Shown piece by piece: positions 1 to 64,000 of a stretch of DNA of 64,000 bases. Under the pieces are notes generated by a model. It did not search any database and was not told the DNA's origin. It saw only the letters and a list, made by a program, of their open reading frames with translations. Positions within the stretch are counted from its first letter, which is position 1; every line of letters begins with the position of its first letter. This DNA comes from a bacterium (lineage in GTDB: Bacteria > Hinthialibacterota > Hinthialibacteria > H5-UNCL2), in the NCBI GenBank assembly GCA_015075175.1, contig JABTUV010000002.1, positions 62,001-126,000 on the forward strand, read 5' to 3'. The position numbers were made by a program, and so were the translations under genes.

Positions 1-733
1 CCCACTGGGCCGCCAGCCGGCGCCTTGCCGCTTCCAGCGCCTCGCTCGCCGTCGCCAGGTCCGTGCGTTGCGTTTCCAGCGCCACGCGCGCGCGGCGGGT
101 TTCCACCGGCGAGACCTTGCCCGCCTCCACCCGCCGAGAGACGGTGTCGTGGGCGCGGCTGGCGACTTCAACCAAGCGCGCCGCCAGCTCGACGCGCTCC
201 TGCGCCGCAAGCACCTCGACGAACGCGGCGTGCGTCTCCGTCACGAGTTCCAGCCGCCGCGCTTCCAGATCCCAGGCGGCGACATCGGCCTCCGCCTCGG
301 CCAGCAGGCGGCGCTTCATGCGCTTGCCGGCCAGCTCGATGGTCTGGCTGAGCAGCAGGGTCCCTTCGGCGCCTTCCACCCCGCCAAGATCCTGCTCGCC
401 GGACTGCCCGCCGAGGATGTCTTCCACCTCGGCCTCGAGTTCGGGATTGGGCGGCAGGCCCGCCTGCAACGCCTCGGCCTCCCGTGCCGCGACCTCGCGA
501 CGGATGGCGACCAGGGCGGGATGGGCGCCAAGCGTCCGGTAGAGCGCGTCGTGAAGCGTGAGTGGACCAGTCGAGGCCGGTCGCTCGGTGGTCGCCGAAA
601 TCGGTGTCTGCTCAAGCACCGGCCCGAGCGGTCTCGGTTCCGGCCAGCGGGCCTCGTAGCGCGTGCTTTCCATTGACGCGCATCCTGCCAGCAGGGCCAG
701 AGGCAGGACGAACAGGTATCTTGCGAATCGCAT
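1..733 (-). CDS. TolC-family outer-membrane efflux lipoprotein (CusC/CzcC-like), partial
   Basis: Open frame running off the left edge; the first 244 residues of the N-terminus are visible. The start ATG (complement of 731-733) has a GGAGG ribosome site 7 bases upstream. The protein begins with a lipoprotein signal: a short basic start, a hydrophobic run, then the lipobox LLAGC. The following region is helical and Ala/Glu/Arg-rich, with typical outer-membrane factor phrases such as LHDALYRTLGAHP, PPNPELEAEVED and SQTIELAGKR. Proteins of this family form the trimeric outer-membrane duct of RND metal pumps. The Cys/His protein just upstream on the same strand supports a heavy-metal (Cu/Ag or Co/Zn/Cd) system. 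The inner-membrane pump and adaptor would lie off the left edge. The metal cannot be told from the sequence. Confidence 0.85.
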   Translation of the reverse strand, partial: MRFARYLFVLPLALLAGCASMESTRYEARWPEPRPLGPVLEQTPISATTERPASTGPLTLHDALYRTLGAHPALVAIRREVAAREAEALQAGLPPNPELEAEVEDILGGQSGEQDLGGVEGAEGTLLLSQTIELAGKRMKRRLLAEAEADVAAWDLEARRLELVTETHAAFVEVLAAQERVELAARLVEVASRAHDTVSRRVEAGKVSPVETRRARVALETQRTDLATASEALEAARRRLAAQW

Positions 734-825
734 ACTGGGTCCTCCGTCGCAAATGCAGTTCTGTGGGCACGACAAGCGTGGCTCACGGTTTGAAGAGAGC
801 GGATCGTTGGACGAAGTGCGGAGGC

Positions 826-1281
826 TCAGGCGATGAGGATGACGGTCTTGAGGCAGAGCAACAGAGAGGAAACCACGGGTCTTGCATGGCCGGACGCGGC
901 GAGAACCCGGGGACTCGGATCCAGGCAGCCGGCCGGGCAAGATTCGAACGGGCTTGCGGGAATCTGCGGCGTCTCGACGAGAGAGGTATCCTGCCGTGGT
1001 TGCAACGAGGTGTGTTCGCCCTCGGAGAGCAGGATATCGGTGCAGACGCAAGAATCAGCCGCTGATTCCCCGGTAATGGTCTCACGCGGCTGCCGCTGCT
1101 GGGCGGCCGCAGGGCACGGAACATCGCAATCCGTGTTGTCGGCATGAGGCAGCTCGATGGCTAAATGATCGCTCCCCAGGCACAGGGCAAGACCATGCGC
1201 CGATCCACCGGCCGCCGCCAGGTAGCGACGACCAACAGATAGACGAACCAGGAAGAGCGCGCGGCGCAGGATCGAAATCAT
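826..1281 (-). CDS. Small Cys/His-containing protein of a metal-efflux operon
   Basis: About 151 residues, on the same strand as the TolC-like gene and 92 bp upstream of it, so probably the first gene of that operon. After a hydrophobic N-terminal stretch it shows HGLALCLGSDHLAIELPHAD, then several cysteines (CDVPC, CVCTDILLSEGEHTS). That layout (HGxxxCxG, then CxD followed by a short acidic/His loop) is what I recall for the small DUF2946-like proteins that precede czcC/cusC-type genes. Its role is unproven; metal sensing or periplasmic metal binding is inferred. There is no clear Shine-Dalgarno before the ATG, so the start is uncertain. Confidence 0.55.
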   Translation of the reverse strand: MISILRRALFLVRLSVGRRYLAAAGGSAHGLALCLGSDHLAIELPHADNTDCDVPCPAAAQQRQPRETITGESAADSCVCTDILLSEGEHTSLQPRQDTSLVETPQIPASPFESCPAGCLDPSPRVLAASGHARPVVSSLLLCLKTVILIA

Positions 1282-1804
1282 TGATCTAGACTAGTGCCTT
1301 TGCGTCGATGGTGCCAACCTCCCTTAGCGCAGATTACCGCCAACGGAGGATTTAGTCTTAACCACGCCTGCACCGGAATAGACGATGGGTTCTCGTGCCG
1401 CGGTAAGCAGCGAGCGGACGTTGGGGATCATCCCCCTACCTGCGCAAGCCCAGCCCGTGCGGCAGTGCGCCGACGGTCTCTTGCAGCCAGAATGAGAAAA
1501 GCCGGACAAGGTAGCCTCCAGTCCGAGAGCCCAGCAGGGGGGAACCTAAAAGGGAAACCCGCTGGCGTCCCATCACTTGTTCTCGATCGGTCGAATCTCT
1601 CCTGCGCCACCAACCATCGCCAGAATCCCGGCACGTATCGCCGGATGGAGAATCGGCCAAGCGGCGATGATTGTTGTGAGATCAGGAGGCAACGAGGTGA
1701 CCGAGCAGGAATTGCCCGTTCCAAGTGCCGACGTAGGTGCCGACACGGCTTTCTGAGAAGTGCCACAAGACCCCGCTTTATATGAAGTTATGTGCTGTCC
1801 TGAG
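1282..1804. other. Intergenic stretch without a convincing intact gene; possible gene remnant on the minus strand
   Basis: No open frame here has the look of a complete gene. On the minus strand (about 1588-1720) one frame reads a helical peptide containing LPPDLTTIIAAWPILHPAI and then RAGILAMV. It resembles the C-terminal helices of short uncharacterised proteins I associate with Planctomycetes (pattern AWPxLPxxIRxxILAMV). The frame then runs straight into the antisense of the tRNA-Gly fragment. This suggests a decayed gene end next to an integration scar rather than an expressed gene. Confidence 0.3.
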
Positions 1805-1832
1805 GCGGGTTCGAACCCCGTCTCCCGCTCCA
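1805..1832 (+). other. tRNA-Gly 3'-end fragment, putative attachment-site scar
   Basis: The sequence holds a complete T-arm (GCGGG-TTCGAAC-CCCGT), then the acceptor 3' strand CTCCCGC, discriminator T and CCA. This matches the 3' end of bacterial tRNA-Gly (acceptor GCGGGAG, U73). No 5' half (no GCGGGAG, D-arm or anticodon arm) lies upstream or downstream, so it is not a whole tRNA or tmRNA. Integrative elements that target a tRNA leave exactly such a 3' fragment at their distal end. In this orientation the intact tRNA and the element would lie to the left, making the efflux genes possible cargo. The AT-rich sequence that follows fits a junction. Confidence 0.65.
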
Positions 1833-2268
1833 TAATCCTTTGATCCGCAAGAACTTATATTTTTGTACTTCTTCCATTAAGCAAGATTTATTTTATTTAT
1901 TATAGTTCTCCATCGGGTTCCCCCACCACCGAAAAGTCGGACCCGAGACCCTCTTGATATTTCCTGCTGTCAGGGAGTCGCACTGCGAAGTCGCGATCCG
2001 CCGGTTGGAGGAGCAGACTGGTGGTCGGGCCAAACTTCTATCGCCGCGTTGCAAAAGGAGGCAATTGCAGCGCCCGAGGTTGTCTTGCAGTCCGGCAGCT
2101 TTCCAGAGGTCGGGCGTCTCCAGCCACAGGGCCAGCGGGAGGTAAACCGAAATCCACCTTACAAGTCGGTCGTCTATGAGGTATCCTGCCACTCCGACCC
2201 ACGGGCATCTCTCGGCGTCAGACGTGCCGGGTAAACCCGCCCTTCCCGGATGGAAGGAGGATGAGGAT
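1833..2268. other. Intergenic region upstream of the sigma-54 regulator
   Basis: About 435 bp without a supportable gene. Its first 75 bases (about 1840-1910) are markedly AT-rich compared with the GC-rich neighbourhood, as expected beside an element junction. Frames that cross it are broken or are shadows of the regulator. A strong ribosome site, GGAAGGAGG at 2252-2260, ends the region and sets the start of the next gene. Confidence 0.5.
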
Positions 2269-3652
<1,384 letters not shown>

Positions 3653-3658
3653 CGTTGC

Positions 3659-3687
3659 TGCGACTCTGCACCGCAGCCGGAGTCGCA
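3659..3687. promoter_or_regulatory. Inverted repeat, candidate upstream activator site
   Basis: Perfect 8-bp inverted repeat TGCGACTC ... GAGTCGCA separated by 13 bases. It is centred about 115 bp before the -24/-12 element, a typical distance for a sigma-54 activator (UAS). There is no T-run after it, which argues against a simple terminator for the regulator gene. Binding by the adjacent activator is inferred. Confidence 0.5.
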
Positions 3688-3783
3688 CACATGCACCCTT
3701 TGGCAGCCTCAGCCGCTTGCCACGACCCGGTCTAACTGTCTCACAAACAACTACTTAGAAACATCTTGCGCCAGCGCGTCAGG

Positions 3784-3800
3784 TTGGCACGACAATCGCA
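3784..3800 (+). promoter_or_regulatory. Sigma-54 (-24/-12) promoter
   Basis: TTGGCAC-GACAA-TCGCA, one base off the consensus TTGGCAC-N5-TTGCA, with the required GG and GC separated by exactly 10 bases. Transcription would begin near 3811, so the upstream in-frame ATG at 3766 cannot be used from this promoter and the ATG at 3838 is preferred. The promoter sits between the activator gene and the metal operon. Confidence 0.75.
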
Positions 3801-3837
3801 CCTGCATGTCGTCGAAACTCGGCGGAGACGCGCAGCG

Positions 3838-4455
3838 ATGAAAGCAGCGTTCGCGGCTTGGAACAACCGGATTGCGCCTGTCTTCGACGTGGCCCACGAG
3901 GTCCATGTCGTCGAGGCCGAGTCGGGCCGCATCCTCGCCGAGACCCGGCAGTCTCTCCCCGATGATCCGCCGGCCCAACGCGCGGTGTGCCTGGTCGAGT
4001 CGGGTGTGGCCACACTCGTCTGTGGCGCAATTTCACGCTCCATGCAGGCGTTGATTGCGGCGTACGGCATCCGAGTCTTCCCGTTCGTCGCGGGAGACCT
4101 ACGCGAAATCATTGACGCCTGGCTGTCCGGCACGCTGCGGAGTCGCCACTACGCCATGCCAGGTTGCGGCAAGACAAGGCAAGGCCGCAGACGCGGCCCG
4201 GGACAGGAGGAAAACGAAATGCAAGCAAGAGCGCGAGGGGGAACGGGGCGCGGGGGAGGCCGAGGCCAGGGACGCGGCCGAAGGCGGCAAGCAGGACAGG
4301 GAGCCGGACGCATGGGTGGACCCTTGGAGGCCGGCCCCAACGGCTTCTGCGTGTGCCCAAAGTGCGGATACAGCGAACCGCACGTCGGCGGGCAGCCTTG
4401 TTTCGCGCAGCGCTGCCCGCAGTGCGGCGCAAACATGACGCGACAGGCCAGCTGA
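3838..4455 (+). CDS. NifX/NifB-type (dinitrogenase cofactor-like) protein joined to a Cys-rich zinc ribbon
   Basis: The first ~105 residues match the NifX-like fold: MKAAFAAWNNRIAPVFD start, then VHVVEAESGRI and a final LSGTLRSRHYAMPGC tail. Such proteins bind or carry iron-cluster intermediates. The frame then continues through a Gly/Arg-rich linker into a C-terminal ribbon with CPKCGYSEPH, GGQPCF and CPQCGANM (paired CxxC motifs). A strong Shine-Dalgarno and ATG at 4219 inside the frame suggest that the ribbon may also be made, or only be made, as a separate 78-residue protein. Either a true fusion or a lost stop codon fits. The start at 3838 is chosen because it lies downstream of the sigma-54 promoter and has GGAG 10 bases before it. 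Confidence 0.75.
   Translation: MKAAFAAWNNRIAPVFDVAHEVHVVEAESGRILAETRQSLPDDPPAQRAVCLVESGVATLVCGAISRSMQALIAAYGIRVFPFVAGDLREIIDAWLSGTLRSRHYAMPGCGKTRQGRRRGPGQEENEMQARARGGTGRGGGRGQGRGRRRQAGQGAGRMGGPLEAGPNGFCVCPKCGYSEPHVGGQPCFAQRCPQCGANMTRQAS
4205..4221 (+). promoter_or_regulatory. Internal ribosome-binding site and ATG for the zinc-ribbon part
   Basis: AGGAGG at 4205-4210, 8 bases before an in-frame ATG at 4219. This is the strongest ribosome site in the neighbourhood. It would start a 78-residue Gly/Arg-rich protein with four paired cysteines, so the upstream NifX-like domain and the ribbon may be two overlapping products. Confidence 0.5.
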
Positions 4456-4532
4456 CGACAATGCTGGGACGCAGGGAGAGGAAGAGAACCAGACGATCGC
4501 TTGCACGAGCGCATCGAGAAAGGAGAACCAAC

Positions 4533-4889
4533 ATGCCAGGAGGAGACAGAACGGGACCGATGGGCGCCGGCCCAAGGACCGGTCGCGCCGCCGGATTCTG
4601 CGGTGGATTCGGCGTGCCCGGCTATGCCAACGCCATGCCGGGACGTGGATGGGGAATGGGAGGACGAGGAGGGGGCCGCGGATTTGGCGGCGGCGGCTGG
4701 CGCCACGGGTACTTCGCGACCGGCCTGCCCGGCTGGATGCGCCGCGGCGCCTATCTCGCGCCCTATCCCTTCCCCGATCCGCAACTGGAAAAACAGGCGC
4801 TGAAGAACCAGGCGGACGCCCTGCAGGCGCAACTGGATTCCATCAAGCGGCGCTTGGGAGAGCTTGAAACCCCAAGCACCACCGATTGA
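4533..4889 (+). CDS. DUF5320-type small glycine-rich protein
   Basis: 118 residues, with AAAGGAG 7 bases before the ATG. It begins MPGGDRTGPMGAGPRTGRAA, the hallmark opening of DUF5320 proteins. A Gly/Arg/Trp-rich middle and a C-terminal amphipathic helix with heptad leucines (LEKQALKNQADALQAQLDSI) follow, the latter a probable coiled coil. The family's function is unknown; it is regularly found beside NifX-like and MinD/ferredoxin genes, as here. It is the second or third gene of the sigma-54 operon. Confidence 0.75.
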   Translation: MPGGDRTGPMGAGPRTGRAAGFCGGFGVPGYANAMPGRGWGMGGRGGGRGFGGGGWRHGYFATGLPGWMRRGAYLAPYPFPDPQLEKQALKNQADALQAQLDSIKRRLGELETPSTTD

Positions 4890-4924
4890 ACGCCACAGCT
4901 CTGCCGCAAGGCAAGGAGGCCAAC

Positions 4925-5428
4925 ATGGGAACCAAGGGCATCGAGATTGTCGACATGGACGTGAAACAACTGATCGGGCTGCTCAACCGGGCGTTTGCCG
5001 ACGAATGGCTGGCCTACTACCAGTACTGGATCGGCGCGAAAGTCGTCAAGGGACCGATGAAGGAGGCCGTGATCGCGGAGTTGACCCAGCACGCAGCCGA
5101 TGAACTTCGTCATGCGGACATGCTCGCGCTGCGCATCATTCAGCTGGGCGGGACCCCGGTCACGCGGCCCGAGCAATGGTACAGCCAGAGCAATTGCGGA
5201 TATGACGCCCCCGACAGCCCCTTCGTGAAGGACGTCCTCGATCAGAACATCAAGGGCGAACAGTGCGCCATCACGACCTACAAGAACCTCGTCAGTCTCA
5301 CGATGAGCAGGGATCCCGTGACCTACAGCATCGTTCTTCAGATCCTGCAGGACGAAGTTGAGCACGAGGAGGATCTGCAAGCGGAGCTGGAGGACCTGGA
5401 AACGCTGCTGACGGCGGCAGCGAAGTAA
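4925..5428 (+). CDS. Ferritin-like di-iron protein
   Basis: 167 residues; the ATG at 4925 is preceded by AAGGAGG. The ferritin four-helix pattern is visible: E27 in the first helix (FADEWLAYYQYW), ExxH at E60-H63 (ADELRHADM), a third glutamate in IKGEQCAITTY and a second ExxH in DEVEHEEDL. All di-iron ligands are therefore present. Proteins of this bacterioferritin/Dps-like group store iron or oxidise Fe(II). In this operon, with FeoA/FeoB and Fe-S proteins, iron buffering is the likely job. Confidence 0.85.
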   Translation: MGTKGIEIVDMDVKQLIGLLNRAFADEWLAYYQYWIGAKVVKGPMKEAVIAELTQHAADELRHADMLALRIIQLGGTPVTRPEQWYSQSNCGYDAPDSPFVKDVLDQNIKGEQCAITTYKNLVSLTMSRDPVTYSIVLQILQDEVEHEEDLQAELEDLETLLTAAAK

Positions 5429-5442
5429 GAAGGACAAAGCGT

Positions 5443-5805
5443 GTGAAAGTAGCCTTTACAACAACGGGTGACGACCTCGCTGCGCCGCTGGACAGGCGGT
5501 TCGGCCGAGCCCCGAAGTTTCTCATCTATGACACGGACACGGAATCGTTCGAGATCGTCGACAACCAACAGAACTTGAACGCCGCCCAAGGCGCGGGGAT
5601 ACAGGCTGCGGAGACAGCGGTGCGACTGGGCGTCAGCTGCGTGGTGACCGGCCACTGCGGCCCCAAGGCTTTCCGTGTCCTGACTGCTGCGCGCATCGGG
5701 GTGTTCAGTTCCGATGCCCCGTCGGTGCAGGAGGCGCTGGAGCGCATGCGCCTGGGACAATTGAGGCCGCTGCTGTCCGCCGACATGGCAGGGCATCGGG
5801 CCTGA
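5443..5805 (+). CDS. NifX/NifB-type (dinitrogenase cofactor-like) protein
   Basis: 120 residues; GTG start 14 bases after the ferritin-like gene's stop. It opens MKVAFTTTGDDLAAPLDRRF and carries the conserved FGRAPKFLIYDTDT, NLNAAQGAGIQAAE and VVTGHCGPKAF segments. These are typical of stand-alone NifX-like proteins, which bind Fe-S or Fe-Mo cofactor precursors in nitrogenase systems. Here there are no nif structural genes, so the bound cluster is unknown. It is the second of three such proteins in the cluster. Confidence 0.85.
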   Translation: MKVAFTTTGDDLAAPLDRRFGRAPKFLIYDTDTESFEIVDNQQNLNAAQGAGIQAAETAVRLGVSCVVTGHCGPKAFRVLTAARIGVFSSDAPSVQEALERMRLGQLRPLLSADMAGHRA

Positions 5806-5811
5806 AGAACT

Positions 5812-6738
5812 ATGCGGACATTTCTTGATTGCATTCCATGCTTTGTCCGGCAGGCGCTGGAGGCGGCCCGATTCGCCGGCAGCGAGGTTTCCGCGCACGA
5901 GTACCTCTTGCGTGAAACGCTTGGGTTGGCTGCCCGGATGGATCTGTCGCAGAGCCCGCCCGCCATGGGACAGATCATCCATCGCCGCCTGCGCGAACTT
6001 ACCGGCGTCGCCGATCCCTATCGCGCGGTGAAGCAGCGTTTCAATCGCTTGGTTCAGTCCCTGCTTCCCGACCTGCGGCGAGGGATTCGCGGTTCCCCGG
6101 ACCCCTTGGGGGCGGCCGTCCGGCTGGCGATCGCCGGCAACGTGATCGACCTCGGCGTGTGCGCGAACCTCTCGGATGTCGAACTGTACGTCGCCATCGA
6201 GCAGGGAAGGCGCGAACCGCTGCTGGGCAACCTGGAAGAGTTTCCCCAAGCCGTGGCGGCCGCCGAACGCATCCTTTACCTGGCGGACAACGCGGGGGAA
6301 ATCTTTCTGGACCGGCTGCTGATCGAGCAACTTCCCACCGGTCGCGTCACGCTGGCGGTGCGGGGCGGCCCCATCCTCAACGACGCCACGCGCGAGGACG
6401 CCGAAGCGGCCGGACTGGCAGCAATGGTGGAGATCATCGACAACGGCTCCGACGCACCCGGCACGATTCTGTCGGACTGCAATGAGACGTTTCGGGAACG
6501 CTTCGCCGCAGCCGATCTCATTGTCGCCAAGGGCCAGGGGAACTTTGAAACGCTCAGCGACGTGCCGGCACCGCTCTGGTTCCTGTTCAAGGCCAAGTGC
6601 CCGATCATCGCCGATTACGCGGGGCAGAAGCTGGGGGCGCACGTAGTGATGAGGTCTCAGGCGCCTCCCTGCACCCGCGCCTTGGCAGCCTCCTTGCTAG
6701 CTGCCGACGAGTCGCGGGCCATAGAGAGTGATTCATGA
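5812..6738 (+). CDS. DUF89 / ARMT1-like damage-control phosphatase family protein
   Basis: 308 residues. It starts MRTFLDCIPCFVRQALEAAR with the N-terminal CxxC that archaeal and bacterial DUF89 members use as metal or cluster ligand. The family core is present: LADNAGEIFLDRLLIEQL, VRGGPILNDATREDA and IVAKGQGNFETL. DUF89 proteins are metal-dependent phosphatases acting on damaged phospho-metabolites. Its steady occurrence beside NifX/MinD genes is not explained. The ATG of the next gene overlaps its stop (ATGA), indicating translational coupling. Confidence 0.85.
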   Translation: MRTFLDCIPCFVRQALEAARFAGSEVSAHEYLLRETLGLAARMDLSQSPPAMGQIIHRRLRELTGVADPYRAVKQRFNRLVQSLLPDLRRGIRGSPDPLGAAVRLAIAGNVIDLGVCANLSDVELYVAIEQGRREPLLGNLEEFPQAVAAAERILYLADNAGEIFLDRLLIEQLPTGRVTLAVRGGPILNDATREDAEAAGLAAMVEIIDNGSDAPGTILSDCNETFRERFAAADLIVAKGQGNFETLSDVPAPLWFLFKAKCPIIADYAGQKLGAHVVMRSQAPPCTRALAASLLAADESRAIESDS

Positions 6739-7583
6739 TCCTGGCCATCGCTTCGGGAAAGGGAGGAACCGGCAAGACCACCCTTGCGGTCAACCTGGCC
6801 AGCGTGTGGGGCGCTCCCGTGCAGCTGTTGGACTGCGACGTGGAGGAGCCCAACGCGCATCTCTTCCTGCCGGGCCGCACGCTGCGGGAGGAGGTATGCG
6901 CCATTCCGATTCCGCAGGTCGACGCGGCGCTCTGCGACGGGTGCGGCGCATGCAGTCGTTTGTGCGCCTTCCACGCGATCGCCGTAGCCGGTGCAACGGC
7001 GCTGGTGTTCCCGGAGCTGTGCCACGGCTGCGGGGGATGCGCCATGATCTGCCCGCGCCATGCCCTCCGCGAAATGCCGCACCGCATCGGCGTCGTCGCA
7101 ACCTGCCAGGCCGGCCCGATCACACTGGTGCAGGGAAAGTTGGACATCGGCGTTCCGACGGCGACGCCTCTGATTCGGGCGGTGCGCCGCCAACTGCGTC
7201 CGGGCATGGCGGCGATTCTGGATGCGCCACCTGGCGCCTCCTGTCCGGTGGTTGCCGCAGTGCGCGGCGCTGACCTGGTCCTGCTGGTAACGGAGCCGAC
7301 GCCCTTCGGTCTCCACGATCTGACGCTGGCGGTGGAGATGCTGCGGCAGCTGGCGACGCCGTTTGGCGTCGTCATTAACCGCATCGGGATCGGCGACGAC
7401 CGCGTGCATGCTTTCTGCGACCGCGAGGAGATTCCCCTGCTGGCCGAAATCCCGGACGACCGAGCCATCGCCGAAGCCTATTGCCGGGGCGATCTCATCG
7501 TGGAAGCCCTTCCCCGCTATCGCAGCCTCTTTGAAGACCTTCGCGACAAGGTCGCGGAAATCTTGAAACCTGCGGGAGTGTGA
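6735..7583 (+). CDS. MinD-family ATPase with inserted 2x[4Fe-4S] ferredoxin domain
   Basis: 282 residues. The deviant Walker A ASGKGGTGKTT lies at residues 7-17, followed by the MinD-like CDVEEPN. Residues about 60-115 are a bacterial ferredoxin insert with CDGCGACSRLC and CHGCGGCAMIC, enough for two [4Fe-4S] clusters. The C-terminal part returns to the ATPase fold (DAPPGASCPVV, VTEPTPFG). This is the P-loop/ferredoxin subgroup related to Mrp/NBP35 Fe-S carriers. A second copy occurs downstream. It overlaps the DUF89 gene by 4 bp. A role in assembling or moving an Fe-S cluster, driven by ATP, is inferred. Confidence 0.9.
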   Translation: MILAIASGKGGTGKTTLAVNLASVWGAPVQLLDCDVEEPNAHLFLPGRTLREEVCAIPIPQVDAALCDGCGACSRLCAFHAIAVAGATALVFPELCHGCGGCAMICPRHALREMPHRIGVVATCQAGPITLVQGKLDIGVPTATPLIRAVRRQLRPGMAAILDAPPGASCPVVAAVRGADLVLLVTEPTPFGLHDLTLAVEMLRQLATPFGVVINRIGIGDDRVHAFCDREEIPLLAEIPDDRAIAEAYCRGDLIVEALPRYRSLFEDLRDKVAEILKPAGV

Positions 7584-7586
7584 GCC

Positions 7587-7829
7587 ATGCCCACCTACGA
7601 ATACGAATGCGAGGCCTGTGGACGCCGATTCGAAACCAGGCAGTCCATCACCGCGGAGCCGCTCCGGCAGTGCCCGACCTGTCACGGCCCGCTGCACCGC
7701 GTCCTCTCAGGTGGGAGCGGTTTCATCCTGAAGGGAGCGGCATCCGAGTGTTCACTGGAGCGGGAGGGCCGGACCTGTTGCGGCCGGGATGAACGCTGCG
7801 GGACGCCGCAGTGCGAGCGTGAACAATGA
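7587..7829 (+). CDS. FmdB-like zinc-ribbon protein
   Basis: 80 residues opening MPTYEYECEACGRRFE, the signature of the FmdB/CxxC regulatory family, with a second CxxC in CPTCHGPLHR and three more cysteines near the C-terminus. Such proteins are thought to be zinc-ribbon regulators or chaperones. It sits 3 bp after the MinD-type gene and overlaps the radical SAM gene by 4 bp (ATGA), so it is part of the same transcript. Confidence 0.85.
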   Translation: MPTYEYECEACGRRFETRQSITAEPLRQCPTCHGPLHRVLSGGSGFILKGAASECSLEREGRTCCGRDERCGTPQCEREQ

Positions 7830-8779
7830 GCCGAGCGCGCTTCCGACACGTCTACGGTCCGGTGGCCTCCCGGCGATTGGGCCGGTCGCTGGGCGTGGAC
7901 CTGGTACCCTTCAAGACCTGCAGCTACGACTGCATCTACTGCCAGCTGGGACGGACCACCCACAAGACGACCGCGCGCCGGGAGTACGCTCCGATCGAAG
8001 AAATCTTGGTGGAGCTGCGGGAAAAGCTGCCACAGACTCCCAAGCTCGACTATATCAGCCTGGCCGGATCAGGCGAACCGACGCTGCACGCCGGGATCGG
8101 CGAAGTGATCCGGCGTATCAAGGATATCACCTCCCTACCCGTGGCCGTGCTGACCAACGGCTCGCTGCTCTGGATGCCCGAGGTTCGGGACGCGCTCCTG
8201 CCTGCCGACCTGGTGTTGCCCTCCCTGGACGCGGGCAGCGACCACCTGTTTCACGCCATCAACCGGCCGGCCTGGGAGATTGACTTTGCCCACATGGTGG
8301 GCGGGCTGGCTGAATTCACACATCACTTCGGCAAACCTGTATGGTTGGAGGTGTTCCTGCTGGCGGGAATCAATGACACGCCTTCCGAGATTGCCGCCAT
8401 CGCGGCGCACGTCAACCACATCCGCCCGACGCGCGTACAGCTCAATACGGTTTCGCGCCCGCCCTGTAAGGAGTTCGCCCGTCCGGTCCAGGTGGAAAGG
8501 CTGCGATCCTTCGTGCCCCTGTTTGGCGCAACGGTCGACGTGATCGCCGGAGAGCTGTCCGGCGGGACATCCACGGGTCCGCAAGGCATGGTCGACGATG
8601 GCGCAATCCTGGCGCTGCTGGACCGCAGACCGTGCACCGCCGAAGACATCGCGACCGGTCTTGGCTTGCACCCGCACGAGGTTGCCAAACGTCTCGTCGC
8701 ATTGCTTTCCACCCGGACCGTGAAGGAAACCCGGTTGGGAGAGCGGCGATTCTATACCGTCACGGGAGCGCGATCATGA
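7826..8779 (+). CDS. Radical SAM enzyme with C-terminal winged-helix-like domain
   Basis: 317 residues. The radical SAM cluster motif is C32-x3-C36-x2-C39 (CSYDCIYC), followed by LAGSGEPTLH (GGE-like SAM contact) and VAVLTNGSLL. Residues about 245-317 look like a helix-turn-helix domain (LALLDRRPCTAEDIATGLGL). It matches the COG0731-like group, for which no general reaction is established. Embedding between FmdB-like and feoA genes with ATGA overlaps on both sides suggests a role in the same iron/cluster pathway. Confidence 0.85.
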   Translation: MSRARFRHVYGPVASRRLGRSLGVDLVPFKTCSYDCIYCQLGRTTHKTTARREYAPIEEILVELREKLPQTPKLDYISLAGSGEPTLHAGIGEVIRRIKDITSLPVAVLTNGSLLWMPEVRDALLPADLVLPSLDAGSDHLFHAINRPAWEIDFAHMVGGLAEFTHHFGKPVWLEVFLLAGINDTPSEIAAIAAHVNHIRPTRVQLNTVSRPPCKEFARPVQVERLRSFVPLFGATVDVIAGELSGGTSTGPQGMVDDGAILALLDRRPCTAEDIATGLGLHPHEVAKRLVALLSTRTVKETRLGERRFYTVTGARS

Positions 8780-9036
8780 AGCCTGCGCACTTCCTGGGAT
8801 TGGGGAACTTGCCGCTGGGAACGCGAGCCAAAGTCTCGGGCGTCGCCGGCGGACACGGCGTGGTCCGGCGGCTGGAAGCTATGGGCATTCGGCCTGGCGT
8901 CATCGTCGAGAAGATCTCCGGACAGCCGTTCGGCGGACCGGTGGTCGTGCAGGTGGGAAGGGCGCGCGTCGCCGTCGGCTTCGGGATGGCCCAGAAAGTC
9001 ATGGTCGAGCCCATGATCGCGGAGGAGCCCGCATGA
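8776..9036 (+). CDS. feoA: Ferrous iron transport protein A (FeoA-like, SH3-fold)
   Basis: 86 residues, starting inside the stop of the radical SAM gene (ATGA). It has the FeoA core: LGNLPLGTRAKVSGV, RRLEAMGIRPGVIVEK and a terminal beta strand (VQVGRARVAVGFGMAQKV). FeoA is a cytosolic SH3-like regulator of FeoB. It overlaps feoB by 4 bp. Length is normal for the family. Confidence 0.9.
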   Translation: MKPAHFLGLGNLPLGTRAKVSGVAGGHGVVRRLEAMGIRPGVIVEKISGQPFGGPVVVQVGRARVAVGFGMAQKVMVEPMIAEEPA

Positions 9037-10757
9037 GATTGATCATGGTCGGCCATCCCAACGTGGGTAAGAGTGCGCTTTTCAACCGGCTCACCGGCGC
9101 GCGCGTGGTGGTTTCCAACTATCCAGGAACCACGGTGGAGTTCACGCGCGGCGTGATGCGTCTCGTGGGACGGCGCGTTGAAGTTCTGGATTTTCCCGGG
9201 ACCTACTCGCTGGATTCCAGCTGCAAGGCCGAAGAGGTCGTGCTCGCGGGGTTGGAGGAGATGGCGCCGGACGACGTCCTGCTCAATGTGGTGGACTCGA
9301 CCAACCTGGAGCGCAACCTGGGCCTGACTCTGCAACTCCTGTCGCTGCGGCGGCCCATGCTGGTCGCGCTGAATTTCTGGGATGAGGCGCAGCACACGGG
9401 CGTCAGCATCGACGCACCGGCGCTGGAGCAGCGGCTGGGCGTCCCTTGCGTTCCGGTGGTCGCGGTCGCGGGACTGGGCATCCGGACCCTCGTCGAGAGA
9501 ATTCGCGAGTCCAGACCGTCCACTTACCTGTTGAACGGCCGCTGCCGCTGGGAAGCCGTGGGCGAGATTGTGCGCGAGGTGCAGACCCTACGCCATCGCC
9601 ACCACACATGGCGCGAGCGACTCGGCGACGCCTCGCTGCAACCATTCACCGGCGCGGCCATCGCGGTCGTGGTGTTGGGAGGTTCGATGGCGGTCGTGCA
9701 CTGGGTGGGGGAAGGGTTGATCGAGGGCGTATGCGAGCCGCTCTTCGTGCGGATGTGGACACCGGCCGTACTGTGGCTCTCCACGCATTGGGGGAACGAA
9801 GGTTGGCTGCATGACGTCCTGATTGGAACGCTGACAGGCGGAGAGATCAATTACGGCGAGTCATTCGGCCTGCTGACGACCGGACTCTACGTTCCCCTGG
9901 CCGTGATCCTTCCCTATGTCTTCGCCTTCTACTCCGTGCTGGCCGTTTTGGAGGATTCGGGTTACCTGCCGCGGTTGGCCGTGCTGGCGGATCGACTCAT
10001 GCACACGGTCGGACTGCACGGCATGGGCGTCATTCCGATGCTTCTGGGGATGGGCTGCAACGTGCCGGGCGCGCTCTCCTGCCGCATCATGGAGAGCGAG
10101 CGGGAGCGCTTCATCGCTTCCGCGCTGCTGGCAATCGGAGTTCCGTGCATGGCGCAGACCGCCATGATCGTGGGCCTGGCGGGCCGCTACCCGCTTGCCC
10201 TTCCCATCATCTTCGGTTCGCTGGTCATCATCTGGTTTGCGCTCGGATTGCTCATGAACCGCTTTCTTCCCGGCGAGAGCCCGGAGATTCTCGTGGATGT
10301 TCCCCCCTATCGCCGGCCGAGAGTCCGGTCGCTGGCCAAAAAAGTGGGCATGCACCTCACGTGGTATCTGCGCGAGGCGGTCCCCTTTGTCTTGCTGGGC
10401 GTGCTCCTGGCCAACCTGCTCTACCACCTCGGCGTCATCGCATTCGCCGGCAGGCTGGCCGCGCCGGTGGTGGGCGGAGTCCTGGGTCTGCCGGCGGAGT
10501 CCGTCGGCGGGCTGCTGATCGGACTGTTACGCAAGGATCTGGCGGTCGGCATGCTGGCCCCGCTGGATCTTCCCTTCCGCCAGACGGTCGTCGCTTGCGT
10601 CGTGCTGGTCCTCTATTTCCCCTGTGTGGCCACCCTTCCCGTGCTGCTCAAGGAGCTGGGGAGCAGACAGATGCTGCTGGCCGCCGCCATCATGATCGGT
10701 ACGGCATTGGCCGCCGGCGGTATTCTCAATCTTGCCCTGTGGGCGACCGTGGGCTGA
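9033..10757 (+). CDS. feoB: Ferrous iron transport protein B (FeoB)
   Basis: 574 residues. The N-terminal G domain has G1 GHPNVGKS (7-14), the switch threonines in NYPGTTVE, G3 DFPG and G4 NFWD. The remaining two thirds are membrane spans with two Gate-type segments (GVIPMLLGMGCNVPGA and VGGLLIGLLRKDLAVGML). It is shorter than the usual 700 or more residues, mainly through a short linker helical domain and C-terminus. FeoB imports Fe(II) across the inner membrane. It lies in one operon with feoA and the Fe-S genes, so iron uptake appears coupled to cluster handling. Confidence 0.92.
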   Translation: MRLIMVGHPNVGKSALFNRLTGARVVVSNYPGTTVEFTRGVMRLVGRRVEVLDFPGTYSLDSSCKAEEVVLAGLEEMAPDDVLLNVVDSTNLERNLGLTLQLLSLRRPMLVALNFWDEAQHTGVSIDAPALEQRLGVPCVPVVAVAGLGIRTLVERIRESRPSTYLLNGRCRWEAVGEIVREVQTLRHRHHTWRERLGDASLQPFTGAAIAVVVLGGSMAVVHWVGEGLIEGVCEPLFVRMWTPAVLWLSTHWGNEGWLHDVLIGTLTGGEINYGESFGLLTTGLYVPLAVILPYVFAFYSVLAVLEDSGYLPRLAVLADRLMHTVGLHGMGVIPMLLGMGCNVPGALSCRIMESERERFIASALLAIGVPCMAQTAMIVGLAGRYPLALPIIFGSLVIIWFALGLLMNRFLPGESPEILVDVPPYRRPRVRSLAKKVGMHLTWYLREAVPFVLLGVLLANLLYHLGVIAFAGRLAAPVVGGVLGLPAESVGGLLIGLLRKDLAVGMLAPLDLPFRQTVVACVVLVLYFPCVATLPVLLKELGSRQMLLAAAIMIGTALAAGGILNLALWATVG

Positions 10758-10772
10758 ACGGAGAATCACGGC

Positions 10773-12066
10773 ATGGTGAAGGAAATCGTCGTCATCAGCG
10801 GCAAGGGAGGCACCGGCAAGACCAGCCTGACCGCGGCTTTCGCGGTACTGGCGCAACGCGCCGTCATTGCCGATTGCGACGTGGACGAGGCGGACTTGCA
10901 CCTGATTCTCTCGCCGGACGTGCGCGAGCGCCACGAATTCCGCAGCGGACAGGAAGCCATGATCCGCGCCGCGGACTGCATCGGTTGCGGGGCGTGCCTG
11001 GCCTGGTGCCGGTTTGACGCCATCCGGATGAATGGACAGGTTGCGGGCGAAACCGCGTTCAGCGTCGATCCGATCGCCTGCGAGGGTTGCGGCGTGTGCG
11101 TGCGCTTCTGCCCGGCGAAGGCCATCGATCTCTCCGAGCGACGCTGCGGCGAGTGGACGGTGTCGGAGACCCGCTGCGGCCCCATGATTCACGCTCGCCT
11201 TGGCCCGGCGGCGGAAAACTCGGGCAAACTGGTTTCGCTGGTGCGCCGCGAGGCCCGCCGCATCGCCGGGCGGCAGGATCGCTCCCTCATCCTCGTCGAC
11301 GGTCCGCCCGGCATCGGCTGCCCCGTCATCGCCTCGCTGACCGGCGCTGACTCCGTACTGCTGGTTACAGAACCCACGCTGTCCGGCGAGCACGACCTGA
11401 AGCGCGTGCTCGAGCTCGCCTTGCACTTCGGCATCCCCGCGGCGGTGTCGGTGAACAAGTGGGACCTCTCTCCCGAGATCACGGAACGCATCGAAATCAA
11501 GGCCCGCCAGGCCGGCGCGCGCGTGCTCGGGCGCGTCCGCTACGACGAAGGAGTCACGCAAGCGCAAATGCAGGCGCGGGCCGTGGTGGAGATCGACACT
11601 GCGGCCGCCCATGACGTGCTCTACCTGTGGCACGAAGGCTCAACCTCACTGGGGCGTGAGATGGAAACATCCGCCGACTCATTTTACTCGCCGAACTTGC
11701 GCGATCACGCGCTGCACCCGCGAAACATGGGGCCGCCGGCCGATTTCACCGGCCACGCGCGCACTACCGGCCCGTGCGGCGACACGTTGGAGTTCTGGCT
11801 CGGAGTCCGCAACGGTACCGTTGAGAAGGCCGCCTTCACCACCGACGGCTGCGCCTTCTCCCACGCCTACGACAGTGTTGCGACCTGCCTGGCGGAGGGC
11901 AAGAGCATCGCGCAGGTGGCCTCGTGGCTGAGGCGGACATCCTGGAAGTTCTCCACGGTCTGCCCGAAGAGCATGAGCATTGCCCCCTCTTGGCGGCAAC
12001 CACGCTCCGGGCTGCCTGTGTCAATGCGAAAGAGACACCATCAACGCCCGCGGGGCAGGAGCTTAA
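10773..12066 (+). CDS. MinD-type ATPase with ferredoxin insert, fused in frame to an IscU-like scaffold domain (frameshift in the latter)
   Basis: Residues 1-290 repeat the architecture of the upstream MinD gene: SGKGGTGKTS, CDVDEADLH, then ferredoxin motifs CIGCGACLAWC and CEGCGVCVRFC, then VDGPPGIGCPV and VTEPTLSGEHD. The frame continues without a stop into an IscU/NifU-N-like domain (YSPNLRDHALHPRNMG, TGPCGDTLEFWL, TTDGCAFSHAYDS). The end of that domain (EVLHGLPEEHEHCPLLAATT) is in another frame; one missing base near 11925 explains it. All three scaffold cysteines are present. An ATG at 11660 could start the scaffold separately. The end is uncertain: a TAA at 12064 fits only if a second indel exists. 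Confidence 0.8.
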
Positions 12067-12070
12067 GACC

Positions 12071-12409
12071 ATGAGAATCGCCATTCCCCTCGCCGCCGGA
12101 CGACTCTCGGCGCACTTTGGACATTGCGAAAGTTTCGCCCTGCTGGACGTCGACGTCGATTCCAAGCAGGTCCTGAAGCGCGAGGACGTGCCAGCCCCGC
12201 CGCACGAGCCAGGGCTCTTGCCGCGATGGCTGGCGGAGCGCCAAGCGACCGTGATCATCGCCGGCGGCAAGGGGCAGCGGGCCCAGGATCTCTTCGCCGA
12301 GCAAGGCATTCAAGTGGTCGTCGGTGCGCCGGCGGAGACGCCCGAGCGCCTGGTCGTCGCTTTTCTCGCCGGCACATTGCAAGTGGGAACCAACACCTGC
12401 GACCACTGA
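12071..12409 (+). CDS. NifX/NifB-type (dinitrogenase cofactor-like) protein
   Basis: 112 residues, with AGGAG 9 bases before the ATG. The opening MRIAIPLAAGRLSAHFGHC is the classic form of this family, with FGHC and IIAGGKGQRAQDLF segments and a terminal CDH. Third NifX-like gene of the cluster. The upstream IscU-like frame runs into it without a stop, so the two may be coupled or partly fused. Confidence 0.85.
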   Translation: MRIAIPLAAGRLSAHFGHCESFALLDVDVDSKQVLKREDVPAPPHEPGLLPRWLAERQATVIIAGGKGQRAQDLFAEQGIQVVVGAPAETPERLVVAFLAGTLQVGTNTCDH

Positions 12410-12531
12410 CGCGCGGGGCACCGCCCATCGCGTCCGCATCATACTGTTCCCCGGTCGCAAGGGAGCGTTTGTGTTGGTGTTTCCGTGCGCATCCCTCCGC
12501 AAGGAGACAAACAATAAGGGAGGTTACGACG

Positions 12532-13701
12532 ATGTTGAAACGCGGAATGGAGGCTCTTGTCAAGACAGTCCTGTGCATCGGCATGCCCTTGCTTGTAGCC
12601 GTGGTTCCGGCATATGCCGGTCCGGGCTACGTGGGCAGCGCCGACTTGGACGGCAATGGGGAAGTCGACTACGATGACGTGCTGCAGCTCCACAAGCAGT
12701 GGCACACCTCGGGTACCGGCAGCGGCATCTCCTACGATTCCGTTCTGCCGCAGGGTCGGACGCTGCCGGGAAGCCAACACGGGACGACCCGCGGCATGAA
12801 GCATTTTGTCGATCGGGCGGACGGCATCGGGCCGCTGACCGGCGTGGGCTACAGCCAGCTGGCTTGCCAGAGCTGCCATACACCCAACTGCCATTCCTGC
12901 CATGCCGGCAACGCCCAGCGGCAGGTGGCCACGTGCTTTCGCTGCCACAGCCGCCAGGCGCTTAATCAGAACACGCTCAAGCTCAGCGACGTGCACGTGA
13001 CGGCGGGCATGGAGTGCGTGGACTGCCATACCGACAGCGACCTGCACGGTGACGGCGTGGAGCGGGATTCAATGCTGGCCGGAGATATCGAGATCAAGTG
13101 CGCGTCCTGCCACGACATCGGCCAGATAGCCAATCCGCCGCTCGAGCATACCCTGCACGCCGCCAAGATTGACTGCTCGGCGTGCCACGTGCAGTCCGTC
13201 GTGACCTGCTATAACTGCCACTACGACACGGAGATCAATGAAAATCGCAAGATCAACGTGGGAGCGCAGAAGAACTACTTGTTGCTCGTGAACGGCCGGG
13301 ACAACAAGATCGAAGCCGCCACTTACATGGCCCTGTACTACCGCGGGCAGGCGCCCACGCCGGCGGAAGGCAAGTCCTTCGTCGTCTATGCGCCTTTCTA
13401 CAATCACGCCGTGGTGGGACCGGGAGCGCGCACGTGCGACGACTGCCACGATAACGCCAACGTGCGGCAGATAGATTCCGCCGGCGCGCTCACGATGGCC
13501 GGCCTGGCGCAATCGGGAGTCAGTGTGGATCACGCCACCGGTGTGATCCCGATCGTGGACGGCGTGGACTACGGATTCCAGTTCTTCGACCACGACGGAA
13601 CCACCTGGGTCCCGGCCAAGACCGCCATAGACCAGATTCAGTTTGGATTCTGTTCACCGCTAACGCAGGAGCAGTTCAACAAACTCAAGACTCCACACTG
13701 A
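12532..13701 (+). CDS. Secreted octaheme cytochrome c with an N-terminal dockerin-like EF-hand
   Basis: 389 residues from an ATG preceded by GGGAGG. A signal peptide is followed by one dockerin-type calcium loop (DLDGNGEVDYDDVLQLHKQW) and then eight CxxCH heme sites: CQSCH, CHSCH, CFRCH, CVDCH, CASCH, CSACH, CYNCH and CDDCH. It should be a periplasmic or surface electron carrier. The close spacing of the first two sites (LACQSCHTPNCHSCH) suggests stacked hemes. It lies 122 bp after the metal operon, so linkage to iron handling or respiration is plausible but unproven. The EF-hand on a multiheme cytochrome is unusual. Confidence 0.88.
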   Translation: MLKRGMEALVKTVLCIGMPLLVAVVPAYAGPGYVGSADLDGNGEVDYDDVLQLHKQWHTSGTGSGISYDSVLPQGRTLPGSQHGTTRGMKHFVDRADGIGPLTGVGYSQLACQSCHTPNCHSCHAGNAQRQVATCFRCHSRQALNQNTLKLSDVHVTAGMECVDCHTDSDLHGDGVERDSMLAGDIEIKCASCHDIGQIANPPLEHTLHAAKIDCSACHVQSVVTCYNCHYDTEINENRKINVGAQKNYLLLVNGRDNKIEAATYMALYYRGQAPTPAEGKSFVVYAPFYNHAVVGPGARTCDDCHDNANVRQIDSAGALTMAGLAQSGVSVDHATGVIPIVDGVDYGFQFFDHDGTTWVPAKTAIDQIQFGFCSPLTQEQFNKLKTPH

Positions 13702-13861
13702 CGGGCGTCGCCTGTCCGGTTCGGCTGGACTTCGCATCCGTACCGGAGAGCCGTGGGGAATAGCGTGTTGCATGAGGCAAACGTTTCCACCATGCGCTTC
13801 TCCGGGAGCGGTGTGCCCGTAAACGTCCCTCGTCCCCTCGTGGCGGCGCGGAAGGAGCATG
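13702..13861. other. Short convergent intergenic spacer
   Basis: Separates the cytochrome gene (plus) from the methyltransferase gene (minus), whose stop codons face each other. No strong hairpin-plus-T-run terminator or other feature is recognised. Confidence 0.4.
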
Positions 13862-14505
13862 TCAGGAAGTCTTTTCCGCGTGCAGCAGGTAGCCGGTCTC
13901 CGGACCGTCCAAGAGCTGCTGCACGGTCAATCCCGCTTGTTCCACGCTACCGACCATAGCCGAGGGCGTCGGGCAGTTCGTGGCGCGCGACCGGGGCGGA
14001 CGGCCGCGATGGAAGCTGTTGAGTTTGTCGCGAGGGTCCACGTGGCAGATCCACAGATTTGCGCCCGGTTTCATGGTACGCGCCATTTCCGCGAGGGCAT
14101 CCTGCGGGCGTAGGAATGTGGAAAGACGTTGAAGCAAACGACCTGGTCAAACCAGGCGTCCGGCTGCGGCAGCGCGTAGACGGAACGCACGGCGAACGTA
14201 GCCTGTGAAGGCAGGGCTCTCGCCCGTGCCTGCCGGATCATCGCGCGCGAGACATCCACGGCGAAGACCTCGCCTTCCGGACCGACGGCGCCGGCCAGCA
14301 GCGCGGTCAGGCGGCCTTGCCCGCAGCCGGGCTCGAGAATCCGCTCGCCTCTCTGAACCCTCCACTGAGTCATGAAGAAGCGCACGCGGTCGGACTCCTC
14401 GTCGTCGAAAGCGGCAAAGAGGCCCTCACGCGCCAGCTCATCGAAATACTTGCCCACCGAGTGTTCTTCCGGTGTCAGGCCGGCTTCATTGTGCGTTCTA
14501 TGCAT
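13862..14505 (-). CDS. Class I SAM-dependent methyltransferase (frameshifted)
   Basis: About 215 residues if repaired. The start ATG (complement 14503-14505) gives MHRTHNEAGLTPEEHSVGKY. The glycine-rich SAM site LEPGCGQGRLTALL is followed by VFAVDVSRAMI, i.e. motif I and the acidic motif II residue. The first part stops making sense at CFNVFPH; the rest (LRPQDALAEMARTMKPG, ICHVDPRDKLN) is in another frame. One missing T near 14113 (TTTCC read as TTCC) restores the protein. Substrate unknown. It overlaps the end of the metal permease gene by 31 bp, and the pair may be an operon. Confidence 0.82.
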
Positions 14506-15470
14506 AGAAACAACCCCACAATTAGGCTGGAGAGAATCACGATGCATGCACCCACCGGCAGGTCCAACCGGTAGGCCAAAAGCAGTCCGCCGAGCGCGCT
14601 GATCACGCCGAGCAGGGCCGCGGGGAGCAGGGCCCCTTGGCAGCTGCGGGCGACTCGTAGCGCGGCTACCGCGGGATTGCACACCAGACTATGGAGCAGT
14701 TGACCGCCGACGATCTCCAGGTTGATGGTGATCACGCCCGCGGAGAAGAGCAGCAGTGCGCCGAATACCAGCGATTCGGGAAACAACTGGGCAGCCAGCT
14801 GCCGGGAAAACAGGAGTGCCGCCAACTCCTTCTCGAGCACGATGATAAAGATGAGGAGCGCCAGCCCCACGACCGCGATCAGGCCGACCTGCGCGGGCGT
14901 GACGAACAGAATGCTTCCCCACAGGAGGCTGAGCATGGCGGTCTTGGGACCGGTGGAAAGTCCCATGCCCAGCAGTGCCAGCCCCATCGCCAGTGAAAAG
15001 AGCGTGCCCAGCGCCGCGTTGACGTCCAGCTGGCGGTTGGAGAGCAAACCTCCGAGCAGGAGCGCTCCCAAGAGCGCGCCCACAAAGGCCGCCAGCGTGT
15101 GTGAGACGCCCAACAGTTCGCCAAACACGGCGCCGGCCAGCGCCGCATGAGCCGTGCACACCGCCAGGAAGGGCATGCGCAGCCCGATGATATAGACCCC
15201 CAGCAGTCCCGCCGCCGCTCCGCCAAGCACCGCGGTCGCCGCGGCCGGCACGGAGATCGGGCCGATGCTCTTCTTGCTGCCCGTTTCCCACACTTCCAGC
15301 CAGAGCCTCCCCGGCTCCAGCTTCGCAATCGTGTGGTAGGTGAAGTCGATGTGATCCTTCTCCGCCAGTTCGTCTGGGTCCACGAAGACGGCATCAGCCG
15401 CCTCCAAGAGAAGCGTCGCCGCCTTCTCCGCCTTGGGCAGGTCCCGCGCCGCGTCGCCGCTTGTCTCCAT
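14475..15470 (-). CDS. ABC-3 family (ZnuB-type) metal permease with extra N-terminal region
   Basis: 331 residues. From about residue 80 on it is a multi-span membrane protein with the family phrases LRMPFLAVCTAHAALAGAVF, GVSHTLAAFVGALLGALLLG and ITINLEIVGGQLLHSLVCNPA. The first 78 residues are soluble and rich in Asp/Glu (VFVDPDELAEKDHIDFTYHT), which is not usual for ZnuB/MntB and may be a cytoplasmic accessory domain. ATPase and binding protein genes are not adjacent, so it is an orphan permease here. Zn, Mn or Fe cannot be distinguished. Confidence 0.78.
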   Translation of the reverse strand: METSGDAARDLPKAEKAATLLLEAADAVFVDPDELAEKDHIDFTYHTIAKLEPGRLWLEVWETGSKKSIGPISVPAAATAVLGGAAAGLLGVYIIGLRMPFLAVCTAHAALAGAVFGELLGVSHTLAAFVGALLGALLLGGLLSNRQLDVNAALGTLFSLAMGLALLGMGLSTGPKTAMLSLLWGSILFVTPAQVGLIAVVGLALLIFIIVLEKELAALLFSRQLAAQLFPESLVFGALLLFSAGVITINLEIVGGQLLHSLVCNPAVAALRVARSCQGALLPAALLGVISALGGLLLAYRLDLPVGACIVILSSLIVGLFLCIERTMKPA

Positions 15471-15604
15471 CGCCGACGCCGCCGGAGCGCCTCCTCGCGA
15501 TTCGGATGCTACAGCGTCTCACGGCCCAGGTAGTCTTGTCTACGATTCCGCAGAATGGTAGGGTGAGGTTCCACCAACATCCCGATAGGACCTGGAGACT
15601 CGCC

Positions 15605-17209
15605 ATGCATCGCTGCATCCCGCTCGCCCTCATGCTGCTGGTTGCCGTTGCGGCCCTTCCGGCCGAGGAAGGCCGCCAGCCGTCCCTGGACGCCCGCCCG
15701 TCCGCCCTCTACAACGTCCGCGACTTCGGGGCCGTCGGCGACGGCGCGACCCTGGAGACGGCCTCCCTGCAGCGCGCCATCGACACCTGCGCGGAGGCCG
15801 GCGGCGGGATCGTCTTCTACCCGCCCGGCGACTACCTGACCGGTACCCTCGTGCTGCGCAGCCATGTCACGCTCGAGCTCTCCGCCGGTTGCACCATCTG
15901 GGGCAGCACCAACCTGGACGATTACCCGCCCCACGTGCCCGAGTTTCGCTCCTACACGGACAACTACACCGAGCGCAGCCTGATCTATGCCGAAAAGACC
16001 ACGGGAACCGCGCTAATCGGCCGGGGGACCCTTGACGGCAATGGCGCCAGCAGCGCCTTCGATCAGCCCGATGGCCGGCAGCGCCCCTACAAGGAACGGC
16101 CCTACATTATGCGTTTCGTCGAGTGCACGCATCTCCTGGTCTCGGGCGTTACACTGAAAGACACGGCCATGTGGGTGCAGCACTACCTGGCCTGCGAGGA
16201 CGTGCGCATCGAGAACGTCACGGTTCGCAGTCGCATCCCCCGCCGCAACGGCGACGGCATTGATATTGATTCGTGCCGGCGCGTGATTGTAACCGGCTGC
16301 AACATTGACTGCCAGGACGACGCCATCTGCCTGAAGAGCACGTCGGGCAAGGTGTGCCGCGACATCGTGATCAGCGATTGCGTCATTACCACCCACTGCA
16401 ACGCCTTCAAATGCGGGACCGAATCCATCGGCGGCTTTGAGAACGTTACGCTCACCAATTGCACCATGTTCGATACGCGGCTGGCGGGGGTCGCCATCTA
16501 CTCGGTGGACGGCGGCACGGTCAAGAACTTCACGATCTCCAACCTGGTGATGGACAACATCGGCGCCCCGTTCTCTCTGCGCCGCGGCGCGCGCTACCTG
16601 AATCCCTATCCCGGCGGACAGAAGGACACGCCGGGCGAGTTCTCCGGCGTAACTATCCGCGATATCGAGGCGACCAACGTCACCGGCATCGGCTGCCCAA
16701 TCGCGGGGATTCCGGGATATCCCATCGAAGACGTGTCCATCTCGAATGTCCGCGTAACCTTCAAAGGAGGCGGCAAACTGGAGGACACGACGGTAGAGGT
16801 CCCCGAGTTTCCGGCGAAGTATCCGGATTTCTACATGTTCGGCCCGCTGCCGGCGTACGGCGTTTACGCGCGCCACGTGCGCAACCTGTCGCTGGATGGC
16901 CTCACGGTGAGATTCGGCGCGCCGGACCTGCGCCACGCGCTGGTTTGTGACGACGTGGAGAACCTGGTACTGGACAGGTTCGCGCCACAGCGGGCGGAGT
17001 GCGGAGCGCCGCCGATCCGGCTCGTCAATTCGCGCAACATCTGCCTGCGCGGCTGGCTCCCGGCGGAAAACCTGCTGCCGTTCGTGCGCCTCGAAGGCAA
17101 GGAGACGAAGAATATCGTCCTCGATCCCATGCTGATGATTGCGGGCGACAGAACGGTCGAGTTCGGCGAGGACGTCCCCCGGAACGCCGTCCATCGCTGG
17201 ACGCGCTGA
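15605..17209 (+). CDS. Secreted glycoside hydrolase family 28 (polygalacturonase-like)
   Basis: 534 residues from the ATG at 15605 (GGAGA upstream), giving a clean signal peptide (LALMLLVAVAALPAEE). The pectate-lyase-like start YNVRDFGAVGDGATLETAS is typical of GH28. The right-handed beta-helix then carries the catalytic aspartates in NGDGIDIDSC and QDDAICLKS. It should hydrolyse alpha-galacturonide or related linkages in pectin-like or rhamnogalacturonan glycans outside the cytoplasm. Length and motifs are normal. It is a stand-alone gene. Confidence 0.9.
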   Translation: MHRCIPLALMLLVAVAALPAEEGRQPSLDARPSALYNVRDFGAVGDGATLETASLQRAIDTCAEAGGGIVFYPPGDYLTGTLVLRSHVTLELSAGCTIWGSTNLDDYPPHVPEFRSYTDNYTERSLIYAEKTTGTALIGRGTLDGNGASSAFDQPDGRQRPYKERPYIMRFVECTHLLVSGVTLKDTAMWVQHYLACEDVRIENVTVRSRIPRRNGDGIDIDSCRRVIVTGCNIDCQDDAICLKSTSGKVCRDIVISDCVITTHCNAFKCGTESIGGFENVTLTNCTMFDTRLAGVAIYSVDGGTVKNFTISNLVMDNIGAPFSLRRGARYLNPYPGGQKDTPGEFSGVTIRDIEATNVTGIGCPIAGIPGYPIEDVSISNVRVTFKGGGKLEDTTVEVPEFPAKYPDFYMFGPLPAYGVYARHVRNLSLDGLTVRFGAPDLRHALVCDDVENLVLDRFAPQRAECGAPPIRLVNSRNICLRGWLPAENLLPFVRLEGKETKNIVLDPMLMIAGDRTVEFGEDVPRNAVHRWTR

Positions 17210-17664
17210 CATCCCCCGTGTCACGGGCAACCGACTGCAGGCGCGCCGATAGGTGGCCGCGTTTCAGGAAGTCTGCGGTCCCTGCGCCAGGGCCACGGGT
17301 GGTCCGTCTCCCTCATGCGCGCGACGCTTCAATCCCCGCGGGAGCGGCGGTCCCGCCACGACTAGCAGGATAAACGCGGCCACCACAAGCAAGACCCTTA
17401 ACCAACCCCCCTCCCGACTCTCTCCCACCTCCTTTTCCTCACCCCCTTACTCCCCCTATTCCCGACTTCCCATCCGCTCTCGAACTAGGTTCAATATCTA
17501 TGTCCCCATATACTTGGCCCTGAACATAGAAAACCGCCCCACGAACACAGAAATAGTGTCAGAAAGCGTGCATGGCGAGGGCCAGCCCGCAGACCGGCTT
17601 GGTGAAGAGCATGAGCAGCGGGATCGCTTGAGAAATGAAAGGAACGGGAAGGAAGAGGATGTGA
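17210..17664. other. Intergenic region with a long pyrimidine-rich tract
   Basis: 455 bp with no supportable gene. From about 17394 to 17472 the plus strand is almost purely C and T. After 17475 the sequence becomes AT-richer. It may mark the left border of the accessory stretch that follows, but no repeat or tRNA fragment is visible here. Confidence 0.4.
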
Positions 17665-17690
17665 CGGCCCCGGGTTTGAGCCCGGGGCCG
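17665..17690 (-). terminator. Perfect 10-bp hairpin, terminator of the SAP-domain gene
   Basis: CGGCCCCGGG-TTTGAG-CCCGGGGCCG: a perfect 10-bp GC-rich stem with a 6-base loop, 12 bp beyond the stop of the minus-strand gene. No long U-run follows on either strand, so termination is likely but not classical. Confidence 0.6.
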
Positions 17691-17701
17691 CCTTGTTGCC
17701 G

Positions 17702-19078
17702 TCAGACTACGGGCAGGAACGCGCCGTTTAACGTGATGTTGCGTTGGATCAGGGCGCGGGCGAGGTCGAGGGTGTCGAACGTGTCGTTGCTGTAGCCGGC
17801 CTCCAGGACCGTGTTGCCGCGGAGGTGCTTTTGGACGTACATGGCCAGGAGCATGTGGCGGAGCAGGTGGTTTTCCAGGATAGGAAACGGGCGGCCAGTC
17901 TCGTGGTTGCCGCCCTTGATCCGGACGAAGCGGTTCTCCCCGAAGTAGTCGTCGAGTTCCGGCGCCTTCTCCTCGTACTGTCTGGCCGCCAAGTGGGCCA
18001 ACTTCTCCACCAGTTCTTCCTTGCGGCCCGTCAGGCTCACGCCGAACCCCCGCAGGACATCCTTGAACGTGTTGACCGCCGCATTCTCCCGCAGGTAGTT
18101 ACCCACGCTGTATCGGTCCACCCGGCAGCCGGGGACGGCGGCCTGCGCCTTGCCGGGCTCGCGCTTCTTGCGGTAGTCAAGTGATGGGAACGCGATGCGG
18201 AACTGCTCGGTCGTCAGCATCTCATCTACCCGGGCGGGCGTGGTCCTGAAGCAGTACTGGCCCCCGCCCGTCCGCCAGCGTTCGGCGATCTCACGAGCCT
18301 TTGAGCGGGTCGAAAGCGCCTTGCCGATGTCGGGATGGAGGTGGATGACGCCTTGCCGGCATTCGCCCTGGTAGAGGATGCTGTCGCGCAGGTAGGTCGT
18401 TTGCGGTGGGTGTACGAGGGTGAAGTTCGGTATGCGGTCCGCCAGTCGCAGGCGGCCCTGTTCGTCCGTCACGCGAAGGAGGAAGTCAGTGGAGCGGAAA
18501 TTGACCACCGGCAGTCCCTCGCGGATGAGGACCTGCTCGTGGTCGGCGAAGTCGTCGAGCGACAGGATTTCGGAGAGGTCGTAGTTGTCGAAGTCGGCGT
18601 AGCCAGAGATCTTGACCCGTTTGTCGCGGGCCTTCACGAACGAGCGCTTGGCGTCGAAGTCGGGATGCGTGGCCCCGAGCAGCGTGTATGCGACCTTGCG
18701 GTCCCACGTTGCGCGCAGGCGCTGCTTGGCCAGGTCGAGGAGTTCGACGTAGGTCAGATGGGAGACGAAACGCACGCCATGATTGAGGTGCTCGACCAAC
18801 TGCTCGAAGGGACTCTTGCCCTGGTAGTAGCGGGCCTGAGTGATGGCGTCGGCGTTTTCGCAGTAGCCGAGTTGCTCGAGGTGGGGAAGTTTGACATCGG
18901 GGGAATTGAGGCGTTCAACGAAGGCCTCTTGGAGCGTCGAGGGATCCTCGAAGTTCCAGATGGGGTGGACGCCCTTCTCGAATACATCGGCCGCGGGGAT
19001 GTCCACACGCCCAACGGCCAACTGCAGGAACCGCGGTACGACCGGGTCCGGCTGGAAACTGAGATGATAGGTCTTCAT
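17702..19078 (-). CDS. Uncharacterised protein with a SAP-type nucleic-acid-binding motif
   Basis: 458 residues from the ATG at 19078, which has AAGGAGT 10 bases upstream. I do not recognise the overall family. Residues about 335-370 read TFKDVLRGFGVSLTGRKEEL and then VEKLAHL, the two-helix SAP pattern (bulky-Gly-turn-GRKxELVxRL) used for DNA or RNA binding. The rest is a mixed, well-formed globular protein with no membrane span, rich in aromatic and charged residues. The N-terminus opens MKTYHLSFQPDPVVPRFLQL. It is near a primase-polymerase gene and an integrase fragment, so a DNA-handling role in an accessory island is a reasonable guess only. Confidence 0.7.
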   Translation of the reverse strand: MKTYHLSFQPDPVVPRFLQLAVGRVDIPAADVFEKGVHPIWNFEDPSTLQEAFVERLNSPDVKLPHLEQLGYCENADAITQARYYQGKSPFEQLVEHLNHGVRFVSHLTYVELLDLAKQRLRATWDRKVAYTLLGATHPDFDAKRSFVKARDKRVKISGYADFDNYDLSEILSLDDFADHEQVLIREGLPVVNFRSTDFLLRVTDEQGRLRLADRIPNFTLVHPPQTTYLRDSILYQGECRQGVIHLHPDIGKALSTRSKAREIAERWRTGGGQYCFRTTPARVDEMLTTEQFRIAFPSLDYRKKREPGKAQAAVPGCRVDRYSVGNYLRENAAVNTFKDVLRGFGVSLTGRKEELVEKLAHLAARQYEEKAPELDDYFGENRFVRIKGGNHETGRPFPILENHLLRHMLLAMYVQKHLRGNTVLEAGYSNDTFDTLDLARALIQRNITLNGAFLPVV

Positions 19079-19274
19079 GGGTATGGTACTCCTTTCGCTA
19101 TCGAAGTGTGGTGGCGCTGCTTGGGCCACCTGCTTGAGTACAGAGGGAAGTCTGGTATTGAAGGAAATTGATCGCAAAGAACGATTGCACAAAATGGGTT
19201 CAGGAGAGCCGCATGAGGATGGCGCGTTCCTTCCACAGGTCCATTGCGTCGGAACGCGGGAACGAACCGCAACG

Positions 19275-20382
19275 TCAATATGTCAACAGTTCGATCAGCA
19301 AGAGAAGATCCTCTGCGTCGACGGTCCCGCTGGCGTTGATGTCGGCCTTGCGCGACGTTTCGTCGCTGCCCTGCCAGTGCAGGGAGAGTTCGAAGAGGTC
19401 CAGGAAGTCGAAGCGCCCGTCCTGCCGCACATCGCCCGGCCCGGCGGGCGTCGGAGTCGGCGTGGGGGCGTTGGGATCGAACTCGTAACAGCCCATGTCC
19501 TCCTGGCGGGGCCACTCGTCACCAACATCCGCGCGACCGTCAATGGGTACCTGACGCCCATCCAAATCCAAAATGGCTATGAGAATCGGTTGCTGATCGA
19601 TGACAGGAGAAAGTGGAGAAAGATGAAAGTCGCCACGCATGGGATCAACAAACAGCGGATCCGACGCGACCAGATTGATAAGCGCCAAATAGTTGCCCCA
19701 GACGCCGCTTTTGACATTCACGCAACTTGCCACGAATTCCAAGTCATTCGTGTTATCGTAGATATCCGCTCCGCGTCGTTTGGCCTCATTACCCCAGACA
19801 ATACACCCATAGTAATAGCCGGAGTTGTGTGCCCCGCCTCCGTCAAGCGACGCAACGTTGCCAGTAATGGTAAGCCTCTTGAGCTTTCCGGACATCGCAA
19901 CTCCGCCGCCAAACATGGCATAATTGCGATACACTAGGCAGGCCTCAGCCAATCCGTGGGGTTGAACGTTGCAGATACCGCCTCCCATGACTTCGGCCGT
20001 GTTGTCGTGGATCTTGCAGTGTCCAATCCAACTGGGATCTTCCGACAGCCCGTAAATGCCACCTCCGGCACTGGCCGCATAATTAGAGTGAATGTCGCAT
20101 TGTGCAATAACTACTTGCGCCCCATTTCCATTGATCCCCCCACCGTTGATGGCGCTGCCGTTTCTAATGGTGAAGCCATACACCCAAGCGGCTACTCCCT
20201 CCTGCCATCTTCCGTTTGTTTCATCGCCGCGGAATGTGACTACGCTGCCCTTGCGGCCGCCGTCAATCACAGTGGACCGAATGACGTCCCAACGAAACAT
20301 TGGCTCACTGCTCCAAGGGTCCACGAGTGAACGTAAGCTCACATTCTTACCATTCATGCCTATGTTCTCGTAGTATATTCTT
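19275..20382 (-). pseudogene. Secreted beta-helix protein with C-terminal dockerin-like module, 5'-truncated
   Basis: The recognisable protein begins abruptly at RIYYENIG (codon at about 20381) and lacks the signal peptide and first turns of the helix. About 370 residues remain. They show beta-helix repeats (SAINGGGINGNGAQ, SAGGGIYG, VMGGGICN, FGGGVAM), the block DPLFVDPMRGDFHLSPLSP seen in choice-of-anchor beta-helix proteins, a TPTPTP linker and two dockerin-like loops (VRQDGRFDFLDLFELSLHW, INASGTVDAEDLLLLIELL). The open frame extends another 57 codons upstream, but those lie in the adjoining inverted-repeat element. The truncation point coincides with the element's end, so the gene was probably cut by its insertion or by a rearrangement. 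Confidence 0.75.
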
Positions 20383-20832
20383 AACCGTCCGGTGAAGTAC
20401 ATCCTGGGGAGGCAGGGGCTGGAGCGGTCGTGGCGCCAGCCGTCATGGAAGCCTGTCAGGTTGAAGATTCGGAATCGTTGAAGGAAAAGGAGGCAGAAGG
20501 AGTCCCGTCGTCGAGCTTCAGCCGTCGATCTGTCCCGCCGCGACAGGAACATGCGGCGTTTCCGGTTTCCAGTGCCCCGCGCAAGAGTTCTTCAATCTGG
20601 CTCTGCAAGTGCGAAGGTATGCGGCCCAGCACGTCGCAGGTAAGCGAAGCGGTTCGATAACCATGCCGCCGACGGGTGACCATCGACGGCTGACCGCGAC
20701 GCCAGGCGGACCTCCTGCACCTCTTGCCTACAACGATTCCTGAACCTTCAATCTGACAGGCTTCCATGACGGTTGGCGCCACGACCGCTCCAGCCCCCTG
20801 CCTTCCCCAGGAAGTACTTCACCGGACGGTTA
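20383..20832. mobile_element. 450-bp MITE-like element with ~150-bp inverted-repeat arms
   Basis: The arms at 20383-20529 and 20681-20832 are reverse complements of each other. The outer ~105 bp (20383-20487 against about 20728-20832) are about 93% identical; the inner parts are more diverged, and about 150 bp of unrelated sequence lies between. Each arm starts TAACCGTCCGGTGAAGTAC. No complete transposase is encoded; frames inside are short. One end abuts the truncated beta-helix gene and the other lies 32 bp before the primase-operon start. It may be a non-autonomous element, the fused ends of a larger one, or a structured RNA locus. Confidence 0.65.
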
Positions 20833-20863
20833 CTACAGGTGAAAGGAGGTAGACGAAACGAAA

Positions 20864-21202
20864 ATGGAGACAGAAAGACAACAAGGCAAGGGGATCGAGT
20901 ATTACGCCGCGTTGTATCGCAGCATCCGAGAGGGGGTTGCCAGTGACGAAGCGGCGCTGGGCATCTTTGCCGGGATGGTGTACGGCATGGCGAACCATTC
21001 GGAGCCAGGAGAGAGGTCGGACCGGCCGGAAGTGAATGGGTATCCGGCAACGGACCGGCAGGTTGCGTACCTGCGAAGGCTGGGCGTGGAACCCAGGGAA
21101 GGCATGAGCAAGGAAGAGACCTCCAGGCTTCTGGATCAGTTGCTGGAGAACCGGCAGGAGGCTGCGGGTTATCAGAGTTTTCCGGCGGAAGCGGTCGAGT
21201 AA
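20864..21202 (+). CDS. Small protein with helical DNA-metabolism-associated motif, partner of the primase
   Basis: 112 residues; AAAGGAGGT lies 13 bases upstream of the ATG. The C-terminal half reads ATDRQVAYLRRLGVEPREGM and then SKEETSRLLDQLLE. This resembles the short ATxKQxxYLxxLG...LTKxxASxLI helical unit found in phage and plasmid replication or recombination proteins. It is followed after 7 bp by the primase-polymerase gene, so the two are co-transcribed. No catalytic motif is seen. Confidence 0.6.
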   Translation: METERQQGKGIEYYAALYRSIREGVASDEAALGIFAGMVYGMANHSEPGERSDRPEVNGYPATDRQVAYLRRLGVEPREGMSKEETSRLLDQLLENRQEAAGYQSFPAEAVE

Positions 21203-21209
21203 GTGAAGC

Positions 21210-22280
21210 ATGGACAGGTTGAGAAGCAGGGTTTCCCGGGCGGAGGGGGTCCGCCTGATGCGGGAGTTGTTCGTCTCGCGGGCGGACGTCTTCGCGGTGC
21301 AGGTGAGGCGGGGAACGGGATGGGGCTATCAACCTGTCCGTCGAAGTTTGACGGACGAGGACCTTCTGGACCATCTGGAGGGGGAGATCACGCTGGGCGT
21401 CTATCCGGCGTTATCGGAGACGCGGTGGCTCTGCATCGACATCGACAGCCGGGACCCGGCGGTCGTGGGTGCGGTAGGGAGCGCGTTCGAGGCGCGGCGT
21501 ATTCCATTCTACCTGGAGGATTCGGGGAACAAGGGCCGGCACGTCTGGGTGTTCTGGGAAAGGCCCCTGGCGAACCGCAAGGCCCGCGAGATCGGCCGGT
21601 CGCTCGGGGCGGAGCATGAGATCTTCCCCAAGCAGGACCGGGTTGTGGAGGGCCGCCTGGGGAGTCTTCTCAAACTTCCCTTGGGGATTCATCGGACTAC
21701 CGGGCGCCGCTGCGTGTTTGTGGACTCGGAGCTGCGGCCTTATGCGGGTCAATTGGCCTTCCTGAAGACGATCAAGCGCGTGGATGGCGAGCGCCTCTGG
21801 AAACGCCTGGGATGCGACATCGGAAGAAAACGGACGCGAACTCAGCCGTTGACGACCGAACCGCTGGTTGAACCGGCAGTCATGCGGCCGTGCGTGCGGC
21901 GGCTGCTCTGCCGGGGTGTGGAGCGTGGCATGAGAAACAGAACCGGGCACGCGATCGCCTCGGAATTGCACCGGGTCGGAGTGGACAAAGAGACTGGGGT
22001 GGGCATCATGGCGGGCTGGAACGCAAGGAACCGACCGCCGCTGCCGTCGGGGGAGTTGGCGGCGGTCCTCGACTCGGCGTATGCGGAGTTGTACCGGTAC
22101 GGGTGCGGGGCGGGGAGCCTCTTGCGTTCGGTATCAAATTGCAGCGGGCCGGAGGATTGCGAGTTCTTTCAGCGACCTGGCGACCCCGAAGGAAAGCGAT
22201 TACCAGTGGTTGGCTCGGACGATCAGGAACAGGCCAAGAAGAGCCGGGATGGCGACCAGGTTGACGGCAAACAACCGTAG
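21210..22280 (+). CDS. Archaeo-eukaryotic primase (PrimPol) superfamily protein with Cys-rich C-terminus
   Basis: 356 residues. The catalytic triad of motifs is present: D77-x-D79 (WLCIDIDS), the histidine H111 in NKGRHVWVFWE, and D143 in EIFPKQDR. The order and surrounding sequence (LTDEDLLDHLEGEITLGVYP, LGSLLKLPLGIHR) match the AEP group seen in TOTE conflict systems and CRISPR- or element-linked primase-polymerases. The C-terminal domain resembles PriCT (GMRNRTGHAIASELHRVG, MAGWNARNRPPLP). Four cysteines (C228, C299, C311, C317) are spaced like a primase Fe-S or zinc site. It should make primers or copy short DNA. No helicase, nuclease or Cas genes adjoin it. Confidence 0.82.
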   Translation: MDRLRSRVSRAEGVRLMRELFVSRADVFAVQVRRGTGWGYQPVRRSLTDEDLLDHLEGEITLGVYPALSETRWLCIDIDSRDPAVVGAVGSAFEARRIPFYLEDSGNKGRHVWVFWERPLANRKAREIGRSLGAEHEIFPKQDRVVEGRLGSLLKLPLGIHRTTGRRCVFVDSELRPYAGQLAFLKTIKRVDGERLWKRLGCDIGRKRTRTQPLTTEPLVEPAVMRPCVRRLLCRGVERGMRNRTGHAIASELHRVGVDKETGVGIMAGWNARNRPPLPSGELAAVLDSAYAELYRYGCGAGSLLRSVSNCSGPEDCEFFQRPGDPEGKRLPVVGSDDQEQAKKSRDGDQVDGKQP

Positions 22281-22394
22281 CGGGTTGATGGGCACGAACG
22301 CTCCCCATTCGCCCCAGCCGGTCCCCTGCGGGGAATGAAGGCGGCCCTCCAGGTTGGCCAGGCGAAACATCCAGATGCCGTTCAGGGCCATCAA
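22200..22394 (-). CDS. Possible small membrane protein or gene fragment
   Basis: A minus-strand frame (extendable without an ATG to about 22460) encodes two hydrophobic segments: LPAWFAATLALMALNGIWMF and LRLFAVNLVAIPALLGLFLI. Between them lies a loop with PQGTGWGEWGAFVPINP. The 3' end overlaps the primase gene's last 80 bases antisense. The residue pattern looks like real membrane coding sequence, but there is no convincing start or ribosome site. It may be the tail of a disrupted gene. Confidence 0.35.
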   Translation of the reverse strand: MMALNGIWMFRLANLEGRLHSPQGTGWGEWGAFVPINPLRLFAVNLVAIPALLGLFLIVRANHW

Positions 22395-22607
22395 CGCGAG
22401 GGTAGCCGCAAACCAGGCCGGAAGACCGTCGAGGTTCTCCTCCCTATTTGCCCCTTGTTCTCCAGGGTAGCTTCATGGTTGACAACGATGCCCTCAAAGC
22501 GAGAAGCTACTGCGGTTAATCGATGTCTTTTGCAGAGGTCGGGCTCTCTTTCATCGTGCTGTCCGAGTTCAATTCCCGCCCTGTGCTCCAGAGGCGCGAA
22601 TTCGCGG

Positions 22608-22613
22608 TATAAT
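22608..22613 (+). promoter_or_regulatory. Candidate -10 box of the triple-FGE gene
   Basis: TATAAT 25 bases before the ATG at 22639. The expected -35 position has no good match, so this is a weak promoter call. Confidence 0.35.
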
Positions 22614-22638
22614 GTGTCCTGCAAGTCGAGGAATGCAT

Positions 22639-25600
22639 ATGAAACGCACATTGCCCTTGCTTCCGGTCTTAATGGTCCTTGTACTCTGGTGCCTTCCCGT
22701 GGCGTACCCCGACGGTCGTATCGATAGCGACGATCTGCTCAACGTGGCCGAGAACTGGCAAAGGACGGGCGGGGGGCCGGGGGACTTCACGGGCGATGGA
22801 GTGGTCGATCAGGCGGATCTCCTGTACATCATTCAGTGCTGGAAGCAAGCCACGAGCCCGACGTCCACGCCGACCTTTACGTTCACTCCCACAGGTACGG
22901 GCACGGATATATCGACCTTTACACCGACGATAACCGCGACATGGACCGGCACGTCCACCCGGACATCCACTCCGACAATCACGCTTACGTCAACGCCAAC
23001 CCCCACGGCCACGCCGGAGGAGATTATCATCGACATCCCGGGACTGCCGGAGGATGCGACTCCGCTCATCCTCGTGCGGATTCCCGCCGGAGAGTTCCTG
23101 ATGGGGCGCTATCCCGGCGAGCAGGACAGCCAGGACTACGAAGACCCGCAGCACTACGTGGACATTGGCTACGACTTCTACATCGGCAAGTACGAAATCA
23201 CCAAGGCGCAATGGGAAGCGATCATGGGCACGACGCCCTGGTCCGGGAAGAATTACATCCTCGACCACCCGGACAGCCCGGCTGTATACGTTTCCTGGAA
23301 TGATATCCGCAACGCTGCGGGCTCGACCGGCTGAACGCGCTCGATGGAATCTTCCGCCTACCAAGTGAAACCGAATGGGAATACGCATGCCGTGCGGGTA
23401 CTCAGACACGCTTCTACTGGGGCGACGACCCGGATGGTATCCACCGCAACGACTATGCCTGGACCTACAGCCACACCGCGAACATCGGCGAGAACTGGGC
23501 CCATGTCGTGGGCCTCAAGTTGCCCAACGCCTTTGGCCTCTTCGATATGAGCGGCAACGTGGCGGAGTGGTGCGAGGATTGGGTGAACGACCGTTACAAT
23601 GGGGCTCCGACTGACGGCAGCCCATGGACAATGGGCAACGGCGCGGGCCGGATCGTGCGTGGTGGGGGTGTTTACGTCGATTTGGATGACGTACGCTCGG
23701 CGGCACGGGCCGCCTACACGCCGGATTCCTATGGCCACCCACTCGGTCTCCGGGTGGTGCGAAGTCTGGAATCGGCAGTCGCCCACGTGGATTCCGCCAC
23801 CATCGGCGCCTTTTTGCCGCCGTCCGTGACGCAGAGGCTCTCCACGTCCAACGGCGGGATGCTGACCGGTTCCGGCACGGGTGCGGTTGGATACCATTGG
23901 ATCACGGAGAAGGATGGTGTGTCCGTGCACGACAGCGGTCCACTCGCCGCGTCGATGGTGGACGGACAGGCGACGCTCCATCTCTACCACGGTTTTCCGA
24001 CCGCGCTTTCCGGACTATACGAGTCCTTCATCCGAATCACCAGCCAATCACCGTACCTGGAATCGCCGAGAGCGAGCTACACGGTGCAGGACACCACGGC
24101 GCTCGTGGGTTACGTCTCGCTGAACGTCTTCTCTCCCCTCACCCAACTCCGGGGCGCGAAAGTCTCGAACAACGGCGCGGTCTACGGCTTCGACCACGGC
24201 CGGGTGGATTACCACTGGACGACTGAGAGAGACGGCGTGGTCGTGCATGACAGCGGGCCTCTCTCGGTGGTCATGAAGTACGGCGCCGCAGCCATCCCTG
24301 CGTACGACGGGTTCCCCACCAACGTGGCAGGACACTACACCTCCCATATCCGAGTCACCAGCCAGTCACCCGAGTGGGTGTCGCTCAACGCGGACTACTC
24401 GGTCATCTCGTTCGAGGGCGAAGGAGTCACTATCGACCTTCCGGGCCTGCCGGCCGACGCCACGCCGCTCGTGCTGGTCAAGATCCCCGCAGGCAGCTTC
24501 ATGATGGGACGATACCCGGGAGAGAACGAAAGCCGCGCGAACGAGGATCCCCAGCACCGGGTAGACATCGGCTACGACTTCTATATCGGCAAGTACGAGA
24601 TCACCAAGGCGCAATGGCAGACCATGATGGGTACCGCGCCTTGGGTGGGCGGCGCAACGTCTACCTCCCTCGTTCCGAATGCTGCGGCGAACTGGATCTC
24701 ATGGAACTCCATCCGGGAGCCGGGTGGATTTCTGGACAAGATTAATGCCCTGGGTCAAGGGATCTTCCGCCTGCCCAGCGAAGCGGAGTGGGAGTACGCC
24801 TGTCGTGCCTGCACCACGACGTCCTATTACTGGGGCGACAGCCCGATGCCGTTGAATGACTATGCGTGGTTCAGACCTCTACCCGGTCTCGGGCCGCAAG
24901 GTGATGAAAGAGACAGTCCGACGGTCGTTGGACTCAAGCTTCCCAATCCCTTCGGACTCTACGACATCATCGGGAACGCGGAGGAATGGTGCGAGGACTG
25001 GTGGAACACCGGCTACCAGGGAGCGCCCACGGATGGAAGCGCGTGGCGGGTGGGCGACGACGGAAACCGGATTGCACGAGGTGGTGGTGTGTTATCCACG
25101 TACTCGGATTGCCGCTCGGCATACCGACACTGGCGGGCTCCGGGAAGCCTCGAATACTGGGATACGGGCGGAAGAGTTTTCGGGTTCCGGATCGTGCGCA
25201 CGGTGGAGTCGGCCACGGCGAACGTGGATTCCGTGTCGGTTGGCTCGTTTGCGCCCCCGGTTCTGAACCAGAGGGATACCACTTCCAACGAAGGCATGTT
25301 GCATGGTCAGGGTACAGGCGCGGTCGGCTACCATTGGCTTACGTACAAGGACGGCCAGTTCTTGCACGACAGCGGCCCGTTTGTCGTCTCGATGGCGGAT
25401 GGACAAGCAACCATTCCGCCGTACGACCTTTTCCCGACGGCTTTGCCAGGCGATTATGAGTCCGTCATTGAAGTAACCAGCCAGTCTCTCCGCCTGCATT
25501 CCGCGACGGCCAGCTATACCGTGCTCCCGACCACCGGTACGGTCGATTCCATCTCGATCAGCCTCTTTTCCCCTCTCACCACGCTGCAGGGCAACCCTGT

Positions 25601-26627
25601 GGCGAACTACGGCAGCTTTTCGGGGTCCGGCCACGGGGCCGTCGAATACCACTGGCTTACCGAGAGGGACGGCGCGTTCGCGCACGACAGCGGCCCGCTC
25701 ACGGTTCAGATGATCGACGGCGAGGCGGATATTCCAACCTACGCAGGTTTCCCCACGGATGCAACCGGCCACTACGAATCGTACATTTGGGTCACCAGTC
25801 AGAAACCGGAAATGGTGTCGCTCACCGCGGATTACTCGGTGATTTCCACGGCAGGTCAGAACGAGATCGTGATCCACCTGCCCGGCCTGCCGGCCGACGC
25901 CACGCCCCTTGTTATGGTCAGAATCCCCGCCGGCAGCTTCATGATGGGAAGGTACCCTTGGGAGGTGGACGCCAATTCGAACGAGGCTCCTCAGCACCGG
26001 GTAGATATCGGTTACGACTTCTACATCGGGAAATACGAAATCACCAAGGCGCAGTGGCAGGCAATCATGGGGACGACGCCGTGGGTGGGCCAGGGCACGG
26101 GCTGGAATATTGGCCCCCAAAGCCCCGCGACCTACGTCTCCTGGGATGATATTCGCGGTGCAAGCGGTTTTCTGGACAAGCTCAACGCTCTCGGACAGGG
26201 AAGGTTCCGGTTGCCCAGCGAGGCGGAGTGGGAATATGCCTGCCGCGCCTGCACCCCGACGCGCTACTATTGGGGCGATGATCCAGGCGACAAGCACGTC
26301 GGCGCATACGCGTGGTACGTCGGGAACCATTTCGAGGACGGTGAGTTTGGACCGCACAACGTGGGACAGAAGATCCCCAATAATTTTGCACTCTTCGACA
26401 TGAGCGGCAATGTTGCAGAATGGTGCGAGGATTGGTGGAACCGCAATTATCAGAACGCACCCGCGGATGGAAGCGCCTGGACATCCGAGACTCTACGAAA
26501 CATGTATCGGGAGGATTCTTCACGATATCGCCAGCCTTGGTCGATCCGCAAGGCGCCTGACAGCAGCAGTGGATCCCCTTCCTCGGCTGGCAGGCTTCCG
26601 TGCGTCGTGCTTTCTGTTATACAGTAA
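22639..26627 (+). CDS. Giant secreted protein with dockerin-like module and three FGE/sulfatase-modifying-factor domains (frameshifted)
   Basis: About 1,330 residues if one missing base is restored near 23320 (GGGG read as GGG). Start ATG at 22639 with GAGGA upstream. Order: signal peptide; two dockerin-like loops (DGRIDSDDLLNVAENW, DGVVDQADLLYIIQCW); a Thr/Pro-rich linker; FGE-like domain 1; paired beta-sandwich repeats; FGE domain 2; two more repeats; FGE domain 3. Each FGE unit opens I-PGLP-DATPL and has RIPAG-F-MGRYP, GYDFYIGKYEITKAQW, FRLPSE-EWEYACRA and GNVAEWCEDW. The third unit ends in scrambled sequence, suggesting further indels. Such domains on surface proteins are usually binding or structural C-type-lectin-like folds, not active FGE. 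Confidence 0.8.
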
Positions 26628-26653
26628 TTACGTGAATATCTGCTCCAACCTGA

Positions 26654-27343
26654 AGGTGTCCAACAGTAAAAGGGAGACTTCGTCTGTACGACGAGGAATA
26701 CGGAAATCCCGTGTTGGAAGTCCATCGGGTACTCGACTTCCTGGAGTGGCTGGTGGCCAACAAGAAATGGAACTACCTTGCCGCCGGCGTGGCCCTCCAG
26801 GGACTCGCCGGGCTTCAACTGCAGGAGGCCTTGAGGCTCCGTTGGGGAAACGTGGACTTCGACAACTGCACGATCACCATCGAGGGTGAAGTCAAGAACC
26901 GGTATCGCATTCGCCGGATACCGGTGTGCAGCGTGGTCCTCTGGCTGCTGAAGTGGCATCGGCGCAGTTTCGAGGTCAGGACTCCCAACAACAACAGGGT
27001 GCTCCGCCACTACCAGCGCTACGAGGGCTATTCGGATGCGGTCAGGAAGGCGCTTGCACTTTGGGACCCCAAGGTTGTGCTCAAGCCCAAGGATCTGCGC
27101 AATACCCTGCAGACCGCCGCCATTGACGGTGGGTGGTACGACTACTACCTCAAGCGCTATGTTGGCCACGCGCCGACCACGATTGGCGAGAAGCACTATT
27201 TCGGAGATCAGGGCAGGCGCCTCACCCCGCTGTTTCAGGAGAAGGTGGTGAAGAACATCGAGGTCGAAATTTCGACCTGGGAAGCGCCGGAACCCTCACT
27301 GATCCTTCCCGGACCTCGGTTGGTCAAGAGGCAGGAAGCTTGA
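26654..27343 (+). pseudogene. Degenerate tyrosine-recombinase (integrase) C-terminal fragment
   Basis: The frame starts right after a stop at 26651 and has no N-terminal core-binding domain; a coding-like upstream phrase (NLKVSNSK) lies in another frame, implying truncation plus an indel. The catalytic region is recognisable: GLAGLQLQEALRLRWGNVD (box I, but the catalytic Arg is Gln), EVKNRYRIRRIPV (beta-hairpin Lys present), KDLRNTLQT (box II Arg present, His replaced by Lys), YVGHAPTT (His present) and HYFG (nucleophile Tyr). It lies 160 bp from the 3' end of tRNA-Gln, where an integrase would be expected. The Gln may be normal for this subfamily, which I recall from planctomycete-type genomes, so inactivity is not certain. 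Confidence 0.65.
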
Positions 27344-27402
27344 CGGCCGATGCTAACGCAGCATGGTTTGGGGGCCTCATGCCGCCCCTGGTGCCGATTC
27401 GC

Positions 27403-27430
27403 ATTGCACGAATTGCACGAGGTTGCACGA
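27403..27430 (+). repeat. Three direct repeats of TTGCACGA
   Basis: ATTGCACGA at 27403-27411 and 27412-27420, then TTGCACGA at 27423-27430, i.e. 9- and 10-bp spacing. They lie between the integrase fragment and the 3' end of tRNA-Gln, where arm-type recombinase or excisionase sites usually are. Confidence 0.55.
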
Positions 27431-27504
27431 AAAGCGGGGCTTAGGGGTTCCGTAAGTGGTTTCTGGAAAATGGCGAAAGAGGCTGTAATTGCATAACTTG
27501 CGAG

Positions 27505-27580
27505 TGGCTGGGGAGGAAGGATTCGAACCTTCGGCCTCCTGATCCAGAGTCAGGCGTTTTACCAACTCAACTACTCCCCA
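27505..27580 (-). tRNA. tRNA-Gln (anticodon CTG)
   Basis: A 76-nt complete cloverleaf on the minus strand: acceptor TGGGGAG/CTCCCCA, D-arm GTTG...AAAC, anticodon stem CCTGA/TCAGG with loop CTCTGGA (anticodon CTG reads CAG), and T-arm GAAGG-TTCGAAT-CCTTC. Discriminator G and encoded CCA are present. Its 3' end faces the integrase fragment on the left, making it a likely integration target. Confidence 0.95.
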
Positions 27581-27637
27581 ACGGGGGACAAATATCGGAA
27601 CACATGGGCGCATTGTCAAGTGAATTCCCGGCGGTGC

Positions 27638-27783
27638 GATGGGGCCCATGAGACGAAGGGCACCCATGGGCCATGCGCCGCGCAGAATCAGCACGCGCGG
27701 CACGCAGGCGCAGCACGCTGCGCGACTACGCGGAGACGGTGCAGCGCAGGCCGCAGGCGCAGCACGTTGCGCAACTACGAGAG
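27638..27783. repeat. Intergenic palindromic repeats between tRNA-Gln and the mutase gene
   Basis: Contains a CCCATGAGAC...CCCATGGGCC motif (27641-27671) related to the CCCATAGGTCCCAT family seen at 32.8 kb. It also has two copies of GCGCAGCACG(C/T)TGCGC(G/A)ACTACG (about 27711-27740 and 27758-27783), each a near palindrome. The second type recurs at 41,841 and 47,316. Repeated copies in intergenic DNA indicate REP-like elements. The second copy overlaps the last codons of the mutase gene. Confidence 0.6.
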
Positions 27784-29142
27784 GCGGCGGGCTTCCGCCA
27801 ACAGCGGCGCGCAGAGCGCCGTCGTGTCGGCTTCCGTCGGGGCCTCCGCGATGATTCGCACCAGCGGCTCCGTCATCGACGCCCGCACGTGCACCCAACG
27901 GTCGGGATAGATCACCTTCAATCCGTCCTCATCGTTCAGCTGCGCCGATCCGTGCAAGGCGCGCGCACGCGACAACAACTCGCCCACGCGCTCGGGCGCC
28001 ACCTTGGCCGTGTGCTTGACCATGTGGTAACGCGGCAGACTCTCGACCAGCTCCGCCAGCGTCCTTCCCGTCTCGGCCATGTAATCCAAAAGAAGTCCCG
28101 CTCCGGCCAGCGCGTCGCGTCCCTCATGCACGGCGGGCCAGATGACGCCGCCGTTGCCTTCGCCGCCGATGGCGGCCCCGTGCGCCCGAATGGCGCCGAC
28201 CACGTGGGCCTCGCCGATGGGAGTGCGAATCACGCGCCCGCCGTAGCGCGCCGCCACGTCATCGATCAATCGGCTGGTCGAAAGATTGGCGACGGCAAGT
28301 CGTCCCCCACGCGCAAACACCGCCAGCGTCGTCAGGGCCAGCGTGTACTCCTCGCCGATGGCCGTCCCCGAAGCGTCGACCAGCGCGAGTCGGTCGGCGT
28401 CGGGGTCCAAGGCCATGCCCAGGTCGGCCCGCGTCTCCGATACGCGCCGGCGGAGCGCCGTCAGATTCTCCGCCAGCGGCTCGCAGGGGCGCGTGAAGCG
28501 GCCGTCGGGCACGCAGTCCAGCTCGATGACCTCACACCCCAGGAAGTTGAGCAGAAACGGCAGGGGAAGACTTCCCGCGCCCCGGCACCCGTCCACGACG
28601 ACGCGAAAATGCCGCGGATGAATGGCCTCGGGCTTGATCTGTGACAGCACGCGCTCCACGTGCGCCTTCCAGGCATCCGGAGCTTCGCGCAGATGACCGA
28701 AACGCTCGGACGGCAGACAGGGCGGCGCGCCCAGCTCGTGCAGCGACAGGAAGCGTTCCAACATCGCCGGCGACAGGAACGAGCCGTCCGGGCCGTAGAG
28801 CTTGAGCGCGTTCCACTGGCTGGGATTGTGACTGGCGGTCAGGTTGACGGCCCCGGCGGCGCGCTCCTTTTTTACCGTAAAGCCGACCGTGGGAGTGGGC
28901 GCAATACCGATGTCCAAGACGTTCTGTCCGCGTGAGAGCAATCCGGCCGCGACCGCCGCCCCGAGCGCCTGCCCGCTGGGGCGGCTGTCCCGGCCCACCA
29001 CGACGGTTCCGCGCGGGCAGAACCCGGCGAACACCGCGGCCAGGTGGAACGCCAGCTCCGGCGTCATGGCCTCTCCCACGATGCCGCGAAATCCGGCGAT
29101 GCTGACTGTCAGGCCCTCAAGCGAGGGAACTTGCTGGAGCAT
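27775..29142 (-). CDS. Phosphohexomutase (phosphoglucosamine/phosphomannomutase family)
   Basis: 455 residues from an ATG (complement 29140-29142) with GAGGA upstream. The alpha-D-phosphohexomutase motifs are all present: FRGIVGEAMT near the start, the phosphoserine loop TASHNPSQWNALK, the metal-binding loop DPDADRLALVD, the sugar-binding GGEGNGGVI and the C-terminal phosphate site RASMTEPLVRIIAEA. It interconverts hexose-1- and hexose-6-phosphates; GlmM or ManB/AlgC-type specificity cannot be decided. The GGEGNGG sugar loop and total length fit the GlmM-like archaeal/bacterial branch. Confidence 0.88.
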   Translation of the reverse strand: MLQQVPSLEGLTVSIAGFRGIVGEAMTPELAFHLAAVFAGFCPRGTVVVGRDSRPSGQALGAAVAAGLLSRGQNVLDIGIAPTPTVGFTVKKERAAGAVNLTASHNPSQWNALKLYGPDGSFLSPAMLERFLSLHELGAPPCLPSERFGHLREAPDAWKAHVERVLSQIKPEAIHPRHFRVVVDGCRGAGSLPLPFLLNFLGCEVIELDCVPDGRFTRPCEPLAENLTALRRRVSETRADLGMALDPDADRLALVDASGTAIGEEYTLALTTLAVFARGGRLAVANLSTSRLIDDVAARYGGRVIRTPIGEAHVVGAIRAHGAAIGGEGNGGVIWPAVHEGRDALAGAGLLLDYMAETGRTLAELVESLPRYHMVKHTAKVAPERVGELLSRARALHGSAQLNDEDGLKVIYPDRWVHVRASMTEPLVRIIAEAPTEADTTALCAPLLAEARRLS

Positions 29143-29318
29143 GGCGTCCTCACGTGAACGGATGACGTTTTCTATCCATTGGGAATACGGCAAACCGACG
29201 TATGTACTCCGCGAGACCAACTGGAGTTTGTACTCGGGAACGCGGATTTTTCAATGGGTCATGCCCGTCAGCGCAGACCTCCAGGGTTGGGGCCGTTCCA
29301 TCCATGGCCAGGAGGCGA

Positions 29319-32300
29319 TCAACTGGGTCGGCGGCCCCTGCGAGTCTGATCCATGAGCAGAGCGCCCGCGACCAGGTGTCCAGCACGAGGGGATCGTCGC
29401 AGCGCCTCGGCGAGGGGCCGAATATGGCGAGCGCGCGGCGACAGCCTGCGGGTGCCGCCCTCACGGCGGCCGGCGGAGAGCTGGGTGCGAGCCGCCAAGA
29501 CGTCCACGCGCGCGCGCTGGTTGGCGAACAGCACGTTGCTGCCATCCAACCCCACCAATTCCTCCGCGATGGCCCGCGCCTTTTCGTAATCCGCGAGCGC
29601 GCTGTCGTACTCGCTGCGGCGGCGCGCGATCTCGCCCCGGAGACGCAGCGCGGACGCCTCCTCGTTGCGCAGGAAGGCGTTTTCCGGCAACTTCTCGCGC
29701 ACCGCGGCGAGGCGAGCCAGGGCGTGCTCGACTTCGCTCTGGGCGGCGGCCAGGTCGCCCATGCGGATCAGGATATCGACCATGTCCAAGGCGGCGCCGG
29801 CCTCCTTGCCGGCCAGCGTAAGGCTGGCGGGATTGCGGGCGACCAGCTCGCTGAGAACCTGCCGGCCGCGCCGGCATTCCTCCAGCGCCTCCGGCAGGCG
29901 GTTGCGGGCGGTCAGCACGCGCGCGTTGCGCAGGCGGAGACCCGCGGCCTCGCTCAGAAAGGTGGCGTTGTCGGTGGCATGGCGCAGCAGTTCGCCTGCA
30001 ATGGATTGGGCCAAAGAGAAGGACTGCGAGGCCTCGTCGATGTTCCAGCGCGTCAAGAGGAGGCTGCCGCGCAGGCGGGTGGTCGCCAGGAGCGAGTTTT
30101 TCCAGACTACGTTGAGCGGGTCCTGGCTGGCGAGGCGGGCGGCCAGCGTGTGCGCGTCGGCCTGCTCGGCCAGGGCGTCGGCCGCCTTGCCCTGCAGCGA
30201 CAGCACGTCGGCGATGCGGCTCTTGGTGGAAACCAGATCGTGGATCAGTTCGGTGTTGTCGGGACGGGCGGCGATCAGGCGAGTGCTGCCGTCCTCGGCC
30301 TTGCGGAAATATTCGAGGGCGGCGGAGAGGCGCCCGCGGTCGAAGGCCAACATGCCCAATTGGCGGTGGATGAACACCAGCGAGCGCGCCCAGACGGAAT
30401 TGGCCGGTTGGTCATGGCGGTGTTTATCCGCCAGGGTCAGCGCGCGCTGGATGATGCGCTCCGCGTCCGCGAAGCGTCCCTCGCCCGACAGCGATTCGCT
30501 GTAATAGGTCAGCACGCTGACCAGGTTCTGCTCCAGGGTGGCGTCGTCCGGCCGCGCCACCAGCATCTCCTCGACCAGTGCAATGGCCGCCTCGAACGAC
30601 GCGAATCCTTCCGTGGGCCGGTCGGCGAACATGTGCGCCTGAGCGATGCGATAGTGGACCCAGAACAGGTTGCCCTTGGCGATGTGGTCCTTGGGGTCGG
30701 TTTCCACCTGGCGAGCCAAGACGCCGCGGGCCATGTCGTAGGCGGAGAGGGCGTCGGCGGGGCGGCCCTGGTGCAGGAAGACGTCGCCGATGTTGAGAAA
30801 GGCGGCCGCGCGCTTGGAGCCGGCGACGCGGTCTTTGGGATTGTCAGGCAATTGGGCGTAGTACTCCATGGACTGGCGCGCGGTTCCCTCCAGGAGGTCC
30901 AGGCGGCCGACTTCCTTGAGTTTGTCGCGCAGGTCGAAGAGCATGAAGTTGATGAGAGACTCGGCGCGGGCGCGGCTGGCGTCGGCCACGCGGCGCTGCA
31001 TCTGCTCGCGATAGAACCCCCAGAAGAGGAGGAGCGCGGAAGCCAGAAAGACCGTGGCGGCGACGGACAGGAAACGCAGAGTGCGGCGGCGCGCAAAGGC
31101 GGCCTCCGCCTGCCGCTGGCTTTCCGCCAGGTCGGCGCGAATCTGCTCCAGGTTGCGCAATTTTTTCGCCAGCTCGGAAACGCTGGCATAGCGTTCCGCC
31201 GGATTGCCGGCAAAGCACGGCGCCATGATGTCGGCCAGGAGCCGGTCGTGCACGTCTTTGCGCCAGTCCGGCGCCAGTCCGCGCGAAAGGTCGCCGATGG
31301 CGATCTGATACAGCACCACGCCCAGCGAGTAGATGTCCGAACGGGTCGAGGCGGGTTGGCCGGCGACCAGTTCCGGCGCCATGTAGAGATGCGTGCCCGA
31401 GCGGGAGCTCATCTCCGTGCCCATGAAGGTCTGGGTGAAGCCCATCGCCGTCTTGCCTTCCAGCAGCTCGCTGGAAACCACCTGGCCGATGCCGAAGTCG
31501 GTCAGCTTGACCTGCACGTCGATGTTGTTGCGGCTGGAGACGAGGATGTTGGAGGGTTTGATGTCGCGATGGATGATGCCGGCGTCGTGGGCCGCCTGGA
31601 GGGCGTCGGCGACCTGGGCCACGATCTCCAGGCGCGTCTGGATGGGCAGGCGCTCGCGCACGCGCGCGTCCTCCCAGAATTGGCCCAGGTCCCGTCCCTC
31701 GACCGCCTCCATCACGATGTAGTACGGCGGCTCGTCGAAGAAGACGTCGTAGAGGCGGACGATGTTGGGATGCTCGCCGATCTGCTGGCGCAGGAGGCGG
31801 AAGAGCGTGACCTCGCGTTTCAAGGAGCGGACGCGGTCGGCGCGGAAGCAGAACTTGAAGACGCGCACCTCCTTCATGGTCTTGTGGCGCGCCTTCCAGA
31901 CTTCGCCGAAGCCGCCTTCCCCCAGCTTCTCGACCAGCGTCCAGCCGGGGGCGGTGGGAATCTCCTGGTCGATGGCGGGCCGCCAGCCCAGCACCGGCTC
32001 CTGGTCGGCGGAGACCACGCGATGCGCTTTCTCCGAGTCGGTGGGCGGCGCAAGCGGCGCGTGCGTCGTCTCGCCTACTTCGCAGATGCCGAAGGGATGG
32101 TCCACGCCCTTGAAGCGGTAGGCGCCGTGCTCCAGCCAGGAGATTTCTCCAAGCCCCACGAACTCCTCGCCGCGCAGGACGGTGCGGGAGTTGTCGAAGA
32201 CGCTGCGGGTGAGAAGCGTCTGGCCGCCGGAGGCCAGCGACATGACGCGGCTGGCGGTATCCACCTGGATGCCCAACACATCCATGGCGCCGGCTTCCTG

Positions 32301-32684
32301 CTTCTCCTGGATGAAGACTTCGCCCATATGGATGCCGATGCGCACGAAGATGGGACGGGGGGTCTCGCGCGAGACTTCGCGCAGGGCCGCGTGCACCTGC
32401 AGCGCAAAGCGCACCGCGTCCGATGGCCGCAGGAACACGATGAAGAATGAGTCGCCCGCGGTACTGATCTCCTGAGAGTCCCGGAACCGCTCCAGCACCC
32501 GGCGGATGGTATCCTGCTGCAGGCGGATCATGCGGGTCCCGGCGGCATCGCCCAAATCCTGCTTGGCACGGGTCGATTCCACCATGTCGGTGAAGACCAG
32601 CGTCAAGACGCCGGTGCGATGGCGAACGCGGAATTCCTCGATTTCCTGGCGGTGCTTATCCGTGAGCGGAACGGGACCGATCAT
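29319..32684 (-). CDS. Adenylate-cyclase-like domain / Ser-Thr protein kinase / TPR membrane protein
   Basis: About 1,121 residues. Residues ~22-190 form a class III nucleotide-cyclase homology domain (VLTLVFTDMVEST, STAGDSFFIVFLRPSDAV, IRIGIHMGEV-like VRIGIHMGEVF). Residues ~235-520 are a Hanks-type kinase: GEGGFGEVWKA, VRVFKF lysine, HRDIKPSNILV, DFGIGQ and MAPELVAG. A single membrane span (ATVFLASALLLFWGFY) follows, then a long TPR array rich in LAEALEYFRKA-type helices. The last ~45 residues (from about 29455) may be out of frame. Cyclase-domain-first kinases of this kind are probably signal receptors; whether the cyclase is active is unknown. Confidence 0.88.
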   Translation of the reverse strand: MIGPVPLTDKHRQEIEEFRVRHRTGVLTLVFTDMVESTRAKQDLGDAAGTRMIRLQQDTIRRVLERFRDSQEISTAGDSFFIVFLRPSDAVRFALQVHAALREVSRETPRPIFVRIGIHMGEVFIQEKQEAGAMDVLGIQVDTASRVMSLASGGQTLLTRSVFDNSRTVLRGEEFVGLGEISWLEHGAYRFKGVDHPFGICEVGETTHAPLAPPTDSEKAHRVVSADQEPVLGWRPAIDQEIPTAPGWTLVEKLGEGGFGEVWKARHKTMKEVRVFKFCFRADRVRSLKREVTLFRLLRQQIGEHPNIVRLYDVFFDEPPYYIVMEAVEGRDLGQFWEDARVRERLPIQTRLEIVAQVADALQAAHDAGIIHRDIKPSNILVSSRNNIDVQVKLTDFGIGQVVSSELLEGKTAMGFTQTFMGTEMSSRSGTHLYMAPELVAGQPASTRSDIYSLGVVLYQIAIGDLSRGLAPDWRKDVHDRLLADIMAPCFAGNPAERYASVSELAKKLRNLEQIRADLAESQRQAEAAFARRRTLRFLSVAATVFLASALLLFWGFYREQMQRRVADASRARAESLINFMLFDLRDKLKEVGRLDLLEGTARQSMEYYAQLPDNPKDRVAGSKRAAAFLNIGDVFLHQGRPADALSAYDMARGVLARQVETDPKDHIAKGNLFWVHYRIAQAHMFADRPTEGFASFEAAIALVEEMLVARPDDATLEQNLVSVLTYYSESLSGEGRFADAERIIQRALTLADKHRHDQPANSVWARSLVFIHRQLGMLAFDRGRLSAALEYFRKAEDGSTRLIAARPDNTELIHDLVSTKSRIADVLSLQGKAADALAEQADAHTLAARLASQDPLNVVWKNSLLATTRLRGSLLLTRWNIDEASQSFSLAQSIAGELLRHATDNATFLSEAAGLRLRNARVLTARNRLPEALEECRRGRQVLSELVARNPASLTLAGKEAGAALDMVDILIRMGDLAAAQSEVEHALARLAAVREKLPENAFLRNEEASALRLRGEIARRRSEYDSALADYEKARAIAEELVGLDGSNVLFANQRARVDVLAARTQLSAGRREGGTRRLSPRARHIRPLAEALRRSPRAGHLVAGALLMDQTRRGRRPS

Positions 32685-32763
32685 GCGAGCCCTCTTGGGC
32701 TTGGGAGTTTCGTGAGATTGATTATCAATTTTTTGACGGCGGCGTCAAGAGCGGAGCAAAGGA

Positions 32764-32874
32764 GATGGGACCAATAAGACCCATGGGACCTATGGGACAG
32801 TTCTTGTGCGCACGGAGTGGGCAGGCGGAACGTGGCCCCAGCCCCATAGGTCCCATGCGTCCCATAGGACTCAT
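32764..32874. repeat. Intergenic inverted repeat built from CCCATAGGTCCCAT units
   Basis: Left arm 32764-32798 (ATGGGACC...ATGGGACCTATGGGAC) pairs with right arm 32841-32874 (CCCCATAGGTCCCATGCGTC, then CCATAGGACTCAT). The loop is ~40 bp. Related shorter copies occur at about 27,640 and 57,808. It lies between divergent genes (kinase and alaS). Confidence 0.65.
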
Positions 32875-32972
32875 TCGACCTCGCCCCCGTGCTTGACTTA
32901 GCTGCCTAGCTCCTCTAACCTTAACGATTCCTTTTTGGGAATGATTCTGAGAGTTGGGATGGTCGTCGGCGG

Positions 32973-35564
32973 ATGCGTGGGAGCGAGATTCGGCGGTCTT
33001 TTCTGGACTTTTTCGTGGCTCGTGGGCACACGGAGATCGAAAGCGACCTGCTCGTGCCCCGGTCCGATCCGACGCTGCTTTTCACCAGCGCGGGTATGGT
33101 CCAATTCAAGGCGCATTTCCTGGGCCAGGCGACCGATGGCCTGACCCGCGCCACCACCTGCCAGAAGTGCTTCCGCACCAGCGACATCGAGAACGTCGGC
33201 TACACCGCCCGGCACCACACGTTCTTCGAGATGCTGGGCAACTTCTCGTTCGGCGATTACTTCAAGCGCGAGGCCATCGCCTGGGGGTGGGAATGGGTGA
33301 CACAGGTTCTTCGGATTCCCGTCGAGGACCTCTGGGTGACGCATTACGAAGAAGACGAGGAGGCGGCGGGGATCTGGGAGCGCGAGATCGGCGTGGCCCG
33401 CGACCGCATCGTGGCGACGGGCAAGAAGGACAACTGGTGGGGTCCGGTCGGGGACAGCGGTCCGTGCGGTCCGTGCTCGGAAATCCACGTGGACCGGGGG
33501 CCGTCCTACGGAGAAAAGAACACCATCCACGACGGCGGCGACCGCTTCGTCGAGATCTGGAACCTGGTCTTCACCCAGTACGACCAGCAGAAGGACGGCA
33601 GGTTGGTCGAGTTGCCGCGCAAGAACATCGACACCGGGGCGGGGCTGGAGCGGATCGCCTCGGTGATGCAGGACGTTCCCAGCAACTTCGAGACGGACCT
33701 CTTGCGCCCGCTGTTGAGCAGGGCGGAGGAACTCTCGGGCAAGCGTTATGGTTCTTCCAGCGAAATCTCGATCTCCATGCGCGTGCTGGCGGACCATGGG
33801 CGGGCGATCACGTTCTGTATCGCCGACGGGGTACTGCCGGCGAATCTGGGACGGGGCTACGTCTTGCGGAGGATCATCCGGCGCGCGGTGCGACATGGGC
33901 GGCGGCTGGGCATCGACCGGCCCTTCCTCTCCGAGCTGGCCGATGTGACCGTGGAGGTCATGCACGACACCTATCCGGAACTTGCGGGCCGGCTGGAGTA
34001 CGTCAAGCGCGTGGCGCTGGCGGAGGAGCAGGCCTTCGCCAAAACGCTCCTGCGCGGCACGGAACTGCTGGATCAATTGATGGCCGAAACACGAGCCGGC
34101 GGCGGCCGGCAGCTGCCGGGCGAGGAGCTCTTCCGGCTCTTTGATACCTATGGATTCCCGTACGACCTGACGGAGGAGATCGCCCGCGAACAGGGCCTCG
34201 ACTGCGACCGGACCGGATTTGAGGCGGAGATGGAGAAGCAGCGGCAGCGCGCGCGCGCCGCTTGGAAGGGCAGCGGCCAGGTCGGCCATCGCGAACTTCC
34301 CGCCGAACTGCTCTCGGCCCGGACCACGTTTCTGGGCTACGACGAGCTGGAGTCGCAGGAATGCGAGATTCTGGCCATTCTCTGTGACGATGACCCCGTA
34401 GAGTCACTGGAGGCGGGGCGGCAGGCCGAGATCATTTTGGACCGGACGCCGTTCTATGCCGAGGCCGGCGGGCAGGTCGGCGACGTGGGGGTGCTGGAGG
34501 CCGGCAGCGGTGCGTTCCAGGTGGAAGATACGCAGAAGACGCAACACGGCGTGTATCTGCACCGAGGGCGGCTGCTGCGCGGGGTATTGAAGCCGGGCGA
34601 GCACGTGACGGCGCGCGTGGACCGGCAGAAGCGCAGCCTGACGATGGCGCACCACAGCGCCACGCATCTCTTGCAGGCGGCGCTGCGGCAGGTGTTGGGC
34701 GGGCACGTGCAGCAATCCGGCAGCCGGGTGTCGCCCGACTCGCTGCGCTTTGACTTTACCCATTTCGAGGCGGTTTCGCCCGGGCAGATGGAGGAGGTCG
34801 AGAGGCGCGTCAATGCGTGGGTGTGGGAGAATCTGCCGGTGGTGGCGCAGGAGATGGACCTGGAGGAGGCGAGGCGGGCCGGGGCGCTGGCCTTCTTCGG
34901 CGAGAAGTACGGCGAGCGGGTGCGGGTGGTGCGCATGGGAGACGTATCGCAGGAACTTTGCGGCGGCACGCACGTGCGACGCACCGGCGACATCGGCCTG
35001 GTAGCCCTGGTCAAAGAGTCGTCGATTTCAGCCGGCAATCGGCGGGTCGAGGGGCTGGCGGGCGCGCGGGCCTGGGAGCGGCTGAAGGGCGAGCTCTTGG
35101 CGGAACGCCGGAAGAGCGAGGACTATGCGGAGAGGCTGCGGCGGCTGGAGAAGGAGCTGGGCGAGCTGCGCGCGGCGGGGCAGAAGAACTTGGCCGCCCG
35201 ACTGGCGGGCGAGGCGGCTGAGGTGGGCGGGGCGCGGTTCCTGGTGCGCTCCCTGAATGGGGTGCAAGACGTTGATTTGGATACAGTTATGGACGGACTC
35301 AAGGACCGGTTGCCCAATGCGGTGATTGTTTTGGCCGACGAGCGGGACGGGCGCGTGGTTTTCCTATGTACGGTGAGCGATAATTTGGTTACCCAGGGAC
35401 TGCACGCGGGCCATCTGGTCAAGGAACTCGCGCAGCTGACCGGCGGCGGGGGTGGGGGCAAGCCCACGCGCGCGCAGGCCGGCGGCAAGGACCCCTCCAA
35501 GCTGGGGGAAGCGCTGGCGTTGGCCGAGCGCCGCATCCGGGAAACCTTGAGTAAGAGAGGGTAA
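32973..35564 (+). CDS. alaS: Alanine--tRNA ligase
   Basis: 863 residues, normal length. The class II core starts RRSFLDFFVARGHTEIESD with motif-2 region RTSDIENVGYTARHHTFFEM and GNFSFGDYFKREAI. The editing domain has the zinc site HHSATHLLQAAL ... CGGTHVRRTGDIG, and the C-terminal DHHA1-like region ends in a Gly-rich GGGGGGKPTRAQAGG. It charges tRNA-Ala. It is followed 5 bp later by a secreted-protein gene, then secA. Confidence 0.97.
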   Translation: MRGSEIRRSFLDFFVARGHTEIESDLLVPRSDPTLLFTSAGMVQFKAHFLGQATDGLTRATTCQKCFRTSDIENVGYTARHHTFFEMLGNFSFGDYFKREAIAWGWEWVTQVLRIPVEDLWVTHYEEDEEAAGIWEREIGVARDRIVATGKKDNWWGPVGDSGPCGPCSEIHVDRGPSYGEKNTIHDGGDRFVEIWNLVFTQYDQQKDGRLVELPRKNIDTGAGLERIASVMQDVPSNFETDLLRPLLSRAEELSGKRYGSSSEISISMRVLADHGRAITFCIADGVLPANLGRGYVLRRIIRRAVRHGRRLGIDRPFLSELADVTVEVMHDTYPELAGRLEYVKRVALAEEQAFAKTLLRGTELLDQLMAETRAGGGRQLPGEELFRLFDTYGFPYDLTEEIAREQGLDCDRTGFEAEMEKQRQRARAAWKGSGQVGHRELPAELLSARTTFLGYDELESQECEILAILCDDDPVESLEAGRQAEIILDRTPFYAEAGGQVGDVGVLEAGSGAFQVEDTQKTQHGVYLHRGRLLRGVLKPGEHVTARVDRQKRSLTMAHHSATHLLQAALRQVLGGHVQQSGSRVSPDSLRFDFTHFEAVSPGQMEEVERRVNAWVWENLPVVAQEMDLEEARRAGALAFFGEKYGERVRVVRMGDVSQELCGGTHVRRTGDIGLVALVKESSISAGNRRVEGLAGARAWERLKGELLAERRKSEDYAERLRRLEKELGELRAAGQKNLAARLAGEAAEVGGARFLVRSLNGVQDVDLDTVMDGLKDRLPNAVIVLADERDGRVVFLCTVSDNLVTQGLHAGHLVKELAQLTGGGGGGKPTRAQAGGKDPSKLGEALALAERRIRETLSKRG

Positions 35565-35569
35565 CGCTC

Positions 35570-36340
35570 ATGGCTCTTCGTCAATCGGTCGGCGGCTGGA
35601 GGGTGGGGTTGTGCGCCGCGGGGTTCATTGCGCTTTTCGTATTGCAGGCGGGTCGCCCGCCCGCCGCGGACGTCAAGCTGCAGGACCTGATCGAGGGGGG
35701 CGGTGCGCCGAAGGTCACCGGCAGCGTGGCGGCCGCGACCAGTGAGCTCAAACAGGTCGGCTTCAAGATCGGCGGCGACCGCTATCGCAACAACTTTGAC
35801 GACGAGCGCTGGCGCAACGAATGTTTCGCCTACCAGGGCATGGGCCACCTGGACGGAAAATATCTGGATTTTGTTTACGGTGGGGATGATGTCATCGTGT
35901 TCTGTCTCACCGCGCCGCAGGTGAAGAACGGCGGCAAGCTCAAGATTACCGCGTTGATCGCGGCCGATCCGGGGGACGTGGAGATTTCCACCTCGGCGGA
36001 TCATCGGAACTACAAGCGGGTGGCCGGCATCTCGCGGCTGGGGACGCTGGAGGTGGACCTGCCGCCGTCCTCGGGTGACGAGATGTACGTCATGCTGGAC
36101 GGGCGGGCCGGCAACGGGGTCGTGGTGGACGATCTTGAGATCACGCTCTCCGCTGAGGGTCCGACGCCGACGCCCACCCCGACGCCGACGCAGACGCCGG
36201 CGGTCAGGGACGACCGGCCGGGCTACCAGCGCACCACCCCCGGCACGACGCGCGGCGAGCGCTACGAATTCGATCGCCGTCCGCCGGGAACCACCACCGG
36301 CCCGCGCGACCGCACCGGCATCACGCCGCCCGAGAAGTGA
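35570..36340 (+). CDS. Secreted protein with TPTPTP linker and basic tail, function unknown
   Basis: 256 residues. An N-terminal hydrophobic signal (GLCAAGFIALFVLQAG) leads a beta-rich domain of about 180 residues with DRYRNNFDDERWRNECFAYQ and VYGGDDVIVFCL. Then comes a (TP)n linker and an Arg/Thr/Gly-rich disordered tail (GTTRGERYEFDRR). No known catalytic motif. It sits between alaS (5 bp) and secA, possibly in one transcript. The beta domain may be a ligand-binding sandwich, an inference from composition only. Confidence 0.7.
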   Translation: MALRQSVGGWRVGLCAAGFIALFVLQAGRPPAADVKLQDLIEGGGAPKVTGSVAAATSELKQVGFKIGGDRYRNNFDDERWRNECFAYQGMGHLDGKYLDFVYGGDDVIVFCLTAPQVKNGGKLKITALIAADPGDVEISTSADHRNYKRVAGISRLGTLEVDLPPSSGDEMYVMLDGRAGNGVVVDDLEITLSAEGPTPTPTPTPTQTPAVRDDRPGYQRTTPGTTRGERYEFDRRPPGTTTGPRDRTGITPPEK

Positions 36341-36385
36341 GGCCGTGACGGCGAAGTTTTTTACGACTGAGAGACCATCGACTTC

Positions 36386-38933
36386 ATGTTGCACGCCATA
36401 GCCAGAAAACTGTTTGGAACTCAAAGCCAGCGCGATATGAAGCATTACAGCCGCGTCGTGGACGCGGTGAACGCGCTGGAATCCGAGATCAGGAATCTTT
36501 CCGACGAGGCGTTGGCCGCCAAGACGGCGGAATTCCGGGCGCGGTTGGCGGAAGGCGAAACACTCAAGGCGCTTCTGCCCGAGGCGTTCGCGGTCGTGCG
36601 CGAGACCTCGCGGCGGGTCAACGGCGAGCGGCACTACGACGTGCAGTTGATCGGCGGGGCGGTGCTGTTTGACGGCAAGATCGCCGAGATGGCGACCGGC
36701 GAGGGCAAGACTCTGGTGGCCACCCTGCCGGCCTACCTGGAGGCGCTGGGGGGCAAGGGCGTCCACATCGTCACCGTCAACGACTACCTGGCCCAGCGCG
36801 ACCGCGACTGGATGGGCCCCATCTACGAGTTTCTGGGGCTTTCGGTGGGCGTGATCAAGCACGGTTTGTCGCCCGAGGAGCGGCGCGCGGCCTACGCCTG
36901 CGACATCACCTACGGGACCAACAACGAATTCGGCTTCGACTATCTGCGCGACCACATGGCGCCGCATCCCGCCTACTGCGTGCAGCGCCCGCTCAACTAC
37001 GCCATCGTGGACGAGGTGGACAGCATCCTCATCGACGAGGCGCGCACCCCGCTCATCATTTCCGGCCCCGGCGAGGAAAGCACGGACAAGTACATCGTCG
37101 CCGACCGCGCCGTGCGCCGCCTGACGCCGGACAAGCACTTCAAGGTGGAAGAGAAGGACAACGTCGTACATCTGACCGAGGAGGGCAACGAGTTCGTCAA
37201 GAACATCCTCGGCATGAACCTGTACGACGAATCCAACATCGACATGATCCACCACATCAACCAGGCGCTGCGGGCGCATCATCTTTTCAAGCGCGACGCC
37301 AAGTACGTGGTGGACAAGGGCGAAGTGATCATCGTGGACGAGTTCACCGGGCGGCTCATGCCGGGCCGGCGCTACAGCGACGGCTTGCACCAGGCGCTGG
37401 AGGCCAAGGAGGGGCTGAAAATCCAGCAGGAAAACCAGACGCTGGCGACCATCACGTTTCAGAACTACTTCCGGCTGTACAAGAAGCTGGCGGGCATGAC
37501 GGGCACGGCGGACACCGAGGCGGCGGAATTCCTGGAAATCTACAAGCTGCACGTGGTGGTCATTCCCACCAACCGTCCGCTGCGGCGCACCAACTATCCC
37601 GACGTGGTGTATCTGACGGAGCGGGACAAGTTCCGGGCGGTCGTGGAGGAGATCGTGGAGAAGCACGAAGAGGGCCGGCCGGTGCTGGTGGGGACGCTGA
37701 CGATTGAGAAGTCGGAGCTCTTGTCGGAGATGCTGAAGCGGCGGGGGATCAAGCACAACGTGCTGAACGCCAAGAACCACGCGCGCGAGGCGGAGATCGT
37801 GGCCAATGCGGGCCAGGCGGGGGCGGTGACCATTGCGACCAACATGGCGGGCCGCGGGACCGACATCACCAGCCGGGGTGGTGAGAAGGGCGGGCTGCAC
37901 ATCCTGGGACCGAGCGGCACGAGAGCCGGCGCATCGACAACCAGTTGCGGGGCCGCGCGGCCGGCAGGGCGATCCGGGTTCCTCGCGCGTTCACCTCAGC
38001 CTGGAGGACGACGTCATCCGCGTCTTCGGCGGCGACAATCTCAAGAACTGGGCCGCCCGCTTCGGCATGAAGGAAGGTGAAGTCATCGAGTCGCGCATGG
38101 TCACTCGGAGCATCGAGAAGGCCCAGAAGCGCGTGGAAGAACATCACTTCGAGATGCGCAAGAACATTCTCAAGTACGACGACGTGATGAACAAGCAGCG
38201 CGAGGTCATCTACGGCTTGCGCGACGACTTGATGCGCGGGGGGGACTATCCGGCCGAGTTTGAGCGCATGGTGCGCGACGTGGTGGGCTACATCATCGAC
38301 ACCCATACCGACAAGAAGCAGGCCAGCGAGGACTGGGACTGGGAGGCGATCGGGCGGGCGCTGGCCACGTATTTTAACGACCGCGAGGAGATCGCCCGCG
38401 ATTATCGCTCGGTGGAGGCGTTCGAGGAGTTCCTGGTGGAGCGGCAGCTGGGGCGCTACCGGCAGCGCATGGAGAACTTCGGCGAGTTGGGGCCGCACGT
38501 GCTGCGCGACCTGATGCTCTCCAACATGGACGCCAAGTGGCGCGAGCATCTGCGCAACATGGACCACCTGAAGGACGGCATCGGGCTGCGGGGGTACGGG
38601 CAGAAGGACCCGCTCCTGGAGTACTCGTCCGAGGGCTATCAGATGTTTGAGGAGATGTTCTTCAACCTGGAGCGGGACGTGGTGACGGTGTTCTTCCGGG
38701 TGGAAGTCGTCTCCAGCCAGGAGGAGCGGGCGCGGCGGGCGGCGGTGCGGGGGGTGATGCGGCGGGCGGAGGAGCGGCGGCCGGCGCCCAGTTCGGCGAT
38801 GGCCGCGGCCATGGCCGCGGGCCGCGACAAGGCTTCGCCCATCGAGAAGTTCCGCGCCGGCGTCAAGGTCGGCCGCAACGATCCCTGCCCCTGCGGCTCG
38901 GGCAAGAAGTATAAGCACTGCTGTATGCAGTAA
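36386..38933 (+). CDS. secA: Preprotein translocase ATPase SecA (two one-base deletions)
   Basis: About 849 residues after repair. Walker [13 protein letters not shown]-like [14 protein letters not shown], helicase motifs ([10 protein letters not shown]) and the C-terminal zinc motif [17 protein letters not shown] are all present, so the protein is otherwise complete. The frame breaks twice within ~55 bp: a G is missing near 37908 (GGGGACC read as GGGACC in the LGTERHES segment) and another near 37959 (GCGGGCC read as GCGGCC in GRAGRQGDP). Since SecA is essential, sequencing error is far more likely than inactivation. It drives Sec-dependent export across the inner membrane. Confidence 0.93.
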
Positions 38934-38936
38934 ACG

Positions 38937-38994
38937 ATGTGGAGTGCGCCGGCTTGCTGGCGCATGAATGTGGAGTGCGCCAGCTTGCTGGCGC
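38937..38994 (+). repeat. Two tandem REP-like hairpin units
   Basis: Two 27-bp copies (38937-38963 and 38968-38994) of ATGTGGAGTGCGCC-A/G-GCTTGCTGGCGC, differing at one position. Each can fold through GCGCCAGC-TT-GCTGGCGC. They directly follow the secA stop and may stabilise or end its mRNA. Confidence 0.7.
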
Positions 38995-39073
38995 GGGTTG
39001 GAAGGGCGCGGCAGCAAGCAGCCGCAGTCCAGAGGAGAACAAGGAGCTGGCATCCGGCCCGTTTCAGGCTATA

Positions 39074-39289
39074 ATGGACACGATTTCGCGGCATTTCTGG
39101 ATCGCGCCGGAGGACATCGCGCTGGCGCAGGGACTCCTGGCCGGGTTTGAGGGGTTGGCCTGCCTGCGCGTCGCCCGGCGCAATACCGGTGAAGTGACCT
39201 TCTGGATTCCGCCCGGCCGGGAGGACGACTTTGACGTGTTCGTGACCGACCTGGCCCACTGGGTGGAGATTCGGGAACGTACCGTGTGA
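39074..39289 (+). CDS. DUF4911-like small protein
   Basis: About 71 residues from MDTISRHFWIAPEDIALAQG, with FEGLACLRVARRNTGEVTFW and PPGREDDFDVF in the middle. This resembles the short DUF4911 proteins (Arg-rich strand, then PGxEExxxxLL). No Shine-Dalgarno precedes this ATG, and the ATG overlaps a TATAAT at 39071-39076, so the real start may lie upstream in frame (region 39030-39060). Function unknown. The next gene is a response regulator. Confidence 0.55.
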   Translation: MDTISRHFWIAPEDIALAQGLLAGFEGLACLRVARRNTGEVTFWIPPGREDDFDVFVTDLAHWVEIRERTV

Positions 39290-39321
39290 CGGGCCGGCCG
39301 CAAGAGGAAGGGAGCATCATC

Positions 39322-39696
39322 ATGGCCGACGGCGACGCCAAGTGCATCCTTGTCATCGACGACGAACCCCACATCTGCGATCTGATCCAGACCGAGCTGG
39401 AGGATGAAGGCTACCGCGTCATCACCGTTTCCGACAGCCAGAAGGCGCTGGACGCCATCCGCCAGCACCATCCCAGCCTGATCTCGCTGGACATCCGCAT
39501 GCCGGGCCTGGACGGCCTGGAAGTGCTCTCGAAAATCCGCGAGATCGACATGCAGATTCCCATCGTGGTCCTCACGGCGTACAGCAGCTACAAGCAGGAC
39601 TTCTCCGTATGGGGCGCGGACGCCTACATCGTCAAGTCGATGGACCTGTCCGAGTACAAGCAGAAGATCGCGGAAATCCTGGGCGCGGAAAATTAG
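39322..39696 (+). CDS. Single-domain response regulator (CheY-like)
   Basis: 124 residues; AAGGGAG precedes the ATG at 39322. The receiver fold is complete: the acidic pair in VIDDEPHICDLI, the phospho-acceptor Asp in ISLDIRMPGLDG, the Thr in VLTAYSS and the Lys in YIVKSMDLSE. There is no output domain, so it signals by protein contact. No histidine kinase is adjacent. Confidence 0.9.
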   Translation: MADGDAKCILVIDDEPHICDLIQTELEDEGYRVITVSDSQKALDAIRQHHPSLISLDIRMPGLDGLEVLSKIREIDMQIPIVVLTAYSSYKQDFSVWGADAYIVKSMDLSEYKQKIAEILGAEN

Positions 39697-39767
39697 GGTC
39701 AGCGCCTGATTTTGCGCGGGGGTGGACGCGTGGTCGGAAAGCTTTCTGCAGAATCAGGCGCTGCCCC
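39696..39767 (+). repeat. Hairpin repeat flanked by CAGCGCCTGATT / AATCAGGCGCTG arms
   Basis: Arms 39696-39714 (GGGTCAGCGCCTGATTTTG) and 39750-39767 (AGAATCAGGCGCTGCCCC) are inverted. The element starts at the stop codon of the response-regulator gene and overlaps the probable start of truA, so truA translation may initiate inside it. Layout (GGG(T/G)CAGCGCC...) resembles REP elements mobilised by RAYT proteins. Confidence 0.6.
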
Positions 39768-40527
39768 TGATTGCCTTCAGCGCAACCTCCGCCTCGATTT
39801 GGAGTACGAGGGCACGCGCTACGCCGGCTGGCAGGTGCAACCCGGGGACGCCGGCCAGGTGACGCTGGAGGCGACGCTGGTCGCCGCCCTGTCGCGACTC
39901 TTCAATCATCCGGTGCAGGTGACCGCCTCGGGTCGCACCGATGCCGGCGTGCACGCGCGCCAGCAGGTGGTCAACGTGTTTACCACGAGCCGGATCACGC
40001 CGACCCAGGTGTTGCGCGGCGGCAACAGCCTTTTGCCCGACGATATGGCGATCACGCGCGTCTTGGAGGTCTCGCCGGACTGGAACGCGCGCCGCAGCGC
40101 GATTCGCCGCACGTATCGCTATTGCATGCTCGTGGGACCGGCGCGCCATCCGCTGCAACGGGCGACCGCGTACCACTATCGTCGGGGAAAGCTCGACCTG
40201 CCGGCGATGCAGGCGGCGGCGCAGGTGTTGGTGGGCACGCACGACTTCTCCGCCTTCCGTTGCGTCCACTGCGACGCCAGGAACCCCGTGCGACACGTCT
40301 TCTCCTGCGACCTCCGGCAGGAGGGCGAGCTCTTGACGCTGGAGATTTCGGCGTGGGCGTTTCTGCGCCACATGGTGCGCATCATCATGGGGACGCTGAT
40401 CCGGGTGGGGGAAGGGAAGTTGACGGCGGAGGAGGTGCGTGGCATTCTGGCGGGCCGCGACCGCGGGGCGGCAGGGCCGACCGCTCCCGCCTGCGGGTTG
40501 ATCCTCTGGGAGGTCCAGTATCCTTGA
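39730..40527 (+). CDS. truA: tRNA pseudouridine(38-40) synthase TruA
   Basis: About 265 residues. The family core is LRLDLEYEGTRYAGWQVQ, the catalytic Asp in ASGRTDAGVHARQQVVNV, SDWNAR-like SPDWNARRSAIRRTYRY and the C-terminal ISAWAFLRHMVRIIMGTL. It makes pseudouridine in the tRNA anticodon arm. GTG at 39730 is the best in-frame start but lies within a hairpin repeat; the true start is uncertain. It overlaps the M16-like gene by 4 bp. Confidence 0.9.
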   Translation: MVGKLSAESGAAPDCLQRNLRLDLEYEGTRYAGWQVQPGDAGQVTLEATLVAALSRLFNHPVQVTASGRTDAGVHARQQVVNVFTTSRITPTQVLRGGNSLLPDDMAITRVLEVSPDWNARRSAIRRTYRYCMLVGPARHPLQRATAYHYRRGKLDLPAMQAAAQVLVGTHDFSAFRCVHCDARNPVRHVFSCDLRQEGELLTLEISAWAFLRHMVRIIMGTLIRVGEGKLTAEEVRGILAGRDRGAAGPTAPACGLILWEVQYP

Positions 40528-41750
40528 AACGTCCGGCGCTGCGCCGATTGATGCTCGCCCCTCACGTCACGCTCTTGGCGCGCGAGCAGCACGATAACGC
40601 CCTGGCGGCGCTGAAGCTATTTACCACCGCCGGCGCCGCCGATGATCCGCCCGGCCGCGAGGGAACCGCCAACCTGGTCGAGCAGATGCTCTTGGAGGGA
40701 ACCGAACGCTTCACCAGCGCCGAGATCGCCGAGCGCATCGAAGCGGAGGGCGTGCATCTCAATACCCACGCGGGCAAGGACGGTTTTACCGTCTCGATGC
40801 TGGGCACGCGCGAGGGCTTCATCGCCTGCATGCACATGCTGGCGGAAATCCTGGAGCATCCCACATTGCCCGACGACAGCCTCTCGATCGAGAAGAAGCT
40901 GGTGGTCCAGGATATCCGCGAGGAGCAGGACAATCCCGCGGAAATGGTGTTTCAGGAATTCGAGCGCCGCTTCTATGCGGGGCATCCCTACGCGCATCCG
41001 GTGTCGGGCGAGGAGGAGACGGTGCTCTCGTGCCAGCGCGAGGATCTGGTGCGCTTCTATCGCAGCTGTGTGCAAGTCTCGCATTGCCTGGTGGCGATGG
41101 CGGGCGACCTGGAGCCGGAAGTGGTGGTCGAGGCGCTGGGGCCGGCGCTGGCCGACTGGGGGAACGCGGAGGCGCGTCCCATGCCGCGTCCGGAGCGCGA
41201 GTATGCGCCGTCCACGCATCGCGTCTCGCGGCCCCTGGATGCGCAATGGGTGGTGATCGGCTATCCCGCCCCCGGCGTCCATTCCCCCGACTACATGCCG
41301 CTGCGCGTCTTGGACGGACTTCTCTCCTCGGGCACGGACGGCAGCCTGTTCGCCGAAATCCGCGACCGCTTCGGCTGGGCTTATCAGATCGGCAGCAGTT
41401 ACGCGCCGCGGCGCGGGCCGGGCTTCTTCTCCATTTATTTCAGTACCTCTGCCGAGCATTTGGACGGGCTGATGGAGGAACTGGTGCGTCTCGTCGGGCA
41501 GTTGGCGCGCGAGCCGCTGGCCGACGAGCATCTGGCGCGCCTGCGCACCTATCTGGCGGGAATGTTCGTCATGGGCGCGGAGACCAACATGGGGCAGGCG
41601 ACGCAGTTCGGCACGTATGAGCTGTTGGGTTTGGGAGCGGACTTTCCCGAGCGCTTTCCCAGCCTCTTGGAGGCGGTGCAAGCCGAGGACCTCTGCCGCG
41701 TGGCGGACCAGTACCTGCGCGAGCCGACGATCGTCTACTGCGGGGCGTGA
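40524..41750 (+). CDS. M16-family peptidase-like protein lacking the zinc motif
   Basis: About 408 residues from a TTG overlapping the truA stop (ATG at 40551 is the alternative). It has the two M16 half-domains, but the HxxEH motif is replaced by GTANLVEQMLLEGT (both His lost). The C-terminal half has DGLLSSGTDGSLFAEIRDRFGWAY and YSTSAEH-like FSTSAEHLDGL. Such forms usually act as the non-catalytic partner of an active M16 subunit. The expected active partner is the broken gene at 51.9-53.1 kb. Overlap with truA suggests coupled expression. Confidence 0.82.
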   Translation: MKRPALRRLMLAPHVTLLAREQHDNALAALKLFTTAGAADDPPGREGTANLVEQMLLEGTERFTSAEIAERIEAEGVHLNTHAGKDGFTVSMLGTREGFIACMHMLAEILEHPTLPDDSLSIEKKLVVQDIREEQDNPAEMVFQEFERRFYAGHPYAHPVSGEEETVLSCQREDLVRFYRSCVQVSHCLVAMAGDLEPEVVVEALGPALADWGNAEARPMPRPEREYAPSTHRVSRPLDAQWVVIGYPAPGVHSPDYMPLRVLDGLLSSGTDGSLFAEIRDRFGWAYQIGSSYAPRRGPGFFSIYFSTSAEHLDGLMEELVRLVGQLAREPLADEHLARLRTYLAGMFVMGAETNMGQATQFGTYELLGLGADFPERFPSLLEAVQAEDLCRVADQYLREPTIVYCGA

Positions 41751-41753
41751 CGC

Positions 41754-42130
41754 GGGGACAGTCACCGATTTCCGCCGGAGTCTGAGCTGAGATCGAGAGA
41801 GTTACGACGTCGGCCACATTTTGTCTGGCATCCAGACGCCGTAGTTGCGCAGCGTGCTGCGCCTGCGTCCGACTTCCCAAGCCAGGTATTTCCCGACCGC
41901 CGTAGTATCATCGGAAATCGGTGCCCGCTCGAAAACCAAGCCGGCTCCGAAGGCGGGCTGGCTGCATCGAAGCCGTCCTCTCGATACGCCGGAGTACCGG
42001 CTACTCGAGGACTCGGTTTTTCTTTTTCTCGCAACCCTGCCAGGGCCTATTCTTGAGAGCAGGCGCCCATTTCCGAAGATACCGGTCCCATCTGATGGGG
42101 GTATGGCGGCGGAAATGGGTGACTGTCCCA
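41754..42130. repeat. Composite repeat block bounded by GGGACAGTCACC / GGTGACTGTCCC ends
   Basis: Starts GGGGACAGTCACCGATTTCC and ends GGCGGAAATGGGTGACTGTCCC, i.e. terminal inverted repeats of about 22 bp. Inside lie a GTAGTTGCGCAGCGTGCTGC palindrome (from 41841), a CCTCTCGATACGCCGG...CCGGCTACTCGAGG hairpin (41972-42016) and a second hairpin (42063-42129). Apparent frames across it are short and share repeat-encoded peptides (PSPRVAGTPAYREDG) with the block at 53.1 kb. It fills the gap between the convergent M16-like and flippase-like genes. Confidence 0.7.
41972..42016 (+). repeat. Family B hairpin (copy 1)
   Basis: GTCCTCTCGATACGCCGG-AGTA-CCGGCTACTCGAGGAC: imperfect inverted repeat followed by a T-rich run (GGTTTTTCTTTTTCTC). 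Other copies are at 51731-51770 (reverse), 53148-53192, 53343-53422 (reverse, longer) and 59910-59990 (longer). Confidence 0.65.
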
Positions 42131-42131
42131 C

Positions 42132-43136
42132 TCATTCCGGGCGCTCCAATTCCTCCTCATCGATGCGATACTTGCGGGCGAAGTAGAAGAGGCAGGCCAG
42201 TCCCAGGACGACGGCGAACCAGAGGGTGGCGGCGCGGATGAGGCCCATCGCCCAGAAGGCCTGGCTTTTGTCGACCATGCCGGAGAGCGCGGGCGGCAGG
42301 AGGGTCAGGAAGCCTTCGGTAGGTCCAAGGCCGCCCGGCGTCACGATGCCGGCGATGGTGGAGAAAGCATAGATGAACGCCGCCTGCCAGGGACCCATCT
42401 GTGCGGACAGGCCGTCCCAGACGAGATAATACGCCAGGCACTCGCCGCCCCAGGAGAGGGTGGAGAGAAGCGTCATGGCGACGAGCCGGCCGGGGCTGAT
42501 GAGCGGCCCCAGCGCCGCGTGGGATTCGGCGATCTTGGCGGCATGGCGCGACACCAGCGGGAGCCGGGAGGAGGCGCGGATGAGGGAGCGGCAGAGCGGC
42601 GCGCTCATGAGTACCGCCAGGAGCGCCAGCGGAACCAGCAACGCGATCCATAGAACGCCGCGCGTGGAATAGCCCTCGATGCGATAGGGCAGCGGCAGCG
42701 TGAGCGCCCCCAGCCCGGTCAGCAGCAGCAGCGCCAGAAAGTCGGTGATGCGCTCGGCCAGGACGATGGGAACGGTCCGGCGGCGCGGCGCCCCCGTGCG
42801 CTGCTTGACCAACTGCGCCTTCAGCAGTTCGCCCACCTTGCCCGGCGTGATCGCCATCGAGAACGCGGCCAGGAACACCAGGAGGCTCTCGCGCCAGGCC
42901 AGCTTGACCCCCACGACCGAGAGATAGTACTGCCACTTCAGGAAGCGCAGGGCGTAGTTGGCCAGCACGGCCAGCATAATCACCGGCAGGACCGACAGTC
43001 GGAAGTGCTCCAGCGTATCCAGCAGTTGGGGTCCACCCGCCCACAGCGCGATGACCATGTATATGAGTACCGCGACCCCCAGCATCCAGAGGAGTCGAGA
43101 GCGTAGACGGGAGAGAAAGCGGGACGATGGCGGCAA
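42132..43136 (-). CDS. Flippase-like / lysylphosphatidylglycerol-synthase TM-region (UPF0104-type) membrane protein
   Basis: 334 residues, about eight membrane spans. It carries the family's AFSMAITPGKVGELLKAQLV and the C-terminal AGIVTPGGLGPTEGFLTLLP, plus a polar LAERITDFLALLLL helix. Members of this family include undecaprenyl-lipid flippase candidates and the N-terminal part of MprF. A role in moving or making envelope lipids is likely, but the substrate is unknown. It is a single gene converging on the repeat block after the M16-like gene. Confidence 0.85.
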   Translation of the reverse strand: MPPSSRFLSRLRSRLLWMLGVAVLIYMVIALWAGGPQLLDTLEHFRLSVLPVIMLAVLANYALRFLKWQYYLSVVGVKLAWRESLLVFLAAFSMAITPGKVGELLKAQLVKQRTGAPRRRTVPIVLAERITDFLALLLLTGLGALTLPLPYRIEGYSTRGVLWIALLVPLALLAVLMSAPLCRSLIRASSRLPLVSRHAAKIAESHAALGPLISPGRLVAMTLLSTLSWGGECLAYYLVWDGLSAQMGPWQAAFIYAFSTIAGIVTPGGLGPTEGFLTLLPPALSGMVDKSQAFWAMGLIRAATLWFAVVLGLACLFYFARKYRIDEEELERPE

Positions 43137-43252
43137 GGGCGCGCTCGCTTGTTTCGAGTGTCACGAATGATCGGCAAGCGGCACGTTACCGGCAATCCGG
43201 GCGGGCGTCAACCGGCTTGGGACCGGCTTGCGGCCGTCGGGTGACGCGAGCT

Positions 43253-43384
43253 GTCATTTCGACCGCAGAGAGAAACCCTGGCTCACGCGGAGAAAAGCCC
43301 GAACGCGGCGCAAGATTTCTCCCTGCGGTCGAAATGACAAGGAGGTTGCGGTCGAAATGACAAGGAGGTTGCGGTCGAAATGAC
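43253..43384. repeat. Inverted and tandem GTCATTTCGACCGC repeats
   Basis: Left arm 43253-43275 (GTCATTTCGACCGCAGAGAG, AAA) and right arm 43316-43338 are inverted copies, 22 of 23 bases matching. From 43325 a 23-bp unit GCGGTCGAAATGACAAGGAG-GTT is repeated 2.6 times in tandem. This motif is a known type of widespread intergenic repeat. It is not a CRISPR array: there are no spacers. Confidence 0.75.
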
Positions 43385-43405
43385 GTGAGTGCTCGAAGGC
43401 AGGCA

Positions 43406-43474
43406 CAGGCGCCCATTTTCCGGCTTGCGGCGCGCGTTGACCGAGACATCTCGCAGAAAATAGGCGACTGTCCC
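43406..43474 (+). repeat. Family A hairpin repeat (copy)
   Basis: ACAGGCGCCCATTTTCCGGC ... CAGAAAATAGGCGACTGTCC(C): the ends are inverted copies. It matches the layout of the better-preserved 74-bp copies at 57,893 and 61,865. It ends 7 bp before the stop of the fibronectin-like gene. Confidence 0.6.
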
Positions 43475-43481
43475 TTCCTTC

Positions 43482-45518
43482 CTACGGCGGTGGGACCACG
43501 GTGAAGCGGCGCGTCTCCGAGAAGGCGCTGGTGCGACCGGCGTCGTCCAGCGCGCGCACCTTCCAGCGATACTCGCCCAGGATGTTCCAGCGCATCTTGC
43601 CGGTCGCGTCGATCACCTTCCAGGGCATGCGCGGTTGAATCTGTTTCGCCGCGGCGTAATAGATGAACGCCTCGGCGGTGGGGTATTGCGGCTCCGTGTC
43701 TTTGGGATAAAACACCACGACCTGGTACCTGGTCGCGCCGGGAACCGCCGTCCATTCCAGAAACAGATCGAGATTGTCGCTGGGGCGCGTGACGCCGTCG
43801 GCGGGTCCCAGAAGCTGGGGCGGATGGGGGAACTCCGGATCCGGGAAGAGCAGGTTGCCGTGCGTGGTCAGATAGATGTAGGCAAGCAGGTCACGGCTGT
43901 CCACAAGGCCGCTGTGGTCCAGATCGGCCAGTTGGGCGAAAACCTTTCCTGGCGCGGGCGTGTCTCCCCAGGCCAGCGCGAAGGCGAAGAAGTCCTGGTT
44001 CACGCGCGAGATGCGCTGCTGGTTGCTGCGATAGACGTTGGGTTCGTGAAACTGGTAGCGCGTCACGTTGCCCGGGATGGGCACGACCGGCGTGTCGACC
44101 AAATTGTAATAACTGTAATAGGGATGCACCGTGGGGGTCGGCACGGGAGTGAAGTCGGGGTCCACGAGGCTGGGGGAGAACTCGCCCGTGGACAGCTTCT
44201 GCGCGCGCACCGACCAGACGTACTTGAAACGCCCCGAGTTGGTCTCGCCGATGTAATACGTGGTCGCCACGTTGTGCCGGTCCTGGAGGGGAAAGACCTG
44301 AATGTTATTGGGGAATCCCACCGCCTCGATGCCCAGAATCATCTGATAGCGCACGTCGTTCTGGGGGACCGGCGTGCCCTGTTGGGTCGCCGGCTTCCAG
44401 ATGAAAGGGACCAGCCTGTGATCCCCCGCGTAAACCGCCTCGCCGGGGGGCGGGAACAACTGCTGGACCGGGTCCAGCGTGCGGTTGGCGACGTTGGGCG
44501 TGTTGGTCGGCGTCACGGTCGTGTCGTTGGGGACGCTGATGCGGCGGAAGTCGCTCCACTCGCCGCGCACGAAGTTGGCGTCGACGGCGGCGATCTGCAC
44601 GTTGTAGAGCGAACTCACCTTGATGAACTCGTTCAGCGTGGTGGTGACCGTGGAGACGGCGCCGGCGGGATTGAGCACGAACTTGTCGCGCGTCTCCGCG
44701 GGCACGCCGAACTCCAGATGCACGATGTAACCGAAGGCCTCGGGCACGCGATCCCACCAGGCCTCGACCTGAAAGGCTCCCGACAGGATGCTGGACAGGG
44801 GGACGGTGAGCGTCGGGGTGCTGGGCGGATAGGTGATGTTGACCTTGGGCAGGACCACGGCCGGTTGCGCGCCTTGCAGGTAACCCACCAGGCCGAGCAC
44901 GTCGGGTTCATTGATGGCGCCGTCGCCGTTGAAATCGGCCTTGGGGTTGTAGGGGTCCGTGCCGGGTTCACCACTGCTGGTTTTGAACCATTGGGTAGCA
45001 AAGGCGAGCACCTCGCGGCGGTCGATCTTGCCGTCGCCGCCGACGGTGACGCCAGGAGTCGGCCGCGGATAGATGTCGGGCGCTTGGCGCACTTGGAAGG
45101 AGGCGACCACGCGGAACTCGCGCACCTCCGATTGGGGGCCCTGCTGGGTGATGTTTGGGGGCGTGCCCTTGTAGCCGCGCACGCGCCACTGGTAGCGCCC
45201 CAGGGCGGGCGTGATCCCCCCGGACAGCGACACCAGGTTGTAGACTTCTGAATCGGCCGGAGCGTAGAGCACGTGGGCCTGCGGCGTGTTGCTGCCCTCG
45301 GGATAGAAGTTGACCGCGATCTGATAGCCGTCTTCGTTGGCCACGTCCTGCCACTTGAGGGCAACCCCCACGCCGGGATCGATGACCGGCGGCTGATTGA
45401 TGAAGACCTGTTGGTGGGGTGGAGCCAGGAGGGGGGGCGCCTGGGTCACGTCCTGCGCCGGGCCGAACGGCGCGAGCGTGAGCAGACCAACAAGCAGGAG
45501 GCGGCGGAGCGGCGTCAA
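43482..45518 (-). CDS. Large secreted protein with fibronectin-type repeats and dockerin-like loops
   Basis: 678 residues with a signal peptide (LLLVGLLTLAPFGPAQ). It alternates beta-sandwich units that end in YRWKVRAL or YQWRVRGY (the W-x-V-R strand of fibronectin type III-like folds: YQWRVRGY, YVWSVRAQ, YRWKVRAL). Two EF-hand or dockerin pairs are seen: VGGDGKIDRREVLAFATQW with DFNGDGAINEPDVLGLVGYL, and DLDHSGLVDSRDLLAYIYL. No enzyme motif. It probably works as a surface scaffold or adhesin. The TolC-type gene lies 102 bp upstream on the same strand. Confidence 0.8.
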   Translation of the reverse strand: MTPLRRLLLVGLLTLAPFGPAQDVTQAPPLLAPPHQQVFINQPPVIDPGVGVALKWQDVANEDGYQIAVNFYPEGSNTPQAHVLYAPADSEVYNLVSLSGGITPALGRYQWRVRGYKGTPPNITQQGPQSEVREFRVVASFQVRQAPDIYPRPTPGVTVGGDGKIDRREVLAFATQWFKTSSGEPGTDPYNPKADFNGDGAINEPDVLGLVGYLQGAQPAVVLPKVNITYPPSTPTLTVPLSSILSGAFQVEAWWDRVPEAFGYIVHLEFGVPAETRDKFVLNPAGAVSTVTTTLNEFIKVSSLYNVQIAAVDANFVRGEWSDFRRISVPNDTTVTPTNTPNVANRTLDPVQQLFPPPGEAVYAGDHRLVPFIWKPATQQGTPVPQNDVRYQMILGIEAVGFPNNIQVFPLQDRHNVATTYYIGETNSGRFKYVWSVRAQKLSTGEFSPSLVDPDFTPVPTPTVHPYYSYYNLVDTPVVPIPGNVTRYQFHEPNVYRSNQQRISRVNQDFFAFALAWGDTPAPGKVFAQLADLDHSGLVDSRDLLAYIYLTTHGNLLFPDPEFPHPPQLLGPADGVTRPSDNLDLFLEWTAVPGATRYQVVVFYPKDTEPQYPTAEAFIYYAAAKQIQPRMPWKVIDATGKMRWNILGEYRWKVRALDDAGRTSAFSETRRFTVVPPP

Positions 45519-45620
45519 CGTCGTACCTCACGGGAAATCGAGAATCTCATTTTCAAGAGTAAATATCACAAGCAGTTAGCTGCGCCAATCCTAAATTACC
45601 GTCTGCCCCTCCGTCGATGG

Positions 45621-47288
45621 TCAGTTTTTCCTGGGAAAAATCCATCCCGGTCCCAGGGGGCCGGGGGCGCGGAACTCTCCCGAACCGGTCAGGGGCAGCT
45701 CGGGGAAAGGCGACTCCAACGTCACGTTGTGGACCGCCAGATAAGTACCCTCGACGCGCAAGAGCTGGGCAAAAGAGATGCGGGCGTCGATCTGCGCGCG
45801 CAACTCGCGCACCAGCGCCGATGAGTAGTCGTCCAGCACCTCCATCACATCATGGCTGGTGATGAGTCCCAGTTCGTGGCTCTTGCGGCTGATGCGCAGG
45901 CGCTCGGCCTCCAGGACCACGGCGGTACTGGCCGACTCGATGCGCTGCCGGTCGGTCATGATCTGGCGGATGCGGCTGCGTACATCCAGGAGTACCTGCT
46001 GCTCGGCGTCGGCCAGGAGGATTTCCGCCTGCGCGCGCTGCTTGTCGGCCATGTCACGGCGCACTCTGGCGGTGCGATTGCCCAGCGGATAGGTGAAGAA
46101 GAGGCCGATGCTCCAGTCGTAATACTCGCCGGAGCTCATGAGGTCCCAGGCGTCGCTCACGTCACGATCGGGAAAGGAGGGCAGTCCGCCGAGATTGGGG
46201 ATGGAGTCCTTGCCCTCGGGAGCGAGGCCGGTGTAGGAAATCCAGGAGGCGAGGGAGAGGTCGGGCAGCAACTGGTTACGGGCGAAGAGTTGCTCCAGAC
46301 TGGCCTGAGTGATGGCTTCGCGGGCGGCCCAGAGGACGCCGCGGCGGGCGCGCGCCGTGGCAAAACTCTTCTCAACGTCCAGCGGGCGCAAGGGCATTTC
46401 CGGGCTGCTGGAGGGGACCAGGCGGACGAAATCCAAGTAGTCGCCCTCGAACCAGTTGAGCAGCCGTTTGAGCGCGTCCTCGGCGTCGTCGCGTTGATTC
46501 CGCGCGGTCAGCAGCAGTTCGCGGCGCAGCTCGACCTGCGCCTCGGCTTCGAGGACCTCGACCTTGGCGCGCATTTCCACCCGGTAGCCCGCCTCGATGT
46601 TGCGCAGCAGGTCCTTGGCGACCTCCAGCGAGAGCCCGGCGATGGCCACGTTCCTCTCCGCGTAGACCAGTTCCCAATAGGCCCGCTCGGCGGCCAGCGC
46701 CACGTCGGCGACCCGCTCGCTCCAGGCGTAGAACGACTCCTGCGCCGCCCGCTCCGCCTGCTGGATGCGCAGTGTGTTGATCAGGCGCCCCCGATTTTTC
46801 AGGAACGGTTGCGACAATTCGAGTCTCAAACTGGAATTGTACTGCTCCACGCTGGAGTCGGGAAAGTAGGAGAAATAATTCGTATCATAACGGTTGGTAT
46901 CCCAGAACACGCCGTAGCGCGTTCCTGGGGTAAGCAGGCCGGAAAGGCCGGTGGAGAAATCACCGGTCATGTCGCGTTGCTCCAGGCCGAAGGACACCGC
47001 CTGGGAGATGCGGAAGCGTTGGCCGGGGGACTCAGGGATGTCGTGCTCCGTGTAAGAGTAGCCGAGGCTCAGGGTGGGATCGAACTGACCCCAGTCGGCC
47101 CGGCTCTGGTCGTAGGCCAGGAGCGGGGTGAAGCGGTCGGCGGCCAGGCCAAGGTTGCGTTCCAAGGCGACGGCGATAGCCTCCTCGACGCTGAGACGCA
47201 CGTCCCGGACCGCTTGGGGCCGGGCGGGCGCGGCAAAGGTCAGGATCCAGACCAGGATGGAAGTGAGGGCTGACAAGCGGGCGATCAT
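45621..47288 (-). CDS. TolC-family outer-membrane protein
   Basis: 555 residues with signal peptide (LTSILVWILTFAAPARPQ). The outer-membrane efflux architecture is clear: LSVEEAIAVALERNLGLAAD at the start, two long helical repeats (RAYWELVYAERNVAIAGLSL; RIRQIMTDRQRIESASTAV) and a beta segment with YDWSIGLFFTYPLGNRTARV. Such proteins form export ducts or, in candidate phyla, may serve secretion of surface proteins. No adaptor or pump gene is adjacent. It is followed by the fibronectin-like secreted protein gene. Confidence 0.85.
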   Translation of the reverse strand: MIARLSALTSILVWILTFAAPARPQAVRDVRLSVEEAIAVALERNLGLAADRFTPLLAYDQSRADWGQFDPTLSLGYSYTEHDIPESPGQRFRISQAVSFGLEQRDMTGDFSTGLSGLLTPGTRYGVFWDTNRYDTNYFSYFPDSSVEQYNSSLRLELSQPFLKNRGRLINTLRIQQAERAAQESFYAWSERVADVALAAERAYWELVYAERNVAIAGLSLEVAKDLLRNIEAGYRVEMRAKVEVLEAEAQVELRRELLLTARNQRDDAEDALKRLLNWFEGDYLDFVRLVPSSSPEMPLRPLDVEKSFATARARRGVLWAAREAITQASLEQLFARNQLLPDLSLASWISYTGLAPEGKDSIPNLGGLPSFPDRDVSDAWDLMSSGEYYDWSIGLFFTYPLGNRTARVRRDMADKQRAQAEILLADAEQQVLLDVRSRIRQIMTDRQRIESASTAVVLEAERLRISRKSHELGLITSHDVMEVLDDYSSALVRELRAQIDARISFAQLLRVEGTYLAVHNVTLESPFPELPLTGSGEFRAPGPLGPGWIFPRKN

Positions 47289-47315
47289 GATGCGGACCTT
47301 CCGGTGACATTATCC

Positions 47316-47362
47316 GTAGCTGCGCAGTGCCGCGCGCCGCGCAACACGCTGCGCAACTACGC
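47316..47362 (+). repeat. GTAGCTGCGCAG...CTGCGCAACTAC palindromic repeat
   Basis: GTAGCTGCGCAGTGCCGCGC ... AACACGCTGCGCAACTAC: inverted arms around a GC-rich loop, in the spacer between the divergent TolC and repeat-protein genes. The same motif occurs at 27,711-27,783 and 41,841-41,867. Confidence 0.6.
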
Positions 47363-47519
47363 GAGAATATCGGCGCGTGAAGCGCGTCCAGTCGAAAGTG
47401 ACGGCGGCCTATTCGAGTATATAGTATCATTCTAGTGCTAGCGTTGCCCGAGGAGGGGACGGCGACGGCCCTCCAAGGTCTCCAGTCAGCGCGTATAACC
47501 CAGAAAGAGCTGGGGCAAG

Positions 47520-48698
47520 ATGACCTATAAGAAACTTGAGAGAGCCAGCCCGAGCGACCTTGCTGCGTTCGGCTCTCGCAAACAACCCAGTCACGTTCGA
47601 GCGGTCAGGTCGCGGTACATTCTGGTCAGGAGGTGGCCCCGTTGTCTCGAATCTGGTCGCGTATTATCTGTGATTGCCTTGGTGGGAATGCTGGCAGCCG
47701 GTGCGACGGCGCAGGATTTTGACACCGGGCAGGTGAAAGGAACGTACATTTTGGACCACTTCGGCCAACTGTACGCGAATGGTGAGGTCGGGTCCGCGAC
47801 GTACGAAGGCGTCTTTTTTGGACAGCCGGGGATCGAGGTAGACATCGAGATAACGCCCACGGGCGGGGGCCTGTGGCTCTTGGATGCCTGGGGCGGATTG
47901 CACACGCCGCAGGGCAACGGCGCAGGCGGCGGGGGCAACGACGCGCTCAAGCAATTCATCGATCCCACCCCGGCGGACGAGACCGACTCCAGCTACGCGC
48001 CTTACTTCGGCGTGCCGGTTGCGGTGGATATGGAGTGCATTCCCCAGGCCGTGCCCTCCGCGACGGAGACTTGGGGACTTTTCATTCTGGACAATCAGGG
48101 CGGGGTACACGCGGTGGGCGCGGCGGCGGCCGTGCAGGTCGCCAGCCTGGAGCTGGCGCCCTACTTCGGCTTCGACATCGCCCGCGACCTCGAGCTGACC
48201 GCGACCGGCGGCGGCTACTTTATCCTGGACGGTTACGGCGCGGTGCACGCGGTCGGCGACGCCCTGGACCAGATCCCCTCGCCCATGGGCTTCGCCATCC
48301 CCTACTTCGGCTTCGACATCGCCAAGGACCTGGAGCTGATCACCAACCAGCCCCTGCCGGCCACGCCGGAGACCGGCTGGTATCTCCTGGACGGCATGGG
48401 CGGCCTGCATACCATGGGCCTGCCCGCTATCCGCTCCGGCGATCCCGAGGACAATGTCTACATCACCGAAGCGATGCAGAACATTTACTTCTACTTCGAC
48501 ATGGCCCGCGATTTCGAGATCATGAGCGATTCCGTGGCCGTGACGGGAGACGAGACCTACTTCCAGTTGGACGGCTCGGGCGGGATTCATCCGCGCTCGG
48601 AGTATCCCTTCGCGCTGGAGGATGGCAACGGCGATCCACTGCACTATTTCATGGGCATGAATGTCGCCGTGGACATGGAGTATCTGCGCGAAAGGTAA
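47520..48698 (+). CDS. Secreted repeat protein of the LDGxGGxHxxG type
   Basis: About 390 residues. From ~70 on it is built of five or so repeats with the pattern GxYxLDxxGGVHxxG...PYFGFDIARDLEL (e.g. GGYFILDGYGAVHAVGDA, GWYLLDGMGGLHTMG, IPYFGFDIAKDLEL). They are probably blades of a beta-propeller-like fold. The annotated ATG gives a long basic N-terminus before the hydrophobic VIALVGMLAAGATAQ. A TTG at 47642 with AGGAGG 8 bases upstream would give a proper signal peptide if one base is missing near 47660, so the start is uncertain. A strong terminator follows the gene. Function unknown. Confidence 0.72.
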   Translation: MTYKKLERASPSDLAAFGSRKQPSHVRAVRSRYILVRRWPRCLESGRVLSVIALVGMLAAGATAQDFDTGQVKGTYILDHFGQLYANGEVGSATYEGVFFGQPGIEVDIEITPTGGGLWLLDAWGGLHTPQGNGAGGGGNDALKQFIDPTPADETDSSYAPYFGVPVAVDMECIPQAVPSATETWGLFILDNQGGVHAVGAAAAVQVASLELAPYFGFDIARDLELTATGGGYFILDGYGAVHAVGDALDQIPSPMGFAIPYFGFDIAKDLELITNQPLPATPETGWYLLDGMGGLHTMGLPAIRSGDPEDNVYITEAMQNIYFYFDMARDFEIMSDSVAVTGDETYFQLDGSGGIHPRSEYPFALEDGNGDPLHYFMGMNVAVDMEYLRER

Positions 48699-48728
48699 CG
48701 TCCAGCGGGCCTTTCGGGGCGCCTTCCG

Positions 48729-48764
48729 GGGCCTCGCGGCAAGTGCCGCGAGGCCCTTGTTTTT
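48729..48764 (+). terminator. Rho-independent terminator
   Basis: Perfect 12-bp stem GGGCCTCGCGGC / GCCGCGAGGCCC with loop AAGT, followed by TTGTTTTT. It lies 30 bp after the repeat-protein stop and separates it from gapA. Confidence 0.92.
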
Positions 48765-48916
48765 CAAGCACTTACGTGCCGTCTGGGGGCGTATTGTCGC
48801 GTCCAATTGTGATTGACACCCCGCCGGGGCTATGGTTAACTGCCGAAGTTTACCCGGCGCGCGCGCCGGCGTAAGAATTTCTAAACCCTCGTAGGCAAAG
48901 GAGGCCTGTTTCATCC

Positions 48917-49921
48917 ATGTCCATCAAGGTCGCCATTAACGGATTCGGGCGCATCGGTCGCCTCGTGGCGCGCAAGATGCTGGAGCATTCCAGCCTGGAG
49001 CTGGTCGCGGTCAACGACATCACCGACAGCGCCACGCTGGCGCATCTCTTCAAGTATGACTCGGTTCACGGCCGCTACGACGGCGCGGTCAAGGCCGAGA
49101 GCGACGCCATCGTGATCGACGGAAGGAAAATCAAGGTGCTGTGCGAGAAGGATCCCAAGAACCTGCCCTGGAAGGCGTTGGGGGTCTCGATCGTGGTCGA
49201 GTCGACGGGCAAATTCACGGAACGTGCCGGCGCGGGTCTCCACCTGGAGGCGGGCGCGCGCAAGGTGCTGATTTCGGCTCCGTCCAAGGACCCTGACGGC
49301 ACCTTCGTCATGGGCGTCAACGATGACAGCTATGATCCGGCCAAGCACCACGTGGTTTCCAACGCCTCGTGCACGACCAACTGCCTGGCGCCGGTCGCCA
49401 AGGTGCTGTTGGACGAGTTCGGGATCGTGAAGGGGCTGATGACGACGATTCATGCCTATACCATGGACCAGCGCCTGCAGGATGCGCCGCACAAGGACAT
49501 GCGGCGGGCGCGCGCGGCGGCGGTCTCCATGATTCCCACCACTACCGGCGCGGCCAAGGCGATGGCGTTGGTCATCCCGGAACTCAAAGGCAAGCTGGAC
49601 GGTTACGCCATGCGCGTTCCCACGCCCAACGTGTCGGTGGTGGACCTGACGGTGCTGGTGGGGAAAAAGACCAGCAAGGACGAGGTCAACGCCGCGGTCA
49701 AGAAGGCCGCGGAGGGCAAACTCAAGGGCATTCTGGCTTACGTGGACGAGCCGCTGGTTTCCATCGACTTCAACCATGACAGCCACAGCAGCTCGTTTGA
49801 CGCGCCCTACACGTCGGTGATCGACGGCGACCTGGTGAAAGTGCTGGCGTGGTACGACAACGAGTGGGGTTACTCGTGCCGCACGGTGGACCTGGTCGCG
49901 AAGATGGCGAAGGCTCTTTAG
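48917..49921 (+). CDS. gapA: Glyceraldehyde-3-phosphate dehydrogenase
   Basis: 334 residues. NAD-binding start [19 protein letters not shown], catalytic [13 protein letters not shown] (nucleophile Cys) and [14 protein letters not shown] at the end; all family features are present. It converts glyceraldehyde-3-phosphate to 1,3-bisphosphoglycerate. AAAGGAGG is upstream of the ATG. pgk follows after 12 bp. Confidence 0.97.
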
Positions 49922-49933
49922 GGGAGCGATGCC

Positions 49934-51118
49934 ATGAACAAGAAAACGGTGCGCGACGTCGACCTCGCCGACAAGCGCGTGATCATGCGGGTGGACTTCA
50001 ACGTCCCGCTCACGGAGGCGGGACAAGTCGCCAATGACGCGCGCATTGTCGCATCGTTGCCGACTATTCGTTACATTCTGGAGAAAGGGGCGTCCCTGGT
50101 CTTGATGTCGCACCTGGGACGTCCCAAAGGAAAGCTGGAGCCCAAGTACAGCCTGGCGCCGACGGCGGCGCGCCTGTCGCAGCTGTTGGGCCGGCCGGTA
50201 CGCATGTTGGCCGACTGCGTCGGCCCCGAGGTGGAGGCCGCCTGCCGTGCCCTGAAACCGGGCGAGGTCGCCCTCTTGGAAAACCTGCGGTTTCACAAGG
50301 AAGAAGAGGCCAACGAGCCGGGCTTCTGCCGGGCGCTGGCCGGGCTGGCGGACGTTTACGTCAACGACGCCTTCGGCACAGCCCATCGCGCTCATGCCAG
50401 TACGGAAGGAATCACGCGCTTCGTGCCCGTGGCCGTCGCCGGTTTTCTCATGGAGAAGGAGATCGAGTATCTCTGCAAGGCGCTGGATCGTCCCAAGCGG
50501 CCGTTCGTGGCCATCATGGGCGGGGCCAAGATCTCGGGCAAGATCGACGTGATCACCAACCTCCTGCCCAAGGTGGACGTGCTCTTGGTCGGCGGGGGCA
50601 TGACCTACACGCTGATGCAGGCGCAGGGACAGGGTGTCGGCGACTCGCTGGTGGAAGCGGACAAGCTCGAGGTAGCCCGCGAGGTGCTCGCCAAGGCGGG
50701 CAAGAGCGCGGCTCGGTTCGTCCTGCCCGTGGATCACGTGGTCGCGGCCGAGTTGGCGCCCGGCGTCGCCTGGAAGGTGGTGGAGGGAGCCATCCCGGCG
50801 GGCATGAAGGGACTGGACATCGGTCCGAAAACGGTTGAACAATACGTCGGAATCATCAAGAGCGCGGGGACCGTCGTCTGGAACGGGCCGATGGGGGTGT
50901 TCGAGACGCCGCCGTTCGACGCGGGCACGCGGGCGGTCGCCGAGGCGCTGGCCGCCAGTTCGGCGACGAGCATCGTGGGCGGCGGCGACTCGGTCGCGGC
51001 GGTCGAAGTTTGCGGCGTGGCCGACAAGATCAGCCACGTCAGTACCGGCGGCGGCGCCAGCCTGGAACTGCTGGAAGGACGCACGCTGCCCGGTCTCGTG
51101 GCCCTTAACGACGCTTGA
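49934..51118 (+). CDS. pgk: Phosphoglycerate kinase
   Basis: 394 residues. The signature [38 protein letters not shown], the [12 protein letters not shown] segment and the C-terminal nucleotide loop [10 protein letters not shown] plus [13 protein letters not shown] are all intact. It makes ATP and 3-phosphoglycerate. Same operon as gapA and secG. A tpiA gene, often between, is missing here. Confidence 0.97.
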
Positions 51119-51145
51119 GCGCAAGAGCTTAGGAGATAATGCTTT

Positions 51146-51508
51146 ATGGGTGACATTATTCGCAATCTGTTGATGGTATTCCTATTCCTGATTTCAGTCG
51201 TGCTGATCTTTCTGATTCTGATTCAGAAGGCGCGCGGCGGAGGACTTGGAAGCGCCTTCGGCGGGGGGGGCGCCGACAGCATCCTGGGGCCGGCGGGCGG
51301 CAACAAGATCACCATGATTACGACCCTTCTGGCGGTCGCGTTCGTCGTGATCTGCATGTTCGTGTCGTTTTTCCTGCCGCCGCAGGGAGGGGTGGGATCG
51401 GTGGTAGGCGAGACGTTGCAGGCGGCGCCGGCGGCGCCGCCGCCGGTCGCGCCGCCTGTTGAGGAGGAAGGCGTGCCGCCCGCGGACGCCGTCGATCCGG
51501 CCAGCTAA
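51146..51508 (+). CDS. secG: Preprotein translocase subunit SecG
   Basis: 120 residues with two membrane spans (VFLFLISVVLIFLILIQ and TLLAVAFVVICMFVSFFL). The polar loop between them holds the conserved KARGGGLGSAFGGGGADSIL. The tail is Pro/Ala/Glu-rich. SecG assists SecYE/SecA in export. It closes the gapA-pgk operon, a frequent arrangement. Confidence 0.92.
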   Translation: MGDIIRNLLMVFLFLISVVLIFLILIQKARGGGLGSAFGGGGADSILGPAGGNKITMITTLLAVAFVVICMFVSFFLPPQGGVGSVVGETLQAAPAAPPPVAPPVEEEGVPPADAVDPAS

Positions 51509-51730
51509 GCGTGGGGGGGATCCGAGGGCCGGCATGAGGGGCGGGTGGGTCGCCGTCGCGCTCCTCGATACGGCCTCGAAGCCACATTCCGCCCCGATGT
51601 GAGGCTAGCGGCGGGCCTACTGAGGACACGGCTTGCATTCCTGGCGGGAGCAAGACTGGAGGGTGCGGCTTATATTTCCGCGTCCTGTTCTGGACGCAGG
51701 TGCTTAGCGAATCTGAAAACAGGAGAACTG

Positions 51731-51770
51731 AGTCTCGAGTAGCCGGTACCTGGCGTATCGAGAGGACGGC
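51731..51770 (-). repeat. Family B hairpin (copy 2)
   Basis: Reverse-oriented copy: AGTCTCGAGTAGCCGG-TACCTGG-CGTATCGAGAGGAC, matching the copies at 41972 and 53148. Confidence 0.6.
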
Positions 51771-51815
51771 TTTGGCGCGATCAACCCGCTGGATCCGTCT
51801 TGTTTTCATCATCTA

Positions 51816-51847
51816 CGGGTGAGGCCACGCCTCATGAGGGACTGTTC
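51816..51847 (+). repeat. Family D short hairpin (TGAGGC...GCCTCA)
   Basis: CGGGTGAGGCCACGCCTCAT followed by GAGGGACTGTT. Other copies: 53472-53503 (GGGTGAGGCGAAGCCTCGTG) and, reversed, 61529-61560 (ATGAGGCTTCGCCTCACCCG). Confidence 0.55.
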
Positions 51848-51855
51848 CGGCCGTT

Positions 51856-53061
51856 ATGACGACTTCTGCCTGGAACCTTTGAAACCCGGACCTTGCCCAA
51901 CGGCTTGTTTGTGCTGGTGAAACCGATGCCCAGTACGCCCGTGGCCGTCGCCGACGGTGGTGGAACTGGCCTCCGCGGAACGGCCTGACGAATGGGGCCC
52001 GTCCCACTCTGGAGCATGTTTTCTGGCGGGACGGAGCGCGCGGAGTCGAGATCGACCGGCAGGTGGGGCGCTGGTTAGCGTCAACGCGGCGACGGTTCGA
52101 CTTCACCCACCATTACGTGGCGCTGCCCGCCGAGCACGCCCCGTCCGTCGGATGTACCCGACGCGCTCTTCCACCCGCGTTTGATCCCGTCGAGTTGGAG
52201 AAGGAGCGCAAGGTCGTCATCGAGGAGACTGCGCCACGAGGACTATCCCATGGGCGCATCTACGACGTGTTCATGGCGACCTGTTTTGCCGGAACGGCTA
52301 TGCGCATCCCATCCTGGCACGCGCGAGAGCCTGTCGGCCCTGGATCGCGGGCGGCTGCTGGATTACTGGCGGCGGCGTTACGCGCCCGGCAATTGCAGTC
52401 CTTCGTGGAAACGTCGAGCCGGCGGCCGTGTTTTCCGAAGTGGAGCGTTGTTTTGATCGAACCGCAGCCGGTGGAAGTCTCCAACGGCTGTCCGTTTCCC
52501 GCCGTCCCCGACGAGCCGGTGCGGGTCGAGACGCGATCCGACATCAGCCAGGCATACATGCTGGCGGGTTACGTGGTCCCACGCCCGGCCGGCACCCGTG
52601 ATCTGTACGCGCTGGACGTGTTGTCCACTCTGTTGGGCGAGGGCCGCAGCAGCCGCCTGCATCGCCGGCTGACCGAGGAACTGGGCCTCTGTCCCGACGT
52701 TCGCACCTCCTACTTCGATATGAAGCACCTGGGGCTGTTTTACACCGACCTGTCGTTTGAGGACCCAGCCACGCGCGCGTCAGAGGAACCGTCGGCGCAG
52801 CTCGAGCGCGTCCGCCAGGCGCCGCCGAGTGAGAAGGAAATCGAGAAGGCGAAGAAGATGCTCGTGTCCGGTTTCGCCTTCAGTAATGAGCGGGCCAGCC
52901 TGATTGCCGACCTCGCGCATCGCATTCACAGCCGGTTGGAGGATGCGCTGGCCTACATCGAGTGCATCCGGAGCGTGGCGGCGGAGGAGGTCGTCAGCGC
53001 GGCGCGGAAGTATCTGGTAGGGGAGAACTACCGCGAGGTGCGGATGCGACCGGGGGCATGA
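51856..53061 (+). pseudogene. M16-family zinc peptidase, broken by many frameshifts
   Basis: Pieces of a full M16 peptidase occur in order but in changing frames: ATG 51856 then TRTLPNGLFVLVKPMPST; a zinc-site remnant (LEHVFWRDG, in which the first His is out of frame, near 52010); FTHHYVALPAEHAP; FDPVELEKERKVVIEE; GRIYDVFMATCFAGTA; SALDRGRLLDYWRRRYAPGN. From 52440 on a long intact part follows (SDISQAYMLAGYVVPRPA, LSTLLGEGRSSRLHRRLTEE). At least six indels fall within ~600 bp, far denser than elsewhere in the window. This looks like true decay or a very poor sequence patch. It would have been the catalytic partner of the intact M16-like protein at 40.5 kb. Confidence 0.8.
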
Positions 53062-53547
53062 CGGCCCCGGGGCAGCTCTCACCGGCTTTGCTTCACCCAT
53101 ACAACATAAGAACCGAGGCCGCCTGAGGGCGGCCTGCTAACGTCGAGGCCGTCCTCCTGATACGCCGGAGTACCGGCTACTCGAGGACTCGGTACTTTTT
53201 TCTGTCGCAACCACCCCCGGAAGCCTTTTTTCAGAGCAGACGCCAATTCCCGGAGGGAGATGGTCGTGTACAGCGACGGATGTCGGCGAAATCGGCGAGC
53301 GCTCTGAAATGGGCCGTGACAGGTTTGCGGGAGAAAGAAAACCCGAGTCCTCGAGTAGCGGCCCGACGATCTGTGTGCCTTGATGCGAGATGTCACTTCG
53401 GGCCGCGTATCGAGAGGACGGCCTCGATGCGGCCAACCCGCCTTCGGAGCGGCTTTGCTTTTCACCCTCTATGGGTGAGGCGAAGCCTCGTGAGGGACTG
53501 TCCGTTCGTCCGCCGCGTGACGTGGTGGGTGGCGCCGCTCCTACGAG
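53062..53547. repeat. Intergenic repeat block
   Basis: Holds family B hairpins at 53148-53192 and 53343-53422, a degenerate family A-like segment (53236-53320) and a family D hairpin at 53472-53503. Short frames here translate the same repeat peptides as at 41.9 kb (PSPRVAGTPAYQEDG), confirming they are repeat-derived, not genes. Confidence 0.65.
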
Positions 53548-55389
53548 TCACCAATCCGCCAGCGGTTTTACCGGGACTCTCTCTACCGTCTCACCGTCCT
53601 CCCACTGCGGCGACAGAAGCACCGCCACGCGCACGTCGCCCGCTGGTCGGGAAAAGCGGACGATCAATCGCGACACGCCCTTGTTGGCGGCCTGGGGCGG
53701 CGCCTGCTCGGCGGATTCGACGCTCCACGAGGCTCCCGCGGGCGAGAGAATTCTCGCCGTCAATTGCCTGCCGTTCTGCTTGAGGACCGCCGTGGCGCCG
53801 GAGGGTTGGATGCTTGCGTCCGTGGTCATGCCCCAGGCTACCTCGCAGGGACGCGCCAGTCGGAACTCGTCCTGGATCAGCGCCGCGCGCCGGCCCTCGA
53901 TGAGGGCGACCCCGCGCAGAACGCGACTGGCGCCTTCCACGTAAGCCGACGAGAGGTCCAGAATCGCGAAGGCGCGGTCTTCTTTCGAGTCGAATCGCGT
54001 GATGGAAGCCTTGCCGTCCAGATGCTGGTTGCGACCGTCCAGGAGCGGCACGTTGTGGCTCTGCGAGTTGAGGCGATAGTAGCTCCAGCGGCGGTTTCCA
54101 AAGTAGGCGGGCAGGTTGTAGTCGTCCGCGCCCAGGTCGCGCGCCCAGCGCGCGCCGAGAGCGTCCAGCTCGAAGTTCCCGAGGTCCAGATGGCCGTGGG
54201 CGACGCGGTTGTAGCCGGCTTTGACGCCGACAAAGAGCGCATTGGGATCGTCCCAGGCGCTGCGCATGACGGCAACCTCCACGGGACCGCGGAAGCGGGT
54301 GTCCAGCGGGCGGGAGACCTTTTCACGGGTGGGAGATTGATAGAAGAGCAGGTGGTTGGCGCCGGCGCGGCGACCTCCGGCGAGAAGCGCGTGCTCGGCG
54401 TCCGACCAGGCCGGCTGCCGGTAGCGGCCCGCCAGCCAGAAAAGGCAAGGCAGAGGGCCGCGCCGCGCCTGCCCGCCGATGTCGGCGTAATTCAGGTACA
54501 GTCCCGTGGGTCCGGTGAGGGCCAGCGGGAACTCCGCCGCCTTGGCCAGGCCCGGCATCTCCGAAAGGCCGTAGTCCGTGTCCAGCGCGGACTGCATGGC
54601 CGCCAGCGCGTACACCGTGTAGCTGGTGGCGTAGTTCCAGTAGCCGACCCCCTCGCCCCAGGCGCCGTCAGGCTCGTAGGTCTTGAGCGGATTCTGCAGC
54701 GAAACGACCGCCTTGGGGACCATCTGGCGCGCGTACTCGGGATGAGTGTCGGCGATGGCCAGCGCGCCCACCACGAGTCCTCCGTTGCACACCTGGTTCC
54801 AGTTGAAGGCGTTGCGCACGAACCAGTGGCGCGCATAGGCGTCCAGGCCGGGCTTCATGCCGTGCCGGATGAGACCTTCGCGCAGGGTCGCCCGCGTGGC
54901 CTCGTCCAGCCAGTCGTAGAGCCAGTCGTAGCCCACGCCCACGGCGTGCGACATCTCGGCGGTGTCCAGAAAGTGGGAGGGATTCCAGTCGGGAAAGGCG
55001 CAGACGGCCAAGAGGTTGTCGCGGGCGGCGCGGGCGTACTTGGGATCGCCGGTCAGCCGCCAGGCCATGCCCAGCGCCTGGGTGCGATCCAGGCACTCGC
55101 GGCTGACGTGCAGGAGCCGGATGGTGATCTTCCGGTACTCGAGCGTGGGCGCGGTGCAGTAGCGGTCCGCCGCGGCCAGCACGTCCTCGTAGTAGCCGCG
55201 CAGCGTGGCGTCGCTCGCGATGCGCGTTTTCAGCCCTGTCCATTGCGCCTCGCGCAAAAAGAGGCGCGGATGGCCGGCGTGGAGCGTGTCAAGCACGGTT
55301 TCCTCCGACGGCGCGACCGGCGCGCCGAATGATAGCGATGCGCTCATGGCGAAGACGAGCAGGGGCGCAAGGGTGGAGGGACGGGACAT
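53548..55389 (-). CDS. Secreted heparinase II/III-like polysaccharide lyase
   Basis: 613 residues from the ATG at 55389 (GGGAGG upstream), with signal peptide (LAPLLVFAMSASLSFGAP). The N-terminal alpha/alpha toroid has HPRLFLREAQWTGLKTRI, AVGVGYDWLYDWLDEATR, RNAFNWNQVCNGGLVVGAL and PDGAWGEGVGYWNYATSY. The beta-sandwich part has GHGHLDLGNFELDALG-like sequence (AHGHLDLGNFELDALGARWA). This is the heparinase II/III fold. It likely cleaves uronic-acid polysaccharides in the periplasm or outside. The asparagine, tyrosine and histidine expected near the active site are present (NWNQVCNGG, GYWNY, HGHLDLG). Confidence 0.88.
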   Translation of the reverse strand: MSRPSTLAPLLVFAMSASLSFGAPVAPSEETVLDTLHAGHPRLFLREAQWTGLKTRIASDATLRGYYEDVLAAADRYCTAPTLEYRKITIRLLHVSRECLDRTQALGMAWRLTGDPKYARAARDNLLAVCAFPDWNPSHFLDTAEMSHAVGVGYDWLYDWLDEATRATLREGLIRHGMKPGLDAYARHWFVRNAFNWNQVCNGGLVVGALAIADTHPEYARQMVPKAVVSLQNPLKTYEPDGAWGEGVGYWNYATSYTVYALAAMQSALDTDYGLSEMPGLAKAAEFPLALTGPTGLYLNYADIGGQARRGPLPCLFWLAGRYRQPAWSDAEHALLAGGRRAGANHLLFYQSPTREKVSRPLDTRFRGPVEVAVMRSAWDDPNALFVGVKAGYNRVAHGHLDLGNFELDALGARWARDLGADDYNLPAYFGNRRWSYYRLNSQSHNVPLLDGRNQHLDGKASITRFDSKEDRAFAILDLSSAYVEGASRVLRGVALIEGRRAALIQDEFRLARPCEVAWGMTTDASIQPSGATAVLKQNGRQLTARILSPAGASWSVESAEQAPPQAANKGVSRLIVRFSRPAGDVRVAVLLSPQWEDGETVERVPVKPLADW

Positions 55390-55484
55390 GGTAAACCTCC
55401 CAGGGTGCACGGGATGCGGGGATCATACCATCGCGCGCCCGCGGGGAGAAAGAGAAATGGTTGGTGGCCCGTGGTTACTGCGGC

Positions 55485-55490
55485 TATAAT
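55485..55490 (+). promoter_or_regulatory. Candidate -10 box upstream of the small lipoprotein gene
   Basis: TATAAT with TTGGTG 18 bp upstream (55461-55466) as a poor -35. Transcripts would carry the hairpin repeats at 55541-55617 in the leader. Confidence 0.35.
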
Positions 55491-55540
55491 GAGTAAGGTT
55501 GAGGCCGCGAGTCGTAGCGGCGACGTCTCGTCACCGGTCG

Positions 55541-55617
55541 TGTCGGCATCCTGCCGACACTTGTCGCGCAGCGGCGGGGACGAGACGTCCCCGCGACCGG
55601 CGACAGGATGTCGCCGT
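55541..55617 (+). repeat. Three consecutive mini-hairpins in the leader of the lipoprotein gene
   Basis: TGTCGGCA-TCC-TGCCGACA (55541-55559), GGGGACG-AGA-CGTCCCC (about 55576-55592) and CGGCGACA-GGA-TGTCGCCG (55599-55617). Each has a perfect 7-8 bp stem and a 3-base loop; loop composition is similar. An outer TAGCGGCGACGTCTCGTC at 55514 may pair with the middle one. These look like REP units; leader control of the next gene is possible. Confidence 0.6.
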
Positions 55618-55657
55618 TACGGACGCGGTCGCCATCAAGGGCGCAAGGAACGACGCC

Positions 55658-56122
55658 ATGAAGAATCTTGCAGGCATCATCTTGGCGCTGGTGGGCGCTG
55701 CACTGTTGTGGCCGCTGGGCGGATGCGAGTCGCACCGTCATCGCCACACCCGCGTGGAAGTGGAGAGCGGCCCGATGGGCTATCCGGGGCGAGCCGGCCC
55801 GCCGCCTCATGCGCCGGCGCACGGGGTTCGCAGGAAGGCGATGTACGTGTATCGCTACCATCCCGACTGCTTCGTTTACTTCGACACGTCGCGCAGTCTG
55901 TATTTTTACATGGAAGGCGGAAAATGGCGCTCGGGCGCGAGCCTGCCGGTGGGCTTTTCCTCCGACTTGGGGAGCTACGTCACGCTGGAGATGAGCAGCC
56001 AGGTTCCGTACTCGCGCTTTTCCGAGCACAAGCGCAAGTATCCGCCGCGCGGCGGCCAGGAGATGCGCAAGGGCGGCGGTCCGGTCAAGTCAAGCCCCCA
56101 GAGGAAGAGCGGGCCGCGTTGA
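55658..56122 (+). CDS. Small lipoprotein of unknown function
   Basis: 154 residues. The N-terminus MKNLAGIILALVGAALLWPL leads to GGCESHRHRHTR, a lipobox cysteine followed by a His/Arg cluster that might bind metal. The middle contains YVYRYHPDCFVYFDTSRSLY and FYMEGGKWRSG, an aromatic beta-rich domain seen in small uncharacterised lipoproteins. The C-terminus is basic and Pro/Gly-rich. It is probably attached to a membrane, facing the periplasm. Confidence 0.7.
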   Translation: MKNLAGIILALVGAALLWPLGGCESHRHRHTRVEVESGPMGYPGRAGPPPHAPAHGVRRKAMYVYRYHPDCFVYFDTSRSLYFYMEGGKWRSGASLPVGFSSDLGSYVTLEMSSQVPYSRFSEHKRKYPPRGGQEMRKGGGPVKSSPQRKSGPR

Positions 56123-56193
56123 GGCGTGTCGCCTGGGCAGGACGCCCATGCCGCGGATTGACAACGCCGGCGGCGTTCTGACAGACTCGGCTC

Positions 56194-57807
56194 ATGCCCC
56201 CACGGTCGGTCCGCCGCTATCTCCTCTTCGCGCTTGCCTGGTCGCTGGCGGTGGCGCTGTGGGCGAGCCTGCCCTCGCTCCTGATCGCTTCTCATGCGCC
56301 CGCGGGGGCCTATTACGCCGGCGGGGTGCAAAATACCGAGGACGCCTGCTTCTATATCTCGCAACTGGCGGATGGCGCCGAGGGCGCCTGGCTGCTTGCC
56401 AACCGCATGAGCGGCGAGTCCGCGGGCGCCGGCGAGTTCCGGCCCTTCTTCACTCTTGCGGGATTGCTTGGAAAACTCGTGGGACTGTCGCCGACGGCGA
56501 CTTATCGCGCGCTTAACGTGATCGGCGCGTTTCTGGCGGCGCTTGCGCTCAGCCTGCTCTCGGGATGGATGCTGGGTTGGTCGCGGGCGGCGATGGCTGC
56601 GTCGGTATTGATTCTTCTGTCCGCCGGGCCGGTGGCGCTCCTGCCCGCAGGCTGGCGGGACGTTCTTGCGGGCACCTACGGCATTCTTCCGGCGGAGGAG
56701 ATAATCAGCGAAAGCAATACTTATCGCGCCCTGGCGGCGACGGGCGGGCACTTTGCCTTTTCGCTGCTCTTTCAAGTTATCGTGTTCTGGACCTGGGCGC
56801 GCGCCATCGGCGGCTCGCGGCGGACGCTCATCGGGTTGGTCGCGTCCGTTTTTGCGCTGGGGACGACGCATCCCTACGACTTGCCGCCGCTGGCGCTGGC
56901 CGCGCTCCTGGCGCTGCTCCTGCCCGCCGCGGAGGCGCGGGCCTGGCGGTTGTCCTGCCTCGTGGTCCTCTTCGCGTGTGTACCCGTGATCGGCTATCGC
57001 GCCTGGCTGCTTGTGGACCCCGCCGCCGGCTCGCAGTATCCCGAAGTCTTCCTCAATTCGCCCAATCCCTACACGTACCTTCTGGCGCTCATGCCCTATT
57101 GCCTCCTGGTTCCCTGGGCGGCTCGCGGCGTCCCGGCGTCGCAACGACTGGGGGCGCGCATCCTTTCTTGCTGGATGGCGGCCGTCGTGGCATGTCTCTA
57201 TCTGCCCATCTCGATCCAGCGGCGCATGGTCGAGGGGCTGCACTGGATGGCCGGGTTGTGTGGGATGGCGGGCGCGGCGCACCTGTGGTCGCGGCGCGCG
57301 GAGTGGCGCCGTGATGCGCGCCCATGGTGCATCGCGGCGCTGTGCGCGGTGCTCGTGGTTTTGGGGCTGGTTCCCAACCTGCGCTTTCCCTTCGCTATTG
57401 CCGGCTGGGCGGCGAGCCGGCCCGAGGAGTACTTCCTCTCCAGGCCGGAGCGCAGCGCGCTGGCCTACTGCGGGCGGAATCTGCCGCCCGGAAGCGTCAT
57501 CGCCTCCTCGCGCGCGCTGGGGCCTTACGTGGCCGCGCGGACGCCCCATCGGGCATTCGTGGCCCATTATCATCTCACCCACCAATTGAGGGACAAGCTG
57601 GAAGCGCTGGAAACGATCCTTCATCCCGCCACGCTTCCGCTGGAACGAAAGCATCTGCTCCTGCGGGAGAACGTCACGCATCTCATCTTCGGGCCGCGCG
57701 AGGCGGCGATGACCCCGTGGCGACCGGGCGGGGACCCGGCCCTCTCGGAGGTGTACGCCACGCCCGACGGCGCGGTGCGAGTGTATGCGGTAGTTCGGGA
57801 GGAATAG
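56194..57807 (+). CDS. Multi-span membrane protein, GT-C glycosyltransferase-like
   Basis: 537 residues with about ten membrane spans and a soluble C-terminal end. The first luminal/periplasmic loop has GGVQNTEDACFYISQ; acidic residues here are where GT-C enzymes carry their catalytic Asp/Glu. The C-terminus includes RNLPPGSVIASSRALGPYVA and HLIFGPREA, as in putative membrane mannosyl/arabinosyl-type proteins. No diagnostic motif; sugar transfer from a polyprenyl donor is an inference. Confidence 0.6.
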   Translation: MPPRSVRRYLLFALAWSLAVALWASLPSLLIASHAPAGAYYAGGVQNTEDACFYISQLADGAEGAWLLANRMSGESAGAGEFRPFFTLAGLLGKLVGLSPTATYRALNVIGAFLAALALSLLSGWMLGWSRAAMAASVLILLSAGPVALLPAGWRDVLAGTYGILPAEEIISESNTYRALAATGGHFAFSLLFQVIVFWTWARAIGGSRRTLIGLVASVFALGTTHPYDLPPLALAALLALLLPAAEARAWRLSCLVVLFACVPVIGYRAWLLVDPAAGSQYPEVFLNSPNPYTYLLALMPYCLLVPWAARGVPASQRLGARILSCWMAAVVACLYLPISIQRRMVEGLHWMAGLCGMAGAAHLWSRRAEWRRDARPWCIAALCAVLVVLGLVPNLRFPFAIAGWAASRPEEYFLSRPERSALAYCGRNLPPGSVIASSRALGPYVAARTPHRAFVAHYHLTHQLRDKLEALETILHPATLPLERKHLLLRENVTHLIFGPREAAMTPWRPGGDPALSEVYATPDGAVRVYAVVREE

Positions 57808-57892
57808 GACCGATGGGACCCATGGGACGGGAAGGGCGGGCGACGCTGGTCAGATGGCCGGCGAGCTGCTAGCCTGCGACGCCGAACGACGA

Positions 57893-57966
57893 GGGACAGG
57901 CGCCGATTTCCGAAGCTCTAGGGTTGCGCGATGCGCACGAGGGCGGCGGAAATCTGCGACTGTCCC
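57893..57966 (+). repeat. Family A 74-bp hairpin repeat (GGGACAG...CTGTCCC)
   Basis: GGGACAGGCGCCGATTTCCG ... GGCGGAAATCTGCGACTGTC(CC): inverted ends of about 20 bp around a variable loop. It has the same length as the copy at 61865-61938. A short CCGATGGGACCCATGGGAC motif lies just before, at about 57813. Confidence 0.75.
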
Positions 57967-57993
57967 GCAAGGCATGATGGGAGAACGTGAAGG

Positions 57994-59676
57994 ATGATGC
58001 TGCAGAGCCGAAAGCCGCTTTTCTGGCTGCTTCTCTTTATCGTCGCCTATCCACTGGCGGCGTTTGTCGTGATTCCCATCCTGCGTACGCTGTGGGAATC
58101 ATTTCTCGTGGACGGACGGTGGAACCTGTCCGCCTACCGCACCGCCTTCGGGGCGGATTCGTCGGGCTGGCAGGCGCTGTCGACGAGCGTGCTGATCTCG
58201 CTGGGAACGGTCGCCGGCGCCGCGCTGGTCGGCGTGCCGGTGGCGTTTCTTTTGGGACGGGTGGATTTCCCCGGACGCCGGCTGGCCTCGGTGCTGGTGA
58301 TTTTTCCGCTGGCGCTGCCGCCGCTGGTGGGCGTGCTGTCGTTCATGTTTCTCTTCGAGTCCTACGGCGTGGTCCCGCTGGCCCTGCAGGCGCTTCTCGG
58401 ACTGGACCGTCCGCCGTTCCGGCTCACCGGCCTGGCCGGCGTGCTGGTCGTGCACATCTACAGTCTTTTTCCCTTTTACACCGTCTTCGTGGCTCAGGCG
58501 CTGCGCGGGCTGGACCGCAGCCTGGAGGAATCCAGCATGGCGCTGGGCGCGGGCCGGCTACGCACGCTCCGGCGCGTCACGCTGCCCATGCTGCGACCCG
58601 CCCTGATGTCGGCCACGCTGCTGGTGTTCATGACCAGCATGGCCAGCTTCTCCGCGCCCTATCTCTTCGCCTTGAACCATCATTTTCTCTCTACCGATAT
58701 TTTTCTCAACAAGATCAACAACAACAATCCCCAGGCGTTGGCGCTGACGGTTGTTTTGGCGGGGATCAGTCTGGCGTTTCTCGGATTGATCCGCAAGGTA
58801 GGGCCGGGACGGGTGCTCGGGGGAGGGAAGGGGTCGCCGGCGCCGCTGCGGCAGCTGCGTTCGCCGGCGGCGCGACGGCTGGCGGCGACAGCGGCCGCCG
58901 CCTTCTGCCTGCTCGTGCTCCTGCCGCATTTCATGATCGCCTTTCTCGCCTTCGTGAAGACCGGCGGCTGGACGCACACCGTCCTGCCCGAGCATTATAC
59001 GCTGGAGAACTTCCGCCGCATGTTCGTACAGCCCATGTTCTTTGCGCCCATCGTCAACAGCGTCAAGATGGCTGGGATGGCGGCGGTCGCGGTGGGAGTG
59101 TTCGGACTGATGGCGGCGCTCTTGGTGGTGCGGGGACGGTTCGCCGCGCGCGGGCTGTTGGAGATGGCCGTGATGCTGCCCTGGGCGCTGCCAGGAACGG
59201 TCATCGCCATTTCGCTGATCGTCAGCCTCTCCCAACCCCATCTCTTGACCGGCGGCGTGGCTTGGGCGGGCTCGGTGTGGCTTCTGCCGGTCGCCTACTT
59301 CGTGCGTTTCATGCCCTTGGGCGTGCGCAGCACGGCGAGCGCGCTGGAGCAACTGGACCCGGCGCTGGAGGAGGCCTCCGCCAGCCTGGGCGCCGGCCCC
59401 CTGCGCACCTTCCGGCGCGTGCTCCTGCCTCTTCTCTGGCCCGGCTGCCTGGCCGGGATGCTGTTTACGTTCATTACCGCCGTGGGCGAGTACACTTCCA
59501 GCATTCTGCTCTATGTTCCCGACAACATGCCCATCTCGATCAAGATCGACATCCAGAGTCGCATCCCGGATTTGGGTGGCGCCTCCGCCTACTCGGTGTT
59601 ACTCCTGGCGCTGGTTTTGGGCGCCCTCTACGCATCGCGCAAGTCGCTGCGCGTGGGCGACCAGATCCGCCTTTGA
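57994..59676 (+). CDS. Fused iron(III)-type ABC transporter permease (FbpB/ThiP-like)
   Basis: 560 residues made of two homologous halves, about 12 membrane spans. Each half has the ATPase-contact (EAA) loop: EESSMALGAGRLRTLRRVTL and EEASASLGAGPLRTFRRVLL. The ends show MPISIKIDIQSRI. This two-in-one arrangement is typical of Fe(III), thiamine and spermidine-type permeases. ATPase and binding-protein genes are not adjacent (may lie elsewhere). Given the genome's iron genes, ferric uptake is plausible but not shown. Confidence 0.85.
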   Translation: MMLQSRKPLFWLLLFIVAYPLAAFVVIPILRTLWESFLVDGRWNLSAYRTAFGADSSGWQALSTSVLISLGTVAGAALVGVPVAFLLGRVDFPGRRLASVLVIFPLALPPLVGVLSFMFLFESYGVVPLALQALLGLDRPPFRLTGLAGVLVVHIYSLFPFYTVFVAQALRGLDRSLEESSMALGAGRLRTLRRVTLPMLRPALMSATLLVFMTSMASFSAPYLFALNHHFLSTDIFLNKINNNNPQALALTVVLAGISLAFLGLIRKVGPGRVLGGGKGSPAPLRQLRSPAARRLAATAAAAFCLLVLLPHFMIAFLAFVKTGGWTHTVLPEHYTLENFRRMFVQPMFFAPIVNSVKMAGMAAVAVGVFGLMAALLVVRGRFAARGLLEMAVMLPWALPGTVIAISLIVSLSQPHLLTGGVAWAGSVWLLPVAYFVRFMPLGVRSTASALEQLDPALEEASASLGAGPLRTFRRVLLPLLWPGCLAGMLFTFITAVGEYTSSILLYVPDNMPISIKIDIQSRIPDLGGASAYSVLLLALVLGALYASRKSLRVGDQIRL

Positions 59677-59688
59677 TGCGCTTCGGCC

Positions 59689-59883
59689 ATGAAAGAAGAA
59701 GACACGTGGAAATGCTCGTATTGCGGCAAGCCGACGGCGCGGGGGAATGCGTATTTTCCTTTCTGCTCGCAACGCTGCAAGATGGCCGACCTGGGGCGCT
59801 GGATGCTGGAGGACTACAAGATCGCCGAGCCGCTGCCGGAAGAGGGGGAAGCGCCCGCGGATGAATCCGAACCGGCGCAGTGA
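59689..59883 (+). CDS. yacG: YacG-like zinc-ribbon protein (DNA gyrase inhibitor family)
   Basis: 64 residues. [20 protein letters not shown] plus [17 protein letters not shown] gives the CxxC ... FCSxxCxxxDLGxW pattern of YacG. The tail is acidic. YacG binds zinc and can inhibit gyrase in E. coli. It lies 12 bp after the permease gene, probably co-transcribed. Confidence 0.9.
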
Positions 59884-59909
59884 CCACTTAAGAGAGATTG
59901 CATCGAACG

Positions 59910-59990
59910 GCCGTCCTCCCGATACGCGGCCCGAAGCGACCGATAGCGTCACATATTGGTCCTCAGCGGGCCGCTACTCGAGCACTCGGG
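59910..59990 (+). repeat. Family B hairpin (longer variant)
   Basis: GCCGTCCTCCCGATACGCGG, CCCG ... CGGGCCGCTACTCGAGCACT: arms as in the other copies but with an extended, different loop (ATAGCGTCACATATTGG). The same long form occurs in reverse at 53343-53422. It fills the spacer between yacG and lnt. Confidence 0.65.
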
Positions 59991-60043
59991 TTCTTTTTTT
60001 ACGCGATTACTTTACCTCAAAAGAGATTAGCGGTTCGGGGCTG

Positions 60044-61515
60044 GTGCGGGCGGCGGCGAGCGCGGCGCTCCTGGCCCTCGCGCAGCCGATGGCGGATGGC
60101 TGGCCGCGCTGGACCGGCATTTTGGGACTGGTCGCGCTGGTTCCCATGTTGACGCTTCCGCCGCAGCCCCGTCTCCGGCGTGCGCTCTCCTGGCTCCTCT
60201 GTGGATACCTCTATGGGTTCGTTTTGGTCCACTGGATGTGGGTCGTCCACTGGCTGGCGCTCCTGCTCCTGCCCCTCCTGTTCGGAACCAGCTTCGCTGC
60301 GTTCGGGCTGCTCGATGGCTTTTGCCGCGGCCAGCGGGAGCGGCTGTGGCTGGGCGCGGCGGCGTGGGCGGCGCTGGAGCTCCTGCGTTCCGTCGGACCG
60401 TTCTCGTTCTGCTGGGGGCTTTTGGGCTACGGGCCGGAGCGCGCCGGCATGTTGTCGGTCGTGGCCGCCATGCTGGGACCCTACGCGGCGGGCTACGTGG
60501 TATTTCTCATTAATATGAGCGTGATTGGAGTCATCCGCGCCGGAAGCTCATCCTTGCGTCGCAGGTGGATCGCGTCGCTGTGCGTGCTGCTTGTTTTTGG
60601 TTTTCTTTCGACGCCGCCCGCGCCGCAAGCATCGCCCAAGCTGCGCGCGCTCCTGGTGCAAGGCGCGCACCCGCAGGCGGTCAAGTGGAAGCCCCCTACC
60701 AGCTCCTGGCTGACTACCTGCGCCTCACCAACCAGGCGCTTGCGGCCCTGTCGGAGACGCCGGACCTGATCGTCTGGCCCGAGGTCGCCGTCACCGACGT
60801 GTTGCGCTGGCGACCTGACCTGCGGCGCGCCCTGCACGGACTGGTGGAAGACGCGGGCGCGCCGCTGCTCTTCGGCGTCCTGGAGGCCGACACGGACGAG
60901 GCGGATGAGGACGAAATCTACAACACCCTGTATCTCTTTTCCCCCGGCGGCGGCGAGCAGCGCTACGACAAGACGCATCTCGTGCCGTGGGGTGAGACCA
61001 TTCCCTTGGGCGAAGCCTTGCCCTGGTTGAAGGCTCTGGTCTACTCGCGCGGCGGCGGTGAAATGGCGGCGGGGCGGCGGCTCACGCGCTTTCAGCTTCC
61101 CGACGGACGGGTCTTCGGATGCCTGATCTGCTTCGAGTCGACGCTGCCGAACCTGGCGGCGCGGCTGGTGCGCGGCGGGGCGCAGTTCCTCGTGGTTGCT
61201 ACCAACGACGCCTGGTTTTTCGACACCGCCGCTCTGCCGCAGCATCTCTGGGCCGCGCAGGCGCGCGCCCTTGAAACCCGCGTGCCCGTGCTGCGCGCCG
61301 CCAACACGGGCATCACCGCCGGCATCGATTGCACCGGACGGCTGGTGGGACGCATTCCCGACCAGATTCCGGGGACCAGCCTCGTGGAAATCGCCCTGCC
61401 GACGGGGCGTCCGCTCAGCGGTTACGCGCTGGGAGGCGACGGCTTCGGCTGGCTGTGCCTCCTGGCGTGCCTGGGATTTGTCGCCGTAAGGTCGCTGGGG
61501 GGAAGGAGAGCGTGA
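60044..61515 (+). CDS. lnt: Apolipoprotein N-acyltransferase (one-base deletion)
   Basis: About 490 residues after repair. The N-terminal half has the membrane spans (LALLLLPLLFGTSFAAFGLL, GPFSFCWGLLGYG). The C-terminal half is the nitrilase-fold catalytic domain: Glu in VWPEVAVTD, Lys in YDKTHLVPWGE and Cys in GCLICFES. These lie in two frames. Restoring a G near 60687 (AAGTGGGAAGC read as AAGTGGAAGC) joins them. It attaches the third acyl chain to lipoproteins. GTG 60044 is the likely start, but no strong ribosome site is visible. Confidence 0.9.
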
Positions 61516-61864
61516 GGGACCGAGTGAGGGACGGTCCTGCATGAGGCTTCGCCTCACCCGAAGTGAATGAAGACCGTGCGTGAGGAGCGCCCTGGCCCCC
61601 GTAGGGGATGAGCTTGAGTGGCGGTGGGTTCCACCCACGGGACGTGGCGCCCATGCCGATCCCGACGGTGAAAGAGTCGAATGGGGTCGGCCCGCTCGCA
61701 GCCGTGGTTGCGTTGCGCTTGCCCTGCCCACATTCAACCCTTCCGGGGTTGGGCGGGGCGGGACTTGCCTCTCCCGTGGGTTTCACCCACGGCTACTCGA
61801 GTTCAATCCCGACGGGATTCCACGCGCGAATGCCCGCCTTGTTTCATCTCCCTCGCCCGTTTTC
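61516..61864. repeat. Cluster of short palindromic repeats
   Basis: About 350 bp packed with hairpins of different families: ATGAGGCTTCGCCTCACCC (61541), GTGGGTTCCACCCAC (61624), CAACCCTTCCGGGGTTG (61736), CCGTGGGTTTCACCCACGG (61777) and ATCCCGACGGGAT (61807). No gene. Motifs like GTGGGTTTCACCCACGG are often repeated in planctomycete-like genomes. Confidence 0.6.
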
Positions 61865-61938
61865 GGGACAGCCGCCGATTTCCGAAGCGGGATGGTCGGT
61901 TGGATCGGCGGATGGCGGCGGAAATCGGTGACTGTCCC
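61865..61938 (+). repeat. Family A 74-bp hairpin repeat (GGGACAG...CTGTCCC)
   Basis: GGGACAGCCGCCGATTTCCG ... GGCGGAAATCGGTGACTGTC(CC). Same length and layout as the copy at 57893. It lies 7 bp beyond the stop of dnaA. Confidence 0.75.
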
Positions 61939-61945
61939 GGCGCCG

Positions 61946-63280
61946 TTACGCCGAGCGCAGTGCGCCCGCCAGCCGCTCGATGGCGTGGCGGAGCTCGTCA
62001 TTGTCCGCCATCATCTGCTCCACCTTCCTGCAGGCGTGCATCACCGTGGTATGGTCCTTTTTTCCGAAAAAAGTCCCGATCTCGGGATAGGAATGGCGGG
62101 TCAACTGCTTGCACAGGTACATGGCGACCTGCCGCGGCACCACGTACATGCGCGACCGGTTGGCGCCCAGAATATCCGCCGTCTTGACGCGAAAATGCTC
62201 GGCCACCTTCTTCTGAATCTTGTCGATGGAGATGTTGCGGTGCTCGTTGTGGTAAAGGTCGCCCAACAACTTGCTGACGACCTCCACGTCAAGCGCGGCG
62301 CCCTTGTAGGAGCTCATGTAGCAGAGAATGGTGACGAGGGCGCTCTCCAACTCGCGCACCGAGAGCTTGATCCGGTTGGCGATGAAATTGATCACGTCGT
62401 CGGGCAGCGAGAGTCCCTCCTGCTCGCACTTCTTGCGCAGGATGGCGATGCGCGTCTCCAGGTCGGGGGCGGAGATGTCCACGATCAGGCCCCACTCGAA
62501 GCGGCTGCGCAGGCGCGACTCCAGGGTGGGGATGTCCTTGGGAGGACGATCGCTGGAGATGACGATCTGCTTGTGGGCGTTGTGCAGCGCGTTGAAGGTG
62601 TGGAAGAACTCCTCCTGGGTGGCCTCGCGGCCGGCCAGGAAGTGGACGTCGTCGATGAGCAGCACGTCGACGTTGCGGAACTTGGCCTTGAAGCCCTGCT
62701 GATCGTTCTTCTTGATGGACTCGATGAACTCGTGGATGAACTGCTCGGCGGGCAGGAAGGCGACTCTCATGCCGCGATGATGATCCAGCACGTAGTGGCC
62801 GATGGCCTGCATGACGTGGGTCTTGCCCAGGCCGGTGCCCCCGTAGATGAAGAGCGGATTGTAGGCCTCCGCGGGGGAGGCGGCGACCGCCTTGGCGGCC
62901 GCGTGCGCCAGCGTGTTGTTGGGTCCCACCACGAAGGTGTCGAAGGTGTAGCGTTTGTTGAGCGGATACTCCCACTCGTAGGCGTCGTTGCGCGGCGCGG
63001 CCCGCTCGGCACGATGCGTGCGAGAAGGGAAGTCCTCCGCCACGATGCGAATGCGATGGTCTTCGCCCAGGTGGCGTTGCACGATCTCGCCCACCAGCTC
63101 GCGATAATGATTATCCAGGTAGTCCTTGTAGTAGGTGTTGGGAACCGAGAGCGTGACGAGGCCGGGTTGGCAGGAGCGGAGGCGAAGCGGACTCAACCAG
63201 TGCTCGAAGTCCTCGTCGTTCACCTCCAGCCGCAGCTGGTCCAGAACCTCGTCCCAATCGAGACTTAATTTCACCGCCAT
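61946..63280 (-). CDS. dnaA: Chromosomal replication initiator protein DnaA
   Basis: About 444 residues from the ATG at 63280 (GGAGG 9 bases upstream). Domain I at the N-terminus, then the AAA+ core: NPLFIYGGTGLGKTHVMQAI (Walker A), VLLIDDVHFLAG (Walker B) and the arginine-finger region SRLRSRFEWGL. Domain IV ends with the DNA-binding helix-turn-helix IGTFFGKKDHTTVMHACRKV. It opens oriC at TTATCCACA boxes. It is transcribed away from the candidate origin on its right. Confidence 0.97.
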   Translation of the reverse strand: MAVKLSLDWDEVLDQLRLEVNDEDFEHWLSPLRLRSCQPGLVTLSVPNTYYKDYLDNHYRELVGEIVQRHLGEDHRIRIVAEDFPSRTHRAERAAPRNDAYEWEYPLNKRYTFDTFVVGPNNTLAHAAAKAVAASPAEAYNPLFIYGGTGLGKTHVMQAIGHYVLDHHRGMRVAFLPAEQFIHEFIESIKKNDQQGFKAKFRNVDVLLIDDVHFLAGREATQEEFFHTFNALHNAHKQIVISSDRPPKDIPTLESRLRSRFEWGLIVDISAPDLETRIAILRKKCEQEGLSLPDDVINFIANRIKLSVRELESALVTILCYMSSYKGAALDVEVVSKLLGDLYHNEHRNISIDKIQKKVAEHFRVKTADILGANRSRMYVVPRQVAMYLCKQLTRHSYPEIGTFFGKKDHTTVMHACRKVEQMMADNDELRHAIERLAGALRSA

Positions 63281-63283
63281 CAA

Positions 63284-63879
63284 TCACGGCCTCCGAGAAG
63301 ATTCTGTTGCGTTGCGTCCGTTCTCGCCCGCCGCCTGGGAAAAAAGACTCCCCCACCACCACTGCGGCTTCGTCCAGAGGTCGCCCACAAGTTTTCCACT
63401 ACTTATTCACATGGCCGACGGTATGCGCGGTCACCCGCCTGAAGAGGCGGAATCGGCCATGAAGATACGATACAGTCTATCTCCCCCGCCGGCATCCGCC
63501 GCGCCGCTAGATTCCCGGATTGAATCGCAAAGAGGAGCCATCCCTGGAGCAAGTCCCGTACGCGTCCCACCCGAGTTCCCTCCGCAACGCCATCTTCACA
63601 GGTTTTTCACATGCTGCACACGCTCGTTGGTGGAACGCGGCGACAATTACCACCGCCCGCGCGCGCCATGCAAGCTCTTTTTTTTTCGCGCCGATGTTCG
63701 ATTCAAGTTACGCGCGCGGGTGCATCGTGTATCCATGCGAGAGCACGAAACTTACCGCCGCCAGACGCGATGGCAAAAAAAATCGCCGCGCGGAATTCCC
63801 AAAAATTTGTTAACGTAATGGGGGCGGAGCGTGGAAAATCGCGGCTGCGGTGGGGGCGGCGAGGGCGAGGCGCGGATCG
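63284..63879. other. Candidate replication origin region upstream of dnaA
   Basis: About 600 bp without a convincing gene. It holds DnaA-box-like sites TTATTCACA (63403-63411, one base off), TTTTCCACT (63392-63400) and TTTTTCACA (63603-63611). AT-rich tracts at about 63669-63680 (T9) and 63772-63815 contrast with the GC-rich surroundings. Location next to dnaA is a common oriC site. The boxes are few and imperfect, so this is a moderate call. Frames crossing it have skewed, non-coding composition. Confidence 0.45.
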
Positions 63880-64000
63880 ATGAAGAGCAGGATGTGGCTC
63901 GTGGTATGCATGGTGGTGCTTGTGGGCGTGGGCTACCGCATTACGCGCAGCGCCTCGCCGGACAAGGCGGCGCGCAAGGCCTACGGGCAGTTGGAGAGCG
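63880..64000 (+). CDS. N-terminus of a membrane-anchored or secreted protein, cut by the window edge
   Basis: 40 visible residues from ATG 63880: MKSRMWLVVCMVVLVGVGYR followed by ITRSASPDKAARKAYG. It has a single N-terminal hydrophobic segment, either signal peptide or anchor, then a charged helix. Family cannot be told from this length. Confidence 0.55.
   Translation, partial: MKSRMWLVVCMVVLVGVGYRITRSASPDKAARKAYGQLES

Follow-up and report, generated by a model that had tools for sequence, protein, structure and literature searches.

Where AEPs are encoded on bacterial chromosomes, they are part of integrated elements, which frequently occupy tRNA genes (PMC5862659). In the PrimPol-PV1 supergroup an AEP is combined with a PriCT-type domain on an element integrated at a tRNA with an integrase, and these elements are conjugative or mobilizable in some cases and cryptic in others (Kazlauskas et al. 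2018, PMC5862659). The AICEs, e.g. pSAM2 and SLP1, carry a tyrosine integrase at a tRNA, a Prim-Pol of the family PF09250, a replication gene and one DNA-pump ATPase of the FtsK/SpoIIIE type, without a recognised T4SS relaxase (PMC3218068). ICETh2 of Thermus thermophilus is an integrative element with a PrimPol, Ppol, which is accompanied by a helicase, is not required for replication of the element and acts against incoming DNA by limiting its uptake (PMC7693054). MoxR-vWA ternary conflict systems combine a MoxR ATPase with a vWA protein and one more conserved component (PMC7159879).

We analysed a 64,000-nucleotide stretch of a Hinthialibacterota genome (the window), where the original prediction had placed an island of mobile-element character beside a tRNA. 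This was confirmed. With a probability of roughly 0.8 the island is a decayed, probably composite remnant of at least one tRNA-integrating, self-replicating element, whose intact relatives carry PrimPol, pump and integrase in an ordered array. It shares with PrimPol-PV1 elements, AICEs and ICETh2 a PrimPol on integrated DNA, and its relatives resemble the AICEs also in a tyrosine integrase at a tRNA, a replication gene, a single pump ATPase and the lack of a recognised T4SS relaxase. Yet the catalytic domain of the PrimPol is nearest to CAPP and AEP-TOTE and not to the PolpTN2 families of PMC5862659, and in contrast to PrimPol-PV1 elements the relatives show a recurrent TraG/TrwB-type ATPase, a MoxR-VWA-SAP operon and, in several cases, Orc1/Cdc6. 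The pump is TraG/TrwB/HerA-like unlike that of the AICEs, RepSA or RepAM was not seen, the Prim-Pol is of a different family, and the hosts belong to different phyla. CAPP (PMC8211822; PDB 7nqe) has the same catalytic fold and sequence and a PriCT-type C-terminus with conserved cysteines, but the PrimPol described here is without the TPR region and without Cas1, Cas2 or Argonaute neighbours and is found beside a pump and an integrase. With the MoxR-vWA ternary systems the operon shares the three-part make-up, but the vWA protein here is a DUF2201-type metallopeptidase-VWA fusion and the third protein has a SAP domain, whereas VMAP, iSTAND, FtsH or a beta-propeller takes the third place there; no effector domains were seen. 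The features of the island are:

17702-19078, minus strand: SAP-domain protein, 458 aa (weak Pfam SAP match, E 0.0024, residues 339-362)
19275-20381, minus strand: beta-helix/dockerin protein, truncated on its 5' side by an IS66 fragment (Pfam Dockerin_1 8e-7, Beta_helix 1.4e-5)
20382-20833, no strand: two IS66-family terminal fragments, inverted relative to each other (transposase C-terminus; 24 matches in the same genome)
20864-21202, plus strand: small protein, 112 aa, no family assigned
21210-22280, plus strand: PrimPol, 356 aa (AEP-TOTE, E 1.5e-34; weak PriCT_1)
22203-22445, minus strand: antisense remnant of a membrane-protein gene (tblastn, 77% over residues 46-126)
22612-26627, plus strand: secreted dockerin and FGE/SUMF1-repeat protein, frameshifted (PF03781 3e-93, Dockerin 4e-5)
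26711-27343, plus strand: tyrosine integrase remnant, 210 aa, catalytic C-terminal half only (PF00589 1.4e-6)
27504-27545, minus strand: att-like core of 42 bp, 3' half of tRNA-Gln (perfect copy at C46:119491-119532)
27505-27580, minus strand: tRNA-Gln (CTG), 3' end facing the integrase (ARAGORN; Rfam RF00005)

The PrimPol has an AEP domain (residues 7-205) with motifs I (DhD; D77/D79), II (sxH; H111) and III (hD; D172), followed by a PriX/PriL-like helical domain (225-311) with four cysteines (C228, C299, C311 and C317). All of 17 relatives retain C228 and C299; D172 is substituted in some distant relatives. Motifs and fold (Z up to 25.7) place the protein in the AEP superfamily, as predicted from the motifs and cysteines. 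The predicted structure matched CAPP 7nqe with a Z of 25.7 and an rmsd of 1.7 over 192 residues at 32% identity, and the NCBIfam model PrimPol_Msp gave 147.7 bits, below its cutoff of 200. The predicted C-terminal domain matched PriX 4wyh (Z 8.8 over 84 residues), which points to a PriX/PriL-type helical fold. PriL has four Fe-S cysteines. The last ~25 residues of PrimPol are read antisense through the neighbouring gene, the membrane-protein remnant, which overlaps its 3' end.

The original prediction of a CRISPR-PrimPol/TOTE-type enzyme without helicase, nuclease or Cas1 partners also held. An AEP-TOTE domain is present, but no helicase or nuclease is fused to the 356-residue protein or adjacent to it in the window. 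The searches made revealed no cas gene, Cas1/Cas2 included, in the island or at the single-domain PrimPol loci fetched; a role in CRISPR adaptation was rejected because no cas genes were noted beside the single-domain PrimPols searched. Single-sequence searches of genome contigs and viral contigs gave no match and were insufficient, so that relatives came from alignment queries; plasmids and phages yielded only distant AEP matches of ~35% identity or less. The same genome holds a 51% identical paralog at C46:41560-42582 and an internally deleted copy at C46:25059-25446. In the tree the window PrimPol clusters with the element PrimPols of C46, G007 and G309 (99/95). The family consists of widespread single-domain enzymes with a CRISPR-PrimPol-like catalytic domain and a PriX/PriL-like domain with four cysteines.

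The 458-residue SAP protein was found as predicted, with a Pfam SAP score of 17.9 bits, below the cutoff of 23.9 (22.0 in L231). A homolog reached an E-value of 1.3e-4, and positions 327-379 matched the 'thyroid autoantigen' (Ku70) chain 1jjr with E 0.018. The AlphaFold model from the single sequence had a pLDDT of 34, too low to be of use. A 73% identical paralog at C46:21824-23200 lies immediately behind MoxR, and the arrangement VWA-MoxR-SAP occurred at 11 loci in 8 genomes. In the window this third gene of a metallopeptidase/VWA-MoxR-SAP operon therefore stands alone; MoxR and the metallopeptidase/VWA protein are the true partners of the SAP protein. The VWA protein of the operon is DUF2201-type, and the bpMoxR model matched below cutoff (7e-6). 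PADLOC gave no match for SAP, MoxR or VWA, and searches of plasmids, phages and viral contigs did not recover the SAP protein. Literature searches for MoxR with SAP and for DUF2201 with MoxR returned no relevant paper; the operon looks undescribed.

Among 18 single-domain PrimPol loci, the fetched flanks contained a coupling ATPase, i.e. a DNA-transfer ATPase of the TrwB/HerA type, in 12, an integrase in 12 and at least one of these in 16, while neither was present in any of 28 loci with long PrimPols (490-900 aa). The recurrent array was coupling ATPase, a protein of ~200 aa, PrimPol, tyrosine integrase and tRNA. In the window and in seven relatives the tyrosine integrase lies beside the tRNA 3' end, at most ~170 bp away or overlapping it, in the same orientation. 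The tRNA is Gln in the window, Pro in L068 and L035, Arg in L078 and L105, Lys in L080, Asp in L090 and Glu in L096. The relatives' Orc1/Cdc6 matched PDB 2qby with E 5e-48 and Cdc6_C with 1.7e-22; we found no paper on bacterial elements with Cdc6 and PrimPol. Neither a relaxase nor VirB4 was recognised in the relatives' proteins scanned, where a fast-evolving one could escape, and self-transfer is thus putative and unproven.

The SAP operon and PrimPol were linked in three Hydrogenedentota genomes (G431:C134, G442:C37 and G290:C6), where the operon precedes PrimPol by 14-27 kb, on the same strand of one contig and in the same order. An integrase at tRNA-Met was present in two of them and Orc1/Cdc6 near the far end in all three; for the elements of G431 and G442 no direct repeats were found that would fix the left end. 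Within the Hydrogenedentota PrimPol occurred in 5 of 7 SAP-positive and 3 of 61 other genomes (Fisher p 1e-4), and in a broad sample, with G000 left out, the co-occurrence had a p of 6e-4. Yet PrimPol was found without SAP in G004, G006, G007, G153 and Desulfocarbo. A strict module of the kind predicted thus fails, while a common origin on the same element stands, and SAP, PrimPol and integrase are genuinely, though indirectly, connected.

The tRNA-Gln (CTG) is the probable integration target. At the C46 copy of its 42-bp 3' half the remainder of the tRNA is missing; the window's own contig yielded no further att copy, the sole one being on C46. Further tRNA-derived repeats lie at C46:48406, C46:59678 and C46:69280. 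The predicted degenerate integrase beside tRNA-Gln matches the complete 447-aa integrase of L039/L105, which adjoins tRNA-Arg, at 56% identity and is closer to it than to C46:46954, the integrase that accompanies the nearest PrimPol paralog. PrimPol and integrase may hence derive from different elements that used the same tRNA.

The predicted 450-bp inverted-repeat element is present but consists of IS66 end sequence. Its arms (20382-20470 and 20742-20832, complementary at 95-97%) are inverted IS66 end fragments, and a complete IS66 ORF that shares this end lies at L042:5000-6583 (PF03050 5e-100). A MITE was rejected because the copies run on into IS66 transposase genes. The IS66 boundary at 20382 truncates the beta-helix/dockerin gene, probably a host gene. 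The FGE-repeat gene between PrimPol and integrase has a DNA homolog on C49 and looks host-type, and the antisense membrane-protein gene recurs 3' of a PrimPol copy at C46:25375-25752. Host genes and a piece of IS66 interrupt the island. The window lacks a coupling ATPase, Lon, Cdc6, MoxR, VWA and excisionase; decay has removed MoxR, VWA, the coupling ATPase and one half of the integrase. SAP, inverted relative to PrimPol, and PrimPol survive as solo genes under purifying selection (dN/dS 0.20 for SAP). Other islands of this genome hold Cas12b and a ubiquitin-like cluster.

In intact relatives the order is [Orc1/Cdc6 initiator, ArdC, GP88], metallopeptidase/VWA, MoxR, SAP, [cargo], Lon-like protein, coupling ATPase (TraG/TrwB/HerA type), ~200-aa protein, PrimPol, [ParA/excisionase], tyrosine integrase and tRNA. 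The reading as an element remnant draws on gene order, the adjoining tRNA, the att-like duplicate of the 3' half of tRNA-Gln, the purifying selection that acts on PrimPol and SAP, and the predicted PrimPol fold. The integrase would have inserted a circular element at the 3' end of tRNA-Gln by recombination. Once the element was excised, PrimPol may have primed copying of the element's single-stranded DNA, its cysteine-bearing PriX/PriL-like domain aiding primer initiation, with an Orc1/Cdc6-type initiator, where present, opening the origin. The coupling ATPase would have transferred the DNA into new cells, and MoxR and the VWA/metallopeptidase could form a remodelling machine brought to DNA by the SAP protein. 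We tentatively consider it possible that a bacterial family of tRNA-integrating elements uses an archaeal-style replication kit (Orc1/Cdc6 and a CAPP-like AEP primase that bears a PriX/PriL-like domain) and does not depend on DnaA/DnaG of the host, and that the undescribed remodelling operon serves maintenance or conflict with rivals.

That the genes piled up by chance at an insertion hotspot, SAP and PrimPol hitch-hiking in genomes rich in mobile DNA, is unlikely. IS66 fragments, host dockerin genes and a mismatched integrase do show a composite island, G241, G439 and G441 have the SAP operon with HerA/Replic_Relax and without PrimPol, and ~500 kb separate SAP and PrimPol in Pontiella. Against this, order and strand are kept over 14-27 kb in G431, G442 and G290, and SAP, small protein, PrimPol and membrane gene are common to two islands of the same genome. 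A function of PrimPol in anti-phage or anti-DNA defence of the TOTE or CRISPR-PrimPol kind, with SAP, MoxR and VWA as further conflict genes, would fit AEP-TOTE and CAPP being the nearest named families, the restriction of environmental DNA uptake by the ICE-borne Thermus PrimPol, the central role of MoxR-vWA couples in conflict systems (PMC7159879) and the Cas12b and ubiquitin-like islands. We regard it as quite improbable, for what is conserved beside PrimPol is the coupling ATPase and the integrase, the single-domain PrimPols examined had no noted neighbour of the helicase, nuclease, Cas1, Cas2 or Argonaute kind, and PADLOC recognised none of the other three genes.

The original prediction had suggested that the small protein and PrimPol, perhaps with SAP, may be the minimal core of a replication or defence unit. 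The small gene exists (dN/dS 0.28) and, like PrimPol and SAP, is under selection. It precedes PrimPol at two loci of its own genome, with a 43% identical paralog at C46:24724-25041, SAP being at most 2 kb away at both (all three genes lie together at C46:21.8-25.4k). At the third locus, however, only its bare tail (C46:41477) stands ahead of the intact C46 PrimPol, there were no matches in 13 other genomes of the class or in ~50 PrimPol loci, and the conserved partners of SAP are MoxR and VWA. As far as searched, the small protein appears confined to its own genome. Thus, SAP and PrimPol are linked and co-occur, but the small protein drops out as a partner, and an autonomous unit is largely refuted and very improbable.

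Read as the remnant of a tRNA-integrating element, the island connects three orphan-looking genes of an uncultured bacterium with integrative elements that form a family spanning several phyla. This suggests that CRISPR-type primase-polymerases have relatives acting as element primases, and it draws attention to bacterial elements whose replication initiators are of archaeal type. The VWA-MoxR-SAP operon provides the SAP protein with a definite, testable set of partners, and cultured hosts, Desulfocarbo indianensis with a PrimPol array and Pontiella sulfatireligans with PrimPol and the SAP operon, permit experiments.

The window (G000:C12:62001-126000) lies in a 4.98-Mb draft genome of a small class (14 genomes covered). 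Every feature named by the original prediction, i.e. SAP protein, inverted repeat, small protein, AEP, integrase and tRNA-Gln, exists in the island, which reads from the GH28 gene toward tRNA-Gln as follows.

Features of the island in order
17702-19078, minus: SAP protein, 458 aa, weak SAP match
beta-helix/dockerin gene, truncated
inverted-repeat element
20864-21202, plus: small protein, 112 aa
21210-22280, plus: AEP primase-polymerase (PrimPol), 356 aa
22612-26627: frameshifted gene of a secreted protein with a dockerin and three FGE/SUMF1 repeats
integrase C-terminus, 210 aa
tRNA-Gln, 3' end toward the integrase

The frameshifted dockerin/FGE gene has a DNA-level relative on contig C49 (L044:9230-11200). 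The inverted-repeat element had 24 matches within its own genome. A MITE was rejected since other copies extend into transposase genes. One extended copy encodes a 527-aa IS66 transposase (PF03050, 5e-100) with a C-terminus matching the window piece, which by sequence consists of a pair of inverted IS66 ends.

The catalytic domain of the PrimPol is AEP-TOTE/CAPP-like. An AlphaFold model built from 17 sequences (pLDDT of at least 88 in each ten-residue block from 11 to 200) matched the CAPP Prim-Pol domain with Z 25.7 and an rmsd of 1.7 over 192 residues. Its predicted C-terminal helices matched PriX (Z 8.8), which agrees with the published kinship of PriCT domains to PriL and PriX (PMC5862659). 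Four cysteines are conserved in the sequence, a likeness to the Fe-S domains of PriL. The last 25 residues are probably outside the fold because they read antisense through the adjacent membrane-protein gene.

An alignment query for the PrimPol yielded 71 genome loci. Single-domain PrimPols occurred in arrays of coupling ATPase, a protein of about 200 aa, PrimPol and integrase. The ATPase was present in 12 of 18 loci, the integrase likewise in 12/18 and at least one of them in 16/18; the two loci with neither are contigs below 5 kb. Neither gene accompanied the long PrimPols, mostly of Desulfobacterota, in 28 loci. Where present, the integrase end often abuts an opposite-strand tRNA, exactly the arrangement of the window. 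In the tree the window PrimPol grouped with element PrimPols of C46, another contig of its own genome, and of genomes G007 and G309 (99/95). GrpE-like and Hsp70-like genes lie downstream of an element PrimPol in G006 (L038:6891-9078), and an Hsp70 gene is near the PrimPol of L069. The element PrimPol of L089, whose short contig bears the label Methanosarcinaceae archaeon, branches beside Planctomycetota, which suggests transfer or mis-binning.

C46 carries an intact PrimPol paralog (41560-42582, 51%). Directly downstream (L006:2399-8516; C46:42.4-48.5k) are a vWA protein, a tubulin-like protein (Tubulin_2), a protein of the HTH_17 excisionase type and an integrase; a repeat of 45 bp derived from a tRNA overlaps the end of this integrase. 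Three such direct repeats (C46:48406, 59678 and 69280) are spaced by about 11 and 10 kb, two identical and the third inside an 85% match of 189 bp; tandem accretion of elements is the reading we offer. A second PrimPol (C46:25059-25446) has an internal deletion, is preceded by a small-protein paralog and lies about 1.9 kb downstream of a 73% SAP paralog, the start of which is inside the MoxR stop codon (4-bp overlap). Beside it (L005:5754-10400; C46:25.7-30.4k), genes for a ClpA-like AAA ATPase, ThiF/E1, JAB-like and E2-like proteins and a repeat peptide look like a ubiquitin-like conjugation cluster. An Orc1/Cdc6-like AAA protein (L007:4424-5512; own HMM 1.6e-21, Pfam ORC-CDC6-like just 4e-5, under cutoff) is upstream of the HerA/VWA/MoxR/SAP region. 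Further along, a Type V-B CRISPR-Cas locus (L035:4272-9971; C46:84-90k, array at about 80-83k) with Cas12b (PADLOC 7e-158) and a Cas4-Cas1 fusion adjoins a truncated integrase of the window remnant's family, an IS66 end and tRNA-Pro. Finally, the 42-bp 3' half of tRNA-Gln has a perfect copy at C46:119491-119532, where a full tRNA is lacking, as would be expected of an attachment-site copy.

By profile search, SAP homologs turned up in 3 of 385 other genomes, in 7 of 68 probable Hydrogenedentota and in Pontiella. The order metallopeptidase/VWA, MoxR, SAP was kept at 11 loci in 8 genomes, with a GP88 gene ahead in 7. The VWA protein has an HExxH motif and is DUF2201-like. Some copies have genes for a HerA ATPase and Replic_Relax close by, a setting resembling that of plasmids or integrative elements. 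No description of the operon was found in the literature searched.

SAP and PrimPol were linked in three Hydrogenedentota genomes. G431:C134 carries one contiguous array of VWA-MoxR-SAP (168-173k), a Lon-like gene (180k), ATPase (183k), PrimPol (187k), integrase (189k) and tRNA-Met (190k). G442:C37 keeps this order, again ending in an integrase and tRNA-Met of its own, and G290:C6 keeps it up to the PrimPol; integrase and tRNA were not found there in the stretch read. Among Hydrogenedentota 5 genomes had both genes, 2 SAP alone, 3 PrimPol alone and 58 neither (p = 1e-4), the corresponding counts in the first broad sample without the window's genome being 2, 1, 4 and 378 (p = 6e-4); both p values are uncorrected for shared ancestry, and the cut-off for PrimPol was chosen after scores were seen. 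All three arrays (3/3) have an Orc1/Cdc6 initiator near the far end (PDB 2qby, E 5e-48; Pfam Cdc6_C), and ArdC is near that end as well. The five genes listed are archaeal-type, are from bacterial draft genomes and lie in or near PrimPol elements.

Orc1/Cdc6 genes with a Cdc6_C winged-helix domain
L302:7324-8586 (G431:C134)
L308:13119-14429 (G442:C37)
L258:3906-5348 (G290:C6)
L260:11310-12500 (G309)
L071:3-1160 (Phycisphaerae)

The window has no pump, MoxR, VWA or excisionase, and half of its integrase is gone. The dN/dS values were 0.20 for SAP, 0.28 for the small protein and, with synonymous sites saturated, 0.14 for PrimPol, which indicates that the genes were maintained through most of their divergence. 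The integrase remnant is nearer to the integrases of L039 and L105 than to the one that accompanies the closest PrimPol paralog, which makes the island a probable composite, built by more than one insertion at tRNA-Gln.

Judged from fold and context, the PrimPol most likely primed replication of an excised circular element, which the pump would have moved. On the simplest reading MoxR-VWA-SAP is a putative remodelling complex directed to DNA by the SAP domain. A role of the PrimPol in defence is possible by analogy, because the PrimPol of Thermus ICETh2 is not needed for element replication and restricts DNA uptake (PMC7693054).

The interpretation in the original prediction was borne out in part: the island is best read as a variant of known primase-bearing tRNA-integrating elements. 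The notable features of its relatives are the conserved VWA-MoxR-SAP operon and archaeal-type Orc1/Cdc6 initiators in bacterial elements.
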